From Deltaproteobacteria bacterium (GTDB taxonomy: Bacteria; Bacillota; Desulfotomaculia; Desulfotomaculales; JAGUVT01), in contig JAGUVT010000104.1 in assembly GCA_020062745.1 (NCBI GenBank), positions 1 to 55,604 of the forward strand: 55,604 bases of DNA, written 5' to 3'. Below are positions 1 to 55,604 of this stretch, in pieces. A program made the translations under genes and the position numbers. Position 1 is the stretch's first letter; every line of letters starts with the position of its first letter. Below the pieces are notes generated by a model, which was not told where the DNA came from, ran no database searches, and saw only the letters and a list, made by a program, of their open reading frames with translations.

Positions 1-71
1 ATCAGAACTTTGCACAGCTTCGCTACCCGGTAAAAATGACGGTTTGCCCTGATAAATTTGAATCTTTCTAC
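1..71 (-). CDS. IS3-family transposase OrfB, N-terminal fragment
   Basis: In the -1 frame relative to orfA the minus strand reads ERFKFIRANRHFYRVAKLC before the window ends. This matches the usual OrfB opening (F-I-R-x-N/H-R ... V-x-x-L-C-x-V-L) that precedes the DDE integrase domain. The start is not a normal initiation site; expression would be through frameshifting at the A6G run in orfA. Only about 23 codons are visible, so integrity of the transposase cannot be judged. Confidence 0.65.
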
Positions 72-355
72 TTCTGATTCTTGGCAAAGTAGGCTGCCGC
101 CTTTTTTAGAATCTCGTTCTCCTCACGGAGTTCGCGTATTTGACGCTCCATTTTCTTGACCTGCTCATCGTCCGGGCTCAGCTTCCCGCTGCCGGGAAAC
201 GGCATGTTTGGCTTATCCCGGTATCGTTTCAACCAGCCATGCAGGGTGTTTTCGTTGACACCCAGCTCCGCTGCTACCCTGGATACCGGCTCACCGGTCC
301 TCTCGATCCGCCTCACGGCTTCCAGCTTGAACTCCGCACTGTATTGTTTTACCAT
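68..355 (-). CDS. IS3-family transposase OrfA (helix-turn-helix protein)
   Basis: A 95-residue OrfA protein, which binds the IS ends and supplies the N-terminal part of the OrfAB transposase. Residues 1-50 form the HTH_Tnp_1 helix-turn-helix (KLEAVRRIERTGEPVSRVAA, then a recognition helix with NTLHGWLKRY). Residues 62-90 form a leucine-zipper-like coiled coil (MERQIRELREENEILKKA), typical of IS3 OrfA. The codons for ILKKA contain A6G (101-107 on the plus strand reads CTTTTTT), a classic slippery heptamer for -1 frameshifting into orfB. Length is normal for the family. Confidence 0.9.
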   Translation of the reverse strand: MVKQYSAEFKLEAVRRIERTGEPVSRVAAELGVNENTLHGWLKRYRDKPNMPFPGSGKLSPDDEQVKKMERQIRELREENEILKKAAAYFAKNQK

Positions 356-405
356 TTACTCTTCCCCTTTCTAATGTTCAGTGTACCACGGGTTTACACT
401 GTCCA

Positions 406-723
406 TCAAATCGGGTACGGTTCAAGGAGCCTGTTGTACACTGGTTGGAATACGGAGTGTTGTGAAAGACTCCATAAGTCAACCGTACACATCTTCTTTC
501 GAAGCACGTATTTCGAAATATTATCAAGGCAATTTGCCAATACAGTAGGAGCATAATTTTGGGAATGTTCTTCCGAAAGCCAAACAAGAAAAGCGTCTCT
601 CAATGAAACAGATGACAAGTAAGCATGCTGATTGGCATGTGCGTCTTCATTATTAAAGGTGCCATGATCTGCCATATTAAAGGTGCCATGATCTGCCATA
701 TTAAAGGTGCCATGATCTGCCAT
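406..723 (-). pseudogene. Unknown protein with an N-terminal 8-residue tandem repeat, 3'-truncated by IS3
   Basis: The 105-codon frame starts with three identical copies of MADHGTFN, followed by a predicted helical domain (SLRDAFLVWLSEEHS ... YVLRKKM ... LYNRLLE-like). The start is well supported: AAGGAGG lies 9 nt upstream. The reading frame ends in a TGA whose last base abuts the presumed IS3 end at 405, so the natural C-terminus is missing. The helical part resembles the core-binding (SAM-like) domain at the start of tyrosine recombinases or of some HNH/McrB-type proteins, but this is only a resemblance. Each repeat unit carries its own ATG in frame, so initiation at any of the three would give a protein of slightly different length. 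Confidence 0.55.
652..723 (-). repeat. Three perfect tandem copies of a 24-bp unit
   Basis: Units at 652-675, 676-699 and 700-723 are identical (plus strand ATTAAAGGTGCCATGATCTG followed by CCAT). They encode MADHGTFN repeated three times. Being a multiple of three, unit gain or loss would keep the frame. Confidence 0.95.
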
Positions 724-800
724 TCATTCGTGCCTCCTTGTTCGAGTTTAATAACAACTATTATTCAAACTCTTGTTGCTAAGACGCTTCTCTTTGTTCC

Positions 801-1025
801 TTAGGGATTGGCCTTCTTTAAGTTATCCGGTAGTATTTCTATGATGTCGCTACTATCACAATTCAGTGCTGTACATATTTTCTGTAATATCTCCGTATTC
901 ACATTCTCGTTTTTCCCAAGTTTGGTTACGGTGGCGGAACTGATACCAGCGACCCTTTGTAGGTCTTTTTTCTTCATATCTTTGTCAATTAACAGCTTCC
1001 AGAGTTTTTTATAGCTAATAGCCAT
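801..1025 (-). CDS. Small XRE/Cro-type helix-turn-helix regulator
   Basis: A 74-residue DNA-binding protein that is almost entirely one HTH domain: a first helix with KKLWKLLIDKDM, then KKDLQRVAGISSATVTKLG as the helix-turn-helix, then a closing helix ILQKICTALNCDSSDIIEIL. This is the Cro/C1 XRE_3 (YozG-like) pattern, found next to mobile elements and toxin genes. The ATG at 1025 is chosen because GGAGAGGTGG lies just upstream; a longer in-frame extension to 1097 has no ribosome site. Its target is unknown; the neighbouring recombinase relic is a natural candidate. Confidence 0.8.
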   Translation of the reverse strand: MAISYKKLWKLLIDKDMKKKDLQRVAGISSATVTKLGKNENVNTEILQKICTALNCDSSDIIEILPDNLKKANP

Positions 1026-1169
1026 CGTAACCACCTCTCCAAAACAGGGTCGTAATAAGACATGCATAAGTATATCATGGAAACACATCCAGTTCAATCA
1101 TTTTCTTTACAATCACTTGATTTTTCATTACGATATATTGAATTTCTCTTTGCAGCATGATATAATTTC

Positions 1170-1200
1170 GTTGGTTGCATTGGTTATATTTACCGTATAA
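1170..1200 (+). promoter_or_regulatory. Possible sigma-A promoter for the recombinase relic
   Basis: TATAAT near 1196 is preceded by TTGCAT, but the spacer is only about 15 nt, shorter than ideal. It sits about 60 nt before the first downstream start codon (1260) on the same strand. Confidence 0.35.
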
Positions 1201-1259
1201 TAGGGTAATAAACAGTGAGAGAAACATCTGAATGTATTGATAGATGTGGAGGGGCGGCT

Positions 1260-1346
1260 ATGACACAGAATCGTTCATTTAAAGATTATGTGATAGATGG
1301 TACTGCGAAAGGAGGCCGTTATGGGCAGAAAGATAACGAAAATTGA
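1260..1346 (+). CDS. 28-residue leader ORF upstream of the recombinase
   Basis: ATG at 1260 has a good ribosome site (GGAGGGGCGGCT). The frame encodes MTQNRSFKDYVIDGTAKGGR and eight more residues and ends at 1346. The recombinase start (1321) and its AAGGAGG lie inside this frame, so the two are arranged for translational coupling. No function is recognised. Confidence 0.4.
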   Translation: MTQNRSFKDYVIDGTAKGGRYGQKDNEN

Positions 1347-2075
1347 ATCTGCGGCACAGATGCCAACTAGACAACGGGTCGCGGCGTATGCCCGCGTTTC
1401 CTGCGGGAAGGACGGAATGCTCCACTCCCTTGCGGCTCAGGTCAGCTTTTACAGCAACCTGATACAAAGCAAGCCCGAATGGGAGTATGCCGGCGTGTAC
1501 GCCGATGAAGCGGAAACCGGCACGAAGAGCAGCAGGCCGGAGTTTCAGCGGCTGATTGCCGACTGCCGGGCAAGGGCTGCAGTACGCCGCATATCATTGA
1601 GGACGAAATCAAATCCCGTTTCCTCACGGCGTTCAACAGCCTGATGAGCGACCGCAACGGGTTGATCGAGGACTGTCGCCTTGCCCAGGGCGTCCTCTGC
1701 GACACCGCGGCGATTGATGCGGAACTCGCCGAACTGCACCGCGAGATTGAGGTAGTCACAGAACTTTCCCGAAAGGCCATTTACGAGAATGCCCGAACCG
1801 CTGTCAACCAGACGGAATGGGCGGAGCGCAACAAGGCCTACCTTGAACGCCACCGCAAAGTCTTGGAACGGATTGACGAGTTGGAAGCCGCCAAACGGGA
1901 GCGGCTCGGCAAAGCGAAGATTATCGAGGGCTTCATTCGGGATATCGAGAGCCGACCGCTTGCCATCACCGAGTTTGACGAAAAGCTATGGCTCGCCGTC
2001 ATTGACCAAGCGATCGTCAGCAGGGATGGCACTTTTGTCTTCAGGCTCAGGAACAGCTCAGAGGTCACTGCTTAA
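1321..2075 (+). pseudogene. Large serine recombinase with a big internal deletion
   Basis: The N-terminal part (1321 to about 1575) encodes the start of a resolvase catalytic domain: RVAAYARVSCGKDGM, then a long helix with QVSFYSNLI and YADE-x-x-TGTKSSRPEFQRLI. This is the normal opening of a large serine recombinase, with the nucleophile Ser in ARVS. The frame then shifts and continues from about 1576 with CSTPHIIEDEIKSRFLTAFN and a coiled-coil C-terminus to TAA at 2075. In intact proteins these blocks are separated by roughly 250-300 residues, including the rest of the catalytic domain and the recombinase domain. The gene cannot be active. The start at 1321 is preferred over 1297 because of AAGGAGG. 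It lies 340 nt from the ssrA 3' end, a common integration target. Confidence 0.85.
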
Positions 2076-2104
2076 CACTGAGAACCATAATTGCAGCCAA
2101 GTAC

Positions 2105-2131
2105 GGCTCGCCTTCGGGCGGGCTGTTTTTC
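2105..2131 (+). terminator. Rho-independent terminator after the recombinase relic
   Basis: GGCTCGCC-TTCG-GGCGGGCT forms a compact hairpin with a stable tetraloop, followed by TTTTTCTTT. It reads on the plus strand, 30 nt after the recombinase stop. The next stretch to 2417 holds no gene that I can recognise. Confidence 0.75.
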
Positions 2132-2417
2132 TTTGCCTGAAGCCTTAATTTTAACGGGTCGGTGTATCGTTAAAAGATAGCCCGATTTTCGGTGCAAAGT
2201 TTAACGATTACCTTTCTTTTAACGATTTGCCTGTGTACCTGCCCTGAAAACCGCCACGGTTCAAGTCAAGTGTCCTCCAAAAACGGCGATCCAACACAAC
2301 CACCTATTGCTACAAGGCAGAACGCACAAAGCCCGAAAGCGGCTGGTTTCAGGCACTTTCAGGCAAAACAAAACCACCCACCGATAAATACTTTTTATCA
2401 ATAGATGGTAGATTATT

Positions 2418-2767
2418 TGGTGGAGGCGGGGGGAATCGAACCCGCCGTCCGGAAGACCGACCACAGAAGCTTCTCCGAGCGCAGGCTGCAGTTTAGTTTT
2501 CGCTCCGCGGGCGCCTGCAGCCGGGCTCCGTTGGAGCTATCTCGATGAATCTTGCTTTAGCCCTCCGAGAATTGGACTAAAGCCAGCCCGTTTAAATGAC
2601 CCCCTGTCCCGGGCCACGGGCCCGGCGCGGGCAGGAGGTTAACTGCAACTAAGCAGCTAAGGCGTATTCGTTATTGGCAATTATGTTTTCCCACCGTTTT
2701 ACGGGCTGATGGAACCCCGGCTCGCTTCTCCTGCCACCGCTTCCCCCGTCGAAACCTTTACGCCCCC
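2418..2767 (-). ncRNA. ssrA: tmRNA (transfer-messenger RNA)
   Basis: Both tRNA-like ends are visible on the minus strand: 5' GGGGGCGTAAAGGTTTCGAC from 2767 and a 3' end with a TPsiC arm (GGTTCGATTCCCCCCGCC) closing in ACCA at 2418. The tag frame lies at 2649-2678 and encodes ANNEYALAA followed by TAG, a normal proteolysis tag. It rescues stalled ribosomes together with SmpB, whose gene is immediately upstream on the same strand (5 nt away). Length of 350 nt is normal. CCA is encoded. Confidence 0.97.
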
Positions 2768-2772
2768 ATGTT

Positions 2773-3225
2773 TTAAATACGCATCCTTTCCTTTACCGCC
2801 CGTTCAATTTCCCGTTTGGCATCCCGGGCGGCCATATCTTCCCGCCGGTCATAAAGCTTTTTCCCTTTTGCCAGGGCCAGCTCGATTTTGGCCCACCCGT
2901 TTTTGAAATAAATTTTCAGCGGGATCAAGGCCAGCCCCTTTTCCCTGGTTTTCCCCAGGAGCCGCATGATTTCGTTTTTGTGCAGCAAAAGCCGGCGGGT
3001 GCGCTTCGGCTCGTGGTTAAACCGGTTGCCCTGATCGTAGGGACTTATATGCATATTATACAATAAAAGTTCGGCGTTTTCAACCCTGGCATAACTATCC
3101 TGCAGATTGGCCCGGCCGATACGCAAGGACTTTACCTCGGTACCGGTGAGGGCGATGCCCGCCTCGTACGTTTCCAGGATATGATATTCGTGCCGGGCCT
3201 TTCTATTCTCCGAGACAATCTTCAC
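2773..3225 (-). CDS. smpB: SsrA-binding protein SmpB
   Basis: SmpB binds the tRNA-like domain of tmRNA and delivers it to stalled ribosomes. Family blocks are present: [10 protein letters not shown] near the start, then [36 protein letters not shown], and the C-terminal tail with [10 protein letters not shown] and a basic helix to the end. The GTG at 3225 is preferred because it gives the usual V-K-I-V-S-E-N-R opening and about 150 residues; an upstream ATG at 3273 would add 16 unusual residues. The ribosome site AAGGAG is about 15 nt upstream, rather far. The start lies 22 nt inside the hotdog gene, so coupling is likely. Confidence 0.95.
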
Positions 3226-3691
3226 CGGTATGATCCGACGCTCCTTCCGGCAGGCTTTCCGGGTAAAGCTCACTTTTCTTAACCCGCAAAAATTTTGCCC
3301 TGGCCCGGACGGCCACCCTGCCGCCGGGCAACAACAGCCGCCCTTCCAGTTCTATCAGCCGCCCCCGCTCCGACAAAAGCCGGCTTTCAGCCGTCAACTC
3401 CCGGCCAATTGGCACCGCCAGGCTGAACCGCGTGGTCATTTCAGCAGTCATGGCCCAGATATCTCTCTGCCATAACAATTGGGCCATCACTTCATCCAGC
3501 AATGTGGCAATCAGGCCGCCGTGCATGTAGCCGCTCCAGCCCTGGTGCTGCTCACCGGCACAGAAGGAAGTGCGGCAGACGTCCCCGTCCATTTGAAACT
3601 CCAGGCGCAGGCCGATAGGGTTGACCGGGCTGCAGGCAAAGCACATATTGTTATACACGGTAACAGCTTCTTTTTCTTTTTTCTTCGGCAT
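3203..3691 (-). CDS. PaaI-type hotdog-fold thioesterase family protein
   Basis: A single hotdog domain of about 160 residues. Features seen: [19 protein letters not shown] at the start, then the helix with [16 protein letters not shown], where HGG and the Asp/Glu of the hotdog helix are the usual acyl-CoA thioesterase active-site region, and [15 protein letters not shown] in the beta sheet. Substrate is unknown; the family hydrolyses acyl- or aryl-CoA esters. The NPIGLRLEF opening is common in clostridial members. ATG 3691 starts [10 protein letters not shown]; an in-frame start at 3727 is possible and neither has a strong ribosome site. It overlaps smpB. Confidence 0.8.
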
Positions 3692-3730
3692 GTTCACTAT
3701 TTTACCAGGATTCCCGCTAATTAGCAAGAA

Positions 3731-3755
3731 GGGGCAAGGCCAAAAGCCCCGCCCC
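3731..3755 (-). terminator. Probable terminator between hppA and the hotdog gene
   Basis: GGGGCAAGGC-CAAAA-GCCCCGCCCC pairs 8 of 10 positions. The T tract that follows on the minus strand is weak (TTCTTGC), so termination may be partial. Confidence 0.45.
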
Positions 3756-3771
3756 GTTCCAGCAAAAATCT

Positions 3772-5802
3772 CTAACGTACGACCCCGTAAATAAGGGGTA
3801 CGAGCAACAGCGCCACGATATTCACGATCTTGATCATGGGGTTGATGGCCGGACCGGCCGTATCTTTCAGCGGGTCGCCGACGGTGTCCCCGGTAACCGC
3901 CGCCGCGTGTGCCGGGCTGCCTTTTCCGCCGTACATGCCTTCTTCAATGTACTTCTTGGCATTGTCCCAGGCGCCGCCGCCGGCGGTCTGGAAGATGGCC
4001 ATAAACAAGCCGCTGACAATGGTACCCATCAACATGCCGCCCAGGGCGTCGCGCCCCAGGGCAAAGCCGATAATAACCGGCGCCAGCACCGGGATCAAAC
4101 CGGGCAGGATCATCTCTTTCAGCGCCCGTCTGGTCACAATGTCGACGCAGCGCCCGTATTCGGGGCGGGCCTGTCCCTCCATAAGGCCTTTGATCTCACG
4201 GAACTGCCGGCGCACTTCGTCCACCACCTCGTGAGCGGCACGGCCCACGGCGCCGATGGCCAGCGAGGAGAAAAGGAACGGCAGGGCTGCGCCGAGCAGA
4301 AGACCGGCAAGCACCCAGGGGTCATTAATAGAAAACGTAAGCACTTCTCTAGCCTTTTCTTCCAGGTGATGGGTGTAGTCGGCAAACAGCACGATGGCCG
4401 CCAGGCCGGCCGAACCGATAGCATATCCTTTGGTTACGGCCTTGGTGGTATTGCCCACTGCATCCAGCGGGTCGGTTATGTTCCGCACTTCTTCGGGCAG
4501 TTCGGCCATTTCGGCAATGCCGCCGGCGTTGTCGGTAATCGGGCCGTAAGCGTCAATGGCCACCACGATACCGGTCATGGAAAGCATGGCCATGGAAGCG
4601 ACACCAATGGCGTATAATCCATCGTTCCCGCCGCCGCCGACCAGGAAAGAAACCAGTATGCCGGCAACAATGGTTATGGCCGGGATGACGCCGGCCTCCA
4701 TGCCCACGGACATACCGGTAATGATGTTGGTCGCATGGCCGGACTGCGAAGCGTAAGCAATCGACTTGACCGGCCGGAAAGATTTAGAAGTATAGTAGTC
4801 CGTAACGTAAACCATCACCATCGTAACAGCCACGCCTACCAGCGCCGGCCAGAAATAAACGCTTGAGCCGAGCAGGGAGGTCGTCACCGGGTAAAACCCG
4901 AGCAGGGCCAGGATTGCAGAGGCCCACAGACCTTTGTAAAGAGCGCCCATAATGTTCTGCCCGGCGCCCAAACGCACAAACAAAACTCCGATAATGGAAG
5001 CAACGATGGCTACAGCACCGAGAATAATGGGAAAAACAATAAACAGCGGATTGCCGGGAAAAACCAGGAAGCCGAGGAGCATGGTGCCGATAGCCGTCAC
5101 CGCGTAAGTCTCGAACAGGTCGGCCGCCATACCGGCGCAGTCGCCCACGTTGTCGCCCACGTTATCGGCAATAACGGCGGGGTTGCGCGGGTCGTCTTCC
5201 GGAATGCCGGCTTCCACTTTCCCCACCAGGTCGGCCCCCACATCGGCGCTCTTGGTAAAAATACCGCCGCCCAAACGGGCAAACACGCTGATCAGGCTGC
5301 CGCCGAAGCCCATGCCGACCAGAGAAACAGGGTCTTTAAAAATAAGATATAAGCCCGCTACTCCTAAAAGCGCCAGGCTTACACAGATCATCCCGGTTAC
5401 CGCCCCGCCCCTGAAAGCCACCTGCAGGGCGTGACCGATACTGGTTTTAGCCGCCTCGGAAACACGGGTGTTGCCGCGGGTGCTGACAATCATGCCGATG
5501 TAACCGCACAGACCGGAAAAAACCGCGCCCACTACAAAGCCGACCGCCGTCTTCCAGCCCAGGCCGAACCAGATCAAAGCCGCCACAATTACGCCCACAC
5601 CGGCAATGGTGCTGTACTGCCGGTTCAAGTAGGCCATGGCGCCTTCCTGGATGGCCGCCGAAATTTCCTGCATCCGCTCCGAGCCAGCCGGTTTACTCAG
5701 CACCCAGAAAATAAGGTAGACCGCAAACAGGATTCCCATAACCGAAGCAATAATACCGGCATAAGTTACCGTTACCGCTAAAGCCGCTAAATCAAGACTC
5801 AA
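3772..5802 (-). CDS. hppA: Membrane-bound proton-translocating pyrophosphatase, K+-independent type
   Basis: This integral membrane enzyme hydrolyses pyrophosphate and pumps ions across the cytoplasmic membrane. About 16 hydrophobic segments span 676 residues, as usual. Catalytic signatures are present: [13 protein letters not shown], the double [12 protein letters not shown], and near the C-terminus [21 protein letters not shown]. The potassium-site motif reads GNTTKA; Lys here, rather than Ala, is the known mark of K+-independent H+-pumping enzymes. TTG at 5802 is preferred because GGAGGTGA lies 7-8 nt upstream; the longer frame from 5817 would put that ribosome site inside the gene. It follows secG by about 30 nt and probably shares its transcript. 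In anaerobes it recovers energy from biosynthetic PPi. Confidence 0.96.
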
Positions 5803-5834
5803 TAAATTCACCTCCAACCAAAATCAAAAAGAAA

Positions 5835-6074
5835 TCAAAAAAGCTGCTTCTGCCAGAATCCCAGGATCAAAGACGTCAGTGCAAACAACACTGCTACGAC
5901 AATGGTAACCTTGCTCAAAAACTCATCCAATCCCCTCTTTTTCCCGAAAAAAGTCTCCGCTCCGCCGGCGATAGCCCCCGACAGTCCGGCGCTTTTCCCC
6001 GACTGCAAAAGGATCACTACAATAAGGGCCACCGATAAAACCACATGAAAGGCTGTCACCAGGCCGTTTAACAT
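5835..6074 (-). CDS. secG: Protein-export channel subunit SecG
   Basis: A 79-residue protein with two transmembrane helices (VLSVALIVVILLQSG and a second near VAVLFALTSLILGF) joined by a glycine-rich loop with GAIAGGAETFFG, the standard SecG layout. It stabilises the SecYE translocon. ATG 6074 is chosen because GGTGGAGAT lies directly upstream; the open frame extends to 6155 without a ribosome site. A good promoter lies 50 nt upstream, and eno is the next gene upstream, a pairing common in Firmicutes. Confidence 0.95.
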   Translation of the reverse strand: MLNGLVTAFHVVLSVALIVVILLQSGKSAGLSGAIAGGAETFFGKKRGLDEFLSKVTIVVAVLFALTSLILGFWQKQLF

Positions 6075-6122
6075 ATCTCCACCCCCTCTCCGCCAGTTCT
6101 TGTCTATAAACTTATAGGAATG

Positions 6123-6151
6123 ATTATAACATGGACAACAAAAAATGACAA
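6123..6151 (-). promoter_or_regulatory. Sigma-A promoter for secG (and probably hppA)
   Basis: On the minus strand TTGTCA and TATAAT are separated by exactly 17 nt, within the eno-secG gap. The -10 box occupies 6123-6128 and the -35 box 6146-6151. This allows secG-hppA expression apart from the glycolytic operon. Confidence 0.75.
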
Positions 6152-6181
6152 TCAATCTGTGTGAATATCAGCACAAACTTT

Positions 6182-9030
<2,849 letters not shown>

Positions 9031-9049
9031 CGGGGCACCCCCGCCTGTT

Positions 9050-9826
9050 TCAAATTTTTACTCCGGCTCCCTTAACAATAGCCGCAAAGCTGTCCACCGT
9101 AAGACTGGCTCCGCCGACCAGGGCGCCGTCGATATCCGGCCGGGCCATCAGACCGGCGATATTTTCCGGCTTTACGCTGCCCCCGTACTGAATCCGCATC
9201 CGGCCCGCCGCCTCCAAACCATACATGCCTTCAACCAGGGTACGGATAAAACCAATCACCTGCTGGGCATCTTCATCAGACGCCGTTTTACCGGTGCCGA
9301 TGGCCCAAACCGGCTCGTAGGCGACAACCAGTCCGGCTGCCTGTTCCGGCAGCAGGCCGGCCAGAGCCGCTTCGGTCTGGGTGCGGATTACCTTTTCGGT
9401 TACGCCGGCTTCCCGCTCCGCCAGTTGCTCGCCCACACAGACAATCGGCGTAAGCCCGTGCGCCAGGGCCGCTTTGAGCTTGCGGTTGACCGTCTCATCC
9501 CGTTCGCCGAAATACTGCCGCCGCTCGGAATGACCGATAATAACGTAACGGCACCCCGCCTCCTTCAGCATCAGCGGTGATACCTCACCGGTATAAGCGC
9601 CCTGTTTCTCCCAAAACACATTCTGGGCCGCCACTCCGATATTGCTTCCCTTCAAAGCTTCTATTACCGGCACAAGAGCCACAAAGGACGGACAAACCAC
9701 CACTTCAACCCCGTTTTGACCCGCAACGGCCGGACGCAGTTCCTGCACAAAGTTAACCGCCTCGGCGGCGGTCTTGTGCATCTTCCAGTTTCCGGCAATG
9801 ATTGGCGTGCGCCGTGCCTTTAGCAT
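9050..9826 (-). CDS. tpiA: Triosephosphate isomerase
   Basis: TIM-barrel enzyme that interconverts dihydroxyacetone phosphate and glyceraldehyde 3-phosphate. Active-site residues are visible: Lys in GNWKMHKT, His in [11 protein letters not shown], Glu in [14 protein letters not shown], and the phosphate loop [11 protein letters not shown] ... [12 protein letters not shown] 9826 has AGGGA about 8 nt upstream; a GTG at 9841 is also in frame. With the ATG the gene begins 11 nt after the pgk stop. Confidence 0.98.
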
Positions 9827-9837
9827 CTCCACATCCC

Positions 9838-11022
9838 TCACTTTTCTTGTAAAACTTCTATTCCGGGCAGCTTTTTGCCCTCCAGAAACTCCAGCGACGC
9901 CCCGCCGCCGGTAGAAATGTGGGTTATCTTGTCCGCCACCCCCACCTTTTTAACAGCAGCTACTGAATCACCGCCGCCGACAACGGTGGTAGCCTCCATG
10001 CCGGCCAGGGCACGGGCAACGTTCTCCGTTCCCCCGGCAAAAGGAGCCATTTCAAATACCCCCATCGGGCCGTTCCAAAACACGGTTTTTGCCCCTTTCA
10101 AGGCCCCGGTGAAAAACTCCACCGAAGCCGGGCCGATGTCCAGGGCCATCCATTCGGGCGGAATCTGGTTTACCGGCACAACTTTCGGCTCGGCATCGGG
10201 TGCCGCAGCCAGGGCCGCTACCACATCCACAGGCAAGAAAATCTTTACTTCTCTAGCCCTGGCGTCGGCAATCAAGCCTTTTGCCTGATCTACCTTGTCC
10301 ACCTCAAGCAAAGATTTCCCCACATCAAGGCCCCGTGCTTTCAAGAAGGTATTGGCCATCCCCCCGCCGATAATCAGGCTGTCCACTTTATCCAGAAGAT
10401 TGGCAATAACGCCTATTTTATCCGAAACTTTGGCCCCGCCGAGAATGGCAACAAAAGGCCGCTCCGGCGCCGCCAGGATTCTTTCCAGCACCGCCAGCTC
10501 CTTTTCCATTAAAAAGCCGGCCACGGCAGGCAAAAAATCCGCCACTCCTTCGGTGGAAGCATGAGCACGGTGAGCGGCGCCGAAGGCATCATTTACGAAA
10601 ACATCGGCCAACCCGGCCAACTGGCGGGCAAAACCTTCGTCGTTTTTTTCCTCTTCGGCATAAAAACGAACATTCTCCAGCAGAATCACGTCACCGTCCC
10701 GCATCTCCCCGATAGCCGCCTGCACCGCATCCCCTATGCAGTCATCCACCTTCCGTACCGGCCGGCCCAACAAGTCCTGCAGCCGCAGGGCTACGGGATC
10801 CATTTTATAGCGGTCGTCTACCTTTCCTTTCGGACGGCCCAGGTGGGAAATCAAAATCACCCTTGCCTTTTGCCCGCTCAGATAACGGATGGTAGGTAAA
10901 GCCTCCCGGATACGCGTATCATCGCTTACCGCGTTATCCTTATCAAGCGGTACGTTAAAATCAACCCGCACCAGCACCCGTTTACCTTTAACATCTACAT
11001 CTCCTACTGTTTTCTTGGGCAT
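9838..11022 (-). CDS. pgk: Phosphoglycerate kinase
   Basis: Transfers phosphate from 1,3-bisphosphoglycerate to ADP. All family blocks are present: [15 protein letters not shown] (substrate Asp/Asn), [42 protein letters not shown], and the C-terminal nucleotide loop [13 protein letters not shown] followed by [15 protein letters not shown]. Length of 394 is normal and no triosephosphate isomerase fusion is present. ATG 11022 follows GGAGAGGAGGAG. It is the first gene of the run in this window; gapA and its repressor, often placed upstream, are absent, and the next gene (lemA) is divergent. Confidence 0.98.
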
Positions 11023-11217
11023 AAAACTCCTCCTCTCCGGATAGTATACCCTGCCGCATTTAATGTCACCCGCTTCTCCGTCTTAGAATTCTCCGCCGGC
11101 CCAAAAAGTTCCTCCCTTGGACCAAACTTTCCACACATAAATCAACGCAGACAATAACGTGAAAAATTCCTATATTTGTGTTAATATTAATCAGGAAAGT
11201 ATAAGGGGTGGTGTTTT
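11023..11217. promoter_or_regulatory. Divergent promoter region, pgk / lemA
   Basis: This 195-nt spacer must carry the promoter of the glycolytic run (minus strand) and that of lemA (plus strand). An AT-rich patch at 11168-11195 (CCTATATTTGTGTTAATATT) is the best site for lemA, with TTAATATT as a possible -10. I see no clear -35 on either strand and no CggR-type operator. Confidence 0.4.
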
Positions 11218-11778
11218 TTGGCAACGGCAATTGTCATCCTGGTAATCATAGCCGGTACCATCTTTGCTGTCATAGCAATATACAACCGGCTGGTCAGACT
11301 GAAGAATACCATAGAATCCTCGTGGTCGGACATTGATGTACATCTCAAAAAAAGATATGACCTGGTGCCGAATCTCGTTGAAACCGTCAAGGGTTATGCC
11401 GCGCATGAGAAGTCCGTCTTTGAAAAGGTCACCCAGGCAAGATCCATGGCCATGCAGGCGTCGTCTCCCGCCGAGAAGACAAATGCCGAGAACATATTCA
11501 AGGACACCTTGAAGAGTTTATTCGCCGTGGCGGAGGCGTATCCCGAATTGAAGGCAAATGAAAACTTCATCCAGCTCCAATCCCAACTAAAGGAATTGGA
11601 AGATAACATTGAATACGCCAGGAGATATTACAACGCCGTGGTCCGGGACTACAATATTCTTATTGAATCATTCCCGTCCAACATAATCGCCTCGCAGTTC
11701 AAGTTTAAAAAAGAAGAATTTTTTGAACTGGAAGCGCCGGAGGTGGAAAGAAAGCCCGTAAAGGTAAGCTTTTCGTGA
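11218..11778 (+). CDS. LemA family membrane-anchored protein
   Basis: A 186-residue LemA protein: one N-terminal transmembrane helix (residues 3-20, AIVILVIIAGTIFAVIAI), then a helical bundle facing outward. The family signature is complete: SSWSDIDVHLKKRYDLVPNL followed by VETVKGYAAHEK, then AEAYPELKANENFIQLQSQL and YARRYYNAVVRDYN. Function of LemA proteins is not settled. The start is TTG 11218, preceded by AAGGGGTGG. The DUF2207 membrane protein follows after 53 nt on the same strand, a very common pairing, so the two probably work together at the membrane. Confidence 0.92.
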   Translation: MATAIVILVIIAGTIFAVIAIYNRLVRLKNTIESSWSDIDVHLKKRYDLVPNLVETVKGYAAHEKSVFEKVTQARSMAMQASSPAEKTNAENIFKDTLKSLFAVAEAYPELKANENFIQLQSQLKELEDNIEYARRYYNAVVRDYNILIESFPSNIIASQFKFKKEEFFELEAPEVERKPVKVSFS

Positions 11779-11831
11779 ATCCTGTTAAATGGTTTATCCT
11801 TAGTTATAAAAACAAACGGAAGTGAGCGCAG

Positions 11832-13601
11832 GTGCCGGATTTCTTTCGCAAATACCGCTGGCGCACCGGCAGGACATTAATAATCTTATTTTTTCTCCTC
11901 ACTGTCTTTGCTTCTCCTGCTTTTGCCCAGGACTTTACAATCAACAAATTCCGCTCCGACATCGTCATCTTCGAAGATTCCTCCTTTACCGTTAAAGAAA
12001 CCGTCGAGGTAGATTTTCACAGACCGAGACACGGCATTTACCGGGAAATTCCGTTTAAGTACGTAAATGAACCCGGCAAAACAATTACCACCCCGCTGGA
12101 GGTGCTGTCCGTCACCAACCAGTCGGGAATAAACTGGAAATACAAGGTTTCCCGGAGCGGTAATGTAATAAACATAAGGATTGGTGACGCAGACAAATAT
12201 GTAAGCGGCAAACAGACTTACGTTATTAATTACAAGGTGGAAAACGCCCTGCTCTACTTCGACGATCACGACGAGATTTACTGGAACGTCACCGGTAATT
12301 ACTGGAAAGCAACCATCAAAAAAGCGTCCGCCACCGTCCTTCTGGCTGCTGAAGGCAAAAGCGAAAAACTCCAGGGCGCTCTCTATACGGGCATTCCGGG
12401 CGCAAGGGAATCGGCCGGTAGCTTTGAGGTACACGACAATTACGGCGAGTTCTCCGCAGCCAAAAGCCTTGCGCCCGGCGAAGGGCTCACCATAGCCTTC
12501 GGCTGGGACAAAGGGCTCGTATCCCCGCCGTCATCATGGAAAAAGTTCTTGTGGGCCTTAAATTTAAAAGAAAACTGGGTTTTCGTGTTTCCCATTATTT
12601 CGCTGCTGTTTATGATCTACCTGTGGCGCACGAAGGGAAGGGACCCCAGGGTAAAAGAGTCCGTTGCCGTAATGTACAAACCGCCCGAATACGACAACAG
12701 GCCCCTTGCGCCGGCGGAGGTGGGCACAATCGTTGATGAAAAACTGGACCCGCGGGACATAACTTCAACCATTGTCGGACTGGCCGTAAAAAAATACATA
12801 AAGATCGAAGAAATAAAAAGGGAAGGACTGCTCTTCGACTCCACCGATTACTACCTGTCAAAGATTAAAGAGCCCGACGACGACTTGAGTTCCTTTGAAA
12901 AAGAACTGATGAAAAGAATACTCCCGTACGCATCGCCCGGCATACTCGTTTCCAATATGAAAAACGATTTCTACACAAACCTGGATTCGTTAAAAAACAC
13001 CCTGTACGGGGAACTGGTACGGAAAAAATACTTCCTTACCAGCCCCGAAAAGGTAAGGGGCTTTTATACGGCTGCCGGCATAGCGGTGATGATTTTCGGA
13101 ATCCTGGCACTCATCTTCCTCGCGCCGCACTCCGCAGTCAAAAGCATCCTCGCGGGAGCCCTGACCGGCCTGCCGGTACTTTTATGCGCCAGAATAATGC
13201 CCGCCAAAACCAGGACCGGCGCCGGCGCACACATGGACATTCTCGGTTTCCGGGAATTCTTAAACCGGGCCGAGAAAGACCGGCTGGAGCGAATGGGAGA
13301 TGCAGACCTTTTCTCGAAGTTCCTGCCTTATGCCATCGCTCTGGGTGTGGCCGACAACTGGGCAAAAGCCTTCGAGGGGATTTACCAGAAGCCGCCGGAA
13401 TGGTACGTGTCGCCCGGAGGATTCGCCACATTCAGCCCCTACGGCTTCTCCCGCTCCATAAACGCAGCAACCGCGAGCTTCGCTTCGGCCATGTTCAGCG
13501 CGCCGCGGGGAAGCGGTATCGGCAGCGGCACCGGAGGCGGTTTTTCCGGGGGAAGGTTCTCCGGCGGCGGGTTCGGCGGCGGCGGCGGGGGAAGCTGGTA
13601 G
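11832..13601 (+). CDS. DUF2207 domain membrane protein with Gly-rich C-terminus
   Basis: A 589-residue protein with a signal peptide (TLIILFFLLTVFASPAFA, cleavage near residue 32), an extracytoplasmic DUF2207 beta domain (HRPRHGIYREIPFKY is the hallmark), a transmembrane helix around 238-255 (VFVFPIISLLFMIYLW), a cytoplasmic domain, and a pair of helices around 415-455. The tail is a long Gly/Ser run (SGGGFGGGGGGSW), normal for this family. GTG 11832 is the start, with a weak GGAAGTGAG upstream. Partner of lemA; the biochemical role is unknown. It converges with rpoN, 10 nt apart, with no obvious shared terminator. Confidence 0.9.
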   Translation: MPDFFRKYRWRTGRTLIILFFLLTVFASPAFAQDFTINKFRSDIVIFEDSSFTVKETVEVDFHRPRHGIYREIPFKYVNEPGKTITTPLEVLSVTNQSGINWKYKVSRSGNVINIRIGDADKYVSGKQTYVINYKVENALLYFDDHDEIYWNVTGNYWKATIKKASATVLLAAEGKSEKLQGALYTGIPGARESAGSFEVHDNYGEFSAAKSLAPGEGLTIAFGWDKGLVSPPSSWKKFLWALNLKENWVFVFPIISLLFMIYLWRTKGRDPRVKESVAVMYKPPEYDNRPLAPAEVGTIVDEKLDPRDITSTIVGLAVKKYIKIEEIKREGLLFDSTDYYLSKIKEPDDDLSSFEKELMKRILPYASPGILVSNMKNDFYTNLDSLKNTLYGELVRKKYFLTSPEKVRGFYTAAGIAVMIFGILALIFLAPHSAVKSILAGALTGLPVLLCARIMPAKTRTGAGAHMDILGFREFLNRAEKDRLERMGDADLFSKFLPYAIALGVADNWAKAFEGIYQKPPEWYVSPGGFATFSPYGFSRSINAATASFASAMFSAPRGSGIGSGTGGGFSGGRFSGGGFGGGGGGSW

Positions 13602-13611
13602 ACAAAATTGC

Positions 13612-15018
13612 CTAATACCGCCTGCGCTTCGCCACGGCCTGTATACCGAGTTCATCCCGGTATTTGGCCACCGTCCGCCGGGATATCTTGATTCCCTTCT
13701 GCCGGAGCATATCGGTTATCTTCTGGTCATTCAAGGGATTTCCGGGATCCTCCCCGGCAACAATTTCCTGCAGCAATTTCTTGATGCTCTCCGCCGAAGT
13801 GGTGGTGCCGGCAGCATTATGCAAGCCGGTAGAAAAGAAATATTTCATCTCAATCACACCCTGGGGGGTTTGTATGTATTTATTTGAAACTGCCCTGCTA
13901 ACGGTAGATTCATGCAATTCTACCAACTCCGCCACATTTTTCAAGTTTAACGGCTTCAAGTATTTAACGCCGCAATCAAGAAAATCGCGCTGCAAATCAA
14001 CCAGACACCTGGCTACCTTGTACAGGGTCAGGCGGCGCTGTTCAATACTCTTGATCAGCCAGACCGCAGCATTTAGCTTTCCTTCCACAAAACGGCGGGT
14101 TTTGGGGTCATTATTATTCTCTCCCGTCAGAACGGACCGGTAAGTTTTATTAACGGTAAGACGCGGGATAAAAACATCATTTACCAGGATAATATACTCC
14201 CCTTCCACTTTTTCCAATACAATATCCGGCACTATATAACGGACGTCGTTGGCGTTGGAAAAATTGCGGCCGGGTTTTGGTTCCAGGGTTTTCAAAATAT
14301 CCGCCGCCTGTTGGACTTCACGCACGGGCATGTTCAAATCCTGGGCAATTTTATTTAATTTACCCTGGGCCAGATCATCCAGACACTCCTCGATTAAGAC
14401 CGGCAGAATTTTATTGTTTATTCCCAGGTGGCCGACCTGAATCAAAAGACATTCCTTTAGATTTCGGGCGCCGATACCGGGCGGATCAAAACCCTGAATC
14501 ACGGTCAATAACCTGGCTACCTCGGAAATATCTACTTTAAGCTGGTCGGCCACTTCCTGCAGGGAAACCTGCAGGTAACCGTTCTCATCCATGTTCCCGA
14601 TCAGATATTCCCCGATCACCCTGTCCTGTCCGCAACCGGTACTGAGCTTGAGCTGAAACATCAGGTGTTCGGTTAAAGTAGGCGCCCTGGTTAAAAAACT
14701 TTCATAGCTGAATGCAGGTTGTTCCGTCCGTTTCTCCAAGCGGTTAAAACCAAGGTCACTGCTATCCTGGAAGTAATCCTCCCAATCGAGGTCGTATTTA
14801 TGCTCATCCTCTTGTTTTTCCTCTACTACACTCTCTTCCTCTTCAGCCTCATTCTCCTGCATCTCCAGCATCGGGTTCTCCTGCAGTTGCTGATCAATAT
14901 ACATGGTCAGTTCCAGGGCGGGAAGCTGAAGGATAGTGATCGCCTGGCGCAACTCCGGCGTTATAATTAACTTTTGACTCTGCTCAAGATTAAGATTATA
15001 CTCCAGACGCAACAGCAC
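13612..15018 (-). CDS. rpoN: RNA polymerase sigma-54 factor
   Basis: Alternative sigma factor that needs AAA+ activators to open promoters. Region I is glutamine/leucine-rich (QSQKLIITPELRQAITILQLPALEL, in part), an acidic region II follows around residues 50-80 (EEEESVVEEKQEDEH), then the core-binding domain and the C-terminal RpoN box, here ISRRTVAKYRDELGI near residue 455. Length 468 is normal. Start is GTG 15018. It lies 24 nt downstream of whiA on the same strand, an uncommon partner, so co-transcription is possible. Targets cannot be inferred from this window. Confidence 0.97.
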   Translation of the reverse strand: MLLRLEYNLNLEQSQKLIITPELRQAITILQLPALELTMYIDQQLQENPMLEMQENEAEEEESVVEEKQEDEHKYDLDWEDYFQDSSDLGFNRLEKRTEQPAFSYESFLTRAPTLTEHLMFQLKLSTGCGQDRVIGEYLIGNMDENGYLQVSLQEVADQLKVDISEVARLLTVIQGFDPPGIGARNLKECLLIQVGHLGINNKILPVLIEECLDDLAQGKLNKIAQDLNMPVREVQQAADILKTLEPKPGRNFSNANDVRYIVPDIVLEKVEGEYIILVNDVFIPRLTVNKTYRSVLTGENNNDPKTRRFVEGKLNAAVWLIKSIEQRRLTLYKVARCLVDLQRDFLDCGVKYLKPLNLKNVAELVELHESTVSRAVSNKYIQTPQGVIEMKYFFSTGLHNAAGTTTSAESIKKLLQEIVAGEDPGNPLNDQKITDMLRQKGIKISRRTVAKYRDELGIQAVAKRRRY

Positions 15019-15042
15019 TCACCTTACTCTTCTTCCGATGCT

Positions 15043-16023
15043 TTACCCTATCAGAGTATTCGAACTGTGCCTTTCGCATTCACCCTGCCGCAGCTTTTCT
15101 GCAATCTCTTCAAGCTTCCGGAAGCGGTAGTTAATCCCGGACTTGCCGACCGGAGGAAACATTAATTGCCCCAACTCCCGCAGGTTAACATCAGGGTACT
15201 GTAACCGCAATTCTGAAACCTCCCTGATAGTTTCAGGAAGATTCTTCAGTCCAATAGTTTCTTTCACCAGATTAATATTCTCCAACTGGCGGACGGCTGC
15301 ATTTACCGTTTTGTTCAAATTTGCCGTTTCACAATTCACCAGCCGGTTAACATGGTTCCGGACATCCTTACAAACCCTTGCATTTTCAAATTTAAGCAAA
15401 GCAGAATGGGCTCCCGTAATATTCAACAGAGCAACTATCTGCTCACTTTCCTTTAAATAGACAACATACCGCTTTTTACGCCTGCTGATCCCCGGCGCAA
15501 GGTGAAACTTGCGCATCAGGCGGCCAATGAAACGGGCATGCTTCTCACTGCCGGCAACAACCTCCAGGTGGTAAGTCCCGGCCGGGTCGTTAACCGAGCC
15601 GCCGCCGAGAAAAGAGCCCCTCAGGTAAGCCCGGCGGCAGCAGTCTTTTCGTACCAGATCCTCCTTCAATTTATCACTCACATGCAATCTGCCGGTTTCA
15701 TCAATTATACCCAGATCAGCCATAATCTTTTTTACTCCGGATTGGGAAGGAACACACACCAGGTATACGTTATTCTTTTGCAGGCGGGGCTTGCGCTGGA
15801 TCAGCACTTCAGATCGCAAGCCATATAAGCTTTTACCCAACAGAAAAATCTTCCTGGCCACCGCCACATTTTCAGTACCAACATTTAAGGCCAGCCGGTT
15901 TTTACCTCTAATCTGGATACTGCCACCCATCTTCACGAGAGCCGCCAACTCGGCCAAACGGCAGCAAGAAGATGGTCCAACCACCCTGGCCAACTCATTT
16001 TTCGTAACTTCCGAGAAAGACAA
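15043..16023 (-). CDS. whiA: Sporulation/cell-division regulator WhiA
   Basis: DNA-binding protein with an N-terminal LAGLIDADG-homing-endonuclease-like fold and a C-terminal helix-turn-helix. Seen: [12 protein letters not shown] at the start, [19 protein letters not shown] in the LAGLIDADG-like domain, [21 protein letters not shown], and the C-terminal HTH with [25 protein letters not shown] take TTG 16023 as the start, because AGGAGG sits 7 nt upstream and the family begins M-S-F-S; the longer frame to 16068 adds an unusual glycine-rich stretch. Length is 326 residues. It follows yvcK and rapZ in the standard Firmicutes order but has its own promoter. Confidence 0.95.
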
Positions 16024-16122
16024 CCCTGCCCCTCCTCTTCCCCCAGAAAAAACACCAGTAGTTTTCATTTTTTTGTTTCTATTCTGAATTCCGTCTCCCG
16101 ACTCCTGGATATCTGCAACTAT

Positions 16123-16131
16123 ATTATATCA
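16123..16131 (-). promoter_or_regulatory. Extended -10 promoter for whiA
   Basis: The minus strand reads TGATATAAT, an extended -10 element (TGnTATAAT), just downstream of the yvcK terminator and about 100 nt before the whiA start. No good -35 is seen. Confidence 0.55.
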
Positions 16132-16132
16132 T

Positions 16133-16158
16133 AAAAAACAACGGGGGTTGCCCGTTGT
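16133..16158 (-). terminator. Rho-independent terminator after yvcK
   Basis: ACAACGGG-CAACC-CCCGTTGT forms a perfect 8-bp stem and is followed by TTTTTT on the minus strand, 19 nt after the yvcK stop. Confidence 0.85.
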
Positions 16159-16176
16159 CCATATCAGCACCTATTA

Positions 16177-17493
16177 CTACTTACGGTAATTGTTTAAATA
16201 ACTCACTGGTTCTATCCTGTGCCTGGTTGCAAATATCATGCGCAGCACAGTCAAGGCCAGCTTCTCCGGATGATGACGGATCGCCTCCGTCTGCATGGCC
16301 AGGTTTTCAGCCGCCACCTGCACACCCAGCTTTTTAATTTCTGCCAGGCCGGGTTCAACCGGTTCGGCCCCTTCCTGACGGTAACGGTCCAGCAAGCGGG
16401 ACGGGATTGGACCGGTATTAACTACCACACAATCCACCACCTGCCCGGCGTGATCAAAAATTGCCTTTAAGTGATCCCAAGCAGTATAACCAATAGTTTC
16501 GCCGGGTTGGGTCATAAGGTTACAAACGTAAATTTTGACCGCCTGGGTTTTAGCCAGCGCCTCCGGGATTCCCCGCACCAACAAATTGGGAATGATACTG
16601 GTATAAAGGCTACCGGGTCCCAGCACTACCGCATCAGCTTCCCTGATGGCTGTAAGCACCTCAGGTGGGGGGAAACAGCGAGCTGGTTTTAAGAAAACCC
16701 CCTTAACAGGCTGAAGGCTTTTCGGAATATTAGACTCTCCCTGAACCACAGTGCCGTCGGCCAGTTCTGCGCAGAGCGCCACGTCAGTCAGCGTCACCGG
16801 CAGCACCTGCCCGCGGACAGCCAGTACTTTACTCAGATCCTGCACCGCCTGCTTAAAGCCGCCGGATACATCGTTTAAAGCAGCCAGGAGCAAATTACCT
16901 ATATTATGACCGGCCAGTTCACCGGCAGAAAAACGGTACTGCAGCAGCACCTCCATCAGCGGTTCTTTATCGGCCAGCGCCACCAGGCAGTTGCGGATAT
17001 CACCGGGCGGCAGAATACCCAGCTCTCCCCGCAGCCGCCCCGAACTGCCGCCATCATCGGTAACCGCCACCACGGCAGTGAGATTGCTGGTATATTTCTT
17101 CAAACCCCGTAACAGCACCGATAGTCCGGTACCGCCCCCGATGACCACAATTTTCGGTCCCCGCCGCAAATTACGCCGCGCGTAAACGATATCGGCCACC
17201 TGCTTTTCCTGCTCCGGCATCAGAGCGGCAGCCAGTGAGTAAAAAGCCTTCAAAAGGCCGGTAATCAGGACAGCCAGCCCTGCCGCAAAAACCAGAAATC
17301 CAAACAGCCCCTGCTGGTAGAAGCCACCTTTAAAAAATAATCCCAACTGATATATAAAAGCAGCAAAATTACCAGCCAGCCGGCCATTAAATAAAATATC
17401 CAGACCAGCAACAGCCAGCGCCAAACCGGCCAGTGCCAACGCCAGCCAGCGTTTTATCCGCATCCCGGGGTACAACCACTTCAAAAGGTTCAC
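16177..17493 (-). CDS. yvcK: YvcK/CofD-like gluconeogenesis factor with N-terminal membrane segment
   Basis: The YvcK family is needed for normal cell shape and growth on gluconeogenic carbon and binds UDP-sugars. The conserved core starts near residue 115: VVIGGGTGLSVLLRGLK, VAVTDDGGSSGRLR, LPPGDIRNCLVALA, HNIGNLLLAAL, and VLGPGSLYTSIIPNLLV. The first about 110 residues are additional to the B. subtilis type and contain two or three hydrophobic helices (LALALAGLALAVAGLDILF; FGFLVFAAGLAVLITGLL), so this version should be membrane-anchored. Start 17493 follows rapZ by 14 nt; both are probably on one transcript ending at the hairpin at 16133-16158. Confidence 0.93.
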   Translation of the reverse strand: MNLLKWLYPGMRIKRWLALALAGLALAVAGLDILFNGRLAGNFAAFIYQLGLFFKGGFYQQGLFGFLVFAAGLAVLITGLLKAFYSLAAALMPEQEKQVADIVYARRNLRRGPKIVVIGGGTGLSVLLRGLKKYTSNLTAVVAVTDDGGSSGRLRGELGILPPGDIRNCLVALADKEPLMEVLLQYRFSAGELAGHNIGNLLLAALNDVSGGFKQAVQDLSKVLAVRGQVLPVTLTDVALCAELADGTVVQGESNIPKSLQPVKGVFLKPARCFPPPEVLTAIREADAVVLGPGSLYTSIIPNLLVRGIPEALAKTQAVKIYVCNLMTQPGETIGYTAWDHLKAIFDHAGQVVDCVVVNTGPIPSRLLDRYRQEGAEPVEPGLAEIKKLGVQVAAENLAMQTEAIRHHPEKLALTVLRMIFATRHRIEPVSYLNNYRK

Positions 17494-17507
17494 TAAAATG
17501 CCAGCCC

Positions 17508-18374
17508 CTATGCTCGCTTAATGTCCCGGTGCCGTACCGCCACCCGAAAATCTTTCGCCCGCAAGATCTTCTCCAGTTGATTGGCCAGGGCCACAGAACG
17601 GTGCCTGCCACCGGTACAGCCAATGGCAATCTGCAAAGTAGTTTTGCCCTCTTTAATATAGTGCGGAATAAGAAACTCAACAAGGCCGGAAAATTTTTCC
17701 GTAAATTCAGCAGTAACCGGAAAATTAAAGACAAAATCCCTTATTGCCGGATCATTGCCGGTAAAAGGCCTTAAAGACGGATCATAATGGGGGTTGGGCA
17801 GAAATCGGACATCCATAACCAGATCGGAATCAAGTGGAACGCCATACTTGAAACCAAAAGAAATGATCGTAACAAAAAGTCTGGAGGTGTCGGTACTATC
17901 AGCAAAAAGCCCGTTGATTTCTTCTTTCAACTGCAAAACCGTTAAATCCGACGTGTCAATTATTTTATTAGCCCGACCGCGCAATTCCCGTAAACGGTTT
18001 CGTTCCTCCCGGATTCCCTCTAAAACTTCCCCATGCATACTTAAAGGGTGGCGGCGCCGTGACTCCTTGAACCGGCGCACCAGCGTCTCATCGGAAGCCT
18101 CCAGAAACAAGATTTCATACCTGATGCCACGGGCATCCAGATCGGCCAACACTTCAAAGAGGGTGTCGAAGAATTCTCCACCCCTGATATCAACCACCAA
18201 TGCTATTTTATTAATACTGCTGGCCGCTTGTGCACACAAATCAGCAAATTTAGGAATAAGTGTGGGAGGCAAATTATCTACACAAAAAAAACCGATATCC
18301 TCCAGGCTGCGAACAGCCTGCGTCTTCCCGGCGCCGGATAACCCCGTTACAATAACCAGCTTCGGTGTAAGCAC
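17508..18374 (-). CDS. rapZ: RNase adapter / nucleotide-binding protein RapZ
   Basis: P-loop protein of the RapZ/YvcJ family. In enterobacteria it controls glucosamine-6-phosphate synthase through small RNA decay; in Firmicutes the role is less clear. Seen: Walker A GLSGAGKT at residues 10-17, [34 protein letters not shown], the C-terminal domain with [24 protein letters not shown], and [15 protein letters not shown] near the end, which binds metabolite. Start is GTG 18374; length 288 is normal. Confidence 0.95.
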
Positions 18375-18394
18375 ACCGATCCCCTCCAGCTATT

Positions 18395-19492
18395 TTATGG
18401 CAGTCCGCAAACAGGACCACAGCTCTGCAACTCCTGTTTAAGCCTGTCTATTACCTTCACCGGACCAGGATCAACACCGTAAAGAGCAGCCAGATAAACA
18501 CTGGTACAGTCTCCAAGATAAATAAGGGAGTAAAGACGGGACAGGTCACCTTCCCCGGAAGCATAGACCTCGGAAATGCCGCCAACTCTGTCCTTTATAA
18601 TCTCCTTAGTAATATCGATACGCTTTTGCACCCGCGGGTGATCCTCTTCGTCTCTGAGCATTACCAAGTGCAGTTTCTTCAACAACTCTCCCGGTACCTG
18701 GAAGCCGACAATTTCATTGTGGTTCAGTTCCGGGAACACGTTCCAGTAAGCCGGAGCCTTGGTATTTTCGTTAATCTGGCCTTTCCAGCGCTGGGCCACC
18801 ACCTCGGTGCTGCCGCTGGTACCCCAGATTACCGGAATGCGGTTAAATAATTTCTGGGCCAACTGCTTGGCTAAATTCTCAGTAATGGGCGTCTCCGGTT
18901 TAAGCTTCTCCCATAGTTCCTTTAAATGGTCAATCATGGTGGCAATAGAGCCCTCCATCCCGGGTAAAAACCCCAACCTTTCCATTACCCGCAAGGTCGG
19001 AATAAAAAGAAACCCGGTAGCCGCTCTCGGTGCAATACCGCCCGGGATGGTTATCAGCGTCACCCCGTCCCGCAGAGCCATTTCCTTCAACTTGCCGCCG
19101 GAAGTTATAACAACAATAGCAGACTCTCTCCTCCGGGCATCCTCATAGGCGCTTAAAGTCTCCTCGGTATTGCCGGAGTAACTGACGGCAAAAACAAGGG
19201 TATCCCGGCCTACAAAACTGGGTAAGGTATAATGGCGGTTTACAGTAACCGGAACGGGAATTTTATCATGACAGTACACCCGCAGCAGATCTCCCCCGAT
19301 CGCCGAACCGCCCAGTCCGGTAACAACAATGTGAGAGATGGCTTCAATCGGCGGCGGCTCAATCCCTGCAGTTAAGTTCCAGCAGGCGTCTACGCATTGT
19401 CCGGCCAGGCCCCCCAGGGCGGTCATCATTCCCGACGAATCAAGCCGGTAAATCGCCTTTGCATTATTTAAATTAAAAGCCAGTACTTCCAT
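18395..19492 (-). CDS. Bifunctional phosphoglucose/phosphomannose isomerase (SIS domain)
   Basis: Interconverts glucose-6-P (or mannose-6-P) and fructose-6-P. Two SIS folds are seen. The first holds VTGLGGSAIGGDLLRVY and VFAVSYSGNTEETLSAYEDA, the sugar-phosphate loop; the second holds PVIWGTSGSTEVVAQRWKGQ and ELNHNEIVGF, where Glu/His are the likely catalytic pair. At 365 residues it is the short archaeal/clostridial type, not the long PGI. Its start overlaps the debranching-enzyme stop by 20 nt, so the two sugar genes are coupled. Confidence 0.92.
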   Translation of the reverse strand: MEVLAFNLNNAKAIYRLDSSGMMTALGGLAGQCVDACWNLTAGIEPPPIEAISHIVVTGLGGSAIGGDLLRVYCHDKIPVPVTVNRHYTLPSFVGRDTLVFAVSYSGNTEETLSAYEDARRRESAIVVITSGGKLKEMALRDGVTLITIPGGIAPRAATGFLFIPTLRVMERLGFLPGMEGSIATMIDHLKELWEKLKPETPITENLAKQLAQKLFNRIPVIWGTSGSTEVVAQRWKGQINENTKAPAYWNVFPELNHNEIVGFQVPGELLKKLHLVMLRDEEDHPRVQKRIDITKEIIKDRVGGISEVYASGEGDLSRLYSLIYLGDCTSVYLAALYGVDPGPVKVIDRLKQELQSCGPVCGLP

Positions 19493-21500
19493 TCAATTCC
19501 CTTCCTCTCAACTCATCAAATCTATTCACCGACGGCGGCTCGATCTCCAGAACATCTTCCACGCAGGCCCTCAAGACCTCGGCCACTCCCCAGGCCTGGG
19601 CAAAACAACCACGTGGCATTACCGGCTCGTTGCCGTCAAAAATCTCCGATATATAGCCCACTCCATGCTCCCGCAGGTGATTGTAAAAAGGCTCGATAAA
19701 CCGGGCCGCCTGTTTGCGGCTGGCCGGAGAATAACTATGCGCCCGCCGGCAGGCAGTAACAAAAGGCCCGATCAACCAACTCCAGGCCGTCCCCTGGTGG
19801 TAACAGCCGTCCCGTTGTACCCTGTCCCCCACGTAGATACCGCAATAATCAGGATCGTCCGGAGACAGGCTCCGAATGCCATATGTAGCGTAAAGCTCCT
19901 GCCAGACCTTGTTAAATACCAGCAGCCCCTGTTCCCGGCTTAGCATGCTGAAAGGCAGGCTGACTGCCAGAAGCTGGTTTGGCCGCAGCTTGCCGTCTTT
20001 CTTATCGCCGTCAATCACATCATACAGGCAACCCCTTTTTTCGTCCCAGAAAAAATGCTGATAGCTCCTGGCAACTTCAGGAATTAAATCGGAATAATTA
20101 AATTTTTCTTTATAAAAGCCAGCCAATAGTTTTAAAATATTAAGCGCATTATACCATAAAGCATTGATTTCTACTGCCTTGCCGTTACGCGGCGTAATCA
20201 CCCGGCCGTCCACCCTGGCGTCCATCCAGGTAAGCTGCACATCCGGTGAACCGGCTTTAAGCAGGCCGTCATCATCCACGCCAATATCAAGATCAGTGCC
20301 CTCCATATACCACGCCACAATATCCTTTAATACCGGGTAAATATGTTCTCTTATAAACTCCAGGTCGCCGGTATACTGAAGGTACTTAAACACAGCCTGA
20401 AAATACCATAGGGAAGCATCAACCGTATTGAAAAGCGGCCCCCCGGCGCCCGCTTGAAAGGTGTTGGGCAAAAGGCCCTTCCGGCACTGGCGGGCATAGG
20501 TAATTAAAATCTCCCGGGCATCCTGGTAACGCCTGGTAACCAGAGTCAGCCCCGGCAAAGCAATCATGCTGTCCCGGCCCCAGTCGGTAAACCAGGGATA
20601 ACCGGCAATCACCGTTCTAGAATTGGTGGAACGTCGCTGTACAATAAAAGCATCGGCCGCCCTCACCAGCAGGCGGGCCAGGCTATCCCCGTATCCGGCC
20701 GCATCAATCAGAGTCGCCAGCCGGCTTTTTTCCCGCTCAAGCCATAATAAACCGTCAAGATCGCTAAAACCGTCTACCGAGGCAACTATGGTAACGATCT
20801 TTTCTTCTCCCGGTAGCAAAAGTACGACAAAATGACCCGGTATATAATGATCCTCTAAAGAACTTTCGCCCCGCTCCCGCTCAACAGCATAGGCCATCCC
20901 TGTAAGCCAATTACCGCCAGGCACATATTCTCCCGCGCTGCATCTTAAATGCAAGGGCGGAACGCCTTCGCGGCTTTTAATAGAAACCCCGCCCAGGATA
21001 CTCTGCCCGCAAAACCGTACCTCGCCCCGGGTGGTTATGAAGTGATAGCCCCGGCAGTTGACCAGCGGGACAAGACGAAGGACGCCTGCTTCAACACCGT
21101 TATAGATACGATAAAGAATAATTGTGGTGTTCTGTCCACGTACCATAAAAACCTGCTTCTGCAGGGTAATATCGGCAAAACTATAAATAAAAGTAGGTAT
21201 GGGATCAATTATTACCTGCTGCAGGTGAATGTGGCCGAACTCCGTGACCCCGCCGGCGGTTTCGTTGGTAGCAAGATTATAAACACGGCCGCCGGCTTCA
21301 AAACGCTCGTCCAGTTTGGCCAGGTGCAGCATCCGCCGGCCGGGCGGGTCATGAGCGGCTACCAGCAGCCCGTGGTACTTGCGGGTATTGGCGTTTATCA
21401 AGGTGCCGGACGCAAAACCGCCGATCCCGTTGGTTACCAGCCACTCTTTTTCAATACCCCGTTCAAAGGTACGCCAACTGTCCTTGCCGAAAGAATACAC
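19473..21500 (-). CDS. Glycogen debranching enzyme (amylo-alpha-1,6-glucosidase)
   Basis: Removes alpha-1,6 branches from glycogen-type glucans. The N-terminal GDE_N beta domain (residues 1-220) begins with EWLVTNGIGGFASGTL, a hallmark, followed by NTRKYHGLLVAA. The C-terminal GDE_C (alpha/alpha)6 barrel has GYPWFTDWGRDSMIALPGL with the catalytic acid Asp, VDASLWYFQAVFKY, VEINALWYNALNIL, and GTAWSWLIGPFVTA. Length 675 is normal for the archaeal/clostridial class. No other glycogen genes are in the window. It is followed without a gap by the isomerase. Confidence 0.93.
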   Translation of the reverse strand: MYSFGKDSWRTFERGIEKEWLVTNGIGGFASGTLINANTRKYHGLLVAAHDPPGRRMLHLAKLDERFEAGGRVYNLATNETAGGVTEFGHIHLQQVIIDPIPTFIYSFADITLQKQVFMVRGQNTTIILYRIYNGVEAGVLRLVPLVNCRGYHFITTRGEVRFCGQSILGGVSIKSREGVPPLHLRCSAGEYVPGGNWLTGMAYAVERERGESSLEDHYIPGHFVVLLLPGEEKIVTIVASVDGFSDLDGLLWLEREKSRLATLIDAAGYGDSLARLLVRAADAFIVQRRSTNSRTVIAGYPWFTDWGRDSMIALPGLTLVTRRYQDAREILITYARQCRKGLLPNTFQAGAGGPLFNTVDASLWYFQAVFKYLQYTGDLEFIREHIYPVLKDIVAWYMEGTDLDIGVDDDGLLKAGSPDVQLTWMDARVDGRVITPRNGKAVEINALWYNALNILKLLAGFYKEKFNYSDLIPEVARSYQHFFWDEKRGCLYDVIDGDKKDGKLRPNQLLAVSLPFSMLSREQGLLVFNKVWQELYATYGIRSLSPDDPDYCGIYVGDRVQRDGCYHQGTAWSWLIGPFVTACRRAHSYSPASRKQAARFIEPFYNHLREHGVGYISEIFDGNEPVMPRGCFAQAWGVAEVLRACVEDVLEIEPPSVNRFDELRGRELNGSTGF

Positions 21501-21522
21501 CCGCCACCCTCTCTCCAGGCTA

Positions 21523-21596
21523 TATCATCGCGAGCCTTTCCTCTGTCATTGCGAGCCCTTCTTATGTCGTTGCGAGCCGCAGGCGAAGCAATCCCC
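21523..21596. repeat. Short interspersed repeat with three GCGAGCC units
   Basis: Three related units (TCATCGCGAGCC, TCATTGCGAGCC, TCGTTGCGAGCC) recur at about 21-nt spacing, the last running into GCAGGCGAAGCAATCCCC. This is the CATTGCGAG...GAAGCAATC element found dispersed in many bacterial genomes. It lies between the debranching enzyme and the ROK kinase. Confidence 0.7.
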
Positions 21597-21665
21597 CGCT
21601 CCTCTTTGCCATTACAGGCAACCGCACCTGTACTTCATAGATAGAATAACCAGCCCCCCGTTCCT

Positions 21666-22649
21666 TTATGAACCAGCCATACCCTCCGGTACCAGGCACT
21701 GAAGAGCCAGCGCCACGGCGCCCATCGCCCCGGCCCGGCCGCCCAGTTGAGCCGGCACCAGCTTTACCCGGTCATACGCCGCCGCCAGGGCCCGCTTCTG
21801 CATTTCGCTGCGGGCGCCTTCAAAAACCACGCTGCCTATTTTCATCGCCCCGCCGCCCAGGATAACCAGGGCCGGGTTGAGTAAATTTAGCACATTCGCC
21901 AGGCCGATACCCAAAAAACGGGCCGCCTCTGCGATAATAAATATAGCTTCCGGATCTCCGGCTGCGGCCGCCGCCGACACCGCCTCCGCATCAACTTCGG
22001 GGCGCCCCCCGCCCGCCGCCAGGATGGCCTTTCCCTTCCCCTGCGCCACCAAGGAACGGGCCTCCCGGGCAATGGCCGAACCGGAAGCCATGGCTTCCAG
22101 GCAGCCCCGGTTGCCGCAACTGCATGGCGGTCCGTCCGGTAAAACAGTCATATGGCCGATTTCCCCGGCGCCGCCGCCAACACCGCGATACAGCCGTCCG
22201 TCTAAAATCATCCCGCTACCAATACCGGTACTCACCGTAATATAAACCAGGTCGGTTTCCCCCCGCCCCGCTCCGTACACATGCTCGCCCAGAGCAGCCA
22301 GGTTGGCGTCGTTTTCCAGCCGGGCCGGGATGCCGGTGGCCTCTTCCATCAACTGGGTCAGCGGAACGTTCTGCCAGCCCAGGTTCGGCGCCTGGTAAAC
22401 CACTCCCCGGCTCGCATCCAGCGGGCCGGGCGCTCCCACGACAGTTGCCCGTACCAGCCGGCCGGGCACTCCGGCCTGCTCCCTCACCTGCTCCATGGTC
22501 TGCATAATTCGCTTCAGCACATGGTCACGGCCGCCGGCAGCTTCGGTGGGAACCTTTACCGCCGTCAGCACCCGCCCGTCCGCACCGGCCAGCACGGTAT
22601 AAATCTTCGTGCCGCCCAAATCCACACCGATCACAAATTTATCTTCCAA
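21666..22649 (-). CDS. ROK-family sugar kinase, probable glucokinase
   Basis: Phosphorylates a sugar, most likely glucose, with ATP. Seen: ATP loop GVDLGGTKIYTVLAG at residues 7-21, substrate loop LENDANLAALGEHVYGAG, ITVSTGIGSGMILDG, the zinc-binding ROK signature GHMTVLPDGPPCSCGNRGC and LEAMASG, and the adenosine motif VILGGGAM. Length of 327 matches glucokinases of this family and there is no DNA-binding N-terminus, so it is not a ROK repressor. It has its own promoter and sits near the sugar isomerase and debranching genes, consistent with glucose release from glycogen. Confidence 0.9.
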   Translation of the reverse strand: MEDKFVIGVDLGGTKIYTVLAGADGRVLTAVKVPTEAAGGRDHVLKRIMQTMEQVREQAGVPGRLVRATVVGAPGPLDASRGVVYQAPNLGWQNVPLTQLMEEATGIPARLENDANLAALGEHVYGAGRGETDLVYITVSTGIGSGMILDGRLYRGVGGGAGEIGHMTVLPDGPPCSCGNRGCLEAMASGSAIAREARSLVAQGKGKAILAAGGGRPEVDAEAVSAAAAAGDPEAIFIIAEAARFLGIGLANVLNLLNPALVILGGGAMKIGSVVFEGARSEMQKRALAAAYDRVKLVPAQLGGRAGAMGAVALALQCLVPEGMAGS

Positions 22650-22700
22650 AACGGCACCATCCGCTAAAACATATTAATTAATAGTTACTAACAATGTTAC

Positions 22701-22709
22701 ATTATACCA
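22701..22709 (-). promoter_or_regulatory. Extended -10 promoter for the ROK kinase
   Basis: The minus strand reads TGGTATAAT about 50 nt before the kinase start, an extended -10. The region upstream is AT-rich (GTTAATTTATTTAAC) with no consensus -35. Confidence 0.6.
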
Positions 22710-22730
22710 TAAAATCGTTAAATAAATTAA

Positions 22731-24626
22731 CTATTTCCGGAAAAATTCATACACCGCCCGGGCCGCCCTGCTGTTCATGCCGGGGACGGCTGCCAGTTCG
22801 CCGATTTCCGCCTTTTCAATGCCGGCCAGGGAACCGAAAGCCCGGAGAAGCGCCCGGCGGCGCACCGCCCCGATACCCTCCACCTCGTCCAGCAAAGATT
22901 TCAGGCTTTGCTTTTCCCGCCTCCGGCGGTGGTAGGCAACGGCGAACCGGTGCGCTTCATCCCGCAGGCGCTGCAGCAGACGCAGGGCCGGGGAATCACC
23001 GGGTAAAATAACCGGCTCCGGCCGTCCCGGCACAAAAATATGCTCCTCTTTTTTTGCCAGGCCGCAAGCCGGTATGTGGCCGAAACCCGTTTCCTCCATC
23101 GCCTCCCGCACAGCCGAAAGCTGTCCCTTGCCGCCGTCCACCACAACCAGATCGGGTAAACGGTGGAAACCAGCCCCTCCGGCAGAAGACCGCCCCTTCC
23201 GGCTTACAGGTTTCTCACCGTCATCCGGCAATACCCCGCCGGAAACCGCCAGGCCGGAAAGTTCTTGTCCCTCCCGCGCCCGGATAAAACGCCGGCGCGC
23301 CACCTCGCGCAAGGAAGCATAATCGTCGGGGCCCTCCACCGTCCGGATTTTAAACCGGCGGTACTCACCCTTAGCCGGCCGGCCGGCTTCAAAAACCGCC
23401 ATCGAGGCCACCGCTTCACGGCCCTGGATGTTGGAAACGTCAAAGCATTCCAGGCGGCGGGGCGGTTCCGGCAGTCCCAGCACCCGGGCCAGTTCGGCCG
23501 GCGCTTCCGTCCCGCCGGCAGGTTCTTCAGCCCGCCTCTGCTCCAGCTCCAGCGCCAGGACGGCATTCCGGGCCGCCATCTCCACCAGCCCCCGTTTCTC
23601 CCCCCGTCCGGGCACTTTCAGACGCACTCCGGTCCCCCTTTTGCCGGTAAGCCACTTTTCGATAACCGCTTTTTCCTCCCCGATTTCAGCAGAAAGCAAA
23701 ACCTCCGGCGGTACGAGGTCCACCCTGCTGTAGTACTGCTTGACAAATGCGCCGAGCATCTCCGCGCCGTCCAAATCGCCCTCCAAAACAAACTGCTCCC
23801 GGCCGATCAGCTTGCCCCCCCTGACTAAAAATACCTCCGCCACGGAAAACGCCGGGCCCCCGGCCAGGGCTATAACGTCCCGATCGGCAAAACCGGTGGA
23901 TATAACTTTTTGTTTTTCCAAAATCTCCTGTACCGCCGCAATCTGGTCCCGCAGCCCGGCGGCCTGTTCGAACTCCAGCTTTCCGGCGGCTTCCCGCATC
24001 CGTTCAGTCAAGCGCCTGACCAGGTCGTCCTGCCGGCCTTCCAGGAACAGGCACACCTCGTCAATCATCGCCCGGTACGCCTCCCGGTCCACCAGCCCGC
24101 AGCACGGCCCCAGGCAGCGCTTGATGTGGTGGTTTAAACAGGGCCGGCTCCTGGCGGCCGGTTCCCGCTGCTTGCAGGAACGAAAGGGGAAAACCTTTTT
24201 CAACAGGCTCAAAGTTTCATTAACCGCCCCCACGCGGGTATAAGGCCCGAAATACCGGCCCCCGTCCTTAACCACCCGCCTGGTGACAAACACCCGCGGA
24301 AATCCCTCGTTTAAGGTGACCTTTAAGTAAGGATAGCTCTTGTCGTCCTTCAGCAAAACATTATAGCGGGGGCGGTGTTCCTTGATCAGGTTCTGCTCCA
24401 GGATCAGGGCCTCCACTTCGGAATCGACGACAATCCACTCCAGGTCGGCCGCCTTCTCCACCATGACCCTGGTCTTAGGCTGATGGCGGGCGCCGCTTTG
24501 AAAATACGGACGGACGCGGGACTTAAGGGAGGCGGCCTTGCCCACATAAATCACCCGGCCGGCGCCGTCCCGAAAAAGGTAAACACCCGGTCCGGCCGGC
24601 AAATGATTGAGTTTTTCCCCCAGCAC
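22731..24626 (-). CDS. uvrC: Excinuclease ABC subunit C
   Basis: Makes both incisions in nucleotide excision repair. Domains in order: GIY-YIG nuclease at the start (GPGVYLFRDG ... VIYVGKAASLKSR), a Cys-rich segment (CLNHHIKRCLGPC), the UVR domain that binds UvrB (around residue 205, MREAAGKLEFEQAAGLRDQI), the RNase H-like 5' nuclease (ECFDVSNIQGREAVASMAVF and VVDGGKGQL), and C-terminal helix-hairpin-helix repeats. Length 631 is normal. Start GTG 24626 has GGAGGTGGC upstream. The BREX island abuts it: the brxA tail ends only 12 nt before this start. Confidence 0.97.
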   Translation of the reverse strand: MLGEKLNHLPAGPGVYLFRDGAGRVIYVGKAASLKSRVRPYFQSGARHQPKTRVMVEKAADLEWIVVDSEVEALILEQNLIKEHRPRYNVLLKDDKSYPYLKVTLNEGFPRVFVTRRVVKDGGRYFGPYTRVGAVNETLSLLKKVFPFRSCKQREPAARSRPCLNHHIKRCLGPCCGLVDREAYRAMIDEVCLFLEGRQDDLVRRLTERMREAAGKLEFEQAAGLRDQIAAVQEILEKQKVISTGFADRDVIALAGGPAFSVAEVFLVRGGKLIGREQFVLEGDLDGAEMLGAFVKQYYSRVDLVPPEVLLSAEIGEEKAVIEKWLTGKRGTGVRLKVPGRGEKRGLVEMAARNAVLALELEQRRAEEPAGGTEAPAELARVLGLPEPPRRLECFDVSNIQGREAVASMAVFEAGRPAKGEYRRFKIRTVEGPDDYASLREVARRRFIRAREGQELSGLAVSGGVLPDDGEKPVSRKGRSSAGGAGFHRLPDLVVVDGGKGQLSAVREAMEETGFGHIPACGLAKKEEHIFVPGRPEPVILPGDSPALRLLQRLRDEAHRFAVAYHRRRREKQSLKSLLDEVEGIGAVRRRALLRAFGSLAGIEKAEIGELAAVPGMNSRAARAVYEFFRK

Positions 24627-24637
24627 CGTGCCACCTC

Positions 24638-25428
24638 CTAATCATCCGTTTCCCGGGATTTGCTCAGTCCAATTCTGTTCTCCATGCGCAGCATCACCAT
24701 TTCGTCGTCCAGGCCGTGGCGTAAAAGGTCCAGGCGCGGAGACCCCGCCAGCAGATTCTCCGCGGCGGCCTCTTTGATGCGAAACGGAAACAGGCTCGTG
24801 CTCCCGGCCAGTTCCTTCAGCGGCGCGCATCCGTTGGAACGCGCATGTAAAGAAGCTTCCATCAACCAGGCGGCCAGTTGGAGATCATCAATGCACACGG
24901 ACAGCCCCCGGCAGTAATTCCTTTTGTTTCCGTTTCGCCGAGTACGCCCCAATCAATGTAGGAGCGCAGCACGCGGCGGGCCGCCCGGGATACCGTCTCC
25001 CGCTCCCCGTACTGCTCACGTATCCGCTGCTGGATGTGCGCCGCGGCCGCAGACCCCTGGAGATTCAAAAAGCGGCCGGTGTGGCCCGCCACGGCCGCCC
25101 AAAACGGATAAACGGCCATCACCATCCCCCAATGGACAGCGACCCGGTCCGTTCCGGGAAGGCGTTTCAGCAGCTCCAGTCCGTCGGTTCGCAGGGCCGC
25201 GAGTTCAAGCGGCACATTATGCCAGACCTTCATTAGAATTGTAATAATCTTCTCGCGGTTGCCGCGCTCAGCCTTGCCGCCGACGGACACCTTGTCTTTC
25301 AGCAGTTCCTGCAAGGCTTCACTGACAGCGGCTCTATTGTTGCCGGCCAGGACAAGATTGGCGGTTGTTTCCAGCCACTCCAGGCGGACCCGCTGACTAA
25401 AGCCGATTTGATTCGTGCGGTTGTTCAT
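24638..25428 (-). pseudogene. brxA: BREX BrxA-like protein, interrupted by a frameshift
   Basis: The start ATG overlaps the pglZ stop as ATGA (25428-25425). The first frame gives a helical protein (IGFSQRVRLEWLETTANLVL ... VLRSYIDWGVLGETETKG) and then drifts into nonsense before a stop at 24862. Continuation in the next frame gives YCRGLSVCIDDLQLAAWLME, then a conserved C-terminus ending at 24638. The switch lies near 24925-24935, at an AAAAGG run, and joins the two into about 263 residues. Gene order (directly after pglZ) and the R-x-V-L-R-x-x-x-DWG block fit BrxA of type 3 BREX, a DNA-binding helix-turn-helix protein in other types. Assignment rests mainly on position. A second copy of the 3' part lies at 54607-54794. 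Confidence 0.6.
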
Positions 25429-27449
25429 ATGCTCTTCCTTTCGATCTGGATAAGAGGAACGATCAGCTCCTCGACGGAAATACCGCCGTGGCTGACAATA
25501 CGTTCTCCCACCGGGACAAACGCCTGCCGGGCCGGGGCAATTAGAGGAAGAAAGGTATCCGGCAGACCTGCCGGCGGCCATTCTACAGCGGCCGGGAAAC
25601 GATCCTTTACTTTGTCCCGGAGGATCTTGTCGGAATAGATCCGGACCCGTTCGCCGCGCAGGCCGGCAACCGCCCCTTCCGCGGGACGTCCGCAGCCTTC
25701 GGCTTCAATATTGCCGTGGTCGGAGGTCAGGAAAACGCAAAAACCCCGGTCCAGCAGCAGGTCCAGCAGCGCAGCCAGGTACGGCTGCCGGGCCCACTGA
25801 CGCACTTGATTATACATGCCGGCGGCGCCCAGTTCCATCCCGTGCATAATTTTGTCCACCTTGTCGATAACCAGTCCGGCAACCCTCGCTCCGGGACGGG
25901 AGAGCAGTTCTTCGACAGAATCCAGACTACCGTCGCCCAACCCTCTGGCATATACGGCTTCGTTCGGCGCAAGCCCCTGATCGGCCCAGAACTGCGCCCA
26001 CAGAGCCGGTTCTTTGTCCGTACTCCGGATGCTGTCCGGAAAAAAGATGGGCGGCCTGCCGGCAAAGACAGCCTGGCGCGAAACCGGAGTGATTGACGGA
26101 ATCCAGGCGAATACAGCGTTTTCACGGAAACGGAGACGGGGTTGCCGCGCAGCCAGCGCCTCACGGACGACAATCCACTGGTCGAGGGAAAGCCCGTCCA
26201 CCAGGAGCAAAGCAAGCTTCGCCGGCGGTGACGCGGGCTGAATGCTGAGTAATGAGTGGGCCAGAAAGCGGGGAATATGGTGAAGCATTACCGGCGGAGC
26301 GGCCGGAAGGTTGATCAGTCCGGCATAACGCTTCCGGACCCAGGCGGTAAACCGCTCATCAACGGCCCGGACGAGCGCCTGCAAGCGGCCCGAAACGCCG
26401 TTCATTTCACTCAGTTCCCGGTCTTCATTACTTATCACTTTCGTTTGCGCCCAGCCGCGGGCGAAGTGGAGCCATTCTCCGTGTCTGGCGTCTTCAGCCG
26501 GAATGGAGGGCTCAAGACTTTCGACAAGTTTGGTTAAGCGACAGAGCCTGTCTTCAGCTTGACCGGTTCGAACACCGACGCTCACCCAGGTATTGGCAAG
26601 CGTATCCGCATTCTCGTGGGGTACGGAATGTAGAAGCCCTTCGAGGAACAGATTGTCGATGTAAACCCGGACGTCCTGGTGCTCAAAAGGCAGATCAAGA
26701 GGGCCGTCAATTGCCGGGTCATACGGCTTGCCGGCTTCCCGCAGGTCCGGTTCCCCTCCGGCCGCCACCCGGTCGAGAAAGACCGGCCAGCGCTCCTGCA
26801 GAAACGCAAAGAATGCTTCCCGGTCCGGAACAAGGGCTTCCAGCGACCAGTCGTCAAAGGTATTATTCCGGCGTAAAAGCTGGATGAACCGTTCGTCGAG
26901 CATAGCCGGTACGCGTTGCCCGCGGTAATGCCGGCGGAGAAGCACGCGGAGCAGGTCGGCCGGCTGCTTGATGAACTCGGGCGCAATCCCGAAGACGTGC
27001 CGGAGGACGAATTCCTTCGTGGCGTTGTCCCCAAGTTGTCCGGGCGCGTGCTTTTGCCGCGCCTCATTCAAAGCATCGAGGTCGCCCCGGTCCAGGGCCG
27101 CTACGACCGGATAGCTGAGATGCGGGAAAATATCGCCGAGGTTGAAGGAGAGCCGGCGGCCCGCCTGCAGCAGATCAAACGGCAAAGAACCGGGATCGCC
27201 GGCTTCAGAACGCAATACGACCACCAGGTCCGTCTCTTCGCCCCGGTCCCAGCGGGAACGGAACCCGGACTCATAGGCATAGCGGAAAGCAACGTGATCT
27301 TCAAAAGGGATCAGCTCAAAGCCGCGCTCCCGGATGCCTTCGAGCATCCCCTCCTCAAGCAGCAGACCGTCCGGGTCGGCCACCAGGGTGAGCCGGGCAA
27401 CCCCGGGGGTAAAATCCCGCAGAATCCGGCTGCGCCAGGAATCTTTCAT
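25425..27449 (-). CDS. pglZ: BREX-3 PglZ, alkaline-phosphatase-superfamily protein
   Basis: PglZ is a core protein of BREX phage defence, with an alkaline-phosphatase-like fold whose exact chemistry is debated. The metal-binding pieces are visible in the C-terminal half: LALLLVDGLSLDQW near residue 416 and LTSDHGNIEAEG near 576, with SHGGISVEELIVPLI close to the end, the usual PglZ finish. The N-terminal 350 residues are the helical part specific to BREX PglZ. ATG 27449 is used because GAGGTG lies 9 nt upstream; an in-frame GTG at 27461 is possible. The reading frame is intact, unlike those of brxC, pglX and brxA. It is separated from pglX by the whole CRISPR module. Confidence 0.88.
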   Translation of the reverse strand: MKDSWRSRILRDFTPGVARLTLVADPDGLLLEEGMLEGIRERGFELIPFEDHVAFRYAYESGFRSRWDRGEETDLVVVLRSEAGDPGSLPFDLLQAGRRLSFNLGDIFPHLSYPVVAALDRGDLDALNEARQKHAPGQLGDNATKEFVLRHVFGIAPEFIKQPADLLRVLLRRHYRGQRVPAMLDERFIQLLRRNNTFDDWSLEALVPDREAFFAFLQERWPVFLDRVAAGGEPDLREAGKPYDPAIDGPLDLPFEHQDVRVYIDNLFLEGLLHSVPHENADTLANTWVSVGVRTGQAEDRLCRLTKLVESLEPSIPAEDARHGEWLHFARGWAQTKVISNEDRELSEMNGVSGRLQALVRAVDERFTAWVRKRYAGLINLPAAPPVMLHHIPRFLAHSLLSIQPASPPAKLALLLVDGLSLDQWIVVREALAARQPRLRFRENAVFAWIPSITPVSRQAVFAGRPPIFFPDSIRSTDKEPALWAQFWADQGLAPNEAVYARGLGDGSLDSVEELLSRPGARVAGLVIDKVDKIMHGMELGAAGMYNQVRQWARQPYLAALLDLLLDRGFCVFLTSDHGNIEAEGCGRPAEGAVAGLRGERVRIYSDKILRDKVKDRFPAAVEWPPAGLPDTFLPLIAPARQAFVPVGERIVSHGGISVEELIVPLIQIERKSI

Positions 27450-27465
27450 TTTACGTCGCACCTCT

Positions 27466-27640
27466 TTTTTACGGAAACCCGAAGGCCGCCGGCAATACGT
27501 TACGGCTCTATTACCAGGCTCATCAACTCATCGCAGCTCAAGGGCCGCCATGAACGGCAGCCCCTTCAAGTTTGATTCAGGCGTTAATAATGTCAGGTTC
27601 TTTGACCTCCGGACATGAATTGTATAGTTCTTCAGGATCA
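27466..27640 (-). pseudogene. Possible relic of the gene once upstream of pglZ
   Basis: On the minus strand one frame reads RPLSCDELMSLVIEP then TAA; another short frame stays open for 17 codons and ends in TGA (27448-27446) overlapping the pglZ ATG, the usual arrangement for a coupled upstream gene. Neither tail is long enough to name. In type 3 BREX the gene expected here is brxHII (helicase). The rest of 27462-27746 holds nothing I recognise. Confidence 0.25.
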
Positions 27641-27746
27641 AGATCAAGACAATCTGATGGATCGTAGTTTCCTGATATATCCCAGCAACGGGATCTCTAT
27701 GTGCCTATGTGCCTTTGTCCCTATGAACCTGAGTAGTTACAATATT

Positions 27747-27803
27747 TTAATGCCATAGATCTTCCTCTTTGCGAATAACTGCGGTAAAAATTCGCACTGC
27801 CAT
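27747..27803 (-). pseudogene. Truncated hicB antitoxin, first 18 codons only
   Basis: ATG 27803 begins MAVRIFTAVIRKEEDLWH then TAA. The first 17 residues match the intact HicB at 47673-47885 except for one change (I for L). The fragment is part of the 144-bp direct repeat at 27755-27898. Confidence 0.85.
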
Positions 27804-27898
27804 ATCAGAGCACCTCCTACGGGGATTATACCCCTAAATACATCCAAGCTGCAAGCTGAATGTAAGATAACGGTATTGGTGCAAAATAAAGTAATTTG
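27755..27898. repeat. 144-bp direct repeat, copy 1 (hicB 5' end and promoter)
   Basis: Matches 47837-47980 base for base without gaps except at three positions (by direct comparison). It covers the 5' end of hicB, its ribosome site (GGAGGTGC) and about 95 nt upstream. Confidence 0.95.
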
Positions 27899-28023
27899 TT
27901 ATGCCCGTTCTCTTGATTCGCGTATTGCCTCCAATATTCCCTCCCGTGTAATCCTTTTGCCCAGGCCCGGCACATCGAAGGGAGAACGGCAAGAAATACG
28001 CTTGCATCCGCTACAATTTCCAT
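27895..28023 (-). pseudogene. PIN-domain toxin relic
   Basis: ATG 28023 opens MEIVADASVFLAVL, the first strand and catalytic Asp of a PIN (VapC) ribonuclease, but the frame then runs into unrelated sequence and the domain core is missing. In the neighbouring frame GLGKRITREGILEAIRESRE can be read. Too short to be functional. Confidence 0.5.
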
Positions 28024-28084
28024 AATTTAATTGTGCAACTCAGATATTGAGTTGTCAACATGTGTTAGAAGCATATCTCATTTT

Positions 28085-28174
28085 AAACAGAGGTGAACAG
28101 ACGCAGACGGTTCCGTTGTTTGCGCTGCTTGTAGCGACCAAACACAAACAAACAATAGAACCGTCCCTCTGTTT
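28085..28174. repeat. Imperfect 90-bp inverted repeat
   Basis: AAACAGAGG (28085-28093) pairs with CCTCTGTTT (28166-28174), and inside it GACGGTTC (28106-28113) pairs with GAACCGTC (28158-28165), then TTGTTTG with CAAACAA. Such GACGGTTC palindromes look like a short non-autonomous mobile element. No gene lies within. Sequence from 28175 to 28498 holds no recognisable gene, only an AT-rich region before abrB. Confidence 0.6.
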
Positions 28175-28501
28175 ACATCTGAGATTACCGGCATCCAATA
28201 TTTCCAACCCACGACATACAACTCGTGACTTGTGACCGAGATTTGCCAGAGGGACCAGAACCCCTGGATTTCTTGAGCAATTCCCAGGATCGAGACGACT
28301 GGAACCGGTTGCCCCTGGACGAAGCGGGGAAGCTGCAGCACCAAACCTCTGACGATCGGTTCCTCCAGGGTAAGGTGGCGGGCGACCGGAATCTCTCCCG
28401 CTGAATGGTTATAATAAAACAAACTATTGATGGTTCTAAAAAACTTAACATGTTATAATAAAAGTTAAAAAAACTATAACGTTACATTCGGGGGGATAAT
28501 G

Positions 28502-28765
28502 ATGCTGCCAGTAAAAAAGAGGATAGAACCGGATGGTAGGATTGCAATTGGAGAGGTGTTAAAGATGGCTAAAATTCAACCGGGAGATTGGGTAGAGATT
28601 ACTTCGGCTAAAAATAAAATAACTATTAAGATGACAAAACGAATCAAACCCAAAGGAGCAATTAGGGCTGCTGCAGGTATCTTGAAGAATCGGAATAGCT
28701 TGGTGGCGGAAATGTTACGAGTTAGGGAGGACGAAGATGATCGGCCGGGAACCAGTATCCAATAG
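28502..28765 (+). CDS. SpoVT/AbrB-type antitoxin
   Basis: An 87-residue protein. Residues 1-45 are an AbrB swapped-hairpin DNA-binding domain (VKKRIEPDGRIAIGEVLKMA, then I-Q-P-G-D-W-V-E-I). The C-terminus (AIRAAAGILKNRNSLVAEML) is the toxin-binding tail typical of VapB antitoxins. It neutralises the PIN toxin that follows and probably represses the operon. The second ATG is better spaced from GGGGGG; 28499 is the alternative. Its last 29 nt overlap vapC. Confidence 0.8.
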   Translation: MLPVKKRIEPDGRIAIGEVLKMAKIQPGDWVEITSAKNKITIKMTKRIKPKGAIRAAAGILKNRNSLVAEMLRVREDEDDRPGTSIQ

Positions 28766-29165
28766 GTATGTAGTCGATACTAACATTGTTATCTATATCC
28801 TCCAAGGGTTGGAAGATATAGTTAAAGCAATGGAAGAATTAGAGGATGATAATATAGAGGTTTATTATTCAACTATAGTTGAAGCAGAATTGTTTTCCTT
28901 CCATGAATTAACAAAAGAGCAAAGAGTGAAGATTAGAGGTATCTTAGATCTTGGAGAAATAATCGATGTAACCTCTGAAATTGCTTTAAAAGCAGCCGAG
29001 CTACGCGCTTTAAGCAGAAAAAACTATCAGCGCAAGCTCAAACTGCCGGACGCAATTGTTGCTGCAACAGCTTTTATGCATTCCGCAGCCTTGATTACAC
29101 GTAATGTCGAAGACTTCAGCCATCTACGCGCTCATGGTTTGTGTATTTGGAACCCGTTTGAGTGA
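28737..29165 (+). CDS. VapC-type PIN-domain ribonuclease toxin
   Basis: A 142-residue PIN protein. Acidic active-site residues are present: Asp in VVDTNIVIYIL, Glu in TIVEAELFS, Asp in KLKLPDAIVAATAF, and Asp in LITRNVEDFSHL. Such toxins cut RNA, often initiator tRNA or rRNA, to stop growth. ATG 28737 has AGGGAGG 6 nt upstream and lies inside the antitoxin gene, so the pair is coupled. The only intact TA pair within the BREX/CRISPR block, and the only plus-strand genes there. Confidence 0.88.
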   Translation: MIGREPVSNRYVVDTNIVIYILQGLEDIVKAMEELEDDNIEVYYSTIVEAELFSFHELTKEQRVKIRGILDLGEIIDVTSEIALKAAELRALSRKNYQRKLKLPDAIVAATAFMHSAALITRNVEDFSHLRAHGLCIWNPFE

Positions 29166-29223
29166 TGACAATAAGAATAAACTTGGAATTTTTGCCCACA
29201 TAAAATTTGGTAGATTATTCTAT

Positions 29224-29405
29224 TTACACTAAAGAATGTTCACACCCATACCGTTCTTAGAAAACACCTTGATCAGGACCTTTCCTACGTCGATGCCGTC
29301 AGTTTTGTTATCCTGGAAGCCGTGAATATCAAGGACATATTTGGATTCGATTCCCACTTTTACATTATAAAACGTAATCTGTGGCCTTCCGCTTGCCCTG
29401 TTTAA
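29224..29405 (+). pseudogene. PIN-domain toxin, C-terminal relic
   Basis: Reads VLRKHLDQDLSYVDAVSF then VILEAVNIKDIFGFDSHFYI ending at TAA 29405. The LSYVDAVSF and FGFDSHF blocks are the third and fourth acidic motifs of a VapC of the same type as 52452-52862. The N-terminal half is missing. Confidence 0.65.
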
Positions 29406-29436
29406 CAAGTCGCAATGCGACCGTATGGTTTTTATT

Positions 29437-29487
29437 TCACTTATTGAGGATAGCAATAATGGCGCTGGTATCAATCAGTGCCCGCAA
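29437..29487 (-). pseudogene. PIN-domain toxin, N-terminal relic
   Basis: TTG 29487, preceded by GGGG, opens LRALIDTSAIIAILNK then TGA. This is the first PIN strand with the catalytic Asp and nothing more. It is on the strand opposite the relic at 29224-29405, so they come from different genes. The remainder to 29639 holds nothing recognisable. Confidence 0.55.
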
Positions 29488-29639
29488 GTTAATTTCCCCA
29501 GGTCAGGTAGTAATCATGCCGCTCAGAAAGATCTTACGGTACCTCAAAAGAGCCTGCGAGGCGCAACAGACTCGTTCCCGGCCACAGTACATTGCGTTGC
29601 CTCTTCTTCGCCCGCAACCGTTTAGAGAGCCTTACTTTA

Positions 29640-30506
29640 TTATCCAACCATTCGCCACACACCAAACGGCCCAACCTCTAAATCAAGTTCGCGACCGACT
29701 ATGCTCCCGGGAGCAAAGCAGATTCCATTGAAAACAACGTATTGGCCGGTGTGTCGGTGACTGGTGGCATCCGACCGCCATTCGCGTCCGACAAGCGGCT
29801 CTATGTCACCGGTAGCCGGCAGATTCTCTGCCAAAGCATGAGCCAGTAATCGCGCAGTCATCTCTTCAGTAGCCGACAAGCGGATGACCGGATAATCGTA
29901 CCCATCGTTGAACAAGGCCGCTCCCCCAAACAGTCGGTTATCCTCGGGTTCACAAAGCCGAACCAACTCAATATCGCCCCAACCGTAGCCCCGTTCACCA
30001 CCTATCTGCAGTCGTTCGCAAGCAGCTTGCCAGTCCAACTGGTTATCATCTCTCTCGAACACGTACCCCACCAAAAAAACAGGCTCACATCCATCTACGG
30101 TTTTAGGCGATATGAACTCAACCTCATGGAGCATTCCCACCGCCGCGGATTGATCCGGATAGTTAAGCGCTGTTCCGCTGTAACTGCTGAGAAAACGTTG
30201 TCTGAAACTGGCCGCGTCTTGCCAGAACCAGTCAACCCGGTAATCCTCCCCTGATTTTGTAGCCGGGTAGAAATAAGTAAAAGCCAGGGATTGATGAACC
30301 TGTTGTCCAACACGCTGGTAGTCACGGGAATCGATGGCCGGACCAAGTCCGCTGGCTTGGTCTCGCGTCAACCGCATGGCAAGCGCCCCCCACAGCACGC
30401 GGCCGGTAATATAGGGACGGGTACGCTGCAAGTTGCCCACTTTGCCACAACCAATATGCAGAGAAGAGCGCAGGTGAAAGATAACTTGATACAGGCGCCA
30501 GGTCAT
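29640..30506 (-). CDS. CRISPR type III RAMP protein, Cas5/Cmr3-position
   Basis: Last gene of the CRISPR effector module. The first strand and loop read YQVIFHLRSSLHIGCGKVGN, then RPYITGRVLWGALAMRL, the RAMP pattern of a substrate loop followed by a basic helix. A glycine-rich loop, GGERGYGWGDIEL near residue 175-190, is the RAMP signature that contacts crRNA. It does not read like a standard Cmr3, but it occupies the place where Cmr3, which holds the crRNA 5' handle with Cas10, would be required. ATG 30506 is chosen for AGGGGGA 8 nt upstream; the frame is open to 30542. It is 13 nt after cmr5. Confidence 0.7.
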   Translation of the reverse strand: MTWRLYQVIFHLRSSLHIGCGKVGNLQRTRPYITGRVLWGALAMRLTRDQASGLGPAIDSRDYQRVGQQVHQSLAFTYFYPATKSGEDYRVDWFWQDAASFRQRFLSSYSGTALNYPDQSAAVGMLHEVEFISPKTVDGCEPVFLVGYVFERDDNQLDWQAACERLQIGGERGYGWGDIELVRLCEPEDNRLFGGAALFNDGYDYPVIRLSATEEMTARLLAHALAENLPATGDIEPLVGREWRSDATSHRHTGQYVVFNGICFAPGSIVGRELDLEVGPFGVWRMVG

Positions 30507-30519
30507 GATTTCATTCCCC

Positions 30520-30918
30520 CTAACTGCGCGCTTTTGCGCCATAACGGGCGTAAATCAGCATTTGCTCCAGTATTTCTTTCACCAGCAACAGCCGCTCCAG
30601 GTGGTCTGTGTCCGTCACTTTCTCGGTGATGTGGCGCAACACATCTTCGGCCTCGTTGGATGGCGGTTTACCCCAGCCGAAGCCCAGGTTATCCAGTAAG
30701 TTAAGCATCTCGTCGACCACAATATCGCCGTTTCCCTTCTCTTTGGCCTTCAAGTAAAGGAAGCAAGCGTAGACGCCATTTTCTTGGAGAACGCCTAACG
30801 CTTTGGTGACGGTATTATCTATATCGGCGGGTTTTTTGTCGCTGGTGCGTTGAATAATTTCTTGCGCGTGCCGCGCGGCTAACCGGTCCAGGTTGGATTG
30901 CGTCATACTGCTGCTCAT
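30520..30918 (-). CDS. cmr5: CRISPR type III-B small subunit Cmr5
   Basis: A small helical protein of 132 residues. In Cmr complexes several Cmr5 copies line the target RNA beside the Cmr4 backbone. Seen: a first helix LAARHAQEIIQRT, then NTVTKALGVLQENGVYACFLYLKAK, which corresponds to the Cmr5 stretch in which the surface helix is followed by a small hydrophobic helix, and a C-terminal helix LERLLLVKEILEQMLIYARYGAKA. Overlaps cmr4 as ATGA. ATG 30918 is preferred over 30924 for its spacing to GAGGGGGT. Position between cmr4 and the last RAMP supports the call. Confidence 0.75.
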   Translation of the reverse strand: MSSSMTQSNLDRLAARHAQEIIQRTSDKKPADIDNTVTKALGVLQENGVYACFLYLKAKEKGNGDIVVDEMLNLLDNLGFGWGKPPSNEAEDVLRHITEKVTDTDHLERLLLVKEILEQMLIYARYGAKARS

Positions 30919-31892
30919 TGCCATACCCCCTCGCCATATTTTTGTTCTAAGGGCTTGCCGACAATGGCCATGCGGCCGAAACCGCGCGTGCCCATGCCAC
31001 CGACTCCCAGCCATTCAATCATGCGCAGGCCGGCTTCCGCCACATCCAGCGGTCCATTCCAGCAGCCTCCGGGCAGGACGTTGTTCTTTGACGTTTTATT
31101 CTTGGGAAACGGCCGGCCATCCGCGCCATCCCGATAATCATCCAGTACGGCTTCAGCCACCAGAAAAGTGGTGCGGGGTATCGCTTCGTAGGTAAAAAGC
31201 TTCTTGTCCTCGGCCGCGCCGCGTTCCGGATCTATGGCCACTGATGTGCGCACTTCCAGGTTGCTGTTTACAACCTGACTAAAGAGCACCTCCTGCACCA
31301 GAACCAGGCGCTCTTGCATAGCCTTCCATCGTGGTTCGTCCTTCCACTTGTTTGGCGCGGTCACAGATACTTTACCTCGCATACTCAACATTATCCAGCC
31401 CAGATTAAGATCGTCCTTGTGCTCCCATGTCAACAAAACGGCACTTTTATCCCAAGTATCAGGCACGCCGTTAACGGTAAACCCCGCTTCTTGAAGCCGA
31501 TCAACAGTGCTCACCCAAACCGGCCCGGCCATGGAATGCACCGGGAAAAGCAGTACATGGGCGTCAAAGACATTTACTACGCCGGAGAAGGCAACAGTTT
31601 TATCTTCCTGTCCCGGCGCCTTTTTCAGATAACCAAAGGTGTAGCACACCGGGTCCTGGTCCGGGTTATTGACTTCCCTATGGTCCTGGCCGGCGGCAGC
31701 CGGATTCTCGTACAATTGGGCAGCGTAGGAACGGGCCGCTCCATGCAGGCTGGTGCCGGGTATTTTAGGCACCCTGGTGCCTGGTTCGCGTACAATGCTG
31801 TTGTCGACGCGTCCCAGGCGGTAGCCTCCGGTACCGACATGAACCGGATCGGTGGTCATAAACAGATAACGTCGGCGTTCATAAGTTGCCAT
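30915..31892 (-). CDS. cmr4: CRISPR type III-B backbone nuclease Cmr4 (Cas7)
   Basis: Cmr4 polymerises along the crRNA and cuts target RNA every 6 nt. Family blocks: PVHVGTGGYRLGRVDNSIVR, with Asp30 at the position of the catalytic Asp, then VPKIPGTSLHGAARSYAAQL, the crRNA-binding RAMP loop; GVVNVFDAHVLLFPVHSMAG, highly typical of Cmr4; and the Gly-rich C-terminal loop GVGGMGTRGFGRM. Length of 325 is normal. Starts 15 nt after csx11 with GGAGG, and its stop overlaps the cmr5 start. Target-RNA cleavage should be possible because Asp30 is kept. Confidence 0.88.
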   Translation of the reverse strand: MATYERRRYLFMTTDPVHVGTGGYRLGRVDNSIVREPGTRVPKIPGTSLHGAARSYAAQLYENPAAAGQDHREVNNPDQDPVCYTFGYLKKAPGQEDKTVAFSGVVNVFDAHVLLFPVHSMAGPVWVSTVDRLQEAGFTVNGVPDTWDKSAVLLTWEHKDDLNLGWIMLSMRGKVSVTAPNKWKDEPRWKAMQERLVLVQEVLFSQVVNSNLEVRTSVAIDPERGAAEDKKLFTYEAIPRTTFLVAEAVLDDYRDGADGRPFPKNKTSKNNVLPGGCWNGPLDVAEAGLRMIEWLGVGGMGTRGFGRMAIVGKPLEQKYGEGVWQ

Positions 31893-31907
31893 TCGGATCT
31901 ACCTCCT

Positions 31908-34778
31908 TTATTCCTTTAAGATTTCCATATGCAGCTCAGCCAGATCGGCCAGTTCGCCGCTGACGCCAGCCGCTGTGAGTTTTTCCTGCCATTCTGAAGG
32001 GATGCTCGTCCAGGGTTGATCTTTGAACCAGGTGGCTCCGGCCAGAGTATCGGTTACGAATTGCCGGAACACACCATCACTTTGGGCCTGGTTACCGTCA
32101 TTGCGCCCATACCATGTCTCGCGGGTGGTCTCAATGGCACGAATCACTTGATGACGCTGAGATGTAGCCATGCCCAGCATTAATTTCCAAAGGGCGTCCA
32201 GGCGGTCCAGGTCTTCCAGATAGAAAGGACGGGTTCGGCGCGGGCGGCGGCCATCCTTGCCGTAGCAAATCTCGAAACGCCGGCCGGTAGTGTCCAGGAA
32301 TTCAAAATCAAAGCGGCTGGGCCGGACCCAAATTTTCCACGGCTGATATTTGTTTGGCACCCGCAACTCCGTTACATTTTCCGGCTTTGCCTGTTGCCAA
32401 GTGTCATCAGGTCTGCTACTGATGTGTAAACGTGGATACCATTCATCATGTGTCTTGCAGTCGCCGGCGAGTATGGGCACGCGCCAGGTGATACCGTTTT
32501 CAAAAAGAAGCTCACATTGGCCAGGATTGGGTAAGTCCTTGTCTTTCAACCTCCAGTCTTTCCATTGTTCATCGCCAGCCATATTAAGCATTGAGCGGCC
32601 GGCTTCTAAAACGGCGCGGATGGGCGTGCGACGGGTGCAAAAGACCAGCCCCAGGTACAAGGGAAGCCGGTCGCGCACCCGCCCCATTTGTCGTTCGTAC
32701 TCGCCTTTAACGGCCCGTGCCAGGTCCAATGCTCTGTCGGCCGGCACCAGGATCATGCACACCCACGGTTCAGCCAGCAAGGAAATATCCGGCCGGTAGC
32801 CCCCCAGTTGCTCAACACGCTCGATCTGCACAGTATTCTGACCGGGTTGCTGGAAAGCGGAAGGTTCTAGAATGTTAAAAGTTTGCCCCTGAATGAGGCC
32901 GGCCAGTTCATCCTGGTTTATCCCTGAGCGATGGGCAAAATAAGTCAGGTTTTCGGCCGTCAGGAACCGGTCCTTGGACTTGTCCCAGACGACGCTCAAG
33001 GCTAGACCCTCCACACTAAGTTTATAGGCGTGATATTCGCCCAGATCAGGCAGACTGTTTGCCGCCGGGTAGATGGCCAGGCGAAACTGCCGCTGCCCTA
33101 TGACGCTGGACGTCACCTTAGTTATTACCTGCCGCCAGAAATCCCGGGCCGTTTCGACAATGCGGTAAAGCCGTGCCGGTGAAGGTATTTTGGTTGTACT
33201 GCCGGTAACCTTAATGGTATTCAACAATGTTCCATCCAGCCATCCTTCCAAACCCAGCTTGCTGGTAAACAAAGCCAAACGGCCGTTGTTGTCGGCCACC
33301 TCGTCGGTCCAGATGGTGTTTTGTAAATCACTTGTTGCCCATTCTTGGGAGCGGCGGCCGCGCCGGTCCAGGCAAACGCGGCAGATATTACGTTGTTCGG
33401 CCTTTTCCTGCGTGGCCCATCTCGCCAGTTCCCGCTCCACTTCAGGGGTAGTCCCCCGGCGCGGATAACCCAATGGCCGGATGCCACAGACCGTGCAGGT
33501 TTCGGCGTTCTCGGGCCGTCCTTCGGACCACTCATCTTCAAAAAGGTACAGGTTGTTATCAGCCTGCACCGGAGGTTCTTGCAGTGCCCGTGTCCTTGGC
33601 TCCGCCACCAACCGGCTGACAGCTTGATAATATGATGCTGACTTGCCATCTAACTCACCGGCCGTGACCCGCGCGCCCAGGTGGACCTGAGGGCACAAAT
33701 CGGACGGAAACTGGGCTTGAATTTTATTGCGCAGGGCGGCCATCTCGCTGTTACTATATAAATCCGGAAAAAGATAATAATCGCCGGTTTCATCATGATA
33801 AAAGCGGTTCGCCAAGGCATAGGTCTCCTCTAGTAGCTCTCTTACCTGTTCAAAAGACTTGTCCAAAACCTGACGTATGCCCAGAGCGTCGCTGATTGTT
33901 TCGCAATACATATAGCGTTCCAGCCTGTTCAGGTTAATGCGCAAGGTACGGTAGGGCAGATCATCAAGCGCCGCCGGCCAGCCGTTCTTGAAAATCCAGG
34001 CTGCGGCCGCCTTGGTCATGGTAGCCACAGTATACCCCCAGTCCCATAGCGATACTTCGTTATGAGGCCGCCGGTTGTCGGCCAATCCGCAGCGCATCTC
34101 TGCTTTCATCTTTTCCAACCATTCCTGCCGAACCGACGCAATTTGCTCTATACCAGCCAAAGGCAATGCTATCAGTGCAGCAGTTGTAGTCCCCGTCCCG
34201 ATCCGCTCCTCCAAACCAAAAGGCGTAGCGCGAAATACATCGCTGTAAGGCTGCTTATATTGATCAGGTTCGCTTTCTTTCTCGATATGTGCTGCCCCGT
34301 GAAGACAGCCGACCAAAAGACCCGGCTGCATCTCTTTGCCAAGGGTTTTTTGCCATTCCAGCGGCGAAACCGCTTTTAACCCTATTGCCAGGCCAGGCTT
34401 GGCAACAAAGGGCGATAATTCGGCAAAACTATACACCTGGCCAGTCCAGTCGGTGAACTGAACATTCTTCAAAATGGCCGTCAGATCAGATCGTTCGCCA
34501 AAGGCGCAAGGGATAACACCTGCTTTATTCAGCAAATTTTGAAATTCTTGAACCCCTTCATTGGCCCCACTGACCGACACTGTTATAAATTTCTTATAAA
34601 TGTTAATCTGACGGGGATCCGCCAACAGGTTATGATTATATTGCATAGTAGATGACGGTTCCTGGCTTTTCAGGAACGTATCGCTCAACTTGCCCAAGTC
34701 ATGGATCAACCCCAGCGCTTCCAGCAACAAAATCGTGCGCCGTTGTTTATCTGATGGCTTCCAAAAAGAGTCGCTCAT
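31908..34778 (-). CDS. csx11: Csx11-type Cas10 (large subunit of type III-B CRISPR complex)
   Basis: Large subunit of the effector complex, 956 residues. An HD-like N-terminus carries GLIHDLGKLSD (His26-Asp27), suggesting a single-stranded DNA nuclease. A zinc ribbon lies between residues about 427 and 466 (CTVCG ... CRVC). First palm-like segment near 500 (GRLALFTSKLGLEGWLDG). In the second palm, where Cas10 normally has GGDD, the sequence is MILVPADRALDLARAV (near 670), so the cyclase residues are absent. The following LPLYLGLVFCTRRTPIRAVLEA matches the strand and helix after GGDD in other Cas10 proteins. Size above 900 and association with six RAMP-module genes fit the uncommon Csx11 family. 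Start overlaps the previous gene as ATGA. Confidence 0.82.
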   Translation of the reverse strand: MSDSFWKPSDKQRRTILLLEALGLIHDLGKLSDTFLKSQEPSSTMQYNHNLLADPRQINIYKKFITVSVSGANEGVQEFQNLLNKAGVIPCAFGERSDLTAILKNVQFTDWTGQVYSFAELSPFVAKPGLAIGLKAVSPLEWQKTLGKEMQPGLLVGCLHGAAHIEKESEPDQYKQPYSDVFRATPFGLEERIGTGTTTAALIALPLAGIEQIASVRQEWLEKMKAEMRCGLADNRRPHNEVSLWDWGYTVATMTKAAAAWIFKNGWPAALDDLPYRTLRINLNRLERYMYCETISDALGIRQVLDKSFEQVRELLEETYALANRFYHDETGDYYLFPDLYSNSEMAALRNKIQAQFPSDLCPQVHLGARVTAGELDGKSASYYQAVSRLVAEPRTRALQEPPVQADNNLYLFEDEWSEGRPENAETCTVCGIRPLGYPRRGTTPEVERELARWATQEKAEQRNICRVCLDRRGRRSQEWATSDLQNTIWTDEVADNNGRLALFTSKLGLEGWLDGTLLNTIKVTGSTTKIPSPARLYRIVETARDFWRQVITKVTSSVIGQRQFRLAIYPAANSLPDLGEYHAYKLSVEGLALSVVWDKSKDRFLTAENLTYFAHRSGINQDELAGLIQGQTFNILEPSAFQQPGQNTVQIERVEQLGGYRPDISLLAEPWVCMILVPADRALDLARAVKGEYERQMGRVRDRLPLYLGLVFCTRRTPIRAVLEAGRSMLNMAGDEQWKDWRLKDKDLPNPGQCELLFENGITWRVPILAGDCKTHDEWYPRLHISSRPDDTWQQAKPENVTELRVPNKYQPWKIWVRPSRFDFEFLDTTGRRFEICYGKDGRRPRRTRPFYLEDLDRLDALWKLMLGMATSQRHQVIRAIETTRETWYGRNDGNQAQSDGVFRQFVTDTLAGATWFKDQPWTSIPSEWQEKLTAAGVSGELADLAELHMEILKE

Positions 34779-36079
34779 GCTTCGCTCACCCCCTCTCGCA
34801 ACCGGTCTGCCACACGCTGGGTTATTGTCCTCATCTCGCTCAAGCTAGAAAACGTCCATTCCGATACTGGCGGTGTTTCAATTGAGGTTGGCTCTGTTTT
34901 ATGTTCTGTTTCTTCAATCGTTGCTTCTGCTGGTTGTTGCCCTTCTCGTTCCCACCAGCTTTTTGCCTTGGCGTATAACTGGCTGTCTTTCCTGGTGTAT
35001 TTCTTTCCGCGATTCTCCAGCAAAGCACGGTACTCTGCCTCCAGTTTTATACTGCCGTCCGGCCGGCAAAAGTCAGGGTGCAGTTGCGTGGGTGAAATCA
35101 GATAACGGGGCAGAGCAGGCGCTGGTTGCTCCGTTTCGGGCGAGGTGAGGGTTGGAGTTGCTACATCAGGCAGTCCAGCCCTGAGAGCGATTTTTCCTCT
35201 ACCCATCAATTGGTCCTGTGCCATACCAAAGCCGCTGCTTGTTTTAGCCCCAAAACCGTAGGTGATAAGCATGGCCTGAACTCCTTCAGCCAGTGCTTCT
35301 AGGTCCTGAGCTACTTCAGCGCGCCTTTCGTCCTCTTTTTGTTCAACGGGGCCAAAGGGTACATACAGGAGCAAGAGCGTACCGACTCCTTCAGGCACGC
35401 ATTCCATCAAAATCGGCCCCCGCTCGCCCACGCCGGTTTCACGGCTGTGCGGGTTGATCACTTCCAGGCCAATCTTGTCGAAAAAGGTCGGGTAAAAGTA
35501 GAGGCGTCCAGCCTGATGTTCGTCGCTGTCGCGCGGGCTGCCCAGCAACCGGACGGCGATCTTGTCTTCTTCCTTGTAATTCAACTGCCACATAGCCGCT
35601 CGCAGCGCGCCTTTCCAGCTTGTAGCAGCGACCATTGGCACCCGGAAAATTTTTTCTTTGCGCAGCGGGTTGTCAAGAAGGTAGAAGTCTTTTTCATCCT
35701 TGCTGATATAGGGTTTCTGTAACTTAAAGGGGATGTGAAACATAAAACTGAGCAGCGGCATTTGTTTGATAACTGATATATCCGGGAACAGGTGAAAAGC
35801 ATCTGGGATTGTAGTTGTCTGTAGCTTCTTCTGCCAAACATCACGGATTGAATTGGCAATCTCGGATGCGCGCTTGCTCCAAAACCATAGATAGGCCAAG
35901 TGGGGGTCAATATCCACTGCGCTCTGTGCTGCCTTCGTCATACTATCCTCAGCCTGCCGGCACGCAACCTTGTCTCTTATTTCTCTCGCCTGATTAAGCG
36001 CCATAGCTGTTTGCTCAAGTTCGTTAAAAACATTAGTCAGTCCTGTTTGCCGGAAGGCATAGTAGTCGCGCTGCATCAT
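34775..36079 (-). CDS. CRISPR type III RAMP protein, Cmr6-like
   Basis: A 434-residue RAMP protein. After a helical N-terminus (residues 1-90) it has FRVPMVAATSWKGALRAAMW, the same pattern as the I-P-G-S-S-x-K-G-A-L-R loop of Cmr6, then AGRLYFYPTFFDKIGLEVINP, and the Gly-rich loop LITYGFGAKTSSGFGMAQD near residue 290, which is the RAMP signature. A Pro/Glu-rich, probably flexible C-terminal extension (about residues 320-434) is unusual. Cmr6 caps the backbone at the crRNA 3' end. ATG 36079 has GGAGG 5 nt upstream. The start overlaps cmr1 by 47 nt and the stop overlaps csx11. Confidence 0.7.
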   Translation of the reverse strand: MMQRDYYAFRQTGLTNVFNELEQTAMALNQAREIRDKVACRQAEDSMTKAAQSAVDIDPHLAYLWFWSKRASEIANSIRDVWQKKLQTTTIPDAFHLFPDISVIKQMPLLSFMFHIPFKLQKPYISKDEKDFYLLDNPLRKEKIFRVPMVAATSWKGALRAAMWQLNYKEEDKIAVRLLGSPRDSDEHQAGRLYFYPTFFDKIGLEVINPHSRETGVGERGPILMECVPEGVGTLLLLYVPFGPVEQKEDERRAEVAQDLEALAEGVQAMLITYGFGAKTSSGFGMAQDQLMGRGKIALRAGLPDVATPTLTSPETEQPAPALPRYLISPTQLHPDFCRPDGSIKLEAEYRALLENRGKKYTRKDSQLYAKAKSWWEREGQQPAEATIEETEHKTEPTSIETPPVSEWTFSSLSEMRTITQRVADRLREGVSEA

Positions 36080-37139
36080 CTTCACCTCCCAGACCCAGTA
36101 GACTCTGCGAAAATACCTTAATATCGACGTTGTTAGGCGTAACGGAGTCCCTGGGCGAGTTCATTTCACGCCACACTTGCAAAGTATAATTTGTGCTCAA
36201 GTGTTTATAAATGGCATCTACAACTTTCTCCCGATCCCATTTATCACTGTCTACATCCGCCTGGTCCGGAATCCATCCCCAGATACGCATCAAACCACCG
36301 CAGTAAGGGCGGGACATTTTGACTTTGGCCGCCATCCTCCCGTCCTCGACCGTACCCATGATGAAATGGCGCAGCTTCGTGTTTTGCTGCCCGGCAAAGA
36401 GCTGGCGCAGATCGTATTTGAGGTTAAAAGTGCTCTGATCCGTAGCGTTTTGCAGTTGAATACGGGCCAGAAAAATGTTTTGCAGATTGGGCAGATTGGG
36501 CAGTTTGGGGTATTGGCGGTTGCCGGCCGCAGCTACAAGCCAGTCGTAAAGAGGGCGGGTGTCAACCCGGCCGCTCACCGGTTCAACCACGCCAAACCCC
36601 ATTTGCGCTTTTGCTCCCACGGCCGCCCAATCGGCCACAAATTGTAGCAACCCACCAATGACCCCGGCAGGAAAATATCGATCCAGGCTTTGCATTTGAA
36701 TGGTCAGGTTACCGGATCGCGGCTGGTCTGGGAACCACCAGGTAGGTTTTTTGTTTGTCCTCGAATTAGTGCGATCGGCGCTGATCGGCGTAGGTAATGA
36801 AGTATCCCGTTGAGTTTGATCGATGATTGTCAGGCGGAAGCGACGACGCCAGCCCGTAGCCCCGAAAACCTGGGATACATCACAAAGGCCGGCATCACGC
36901 AGGCGGGCACGTTCATCAGTTGCTTGGGATTTCTTATATTTCTCGGAATCAAAGCCACTGCGTTCATCTTTAGTAGGGTCATTCACCATCCCGCCGAAGC
37001 CACGCATAAATACTTCAAACCACCAGCGCAGACTTCCAATGATGCCCGTCTCGTGGATACGTTCCATTTTGCCCGCTTCTACACCACCTGTCCACAGGGG
37101 CGTTAACGTTCTGAATGCCAATTCCAACTCCTTTTCCAC
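36033..37139 (-). CDS. cmr1: CRISPR type III-B RAMP protein Cmr1
   Basis: First gene of the six-gene module. The N-terminus has the Cmr1 signature: FRTLTPLWTGGVEAGKMERI, then ETGIIGSLRWWFEVFMRGFG, in which the S-L-R-W-W helix is diagnostic. This is followed by CDVSQVFGATGWRRRFRL, then GGLLQFVADWAAVGAKAQMG and FGVVEPVSG, the glycine-rich RAMP loop. Cmr1 sits at the 3' end of the crRNA in the complex. Length of 368 is normal. It begins 63 nt after the metallopeptidase gene, the largest gap in this part of the operon, so the CRISPR module may have arrived as a unit starting here. Confidence 0.86.
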   Translation of the reverse strand: MEKELELAFRTLTPLWTGGVEAGKMERIHETGIIGSLRWWFEVFMRGFGGMVNDPTKDERSGFDSEKYKKSQATDERARLRDAGLCDVSQVFGATGWRRRFRLTIIDQTQRDTSLPTPISADRTNSRTNKKPTWWFPDQPRSGNLTIQMQSLDRYFPAGVIGGLLQFVADWAAVGAKAQMGFGVVEPVSGRVDTRPLYDWLVAAAGNRQYPKLPNLPNLQNIFLARIQLQNATDQSTFNLKYDLRQLFAGQQNTKLRHFIMGTVEDGRMAAKVKMSRPYCGGLMRIWGWIPDQADVDSDKWDREKVVDAIYKHLSTNYTLQVWREMNSPRDSVTPNNVDIKVFSQSLLGLGGEDDAARLLCLPANRTD

Positions 37140-37202
37140 CTCCCATATAATATCGCCTTGAATGACCTGACATTTATTTGCAAAACTATATTGAAGAGTT
37201 CA

Positions 37203-38141
37203 TCATCGCCCGGTTTTACTCTTTTTCAATTCTCTTGGCTTCAATTTATCTCTACCCATACTTTCGATTAAACCAGCCGCTTTCATTACGCATTCGAGGC
37301 TAATCGACGGCACTTGTTTTTCATCCCTGACATAACAAGCCAGGTATTGTTCGGATGGGTTATCAATGCCCAAGCGGGCACAGACCATATACGCCACCGA
37401 TTCTGCTTCAAATTCCCTGACTTGTTCACTCAGACCACGCCGTTCCCGCCACCACTTATCATTAGGTGTGCCTAAATGTCCACAATAAAGATGGGCCAAC
37501 TCGTGGACAAGGGATGCATAACGTGATTCCTTGCTAGCTTTTTGATCAAGTTCTAACTCGTAGCGAACGGGAACACTTGACTTTCTAAATTTTATTTCTT
37601 TACCTGGTTTAGCAGTTCGTATCGAACCACCTTGTTGTGAACCCATACGAGTAGTTTGGATGAATACACCATCCCGCTTACTATTTTCAATGGTCATGTT
37701 TATTAAATTGTCATTAATCTTTCCTTTGCGGACCTCAAACGGCTTTTCCACTTCCGGAGGCAGAAATTCGCCCTCGGTATCGGAGACATCAAAAACGAAC
37801 ATTACCGGCCCCATCGGCTGAAGGATGACCATCGGCCGTGCGCCTGGTTTAACCCGGCGGCCATAATCACGCAGCCAGCGATATGGTGGCGCGACAAACT
37901 TTGCCCCCGGCATTTGAACATGAACCAACATAGCGTTAAATGGCGAGTAGAACCGGAAGCGAGCAATAAACTGCATAAGATCGTAGTACGCCTTGCTGGC
38001 ACGGTACTGGTATGTCAGATTAAACAGTTCATCCAACGCACGCTTAGCCGCATCCTGGTCCCACACATCCGCAGGACTCAATAATAAATCTGGACTGCTG
38101 ACCCCTTTTTCTATTGTCTTTTCTCCTTCAGGACTTGACAT
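37203..38141 (-). CDS. ArdC-like / ImmA-IrrE-type zinc metallopeptidase
   Basis: A 312-residue protein with two parts. Residues 45-110 (FRFYSPFNAMLVHVQMPGAK, then YRWLRDYGRRVKPGARP) resemble the ArdC N-terminal domain, which binds single-stranded DNA. The C-terminal part is a zincin: SLVHELAHLYCGHLG near residue 212 gives HExxH with a downstream Glu in REFEAESVAYMVCARLG as third ligand. ArdC proteins of plasmids block restriction of incoming DNA, while ImmA/IrrE enzymes cleave repressors. Here the gene begins 2 nt after the pglX stop, so it belongs to the BREX operon and might serve in regulation or effector release. Role is inferred only. Confidence 0.72.
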   Translation of the reverse strand: MSSPEGEKTIEKGVSSPDLLLSPADVWDQDAAKRALDELFNLTYQYRASKAYYDLMQFIARFRFYSPFNAMLVHVQMPGAKFVAPPYRWLRDYGRRVKPGARPMVILQPMGPVMFVFDVSDTEGEFLPPEVEKPFEVRKGKINDNLINMTIENSKRDGVFIQTTRMGSQQGGSIRTAKPGKEIKFRKSSVPVRYELELDQKASKESRYASLVHELAHLYCGHLGTPNDKWWRERRGLSEQVREFEAESVAYMVCARLGIDNPSEQYLACYVRDEKQVPSISLECVMKAAGLIESMGRDKLKPRELKKSKTGR

Positions 38142-38143
38142 AG

Positions 38144-41100
38144 TTACCTGCCCTCCCCCATTCGCGTCAGCGCCTGGTCATACCACATCAGCAGCTTGGG
38201 ATCTTCTTGAAGGACGTTTTCGGAAATCTTGCCGGCCACGGCGATGATGGTGGTGTAGTCATGCTCCTGCCACGCCTTCTTGAACCCGGCGCGGACGGCC
38301 TCCAGGCGGAATACCTTCAGGCGCTTCTGTTTGGACTCACGGTACTCCTCGAACTCGCGCAGCAGGGCCCGCTCGCGCAGCTTTTCCAGGTCGCCGGCTT
38401 TGTTCGGATCGGGTACGTACCAGCGGTCCTTTCCCTTGCGCTGTAGCTCCGGGGCGTCCTTGGGCAGGTTGCGCAGTTCCTTGAAGTTGGTGGACAGGTA
38501 GCCGTGAATCTGGCCCGGTACCCCGCCCTTGCCGTCGTAGCGCAGGAAGTTCTGCTCCAGCAGGACCGAAAGCTCCAGGGGTTTTTCGTGTTTCTGCCAG
38601 CCGCCGATCTCTTTAATGAACTGCGGGTGGAGTTCCTGGAAGGTCTGCGGCTTCCTGGTGAGCTGTGCTTTTAGCCACTGGATGGCGGAAGCTTCGTCGG
38701 TGACAAAGAGTGAAAGCTGCAGCACTTCTTTTACGGTCATGCGCTTCTTGTCGTACTCGGCCACCTGGCCGGGGAGGAAATACATCCCGTCGCGCACCGG
38801 GAAGCGCTGCTCCAGCCCGGCGTAAAATTCCGCGGCGGACAGGGGAACGATTATCCCGCGCTGGACGTGGAAGGCCACCATGCGGTCGAAGAGGAGGTAG
38901 TTTAAGCGTTCGGCGACGATTTCCAAACGAAGTCCAATGTCCAAAGTCCCTGGTCCAAAGTCGTTCTGACCTGAGACTTTGGACTTGGGACCAGAGACTA
39001 CGGCAACAGGCAGTTGCCGTAAGTGGGTGCGGACAAAGTCCCAGACGCCGTTTTCCGTGCCGGCTTCGAGTTTGAAGCGCTCTTCAAGGCCGCCGTTGGG
39101 TTTGTAGGCGGAGATAACAAGGTCTTGCTTTACTGCACCGGCCGTGGTCATTTGGTTAAAAGTACCCTGTTTTTTATCAATTGTCCGAACATCGGCGACG
39201 ACAAAGCCTGCGGCTTGAAGCGCTTCCTGAATAGCATTCCATACCCGGTTCTGGGAATTGTGGAATTCGACCGTCATCCAGCGGCCGGGTTTAAGCACGC
39301 GGTAGTATTCCTGGAAGCAGCGGGTCATAAGCTGCTGGTATTCCATAGGCCCTTTGCCTTGAACTTTGTTCTCTATGGTTTCCGGTTTATTGTTAGTAAA
39401 AACCTTGAGCCAGGCTTCCCAGAGAAAGTTTAGCTCGGAGTACATCAGATTGCCGCCGAAGGGCGGGTCGGTGAAGATGTAGTTAGCAAAAACGGTCTCA
39501 TGCATCGATGATGTTAGATCCGCTGTAAAAAGCGAAAACGGGGATGCTACGGGTCGTCTCAGCTCACGTTTTACCATCCGTTGAAGCTTGCCCCTCAGTA
39601 TGTATTCCGGCGAGACCTCAACTTGTTGGGAACCAACGTAAAGCGTACCGCTAAGATATTGGTTGACTTGAGAATAATGCGTAGGCACATATCTAGAGAT
39701 TTTCGAAAATCCAAGGGACGCGTATTGGACAAAAAACATGACGATATTCAGAAGTTTATCCAAAGGGTTTCTTGCAGTTTGGTACAGCGCCCCCAGCACC
39801 CACAAATTCCGCTTCGTATAAAAATGGTGCACATGGGTGAGGCCTATGTCATCGTTGCGCCGTGACTCTTCCCCCTCCGGCATCCGGTCGGTCGGGAACC
39901 AGCAAGGGATTTCGCTGCTTTCGATTTTTTCGATCAGCGCCAGGTCGAATTCGTCGGGCGTTTTCTCGTACCGCTTTTTACCCGCGCTGTAGTTGATGAG
40001 CACGGGGACCTGTTTGGCCTGGCGCACAGTCTGGTTGACGGCCTGATCGAACCGCGTCACCCAGGCGCGTTCCATGGTGCGCTTGGTGAGGCGGGCCCGG
40101 CAATGGGGGCAGGAAAACGTGTCGCGCACTTTGCCGGCGCCCTTGTCCACCGCCGCTTCCCAGAAGATCACTTCGCCCGTTCAATCCGGGCAGACAAAAA
40201 CATCCGACCAGACGGTATAATTGATAGTTCCGAGTCGCGAGCCATAGGCCGCGAGTCGGTCTCTGATTTGCTCTGGTGTCGTGGACTTCCGGATGACCGC
40301 GGCAAGTTCTTGTGCGAGCGACCCGTGACCCGCTGACCCGTGACCCGTTGACTCGTGACCCGTTGACCCGTGACTCACGATGGTGGCGTACATCCAGCCG
40401 CATTCTTCCTCCACCTCCTGTAGAATGCGCCCGGCCTCCTTTTCAAAGGCGGCCACATCCACCGGCGTGTTGTAATTGTAAGCAATGAAGGTGGCGGCGG
40501 GCGACAGGTCGTTCAAAACAGCCCGGCGCGCCCCGAGCTTGGAGAAGGGCCTCCATACCGTGTGGGCGTTCTCATCCGGCTCCGGCGCGTAAACCGTACC
40601 GTCGTCTTCCACCCGGTATCCCAGTGATTCCACTGCTCTCCGATCGCCGCACAGTTGGGCCGCCACCCCCGTCATGCCCGTCCCGCAGAAGCCGTCGAAA
40701 ACCACATCCCCGGGTTCCGTGTAATGCAGGATGTAGCGCATGATCGCCTTGTGCGGCACCTTGGTGTGATACGAGTGGGCGTTGTAGATCGGGTCGTTCT
40801 TGCCCTCGCTCACATCCGCCGCAAACGGTTCGCGCCGGTAGTTGTCCGTTACCGGATCATACGGCCTGCCGTAGTGCTTGATGAAGTCCGCGACGAACGG
40901 ATTCGGACAGGCGGTGTAATACGGCGGGTCGGACAGGGCCAGGATGTCCTCGTCCGAGCCGATGGGGAACCCCTCGATCTTGCGAAACTCCGGGTCGCGA
41001 AGCTTCTCGCGCAGCTTCTCCAGAAAATATTTCCGGCGCTCCTCGTCGTTCGGAAACGTCATGCCGAGGCAAGTTACAGGTCCCGAGTCGCGGGTCGTGG

Positions 41101-41155
41101 GCCGGTCCATTTCAAATAAGGTCTGCTGATAATGTTGTGCATTCTTTTTGGTCAT
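38144..41155 (-). CDS. pglX: BREX-3 DNA methyltransferase PglX with an in-frame TGA
   Basis: PglX methylates host DNA so that BREX tolerates it. The two open segments, 41155-40181 and 40180-38144, are in the same frame, separated by one TGA codon (40183-40181), and together give 1,003 codons. Seen: LSDPPYYTACPNPF near residue 75, SAM-binding VFDGFCGTGMTG near 152, a second DPPF (IFTDPPFGGNLMYSELNFLW) near 560, and a zinc ribbon CPD-stop ... SCPHC around 325-350. The stop occupies the place of the second Cys of the first CxxC. It could be a nonsense mutation or, less likely, a selenocysteine codon. Repeat-rich insertions (40317-40378, 38935-39000) also lie in the gene. Start overlaps the preceding small gene as ATGA. 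Confidence 0.8.
38930..39002. repeat. GTCCAAAGTC repeat insertion inside pglX
   Basis: Four related direct and inverted copies (GTCCAAAGTC, GTCCAAAGTC, GACTTTGGAC, then GGGACCAGAGAC) fill about 70 bp in frame, encoding a low-complexity Gly/Ser/Lys stretch (VVSGPKSKVSGQNDFGPG). It looks like a small palindromic repeat inserted into the gene without breaking the frame. Confidence 0.65.
40317..40378. repeat. CCCGTGA/CCCGTTGA tandem repeat inside pglX
   Basis: About nine imperfect units built on GACCCGTGACCCG(C/T)T are read in frame as SHGSTGHESTGHGSAGHGS. Related units occur at 41541-41599 and 45451-45466 within the same operon. Confidence 0.75.
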
Positions 41156-41526
41156 GAGCTGCCCCCCTTGGTAAGGTACCGCATGAAGCCTCCAATGAGA
41201 TTTCCTGCTTCGGTTGCCATTCTATAGAGTGAATCGAATTGGTCTTGGTTGATCAACCCGGCATCAAGCGCTACATACAGTTGCGCTTTCACTTCACCGG
41301 CCGAACCCTTGGCAATGGAGAGGAAGCGCCTGAACTCGACATCGCCTCCGCGCTCGAAACCTTCCGCGATATTGGATATGACGGATACGGCGGCACGGCG
41401 TATCTGGTCGCGAAGTCCGAAGTCACGCGCGAACGATCCCTCATTGGAAACGGCGTAAATTTCCTGAGTCAGTTCCCGCGCCTTCTTCCAGGCTTCGATG
41501 TCTTCGAACCTCTTGATTTTCACCAT
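41152..41526 (-). CDS. Four-helix-bundle protein of the S23/IVP (Avd-like) family
   Basis: A small protein of about 124 residues: FEDIEAWKKARELTQEIY, then FGLRDQIRRAAVSVISNIAEG and GSAGEVKAQLYVALD, the standard blocks of the bacterial four-helix-bundle family first known from 23S rRNA intervening sequences and related to Avd of diversity-generating retroelements. It pentamerises and has a basic surface; function as an orphan is unknown. No 23S rRNA or reverse transcriptase is nearby. ATG 41526 is preferred because AAGGA lies 6 nt upstream; 41532 is possible. Its stop overlaps the pglX start as ATGA. It is not a usual BREX component. Confidence 0.78.
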   Translation of the reverse strand: MVKIKRFEDIEAWKKARELTQEIYAVSNEGSFARDFGLRDQIRRAAVSVISNIAEGFERGGDVEFRRFLSIAKGSAGEVKAQLYVALDAGLINQDQFDSLYRMATEAGNLIGGFMRYLTKGGSS

Positions 41527-41540
41527 CTTCATTCCTTCCA

Positions 41541-41599
41541 CCCCTGACCCACGACCCGTAACCCGTGACCCACGACCCGTGACTCGTAACCCGTGACCC
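41541..41599. repeat. CCCGTGAC/CCCACGAC repeat between brxC and the four-helix-bundle gene
   Basis: The stretch is built from alternating ACCCGTGACCC and CCACGACCCGT units. It is related to the repeat inside pglX (40317-40378). Translation of this stretch from the open frame above 41526 gives low-complexity RVTGRGSRVTGRGSGV, so I place the gene start downstream. Confidence 0.75.
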
Positions 41600-41603
41600 A
41601 CGA

Positions 41604-44600
41604 CTATTCCAATACAATCCGGACTTTTTCAAGCTCCTTGCCCCTGGTGAGTTCGTCCAGGTATTCCTCAAACCGCTTCTTCATCTCCGCCAGGGTGGCG
41701 GGGGAACCGCCCTTGAGCAGCCCGGCGCGCAGGCCGGCGGTCTTGACCGTCACCTTGAGCAGGCCGGAGAGGGCCTCCTGCAGGGCGTGGATGAAGTCCT
41801 GGCCGGGGTCCTGCGGCAGAGCCCGCGTCTTGATGAAGCTGTCAACGAGGTTACGCGGCTCTGGCTTGAGCAGGTCCAGGTTGCCTCTGGTCGCCGGGTC
41901 TTCCAGGTTGGCAAGCAACGCCGCAGTCCATTCGGCGATCATCTTATCCAACTGCTCATCAAGCTGTTGCAAGACGGAGGCGGCGTTGATTGGACTTTGG
42001 ACCATTTCGTCCGCCGGCCGGAACCCGCAGTGCGGGCACACGGGCGAGGCGTTCAATCCCCGTTCGGTAAGCGTAAAGCAGCTCTTCAAGCCCGCCAGGC
42101 GGTTTTGGAAACCGGTCAGTTGCTGGCGGGGCATGATGTCGATGGCGGAGAGTTTCTGCAGCGCCTTCAGCCGCTCATCGTTCATGAGCCGGGACTTGTG
42201 CTTGTCCTCATTGACGCCCAGCCGCGCCCTGGTATGCAGGTCGAGATACGCCTGCAGGTACGCTTTTTTCAGGCCGGTAAGCTCGCGCTGCGTCTGCTGG
42301 CGGAAGTCCGCCGCGCCGCGCCCGGCTGGATCGCTGAGCTGCCCGAGGACATCCTCGCGCACCGTCTTCATCCTGCCGCTCCATTCGTGCCCGGCGGGCA
42401 GGACCGCTTCGGCTGTGGAGAGGTACGCAGCCGTGGTCCCGAGGGCGGCCGCCAGTTCCTGCAGGGACTCGATCTCTTCCAGAGTCCGGAGCCCCTCGCG
42501 GTGGCCGTTTACCTCCGGGGCGTCGTAACGGAAGTTTTTCAGTTTGCCCGGTGAATTGAACGCCTGTAAAGATTCAAGGAACGACTTCGTTTTTTCCAGT
42601 TGCGAGTTCCGGGCTGTGAGTTCCGGGTCGGAAAACAGCCGTTGCCCCCAGAAGACCGGCCCGTCCCGCAGGTTTTGTATGGCCAGCGCGATGCGGTTGA
42701 CCGTGCCGGTCACGGCCTTTTGGAGTTCGGCAACCGGCTCGTCTTTGTTTTGAGTAACCAGTTGCGCCATGCCCGGCGTGAGCCCGAGCAGCTCGAACAG
42801 TGCTTTAAGCGCCGGCAGGTTCCAGTCCCTGGGGCGTTCGATGTGCTTGAACTGTTCCAGTTCTTCGATGCCGGTCCCGGCCAGTTGGGGAAGGCCGGCG
42901 GCGTCGAACTTCTTGCCCGGAACAGCCAGCACCAGTTCGCCGGAGTAGACCAGCGCCGCCAGGACCACCACGGCCCACGCGGGCTCCAGTCGCAGGGTCT
43001 GCGGCGCCAGGTACTCCACCCCGAAGATTTCCTGGATCAGCTCGGAGCGGTTGACCACCTGGCCGTGGCCCTTCTTACTCAAGATGTCGAGGATATGCCG
43101 GGCGTATTTCGATTTATACGGATCAAGCCTGTCGCCGTCAAGAAGCTCAAGGGCGTCCAGCACTGCGGTGGCTTGTTTGGTCGGCTTTTGCCCGGCGATG
43201 GTCCGCAGCGCGTCCTGGACAGCCTGGGCCTGGTTGGCTCCGGTGATGAGCACTGGAAAGACGGGGTATCCGGGAGCCTGTTCCTGGAAGTGGGCCCCGA
43301 GGCAGATGCCGGCAACGGTGTTTATCAAATTGCGGAAGTTGATGCGTTCGTGGGAGGCGATGCCGGACAAATCGCGGACCGGCTTGTCCCTGGACCACCC
43401 CATTATCGACCTGGTCCGTCCCTGGTAGGTGACCTCGAAGGCCTCATACATGTTTTCCTTCAGCCATTGCAGCAGGTCCCGCAGAAAGCCCGACGCCTTG
43501 GACTCATAGGTTGACTTGGCATGCCCCGAGGCGGTGGAGGCCAGGTCAAGGGCCGCGGCAAAGCTCTTGAGCGCCGTGCGAAAGGCCTCATCCTTGCCCG
43601 CCAGACGCAGGAACAGTTCCTCGGGCTTCTTCTCGTCCTTGAAGCGCGGGGGTTCGAAGGGCTGAATGAAATAAATGTAGAAGTCCCGCGGCGGGACGGC
43701 GGTGGAGCGCTCGTTGGGCGCGCCAAAAAAAAGGTACCCCTGGCGCGCGGCTTTCCGTTCCAGCCATGTAAGCTCGTGCTGCCAGATTTTATAGCCGGTG
43801 ACGTAGGTCTGGTCGGTGCACTCCATGACCCGCTTCAGAGCCTCGTAGTAGTAGCGGTCGAACTGAGAAGCGTCAAGACTGTCGGCGCGCTTTTCGATCA
43901 GGGCGTCGAAATCGTCGGTTTTCTTCAAATCCAGGTAATACTGGCGGTTTTCCGGGTTCGATGAGATAAACTGGCCGCTTACCGTCCTGTGGATCTCGCG
44001 CAGGACGGTCTCCACCTGGGAGAGCAGGTCGTCGGCCGGGTCGCCGCCCAGGTCTTCGATGCCGGGCTGGTACAGGCAGAGAGTGTCTCGCAGTTCCTCC
44101 GCCGTCGCGCCCAAAGGGGCGTAGATATCGCCGGTGGTCAGCCGGTGGACGGAAAGGGCGTGGATCAGCCGCAGCGCCACAGGTTTGTAAGCGGGCCGGG
44201 TAAAAGCCGCCGGATGCGGGCCTCCAGCACCTGGCTGCAGTCGATCACCGCCTTGATGTCCGGCACGGCGCGGAAGGAGGGGTTTTCGCACAGGTTCGTC
44301 CAGTAGCCGTCGTAGGCGATCAGCCCGGGCGGAAGAAGAGGTTGGGGGCCGGGTGATGAATCAATCGCGGGCAGATCGTATTCAAGTATCTTTTTAATTT
44401 CGCGGCTGAGTGTTTTCAAGACTTCGCGTTTCTCTATCGCGGTGACCCGCTCAAAGGTGTCGATATAATCGGGATGTACTGGGAACAGCCGGACGAACTC
44501 GTCCATGCGCTCGTTCATGCGCCCGTAAAATCTGGCGAAGGGGGTGAGGTAGGCACGGATTTTGGCCTGCTGCTCGCCGGTTTTCTTCAGCAGCCGTTCG

Positions 44601-45367
44601 GCCACCACGAACTTGACGTCCTTGCGGGCAATCAGGATTTGCTCGAAGCGGTCTTTTACCCGGCGGATGCTGTCGGCCACGAAGGAGAAGCGGGGGCTGT
44701 CGAAGATAGCCTCCTGCACCCCGGCGATGAAGCGGAAGCGCAGGTCCTTGCAAACTTCGCCAATCTCCCGGAGGAAGTTTAAGTCGAGGATGAGCTCCTG
44801 ATCCTTGCGGCTGCGGAGGTAGTCGAGCAACTCGTCCACCACCAGGAGCAGGCCGTGGTCGGGGTAATCCTGGTGAAAAGCGGCCATCATCTCCTCGAAG
44901 GCCCGCTTGTTGTTGGACACTTCCGCCGCCGATGGAAACGAGTAGTTTACCCCGATAGACGACAGGTACTCCTCCAGTTCGCCCGTGAGAATGTCGCGCA
45001 GGGACATGGTGGTTGCTCCGATTTCGGTGCGCGCCACCTTGAAGCGGCCGCCGATTTTGCCCGCCGCGCCGGCGACGCTGCCATCGTTCAGGTACGGGGA
45101 GAGTTCCCCGTTCTCCGCCAGGGCGGAGATTACCGACATAAGGTGGGACTTGCCGGTGCCGTAGTTGCCGACAACCATAAGTCCCTTGTTGTCGGCCGGC
45201 TGGTCGAACTGAAGCTGGGGAATGACGAGGCCGGTCAGCTTTCCGGCCATCTCCCCGGAGATGACGTAGGTCCGGACAAGCTGCCGCGCTGCGGCCGCCT
45301 CATTGGCGTCCCGCAGTTGCACCACGGTCTCGATGGGTTCGAATTGAATCAGATCTTTGTATTTCAT
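41604..45367 (-). pseudogene. brxC: BREX-3 BrxC (DUF6079) P-loop protein, interrupted by one frameshift
   Basis: BrxC is the large ATPase of BREX. The N-terminal frame (45367-44165) has Walker [13 protein letters not shown], Walker [13 protein letters not shown], and [18 protein letters not shown]. The C-terminal frame, in the next phase, resumes with [16 protein letters not shown] and runs to 41604, with a CPHCG zinc motif near the C-terminus. The phases join at the TTTT run at 44205-44202: adding one T restores R-R-L-F-T-R-P. Reconstructed length is about 1,254 residues, as expected. Either a true inactivating 1-nt deletion or a sequence error. ATG 45367 is placed by GGGGG upstream. Confidence 0.85.
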
Positions 45368-45450
45368 CACGTTTAACCCCCATGCGATTTTGCCTGTATA
45401 TGGCGAGATTTGAGAACTGATTGGTAAGTGAACGTTTCTTCGCCCGTCAC

Positions 45451-45466
45451 CCGTCACTTTTCATTC
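45451..45466. repeat. Short CACCCGTCAC direct repeat at the end of brxF
   Basis: CGTCACCCGTCACTT overlaps the last codons of brxF and the brxF-brxC gap. It belongs to the same GTCACCCG-type sequence family as the repeats in pglX and upstream of the four-helix-bundle gene. Confidence 0.5.
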
Positions 45467-45957
45467 ATCACTTCCGGCTCCGCCGGGCTCACGATCAGCA
45501 AATCGTTAACTGCGTATCGCCTGTATTCAGGGTGTTCCGGCACGGCGTAAACCAGGAAAAGCGACGGGTGGATGCGTCTGATTTCGCCGTTCCAGGCCAC
45601 GACGAGCGTCTTGTTCCGGGACAGTCCCTGCAGGAGCCGGAGAGGGTCCTGTTTGAGGGAAATATCGAACAGCAATTCAATATTGTCGAGCAGGATAACT
45701 TCGCCGCTGAAGGTGTTTACGATCTCCGCCAGCAGGCGGGGAAGTTGCAGCGCTCGCAGGCGCCCGGTGAGATCGAGCATGCGGCGGGAGAGTGCGAGGT
45801 TGATGTTGACCAGCGGCGCGCCCGTACGTTCCTGAACATCCCGGAGCGCGGCGGTTTTTCCCGCCCCGGCCGGCGCCGCCAGGATAACGAGGCGGTGGTA
45901 CAACTCGGCAGCCCGGTTGATTTTTTGCATCACCCGATCGGCAAGTGATTCCGGCAT
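45454..45957 (-). CDS. brxF: BREX-3 BrxF, small P-loop ATPase-like protein
   Basis: First gene of the BREX operon and the marker of type 3 BREX. About 167 residues: Walker A APAGAGKT at residues 28-35, [18 protein letters not shown], Walker B-like [13 protein letters not shown], and a conserved C-terminal stretch with [21 protein letters not shown]. The partner is BrxC; exact role is unknown. ATG 45957 is used because GGGAG lies about 10 nt upstream; a longer frame to 45984 starts with TTG. The reading frame is intact. It precedes brxC by 87 nt. Confidence 0.85.
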
Positions 45958-45984
45958 TACTGCTCTTCTCCCGTCTACAGTCAA

Positions 45985-46312
45985 AATTTATTCCAAAACC
46001 GGCCACAATCAAGTTTCATCCTTAAGCTTTATGACAATGCAAACATTTCTTCAATATGAACGGGCCGATGTATTTGATTAAACCTTGCGCAGATTGTGGA
46101 ATTTATTCTTCTTTTTTTGTCAAATTTCCTGCAGGATGGAAAAAATTTGTTCCATACCGGCCGCTGCCCCGGCAACCGGTGCGAATACCATCCCCTCAAA
46201 AATATTTGTCTTGATTATACCTGACTACCCCGACATATATTGTCGCATGGGAAAATAAAAACCATTTATTAAATGTGCCTGCGATACGGTATAAAAATGA
46301 GGTGAGCCCAAA
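45985..46312. promoter_or_regulatory. Divergent intergenic region upstream of brxF
   Basis: 328 nt, AT-rich, without a gene. It must hold the BREX operon promoter (minus strand) and the promoter of the antitoxin at 46313 (plus strand). The clearest element is CGACATATATTGTCG at 46231-46245, a near-perfect palindrome, which may be an operator over the plus-strand -10 region. I see no convincing BREX promoter. Confidence 0.4.
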
Positions 46313-46534
46313 ATGGGTGCTGTTGAACATTTAGTCGAAGAAATAAGAAAACTGGACCCGCAACAAAAAAAGGAATTATTCCGTAAGTTGGGAATCACTC
46401 CTGTGGAACCTGAAGAAGAATTCCGCGGCGGTCCCGACGATCCCCTGGCGGAATTAATCGGGATGTTCAAAGGACGCGGTACCGGCTCCCGTAAATATAA
46501 GGAGGATCTTTATGGGGGTAAAAGGCCTTTATAA
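46313..46534 (+). CDS. Probable antitoxin of a decayed PIN toxin module
   Basis: A 73-residue protein with a helical N-terminus (VEHLVEEIRKLDPQQKKELFRKLG) and a tail ending DPLAELIGMFKGRGTGSRKY and KEDLYGGK. This tail is the pattern of small antitoxins placed before PIN toxins. ATG 46313 has GAGGTGAG upstream. The toxin that should follow is in pieces (46513-46790), so this is probably an orphan antitoxin. Confidence 0.5.
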   Translation: MGAVEHLVEEIRKLDPQQKKELFRKLGITPVEPEEEFRGGPDDPLAELIGMFKGRGTGSRKYKEDLYGGKRPL

Positions 46535-46790
46535 ACTGTTTATTGATACAGTTTCCAGTCGTTTGTGGGCGGTAAACCGCCCTCCCGCCTGGAGGGCAGG
46601 GACCTGCAGGATTTTCTGAATTACCTCTTCGACGCCGTTGCCCCCATCCACCTGAGCACCGCCGCTCTGTGGGTGCCAGGCGTCAAGCCGGCCCGGAAAA
46701 TGTTGGCGGCATTACAATCACTTCCGGGGAACCGGGCGGCCGGATGGGGGTTGAGTTGGTTTCTCGGCGATTACAGGAGAAACTCATACT
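46513..46790 (+). pseudogene. Decayed PIN-family toxin
   Basis: ATG 46513 after GGAGGATCTTT opens MGVKGLYKLFIDT, like the first PIN strand, then stops at TGA after LWAVNRPP. In the adjoining frame RDLQDFLNYLFDAVA follows, similar to the DL-x-DFLDYL helix of this PIN subgroup. Frameshifts and at least one deletion are needed to explain it. Confidence 0.35.
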
Positions 46791-47079
46791 TTCTTCGTCC
46801 ATACAAGATACGGCGTATTTCCACCTGCATACCGTTTACGATATAAAAAACAAGGTAGTTATGCACTACCAGCGCGCGATAACCATTTGCCCGCAGTACA
46901 GGATTTTTGAGCAACGGACAGCGCAAGGGCATCTGCCCAAGGGAACCGATCCCTTCTACGATTTCGTCATACAGTTTAAGCGCGGCATTCGGGGAAAGCT
47001 TATTGACATAATCTACAATGTCTTGCAAATCATGCTGAGCGGAAGGAAAAATCAGTAACTTATACTTTTCTACTGACAT
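46771..47079 (-). CDS. RelE/ParE-family toxin
   Basis: A 102-residue RelE/ParE-fold protein: LLIFPSAQHDLQDIVDYV, then LYDEIVEGIGSLGQMPLRCPLLKNPV, NGYRALVVHNYLVFYIVNG, and RRILYGRRKYEFLL at the end, the normal order of motifs. Such toxins cut mRNA on the ribosome or inhibit gyrase. It overlaps its antitoxin by 20 nt. All key positively charged residues near the C-terminus are present, so it may be active. Confidence 0.88.
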   Translation of the reverse strand: MSVEKYKLLIFPSAQHDLQDIVDYVNKLSPNAALKLYDEIVEGIGSLGQMPLRCPLLKNPVLRANGYRALVVHNYLVFYIVNGMQVEIRRILYGRRKYEFLL

Positions 47080-47332
47080 GCGTCCTCAATTTCCTGGCAT
47101 ACTCGAAAAAGTCCTTACCTTCTGCGCCGTTCGCAATCTCCGCTTCAGCCTCCGACAGCTTGCTATATAGTTCAATGAGCGACTGCTGCCGTTCATAGGC
47201 CTCTATGCTCATGACTACTATATCGCCTACGCCATTCCTGGTAATAAATACCGGCTCTTGTTCTCTGTGACAAAACTCGGAGATCTCGTTGGCGTTATTT
47301 CTCAAATCTGAAATAGGACGGATGTTTGGCAT
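47060..47332 (-). CDS. Phd/YefM-family antitoxin
   Basis: A 90-residue antitoxin. The N-terminal Phd/YefM fold is clear: PISDLRNNANEISEFCHREQ, then EPVFITRNGVGDIVVMSIEAYERQ. The C-terminal helix (LSEAEAEIANGAEGKDFFEYARKL) is the part that would wrap the toxin. It is placed upstream of, and overlaps, the RelE/ParE gene and should repress the pair. Confidence 0.88.
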   Translation of the reverse strand: MPNIRPISDLRNNANEISEFCHREQEPVFITRNGVGDIVVMSIEAYERQQSLIELYSKLSEAEAEIANGAEGKDFFEYARKLRTHVSRKV

Positions 47333-47476
47333 AATAACCCTCCCCTGACATCAATATTTATGCATTTAATATAGCATAATTTTGAGAGAATAACAATCTA
47401 CGCCGGCAGGACAAGAAATTTAGCATGGTGTCCCTTGGATGGAATGCCCTTCGTAGCTGTAAAATAACTGTGGGGT

Positions 47477-47680
47477 TCATTGAGTGCCTAAACAAAATTG
47501 CCTGCTCCAACGAGCAGGATAACCTCTACCCATTCGTAGAGGAACCACACACCCGACAGCGCCTTCCGGCATTTGCTTTTTTAGCGCCACGTGGCTACCA
47601 CGTTGCCGCACCTGTACGAAACCCAGTCTTTCCAATGTTCGGATGGCTTCTTGCCCTGACACCCGGCACAGTTTAGGCAT
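47477..47680 (-). CDS. hicA: HicA-type mRNA interferase, probably damaged at the C-terminus
   Basis: The N-terminus is normal HicA: CRVSGQEAIRTLERLGFVQV then RQRGSHVALKK, including the catalytic His in GSH. After VVPL the usual tail (A-x-G-T-L-x-x-I-L-x-Q-A) is replaced by RMGRGYPARWSRQF, and the expected residues can be read in another frame, so a small indel has probably altered the last 20 residues. Start overlaps the hicB stop by 8 nt. hicB lies upstream, the less common order. Confidence 0.7.
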   Translation of the reverse strand: MPKLCRVSGQEAIRTLERLGFVQVRQRGSHVALKKQMPEGAVGCVVPLRMGRGYPARWSRQFCLGTQ

Positions 47681-47885
47681 GAATAGCCACCTCAAAAGTC
47701 GTTATCAAAGGTCGAGTGACTTCTGGCAAGGGAAATTCCTCCAAGTATAACTCTGTTGCCTCCTTGAGATTGGCGACGGCTTCCTCAACCGTGTACCCCT
47801 GACTAACTGTTCCAACTTCGGGGCATTCTGCGACGTATAGATCTTCCTCTTTGCGAAGAACTGCGGTAAAAATTCGCACTGCCAT
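47673..47885 (-). CDS. hicB: HicB-type antitoxin
   Basis: A 70-residue single-domain HicB: FTAVLRKEEDLYVAECPEVG, then TVSQGYTVEEAVANLKEATELYL, the partially degraded RNase H-like fold that blocks HicA. No DNA-binding tail is present, so regulation may be through the toxin complex or another protein. ATG 47885 follows GGAGGTGC. Its 5' end and upstream region occur again at 27755-27898. Confidence 0.88.
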   Translation of the reverse strand: MAVRIFTAVLRKEEDLYVAECPEVGTVSQGYTVEEAVANLKEATELYLEEFPLPEVTRPLITTFEVAIHA

Positions 47886-47980
47886 ATCAGAGCACCTCCT
47901 ACGGGGATTATACCCCTAAATACATCCAAGCTGCAAGCTGAATGTCAGATAACGGCATTGGTGCAAAATAAAGTAATTTG
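47837..47980. repeat. 144-bp direct repeat, copy 2 (hicB 5' end and promoter)
   Basis: Partner of 27755-27898, same orientation, three mismatches and no gaps. This copy is continuous with an intact hicB and is therefore the likely source. Confidence 0.95.
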
Positions 47981-48056
47981 GATTGTGTCATATGAATATG
48001 CAGATACAATAGAGACAAATATCATTAAGAAGGCGAGGATGGATGTTATAATAATT

Positions 48057-48180
48057 AAACTGGGGCTGTCCGGCTTTGTATTTCTTTGTAAATCTCGCCA
48101 ATGCCGTGTTCTATCCCGGCAAGGGCTAAAATGATTCCGTATGCGATAACAATGATCTTTGTTGCTTTATTTATCTTCAT
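48057..48180 (-). pseudogene. Truncated small membrane protein
   Basis: ATG 48180 opens MKINKATKIIVIAYGIILAL then AGIEHGIGEIYKEI, stopping at 48057 after 40 residues. The GIEHGIGEI block is the start of a larger membrane protein often found downstream of the multi-pass protein beside it; here only the first helix remains. It overlaps the upstream gene by 14 nt. Confidence 0.5.
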
Positions 48181-48694
48181 TTTTCGAAACACCCTGCTCT
48201 AACTGAAAGAGTCTTCGGGCGACCAGGATCAACCATATTGCCCAGGGTACCAAAGACGCCAGCGAGAAATAGAGGCCTAACGTTCCTGCTGAAGATGGTA
48301 CTATCATCAACACACCGGCCAAGATTCCCAAATAAGCGGTTGTTTTGCTAAAGAGCCTGCTCCGAAGCATGATGGCTGAAAAAATAAAGAGGACAATGGT
48401 ATTGAGGACGTAATATATGTCGAAAGCGGTGCCCGTATATGTCTCAAGCATTACTTGACCGGCTGTCAGGAACATCGTCCTCTGCGCTTCTGTTGTCGCT
48501 GCAGCATATTGGTTGCTGAGAGAAAGTATCTCAAAAGCCGTATTCGACGAGAAGTAGGCGGCTATTCCAATGAGGCCAAGGACCACAGCAATCAGCATGG
48601 AGGATTCACCGGCCCGTTTTAAAACGGCATAGAGGGCGAGATATATGAGAATTAAGAGTACGCTATCCACAATATACAGAAGATCAAGGCTCAA
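48167..48694 (-). CDS. Multi-pass membrane protein (DUF4386-like), probably 5'-truncated
   Basis: About 175 residues with four or five hydrophobic helices: LLYIVDSVLLILIYLALYAV, SSMLIAVVLGLIGIAAYF, YVLNTIVLFIFSAIML, YLGILAGVLMIVPSSAG, and a final helix. The block AAYFSSNTAFEILSLSNQYA is a strong family mark. The only start in this frame is TTG 48694, and the same frame remains open upstream as FALFHNNWLLGLLSL, which belongs to the protein. A good AAGGAGG-ATG (48740) is in a different frame, so a frameshift or truncation has removed the natural start. No function is known. Confidence 0.55.
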   Translation of the reverse strand: MSLDLLYIVDSVLLILIYLALYAVLKRAGESSMLIAVVLGLIGIAAYFSSNTAFEILSLSNQYAAATTEAQRTMFLTAGQVMLETYTGTAFDIYYVLNTIVLFIFSAIMLRSRLFSKTTAYLGILAGVLMIVPSSAGTLGLYFSLASLVPWAIWLILVARRLFQLEQGVSKNEDK

Positions 48695-48811
48695 CAGTCC
48701 TAGAAGCCAGTTGTTGTGAAATAGAGCGAAATTGAGACATTTAATTCTCCTCCTTTTTGCCTTTCTTAGGCACAGCTTTTCAGATAATATCGTATAAACA
48801 AACCAGTTCGT

Positions 48812-49042
48812 TTATACTACTATCTCTTTACCAATCCAGACAATCTCGATTCCTATTTCTTTGGCAACGATATCAATTTCGGGGTCCCCGGTAACTACCG
48901 GAGCCATTATCTCCCGGGCCAACCCCAAAACGAAAGCGTCAGCGTAAGAAAGGCTGATATCCGCCACTATTTGAGCACCAGGTTCATCCTCTAACAACGC
49001 CAGAATGGCATAAGTATCAAAGACGAACTTTTCTTCACTCAC
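48812..49042 (-). CDS. Shortened PIN-domain toxin
   Basis: Starts KFVFDTYAILALLEDEPGAQ with the first catalytic Asp, then jumps to YADAFVLGLAREI and PVVTGDPEIDIVAKEIGIEI, the third and fourth acidic motifs. At 76 residues it lacks about 50 residues that would carry the central helices, so it looks like an in-frame internal deletion and is probably inactive. It overlaps the antitoxin stop by 4 nt. Confidence 0.7.
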   Translation of the reverse strand: MSEEKFVFDTYAILALLEDEPGAQIVADISLSYADAFVLGLAREIMAPVVTGDPEIDIVAKEIGIEIVWIGKEIVV

Positions 49043-49284
49043 AGCTCCTCGCGCTCTCTTTCCAGGGCCCGTTCTTTTAACAGTAAAGCCGTTAGTTTTT
49101 CATGGCCTTTGCTTTTGCACTTCCCCCGCAAACTTAAAAGGGGATGCTGTGGAAATGGGCGTAACACAATGGCCCCATCTGCTTCCTCTATAATTAATTT
49201 GTCACCCTTTTTCAGATCATAGCGTTTTCGCAAGGAAACGGGTATTGAAATCTGGCCTTTCTCAGATAAAGTAACTTTCAGCAT
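49039..49284 (-). CDS. AbrB-type antitoxin
   Basis: An 81-residue protein: AbrB domain at residues 1-45 (VTLSEKGQISIPVSLRKRYD, LKKGDKLIIEE), then a charged helical tail (HEKLTALLLKERALERERE). Partner of the shortened PIN toxin. Its probable -10 (TATAAT) lies in the 29-nt motif at 49312-49340, about 40 nt before the start. Confidence 0.85.
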   Translation of the reverse strand: MLKVTLSEKGQISIPVSLRKRYDLKKGDKLIIEEADGAIVLRPFPQHPLLSLRGKCKSKGHEKLTALLLKERALEREREEL

Positions 49285-49311
49285 CTGTCTTACCTCACAG
49301 TTAAATTTCTT

Positions 49312-49340
49312 ACTACCAGTTTATTATACTACCTTACCGC
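49312..49340 (-). promoter_or_regulatory. Antitoxin promoter motif, copy 1
   Basis: The minus strand has GGTAGTATAATAAACTGGTAGT; TATAAT is a likely -10 for abrB at 49284. The same 29 nt recur at 53807-53835 with two differences. Confidence 0.5.
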
Positions 49341-49378
49341 TTCACCGTAAATGAGAACAACAACGCGAGATACAAGAT

Positions 49379-49432
49379 ATTGTCCCCTGAATTATGCCTC
49401 CCAAATTTAATATGGTGTCCCCCGAATTGCGC
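49379..49432. repeat. IS-end-like repeat, copy 1
   Basis: TGTCCCCTGAATT-ATGCCTCC is followed after 17 nt by TGTCCCCCGAATT-GCGCCTCC. A shorter version occurs at 52320-52358. Internally repeated ends of this kind are typical of IS21-like elements, but no transposase is nearby. Confidence 0.55.
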
Positions 49433-49856
49433 CTCCATGTAAACCTTCACCCATCGCTGCAGCCATCAATCTGTTGTCGAAAGTCAATAAGTAAGATTCC
49501 GGGATTCTCTTTTGTAACGTTTTTGCAGTGGTCAGGTGCCATAAGTCAGCGCCCCGCAGCGGCCATTTCTGAGATAAGGCTTTAAAACCGTCCCAATCCG
49601 GCATTAAGTATAAACGCCTCCACGGGCCTTCTTCCAGGGATTCATAAGCGGCATTTATAAGCACATCAGCCAGAAGACCTTCACGCCTTATGCGGGATAT
49701 AACCGCATAAACCTCGGCGCAGGAAAGAGAAGAAATGAGATGGACACCTTCCCGGTGCGACCAGTTTATCGCCTCTTCACTGTGTTTATCCTTGAAAAGA
49801 GCGGACAAGACGGCTGAAGCATCCCAATATACGACAACGGGATTATTGTTATGCAC
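49407..49856 (-). CDS. VapC-type PIN-domain toxin
   Basis: A 149-residue PIN protein: VVYWDASAVLSALFKDKHSE with the first Asp, LISSLSCAEVYAVISRI with the Glu, PLRGADLWHLTTAKTL with the third acidic residue, and YLLTFDNRLMAAAMGEGL with the fourth. The opening YWDASAVL and the ADLWHL block are normal for a VapC subgroup paired with Phd-type antitoxins. The start overlaps the antitoxin stop by one base. The 3' end runs through the IS-end-like repeat at 49379-49432, so the last few residues may be replaced. Confidence 0.85.
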   Translation of the reverse strand: MHNNNPVVVYWDASAVLSALFKDKHSEEAINWSHREGVHLISSLSCAEVYAVISRIRREGLLADVLINAAYESLEEGPWRRLYLMPDWDGFKALSQKWPLRGADLWHLTTAKTLQKRIPESYLLTFDNRLMAAAMGEGLHGGAIRGTPY

Positions 49857-50143
49857 TAACCTCTGTCCTCCTCCAACATTCTGCGGGCCGATTCATCCGG
49901 TAAGGGCAAAGGAGGAGGTAAATTTCTCGCCTTTTTCTTTTTAGCAGGTTGGATCAAGCCCTCTCTCTCCAGGCTTGCTATGCGCTCGGCGAGGGGAATA
50001 TCCTCTACCGCAGAAACCGGAACGATTCGACCCACAGGCTTGTTCCGGTCGGTAATAATAATTTCCGCTCCTTTTTGAACCTCCTTGAGCAATTTGCTGA
50101 GATTTATTTTAGCGTCGCGGATACCAATGCTTACAGGTCTCAT
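49856..50143 (-). CDS. Phd/YefM-family antitoxin
   Basis: A 95-residue antitoxin: VSIGIRDAKINLSKLLKEVQKG, then AEIIITDRNKPVGRIVPV, the Phd/YefM DNA-binding fold, and a basic, proline-rich tail (KKKKARNLPPPLPLPDESA) that would contact the PIN toxin. ATG 50143 has AAAGGAGGGG upstream; the open frame to 50245 has no better start. Cognate antitoxin of 49407-49856. Confidence 0.85.
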   Translation of the reverse strand: MRPVSIGIRDAKINLSKLLKEVQKGAEIIITDRNKPVGRIVPVSAVEDIPLAERIASLEREGLIQPAKKKKARNLPPPLPLPDESARRMLEEDRG

Positions 50144-50330
50144 ACCCAACCCCTCCTTTAAGGTAACTATAGTAGTTACAAGTAGATTATAACTACTATG
50201 ACTACAAAAATCAAGGCCTCTTTGATAAAAGCCATTATTTTCCAAAAAACCCTTGCTACTATGCTAATTGTCCTATATATTAACATAATATGTTTTATTA
50301 TGCAGGAAATATATAAAACAGAATATTGTT

Positions 50331-50592
50331 ATGCTAAACGAATTCAAAACGTTTCTACAGCAAAAGGGTTCAATTAAGTCCCGGCACATTCCTTTCTACG
50401 TCAAGTGGGTAGCGGATTGTTACGCCATACTTGATGTATCGCCTACCGCACGCCTTCGCAGCGAAGCGAAGAAAGAGTTTTTGTCAAAGATAGCGAAAAA
50501 CCATGAGGACCGGTAGGTCAGGCGGGCCGGTGCGGCGCTGCGGCCTTACGATTACTTCCTTGTTGACGAACTGAAATCTGCTGGGCAGGCGC
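50331..50592 (+). pseudogene. Tyrosine-recombinase N-terminal relic, copy 1
   Basis: ATG 50331 opens a core-binding (SAM-like) domain: LNEFKTFLQQKGSIKSRHIP, YVKWVADCYAIL, and EFLSKIAKNHEDR, then TAG. Reading through the stop gives VRRAGAALRPYDYFLVDEL, the next helix of an integron-type or phage integrase. The catalytic domain is absent. A related fragment lies at 53377-53528. From 50593 to 50766 nothing is recognised. Confidence 0.75.
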
Positions 50593-50766
50593 TACGTGGA
50601 TGAGATAACCAAAGAACGGTACCGAAACTGGAAATTAATTCGTCCCGCAGTCATGGTCAGTTTTGGGGTAACGCGGGTATTTCCGGATGACCCTTACTTG
50701 ACTATGGTTATGTTTAAAGACCCCTTCCCCGTAAGCAGCCGGGCCGTTGACAGCCGGCATAATTCA

Positions 50767-51933
50767 TTACAACTCCGTTCCTTCTCTAATAATGTTCATA
50801 TAAGAATCATACATAAAAAGCCTGTTGCGTTTCTTTCCGCTTATCTCTTTTAGAATACCAAGCCGTTCCAGATTGTTTATTGCTTTTCTGGCCGCCGGGG
50901 AACTTACATCAAGTTTTCTTACCACTATTGGAACAGAAACCAGCGGCTGCTGATAAAGCATATCGAGTAAACGCATCCCGGTAGAAGAAGCCTTGCCTAA
51001 AGTGTTTACCAAAACTCGATGCTTTGCCTGCAAGTCCATGATTAACCTGGCTGCTGCCGTGGCCTGCTTTGATATATCAAGTACACCTCTTAAGTAAAAC
51101 TTGATCCAGCCTTCCCAATCGCCATCCCGCCTGATAGCGGTCAGCCGCTCATAATACTCGTCACGAAACTGCTTGAAATAAAGGCTTAAATATAGCAGGG
51201 GTTTCTCAATTACCTGGTCATGACAAAGGATAAAGGCAATTAATAGCCTGCCAACACGGCCATTACCATCAAGAAACGGGTGAATGGTTTCAAACTGAGA
51301 ATGGGCCAGACCCGCTTTTATCAATGCCGGCGTAGGGTTATTTTCATCATGCAGAAATTTTTCCAGATCTCCCATGCAGGGTAAAACTTCATGTGCCGGT
51401 GGAGGTACGAACCGGGCATTTGACGGTACAGTTCCACCTATCCAATTCTGATTTTTCCTAAACTGACCCGGCAACTTATGACTGCCCCGCGTTCCCTGTA
51501 ATAATCTGGCGTGAATCTCCTTAATTAGACGCAAACTAAGCGGCAATTCTTTAAGCCTTTCCAGGCCGTAGTACATAGCTGCCACATAATTAGAGACTTC
51601 TTTTACGTCATCAGAAGAAGTATCATTATCCGGCTCGCCCTCGTACTCAAGGAGATCCGCCAGTGATGCTTGTGTGCCTTCTATCTGAGAGCTCAGCACA
51701 GCCTCTTTTCTGACGTACATATACAGAAAAAGATCCGGGTTGGGCAGCATATAAGTTGCCCCGTCAAGCCTGCCCAATGCCCTGTTTGCCTTTTCTACCA
51801 GGTTTTTCATCTCGTCATCGTATTGGAGCGGCGGATCGGGTGGCAACGGTCTGGGAACAAAAGCACTAAACCCATCCGCTCCAGTTTGCTGAACGACTAA
51901 TTTACCTGCTCTTGGAGAAGCCTTCGCTAACAT
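50767..51933 (-). CDS. Fic-family protein (probable AMP-transferase) with C-terminal winged helix
   Basis: A 388-residue Fic protein. The active-site loop HPFLDGNGRVGR lies near residue 216, with all catalytic residues. Near residue 80, LSSQIEGT matches the S-x-x-x-E-G inhibitory motif, so this is a class II enzyme with the inhibitor helix in its own N-terminus. The C-terminal about 80 residues form a winged helix (SVPIVVRKLDVSSPAARKAI, NNLERLGILKEISGKKRNRL). Such proteins usually transfer AMP to a target protein; the target is unknown. ATG 51933 has AAGGAG 7 nt upstream. Three copies of an operator-like sequence upstream suggest autoregulation. Confidence 0.92.
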   Translation of the reverse strand: MLAKASPRAGKLVVQQTGADGFSAFVPRPLPPDPPLQYDDEMKNLVEKANRALGRLDGATYMLPNPDLFLYMYVRKEAVLSSQIEGTQASLADLLEYEGEPDNDTSSDDVKEVSNYVAAMYYGLERLKELPLSLRLIKEIHARLLQGTRGSHKLPGQFRKNQNWIGGTVPSNARFVPPPAHEVLPCMGDLEKFLHDENNPTPALIKAGLAHSQFETIHPFLDGNGRVGRLLIAFILCHDQVIEKPLLYLSLYFKQFRDEYYERLTAIRRDGDWEGWIKFYLRGVLDISKQATAAARLIMDLQAKHRVLVNTLGKASSTGMRLLDMLYQQPLVSVPIVVRKLDVSSPAARKAINNLERLGILKEISGKKRNRLFMYDSYMNIIREGTEL

Positions 51934-51962
51934 GTCCAAACTCCTTAAAAAGGATAAACTGT

Positions 51963-52030
51963 TTTCGTTTCTTTTTTTATGTTGATAAGAAGCTTTCGTT
52001 TCTTATCGATCATCACTAAGAAACGAAAGC
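51963..52030. promoter_or_regulatory. Repeated operator-like sites upstream of fic
   Basis: GCTTTCGTTTCTTA (51992-52005) and TAAGAAACGAAAGC (52017-52030) are perfect 14-bp inverted copies with an 11-nt gap; a third half-site, TTTCGTTTCTT, lies at 51963-51973 as a direct copy. They occupy the fic promoter region, 30-100 nt before the start. A fragment ATTTCTTAG follows at 52038. Confidence 0.7.
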
Positions 52031-52161
52031 CAAAAATCATTTCTTAGTAAAACATTATACCATTAAATCAATCAATTTAAACCCCTGGAATTGGTTGGCT
52101 TAATGCTTTATGCTGCCGGCAAAACAAAAAGCCAGTCCATAAACTGGATTCATTACAAAAA

Positions 52162-52330
52162 CTAAATTTCCACACAATCGGTAAGCCAGTTAACCGCCTG
52201 GATGGCGGTATCCAGTTCCCGGTAAGCCCTGGCAACGTTATCAATTTCCTGTTGCAACAATTCCATGTCTATTGTTACCTGGAATTTGATTTCCAAGCAA
52301 GATATTGCTTCCAGAATTATACCTCCCAAA
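52162..52330 (-). pseudogene. C-terminal relic of an unknown small protein
   Basis: The minus strand reads IDMELLQQEIDNVARAYREL then DTAIQAVNWLTDCVEI with a stop at 52162. The RELDTAIQ-x-x-NW pattern is common at the end of small clostridial proteins of unknown function. The 5' side runs into the IS-end-like repeat at 52320, so it is broken. Confidence 0.4.
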
Positions 52331-52358
52331 TTTGATATGGCGTCCCCCGAATTACGCC
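52320..52358. repeat. IS-end-like repeat, copy 2
   Basis: ACCTCCCAAATTTGATATGG followed by CGTCCCCCGAATTACGCC matches 49393-49431 with a few changes. Same orientation as copy 1. Confidence 0.6.
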
Positions 52359-52451
52359 CACTCCACATCCTTTTCGGAATCAAAGCGCAAACCGGGCTCC
52401 GGTAAGCGCCGAAGTCCGGTTCTTGTCAGGTAACATTTCGCTTAAACAACA

Positions 52452-52862
52452 CTATTGGGGCAATTGAATAAATCCGGCAGTAGCGAAATGAATATCGAAA
52501 GCAAACGCTTCTGTAATTTTCATTTTCTTCATCAAGGCAAAAGTAACGGCATCGGTTAGGGAAAAGGATTGATCACTATATTTACGTAAGATTGTGATTG
52601 CCTCTCCAGTAAGATCCGAATCGGCATAAATAATTTTAACCTTTAGTGAGGAGGTAATTCGTTCCCACCAGCCCAGGGCTGTCTCCAGCCCACAATCCAG
52701 CCTTAATAAAATATATGTCTCGGCCACTACCAGATTGGTGGTCAGAAGCTCATGGAAATCTTTAAAAATTCCCTTATAAAAGCTACCGGCTGTTTCATGA
52801 TATTGATCGCGGCGGTTGGTTACAGCTACCCAGGCGGAAGTATCCACAAATATTCGCTTCAA
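52452..52862 (-). CDS. VapC-type PIN-domain toxin
   Basis: A 136-residue PIN protein: RIFVDTSAWVAVTNRRDQYH (first Asp), TTNLVVAETYILLRLDCG (Glu), QSFSLTDAVTFALMKKM (third acidic residue) and EAFAFDIHFATAGFIQL (fourth). All four acidic positions are present, so it is likely an active ribonuclease. The start overlaps the antitoxin stop by 4 nt. The relic at 29224-29405 is of the same type. Confidence 0.9.
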   Translation of the reverse strand: MKRIFVDTSAWVAVTNRRDQYHETAGSFYKGIFKDFHELLTTNLVVAETYILLRLDCGLETALGWWERITSSLKVKIIYADSDLTGEAITILRKYSDQSFSLTDAVTFALMKKMKITEAFAFDIHFATAGFIQLPQ

Positions 52863-53110
52863 GCTTTCCAGTTCTCCTTTTCCCTCAAAACCAGGTAGTG
52901 GTCGTGCCGTTCGGAGAGATCCGGCGTTTTGCCGGTACCTAAACCGATAATGTCGAGGGCGGTGTCCTGTAAGCCGGGTTCTTTTTGCAACCCCTGGTAG
53001 AGGTATTTTCTAATTAATTCCGCCTGGGATACCTTTTTTCTTTTTGCGATCAGGCGCAATTGTTGATGTAACGCCTGATCCACATACACTTGCAGGGGGA
53101 TCTTTTTCAT
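52859..53110 (-). CDS. Ribbon-helix-helix (CopG-type) antitoxin
   Basis: An 83-residue antitoxin: KIPLQVYVDQALHQQLRLIA, then KRKKVSQAELIRKYLYQGL, a clear ribbon-helix-helix fold. The tail (SERHDHYLVLREKENWKA) fits toxin binding. ATG 53110 is likely, though GGAGG is 13 nt away; GTG 53122 or TTG 53113 are possible. Partner of 52452-52862. Confidence 0.85.
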   Translation of the reverse strand: MKKIPLQVYVDQALHQQLRLIAKRKKVSQAELIRKYLYQGLQKEPGLQDTALDIIGLGTGKTPDLSERHDHYLVLREKENWKA

Positions 53111-53156
53111 CAATCGATGCACCTCCGTTTATTGTTCATGTACTTATATTACATGA

Positions 53157-53309
53157 ATGCGTGGAAAACAACAAGTGTTAAGAAGTGTTCAACGGCAAAA
53201 ATCTCCCGGGGATCAGGTTTTTCTGGACGTGATCTCCAGCGGAGTTCCCGATATCGTGGAGTCGAACGAACTCTTAAAGTCCATTGACCAGCTAATAAAA
53301 TCGGAATAA
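53157..53309 (+). CDS. Small unknown ORF, possible C-terminal relic
   Basis: Fifty codons reading MRGKQQVLRSVQRQ, then GDQVFLDVISSGVPDIVESN and ELLKSIDQLIKSE. The composition looks protein-like, with a strand and a C-terminal helix, and suggests the end of a longer protein, but I do not recognise the family. No ribosome site. Confidence 0.3.
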   Translation: MRGKQQVLRSVQRQKSPGDQVFLDVISSGVPDIVESNELLKSIDQLIKSE

Positions 53310-53376
53310 GAGAAATGGCATTGAACGTTACATCAGCAATCTTAGCCATCGTGTTTTCCTTATTTTATACTCAGTC

Positions 53377-53528
53377 AAATGGGTAGCGGATTGTTGCGCC
53401 CTTCTTGATGTATCGCCTACCGCACGCCTTCGCAGCGAAGCGAAGAAAGAGTTTTTGTCACAGATAGCGAAAAACCATGAGGACTGGCAAGTCAGGTAGG
53501 CCGATGCGGCGCTGCGGCTTTAAGATTA
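53377..53528 (+). pseudogene. Tyrosine-recombinase N-terminal relic, copy 2
   Basis: Closely matches 50397-50560. It reads VKWVADCCALLDVSPTARLR, then FLSQIAKNHEDWQVR and TAG, then ADAALRL. Copy 1 has its stop three codons earlier, where this copy still has Gln, and has Arg where this copy stops. The two copies have thus decayed independently. Confidence 0.75.
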
Positions 53529-53811
53529 CTTCCTGCCAGGTATATTCTTGAAAAGGTTGCCTGTTTCCTTTTTTTCTCTTCTATTCACCCACTCCCTGGA
53601 GAGCGCTTCTGCCTGTTCCAGGACAAGTTCGGTGGCCCGGGCCTGCTTATCCGGCGGATAGCCGTAGCGAACGAGGCGCTATTTGTCCAGGCGCGGGCAG
53701 GCATAGTCCTTGGGCAGTACGCCCTTGAGCGAAGGGTTGTCACGCTCGAGCGAGCATGGCCTCATCGACAATCTTGCCGATATTGGGCTGTTTGGCGTTT
53801 CCTTTGACTAC
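53526..53811 (-). pseudogene. Chimeric relic of type I restriction-modification genes (HsdM joined to HsdR)
   Basis: From 53811 the minus strand reads [13 protein letters not shown], then, after a frameshift, [19 protein letters not shown] and TAG, the well-known C-terminal half of N-6 methylase HsdM ([22 protein letters not shown] in intact proteins has Gln at the TAG). Directly after comes [20 protein letters not shown] then AEALSREWV, the C-terminal end of the HsdR endonuclease. The middle of hsdM, hsdS and nearly all of hsdR have been deleted, leaving both ends fused. Confidence 0.75.
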
Positions 53812-53835
53812 CAGTTTATTATACTACTTTATCGC
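53807..53835 (-). promoter_or_regulatory. Antitoxin promoter motif, copy 2
   Basis: Same 29 nt as 49312-49340 with two differences, including TATAAT. Here no antitoxin follows; it lies between a vapC stop and the HsdM relic, so it is probably a leftover. Confidence 0.45.
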
Positions 53836-53842
53836 AGTGCAA

Positions 53843-54256
53843 TCAGGGATTTTTAAATGGGAGGCTTTCGATTTTGATCTCGTCCGCTAAAGCTTCGTAC
53901 TCGGGATCTTTATGGAGCAAGACAGCGTCGTGCAACTTCGCATATGCCGCAATAACAGCGTCCGCAAGGGAAATCCGGCGGAATGCCTTGAAACGTGCAG
54001 CAGTCAGTAAAACAGCTTCATCAGTATTCCACAAGATTTTGACCGGTAATTGCTTCATTAACACATAGCGGCGGTCAGCGTCAGCCTGACCGCTTTCTCG
54101 GAGTGAGATATAGTAAACTTCAAGGAGCACCATATAGGGAAGAATGACGTTTTGTCGGCTTAGGACTTCCGCCACTCGATCGGCACCATCCTCTTCCTCC
54201 ATTAAAGCAATGATGGCCGAAGAGTCCAAAACAAACCTTTCTGTTTTAGCGGTCAT
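53843..54256 (-). CDS. VapC-type PIN-domain toxin
   Basis: A 137-residue PIN protein: RFVLDSSAIIALMEEEDGAD (first Asp), MVLLEVYYISLRESGQ (Glu), RISLADAVIAAYAKLHDAVL (third acidic residue) and HKDPEYEALADEIKIESLPF (fourth). The end, with P-E-Y-E-A-L and I-x-x-E-x-L-P-F, is typical of PIN toxins paired with AbrB-type antitoxins. Overlaps the antitoxin by 11 nt. Intact. Confidence 0.9.
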   Translation of the reverse strand: MTAKTERFVLDSSAIIALMEEEDGADRVAEVLSRQNVILPYMVLLEVYYISLRESGQADADRRYVLMKQLPVKILWNTDEAVLLTAARFKAFRRISLADAVIAAYAKLHDAVLLHKDPEYEALADEIKIESLPFKNP

Positions 54257-54476
54257 TTAATACATCTTCCCGTCGTTCCGCCAATAATTTCCTTCCGAGA
54301 CCGCTCCCTCTGGCGCATCCCCGCAATGCCTGGATCGGATCACCGCTGACAGGAATAACTTTTATCGTCTGGCCGTCGTCCACCCATTCCAAATAATCAC
54401 CCGTCCGTATGCCGAACCTTTCACGCAACCTGGCAGGAATAGCCGTCTGCCCCCGTTTCGTAACAGTCGTTCGCAT
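54246..54476 (-). CDS. AbrB-type antitoxin
   Basis: A 76-residue protein: AbrB domain TTVTKRGQTAIPARLRERFG then IRTGDYLEWVDDGQTIKVIP, and a tail (GLGRKLLAERREDVLNDR) for toxin binding. ATG 54476 follows GAGGTGG; an ATG at 54485 is also in frame. Partner of 53843-54256. Confidence 0.88.
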   Translation of the reverse strand: MRTTVTKRGQTAIPARLRERFGIRTGDYLEWVDDGQTIKVIPVSGDPIQALRGCARGSGLGRKLLAERREDVLNDR

Positions 54477-54551
54477 TATAACCACCTCGTTTTTATGTTA
54501 TCACATGCTATTCATATATGCAACAGGCTGTTTTCTAAAAATACATGTTTT

Positions 54552-54797
54552 TTAAACATTTTGCATCTCAAAAATCAAATATGACCTACCTGCGTTTTTC
54601 TCAATACGCAGCATCACCATTTCATCCTCCAGGCCGTGGCGTGAAAAGTCCAGGCGGGGAGATCCCGCCAGCAGGTTCTCCGCGGCGATCTGCTTGAGTT
54701 GAAAAGGAAGCAGGCTGGTACTCCCGGCCAGTTCCTTCAGCGGCGCGCATCCGTTGGAGCGTGCATGTAAAGATGCTTCAATCAACCAGGCGGCAAA
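54552..54797 (-). pseudogene. Second copy of the brxA 3' end
   Basis: The minus strand reads AAWLIEASLHARSNGCAPLK, then ELAGSTSLLPF and ENLLAGSPRLDFSRHGL, nearly the same as the C-terminal part of BrxA near uvrC. The match covers 54607-54794 against 24687-24874 with no gaps. There is no start codon or upstream brxA sequence, so it cannot be expressed as a BREX protein. It stands 9 nt after the ADP-ribosylglycohydrolase stop. Confidence 0.85.
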
Positions 54798-54805
54798 AAA
54801 AAGAG

Positions 54806-55604
54806 TTAATGAAAGCTGTTTCTGGTTAGCAGGAAGGCGAACTTTTCTCCCAGGGCCAGGATTTCCTCAAACCGCGCCAGCCCTTCCAGCCAATTCCGGG
54901 GTATTGCGCCGTAGCCGTAACAGACTCCCGCCAGGCCACCGGCCACAGCGCCGGTGGTGTCGGAATCGCCGCCGAGGTTGACAGCCGAAAGAACGGTATC
55001 AGAAAAAGTGGCGTTGTTCAACAGGCACCAGATAGCCGCCTCCAGTGTGCTGACCACATAGCCGTCGGAGCGGATTTCCCTTTCGGGAAGGCCGGGCAGG
55101 GAGCCGTTTAAAATACGCTCAAAATGGGGCAGTTCATCGGTTAAAGCAGTTTTCGCGCCCAATTCAGGAGCCCTTTCCCTCATTTTTTCGCCGGCCGCCG
55201 CCGGTGTGTTTCCGGCGAGCAGTTCTTTGGCCAGCAGGGCGTAAAGGAAGCAGGCTAACTGGCTGCGCGGGTGTCTGTGCGTAAGGCAGGATATTTTGCA
55301 GACGGCCTCGCGCATCCCCTCCTCTTTGTTTCCGGCGAAGTACAGCGCCGCCGGCAAAATGCGCATGAGCGACCCGTTGCCGTTGCTCATCTCGTCGTCC
55401 GGTCCGGCCAGGGCGGGATCGACTCCGCCCTCCAGCCGCAGGATCGCTTGCCGGGTAGCGCCGCCGATGTCGAATGCCCTCCCGTAAGGTGTCCAGTAGC
55501 CTTCGCGGTACCACCGGACAAACCTCTTCCCGGCATCCGCCGGATCATACCCGGCCTCGACCAGGCTTTCCACCAGGCACAGCGTCAAAGAAGTATCGTC
55601 CGAC
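54806..55604 (-). CDS. ADP-ribosylglycohydrolase family protein, N-terminus outside the window
   Basis: Removes ADP-ribose from proteins or other substrates (DraG-like). The window edge cuts into SDDTSLTLCLVESLVE, the first metal-binding motif (S-D-D-T). Further on: FDIGGATRQAIL, MSNGNGSLMRILPAALYF, LTHRHPRSQLACFLYALL, and the second metal motif AVNLGGDSDTTGAVAGGLAG. All ligand positions for two Mg2+ are present. About 266 residues are visible and perhaps 30-60 are missing upstream. Whether it belongs to the defence island or is a flanking gene cannot be told here. Confidence 0.9.
   Translation of the reverse strand, partial: SDDTSLTLCLVESLVEAGYDPADAGKRFVRWYREGYWTPYGRAFDIGGATRQAILRLEGGVDPALAGPDDEMSNGNGSLMRILPAALYFAGNKEEGMREAVCKISCLTHRHPRSQLACFLYALLAKELLAGNTPAAAGEKMRERAPELGAKTALTDELPHFERILNGSLPGLPEREIRSDGYVVSTLEAAIWCLLNNATFSDTVLSAVNLGGDSDTTGAVAGGLAGVCYGYGAIPRNWLEGLARFEEILALGEKFAFLLTRNSFH

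What the first reader, a model, noticed from the sequence alone, without database searches (positions are those of the whole stretch)
40181..40183. In-frame TGA at a zinc-ribbon cysteine position of pglX
The two halves of PglX are in one frame, separated only by TGA. The context CPD-TGA ... SCPHC shows that the stop replaces the second Cys of the first CxxC. Both TGC and TGT become TGA by one change. A nonsense mutation is the simplest reading; a selenocysteine codon is the striking alternative, since Sec typically replaces Cys. The downstream GAAG-TGAT-CTTC is only a weak hairpin, not a convincing SECIS.
Basis: partly seen in the sequence, partly recalled or inferred. Interest (0 to 1): 0.75.

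Follow-up and report, generated by a model that had tools for sequence, protein, structure and literature searches.

The report
Stop mutation in a decaying BREX methyltransferase
A premature TGA cuts the DNA methyltransferase gene (pglX) of a bacterial anti-phage BREX system at a universally conserved cysteine; although this bacterium can make selenocysteine, the codon lacks the RNA signal that selenocysteine needs and the rest of the system is also broken, so it is almost certainly an ordinary inactivating mutation.

Summary
In detail: an in-frame TGA at 40181-40183 (minus strand) splits pglX (PglXI) of a type 3 BREX locus at codon 325, the second Cys of the first CxxC. In 120 of 120 readable homologues the column is Cys (TGC 76, TGT 44). 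Selenocysteine deserved testing, because the genome has selA, selB, tRNA-Sec(UCA), a Sec-type fdhA and two Sec-type selD. It still fails. The SelD and FdhA codons of this order mostly have a strong hairpin whose loop starts 16-20 nt after the UGA; pglX has only weak ones there, one of which recurs in Cys homologues because it encodes FWE. A hairpin at 33 nt meets the loose published rules, but so do 17% of shuffles. No intact gene with TGA here was found elsewhere. The locus is decaying independently: brxC is frameshifted (one frame in 27 of 27 relatives), and the core helicase brxHII survives only as a ~79-residue remnant. A second TGA at this codon sits in a wrecked pglX remnant of a Spirochaetia genome without selA. 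Best reading: recent nonsense mutation in a dying BREX system. Reads were not available, so a base-call error remains possible.

The parts
40181..40183 (-). In-frame TGA, codon 325 of pglX, at the second Cys of the first CxxC
40181..41155 (-). pglX N-terminal part (324 aa), up to the TGA
38144..40180 (-). pglX C-terminal part, same frame after the TGA; mechanical GTG restart at 40171 without a Shine-Dalgarno-like sequence
40100..40111 (-). Second, intact CxxC (CPHC) of the zinc-ribbon-like pair
40163..40174 (-). Weak hairpin GAAG-UGAU-CUUC (-1.4 kcal/mol, loop 10 nt after UGA); not a SECIS
40156..40166 (-). Hairpin CUUC-UGG-GAAG (0.0 kcal/mol, loop 18 nt after UGA); same DNA in 12 of 120 Cys homologues, encodes FWE
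40133..40154 (-). Hairpin with loop 33 nt after UGA (-8.6 kcal/mol) that formally passes the loose bSECIS limits, as do 17% of shuffles
41604..44291 (-). brxC/pglY (DUF6079) C-terminal part, separated by a frameshift near 44200 from its N-terminal part
44165..45457 (-). brxC/pglY (DUF6079) N-terminal part
28180..28425 (-). Remnant of brxHII helicase (profile 723-801 of 933), the only one in the genome
45454..45984 (-). brxF
25425..27461 (-). pglZ of BREX type 3, full length
24862..25581 (-). brxA-like open frame
29640..37139 (-). Type III (Cmr/III-C-like) CRISPR effector genes lying between pglX and the brxHII remnant

Best explanation
The TGA is a recent nonsense mutation (one base change in a TGC or TGT cysteine codon) in pglX of a type 3 BREX anti-phage locus that is being lost. 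Translation ends after 324 of 1003 residues, inside a conserved CxxC, so no full-length methyltransferase is made. It is one of three lesions in the operon: a brxC frameshift and near-total loss of the brxHII helicase are the others. Shown: the stop, the conserved Cys, the frameshift, the helicase loss, and the lack of a hairpin of the kind this lineage's Sec codons have. Inferred: that the product is non-functional, and the order of events (helicase loss would have freed pglX and brxC from selection).
For: Column Cys in 120/120 relatives; no other genome of 399 in the phylum sample with TGA in this motif, none in viral contigs; no lineage-like SECIS; brxC frameshifted while 27/27 relatives have one frame; brxHII reduced to ~79 residues with no other copy in a 99.65% complete genome; TGA at the same codon in a wrecked pglX remnant in a Spirochaetia genome lacking selA; TGA is the ordinary stop of seven intact genes nearby.
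Against: The rest of pglX is clean: only 1 of 108 strongly conserved C-part columns is violated and dN/dS is alike in both parts, so the break must be recent. The hit codon is exactly a Cys codon in a genome that decodes Sec. Raw reads could not be checked.
Confidence: 0.87

Rival explanations
1. Sequence or assembly error: the real codon is TGC or TGT and the consensus base is wrong.
For: The genome is a draft in 148 contigs; the difference is one base, and the frameshift in brxC is one indel, both error-like; the rest of pglX looks under selection.
Against: It would need two separate errors in one operon, and the loss of brxHII cannot be an error of this kind.
Confidence: 0.07
2. The TGA encodes selenocysteine: PglX carries a CxxU in its zinc-ribbon-like motif, and SelB reads through with the help of a downstream SECIS.
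For: selA, selB, tRNA-Sec(UCA), Sec-fdhA and two Sec-selD in the genome; the codon is Cys in all relatives; the frame after it is clean; a hairpin at spacing 33 formally passes the published limits.
Against: In 58 Sec codons of the order the median hairpin at spacing 15-20 is -7.6 kcal/mol, against -3.5 for pglX, a value reached by 20% of Cys homologues; 17% of shuffles pass the loose limits; Rfam finds a SECIS family at fdhA but not at pglX; no intact TGA-bearing relative; partner genes broken.
Confidence: 0.03
3. PglX is made as two chains that assemble: the C part restarts at GTG 40171 just after the stop.
For: A GTG lies four codons after the TGA, in frame, and the C part is open to its end.
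Against: No Shine-Dalgarno-like sequence before that GTG; the break removes a conserved Cys and lies inside the CxxC pair; the operon is broken elsewhere.
Confidence: 0.02
4. The UGA is read as cysteine by a tRNA-Sec-like tRNA-Cys (selC*).
For: The genome has a second tRNA-Sec-like gene next to selD, and some selC* tRNA-Cys in other bacteria have a UCA anticodon (PMC7609411).
Against: Its anticodon loop here reads GCA, the normal Cys anticodon; the only tRNA with UCA that was found is tRNA-Sec; TGA ends seven intact genes nearby.
Confidence: 0.01

Closest known systems
Type 3 BREX (brxF, brxC, pglXI/brxXI, brxHII, pglZ, brxA)
   Same: brxF, brxC (DUF6079), pglXI, pglZ type 3 and brxA are all recognisable, in the known order
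   Different: pglX has a stop, brxC a frameshift, brxHII is only a remnant; a type III CRISPR effector cassette lies between pglX and the brxHII remnant
Bacterial selenoproteins with a CxxU motif (Cys-to-Sec conversions of thiol proteins)
   Same: In-frame TGA where all relatives have Cys, forming CxxU, in a Sec-decoding genome
   Different: No lineage-like SECIS hairpin, no TGA-bearing intact relative, a zinc-ribbon-like pair rather than a known redox site, and a broken operon
Pseudogenes of defence systems, such as the third pglX copy of locus L115
   Same: Loss of reading frame, with TGA at the very same codon
   Different: The L115 remnant is far more degraded; the window's pglX has a single stop

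Membership tests
Bacterial selenoprotein gene | Sec machinery in the genome (selA, selB, selC, selD) | tested here: met
Bacterial selenoprotein gene | In-frame TGA aligned with Cys in homologues | tested here: met
   120/120 Cys
Bacterial selenoprotein gene | SECIS hairpin after the UGA like those of the lineage's known selenoproteins | tested here: not met
   the loose general limits are passed by one hairpin at spacing 33 but also by 17% of shuffles
Bacterial selenoprotein gene | TGA-bearing, otherwise intact homologues in other Sec-decoding organisms | tested here: not met
Bacterial selenoprotein gene | Selenium in the full-length protein | not testable with these tools
   needs 75Se labelling or mass spectrometry
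PglXI/BrxXI methyltransferase of type 3 BREX | Family profile over the whole length (TGA read through) | tested here: met
   PADLOC PglXI 1537.5 bits, residues 10-1001
Functional type 3 BREX | Six core genes intact, brxHII included | tested here: not met
   pglX stop, brxC frameshift, brxHII remnant only
Pseudogene | Stop or frameshift where relatives have an open frame | tested here: met
Pseudogene | Relaxed selection after the stop | tested here: inconclusive
   no excess of damage in the C part, so recent if real

The most novel reading that the evidence does not exclude
PglX of this Sec-decoding bacterium is a selenoprotein with a CxxU metal or redox site, read through with a weak or atypical SECIS: selenocysteine in a DNA methyltransferase of an anti-phage system, of which a search of the held papers for PglX with selenocysteine gave no example.
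Probability: 0.03. Interest if true: 0.85.

Novelty: already known. Interest (0 to 1): 0.15.

Why it matters
As found, it is one more example of a defence system in decay. It matters mainly as a caution: a TGA at a conserved Cys in a Sec-decoding genome is not enough to call a selenoprotein. The SECIS elements of the lineage's own selenoproteins and the health of neighbouring genes decide it. If Sec were real here, it would tie phage defence to selenium supply.

Tried and rejected
Absence of Sec machinery as an exclusion test: it fails, the machinery is present. The generic bSECIS limits as a decisive test: too loose here (17% of shuffles pass, and one true SelD codon reaches only -6.6), so the lineage's own SelD and FdhA codons served as yardstick. 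My simple geometric hairpin rule is not fully sensitive either: at least eight of the 58 true Sec codons have no hairpin by it. A combined SelD+FdhA covariance model was not built because MAFFT put the two families out of register. A first extraction of Sec codons used a wrong pattern and returned nothing (repaired in 34 and 35). A search of plasmids and viral contigs found nothing. Internal stops in other pglX loci were mostly at the end of the alignment or in remnants.

Full report
Observation. On the minus strand, window 38144-41155 is one frame of 1003 codons broken only by TGA at 40181-40183, codon 325. Read through, it is PglXI of type 3 BREX (PADLOC PglXI, 1537.5 bits over residues 10-1001). 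The TGA replaces the second Cys of CPDC; the partner CPHC at 40100-40111 is intact.

The column in relatives. 45 relatives from whole genomes of the order and phylum and 75 from GTDB contigs all have Cys here: 76 TGC and 44 TGT. The closest (L047, 78% identity; L073, Peptococcaceae SCADC1_2_3, is the same gene) has TGC and nearly the same DNA around it. A pattern for this motif with TGA matched one of 399 genomes of the phylum, the window's own, and no viral contig.

Machinery. The genome has selA, selB, tRNA-Sec with anticodon UCA, fdhA with one internal TGA and two selD with one internal TGA each. In the order, nearly every selD carries the TGA and most fdhA do. So Sec had to be tested at the RNA.

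SECIS. The published bacterial model asks for a 3-9 nt apical loop, a 4-16 bp upper stem, G in the first two loop positions, 16-37 nt from UGA to loop and at most -7.5 kcal/mol (PMC13188914, read). In 58 Sec codons of this order (32 selD, 26 fdhA) the best hairpin at spacing 15-20 has median -7.6 kcal/mol and a median closing-pair probability of 0.95; pglX gives -3.5 and 0.38, and 20% of the Cys homologues reach -3.5. A second hairpin, CUUC-UGG-GAAG, is at the right spacing (18) with GG in the loop but is worth 0.0 kcal/mol, and the same DNA is in 12 of 120 Cys homologues because it encodes FWE. A third, at spacing 33, reaches -8.6 and formally passes, but 17% of shuffles of the stretch pass as well, and 6 of 120 Cys homologues do. 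The 63-nt fold is no more stable than shuffles (z 0.56). Rfam finds SECIS_3 at fdhA and no SECIS at pglX; it also misses the two selD, so that negative is weak.

State of the locus. brxC/pglY is split: profile positions 1-380 of DUF6079 lie in 44165-45457 and 378-1238 in 41604-44291, in different frames. In 27 of 27 relatives the two parts are in one frame, and the relatives read straight across the junction. The helicase gene brxHII survives only as positions 723-801 of a 933-position profile at 28180-28425, and a search of the whole genome (99.65% complete) gives no other match. BrxHII is described as a core component of type 3 BREX, present in 77% of such systems (PMC12839542, read). So the operon has three lesions, of which the helicase loss cannot be a base-call error.

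Age. The C-terminal part violates 1 of 108 strongly conserved columns, and dN/dS against the closest relative is alike before and after the stop (0.24 and 0.27). The stop, if real, is recent. A clean frame after it is therefore expected and is not evidence of read-through.

A natural control. Locus L115, from a Spirochaetia MAG, holds two full-length pglX matches and a third, wrecked remnant with TGA at the same codon (CPE-TGA-AGEVVF), next to a frame change and followed by many stops. That genome has no selA above the family cut-off (best 36 bits, cut-off 268). TGA at this codon can thus arise by plain decay.

Other readings. A restart at GTG 40171 has no Shine-Dalgarno-like sequence before it. 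Reading UGA as Cys would need a tRNA-Cys with anticodon UCA; the selC*-like tRNA found has GCA. TGA is the stop of seven intact genes nearby (brxA, pglZ, cmr4, cmr6, the M78-like gene, the 23S-IVP-like gene, brxF). A sequence error cannot be excluded without reads.

Conclusion. The best explanation is a recent nonsense mutation in a decaying type 3 BREX locus of a Sec-decoding bacterium (0.87); sequence error 0.07, selenocysteine 0.03, split protein 0.02, UGA read as Cys 0.01. These weights are judgements, not computed.

Noticed in passing
own genome contig C47:1642-1734 (L008 1501-1593; L070 1642-1734): A second tRNA-Sec-like gene (Rfam tRNA-Sec, 50 bits) just downstream of a Sec-type selD, with an anticodon loop CCGCAAA (GCA, Cys) and what looks like U73 before CCA; it resembles the published selC* tRNA-Cys, and ARAGORN does not call it.
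   Followed up: partly
window 41604-45457: brxC/pglY is split by a frameshift near 44200.
   Followed up: yes
window 28180-28425: Remnant of the BREX helicase brxHII, about 79 of 933 profile positions, the only one in the genome.
   Followed up: yes
window 29640-37139: A type III (Cmr, Cas10c of III-C) CRISPR effector cassette sits between pglX and the brxHII remnant, interrupting the usual BREX gene order.
   Followed up: partly
window 40320-40374 and 41540-41604: Short tandem repeats of GACCCGTGACCCGTT-like units inside pglX (in-frame 15-nt units, coding SHGSTGHESTGHGSAGHGS) and at the start of the neighbouring 23S-IVP-like gene.
   Followed up: no
L115 1571-1743: A wrecked third pglX remnant in a Spirochaetia MAG has TGA at the same Cys codon.
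   Followed up: yes
window 50400-50560 and 53374-53534: A 161-nt direct repeat, 92% alike, 2974 nt apart, with further shorter shared pieces nearby, possibly from copies of a mobile element.
   Followed up: no
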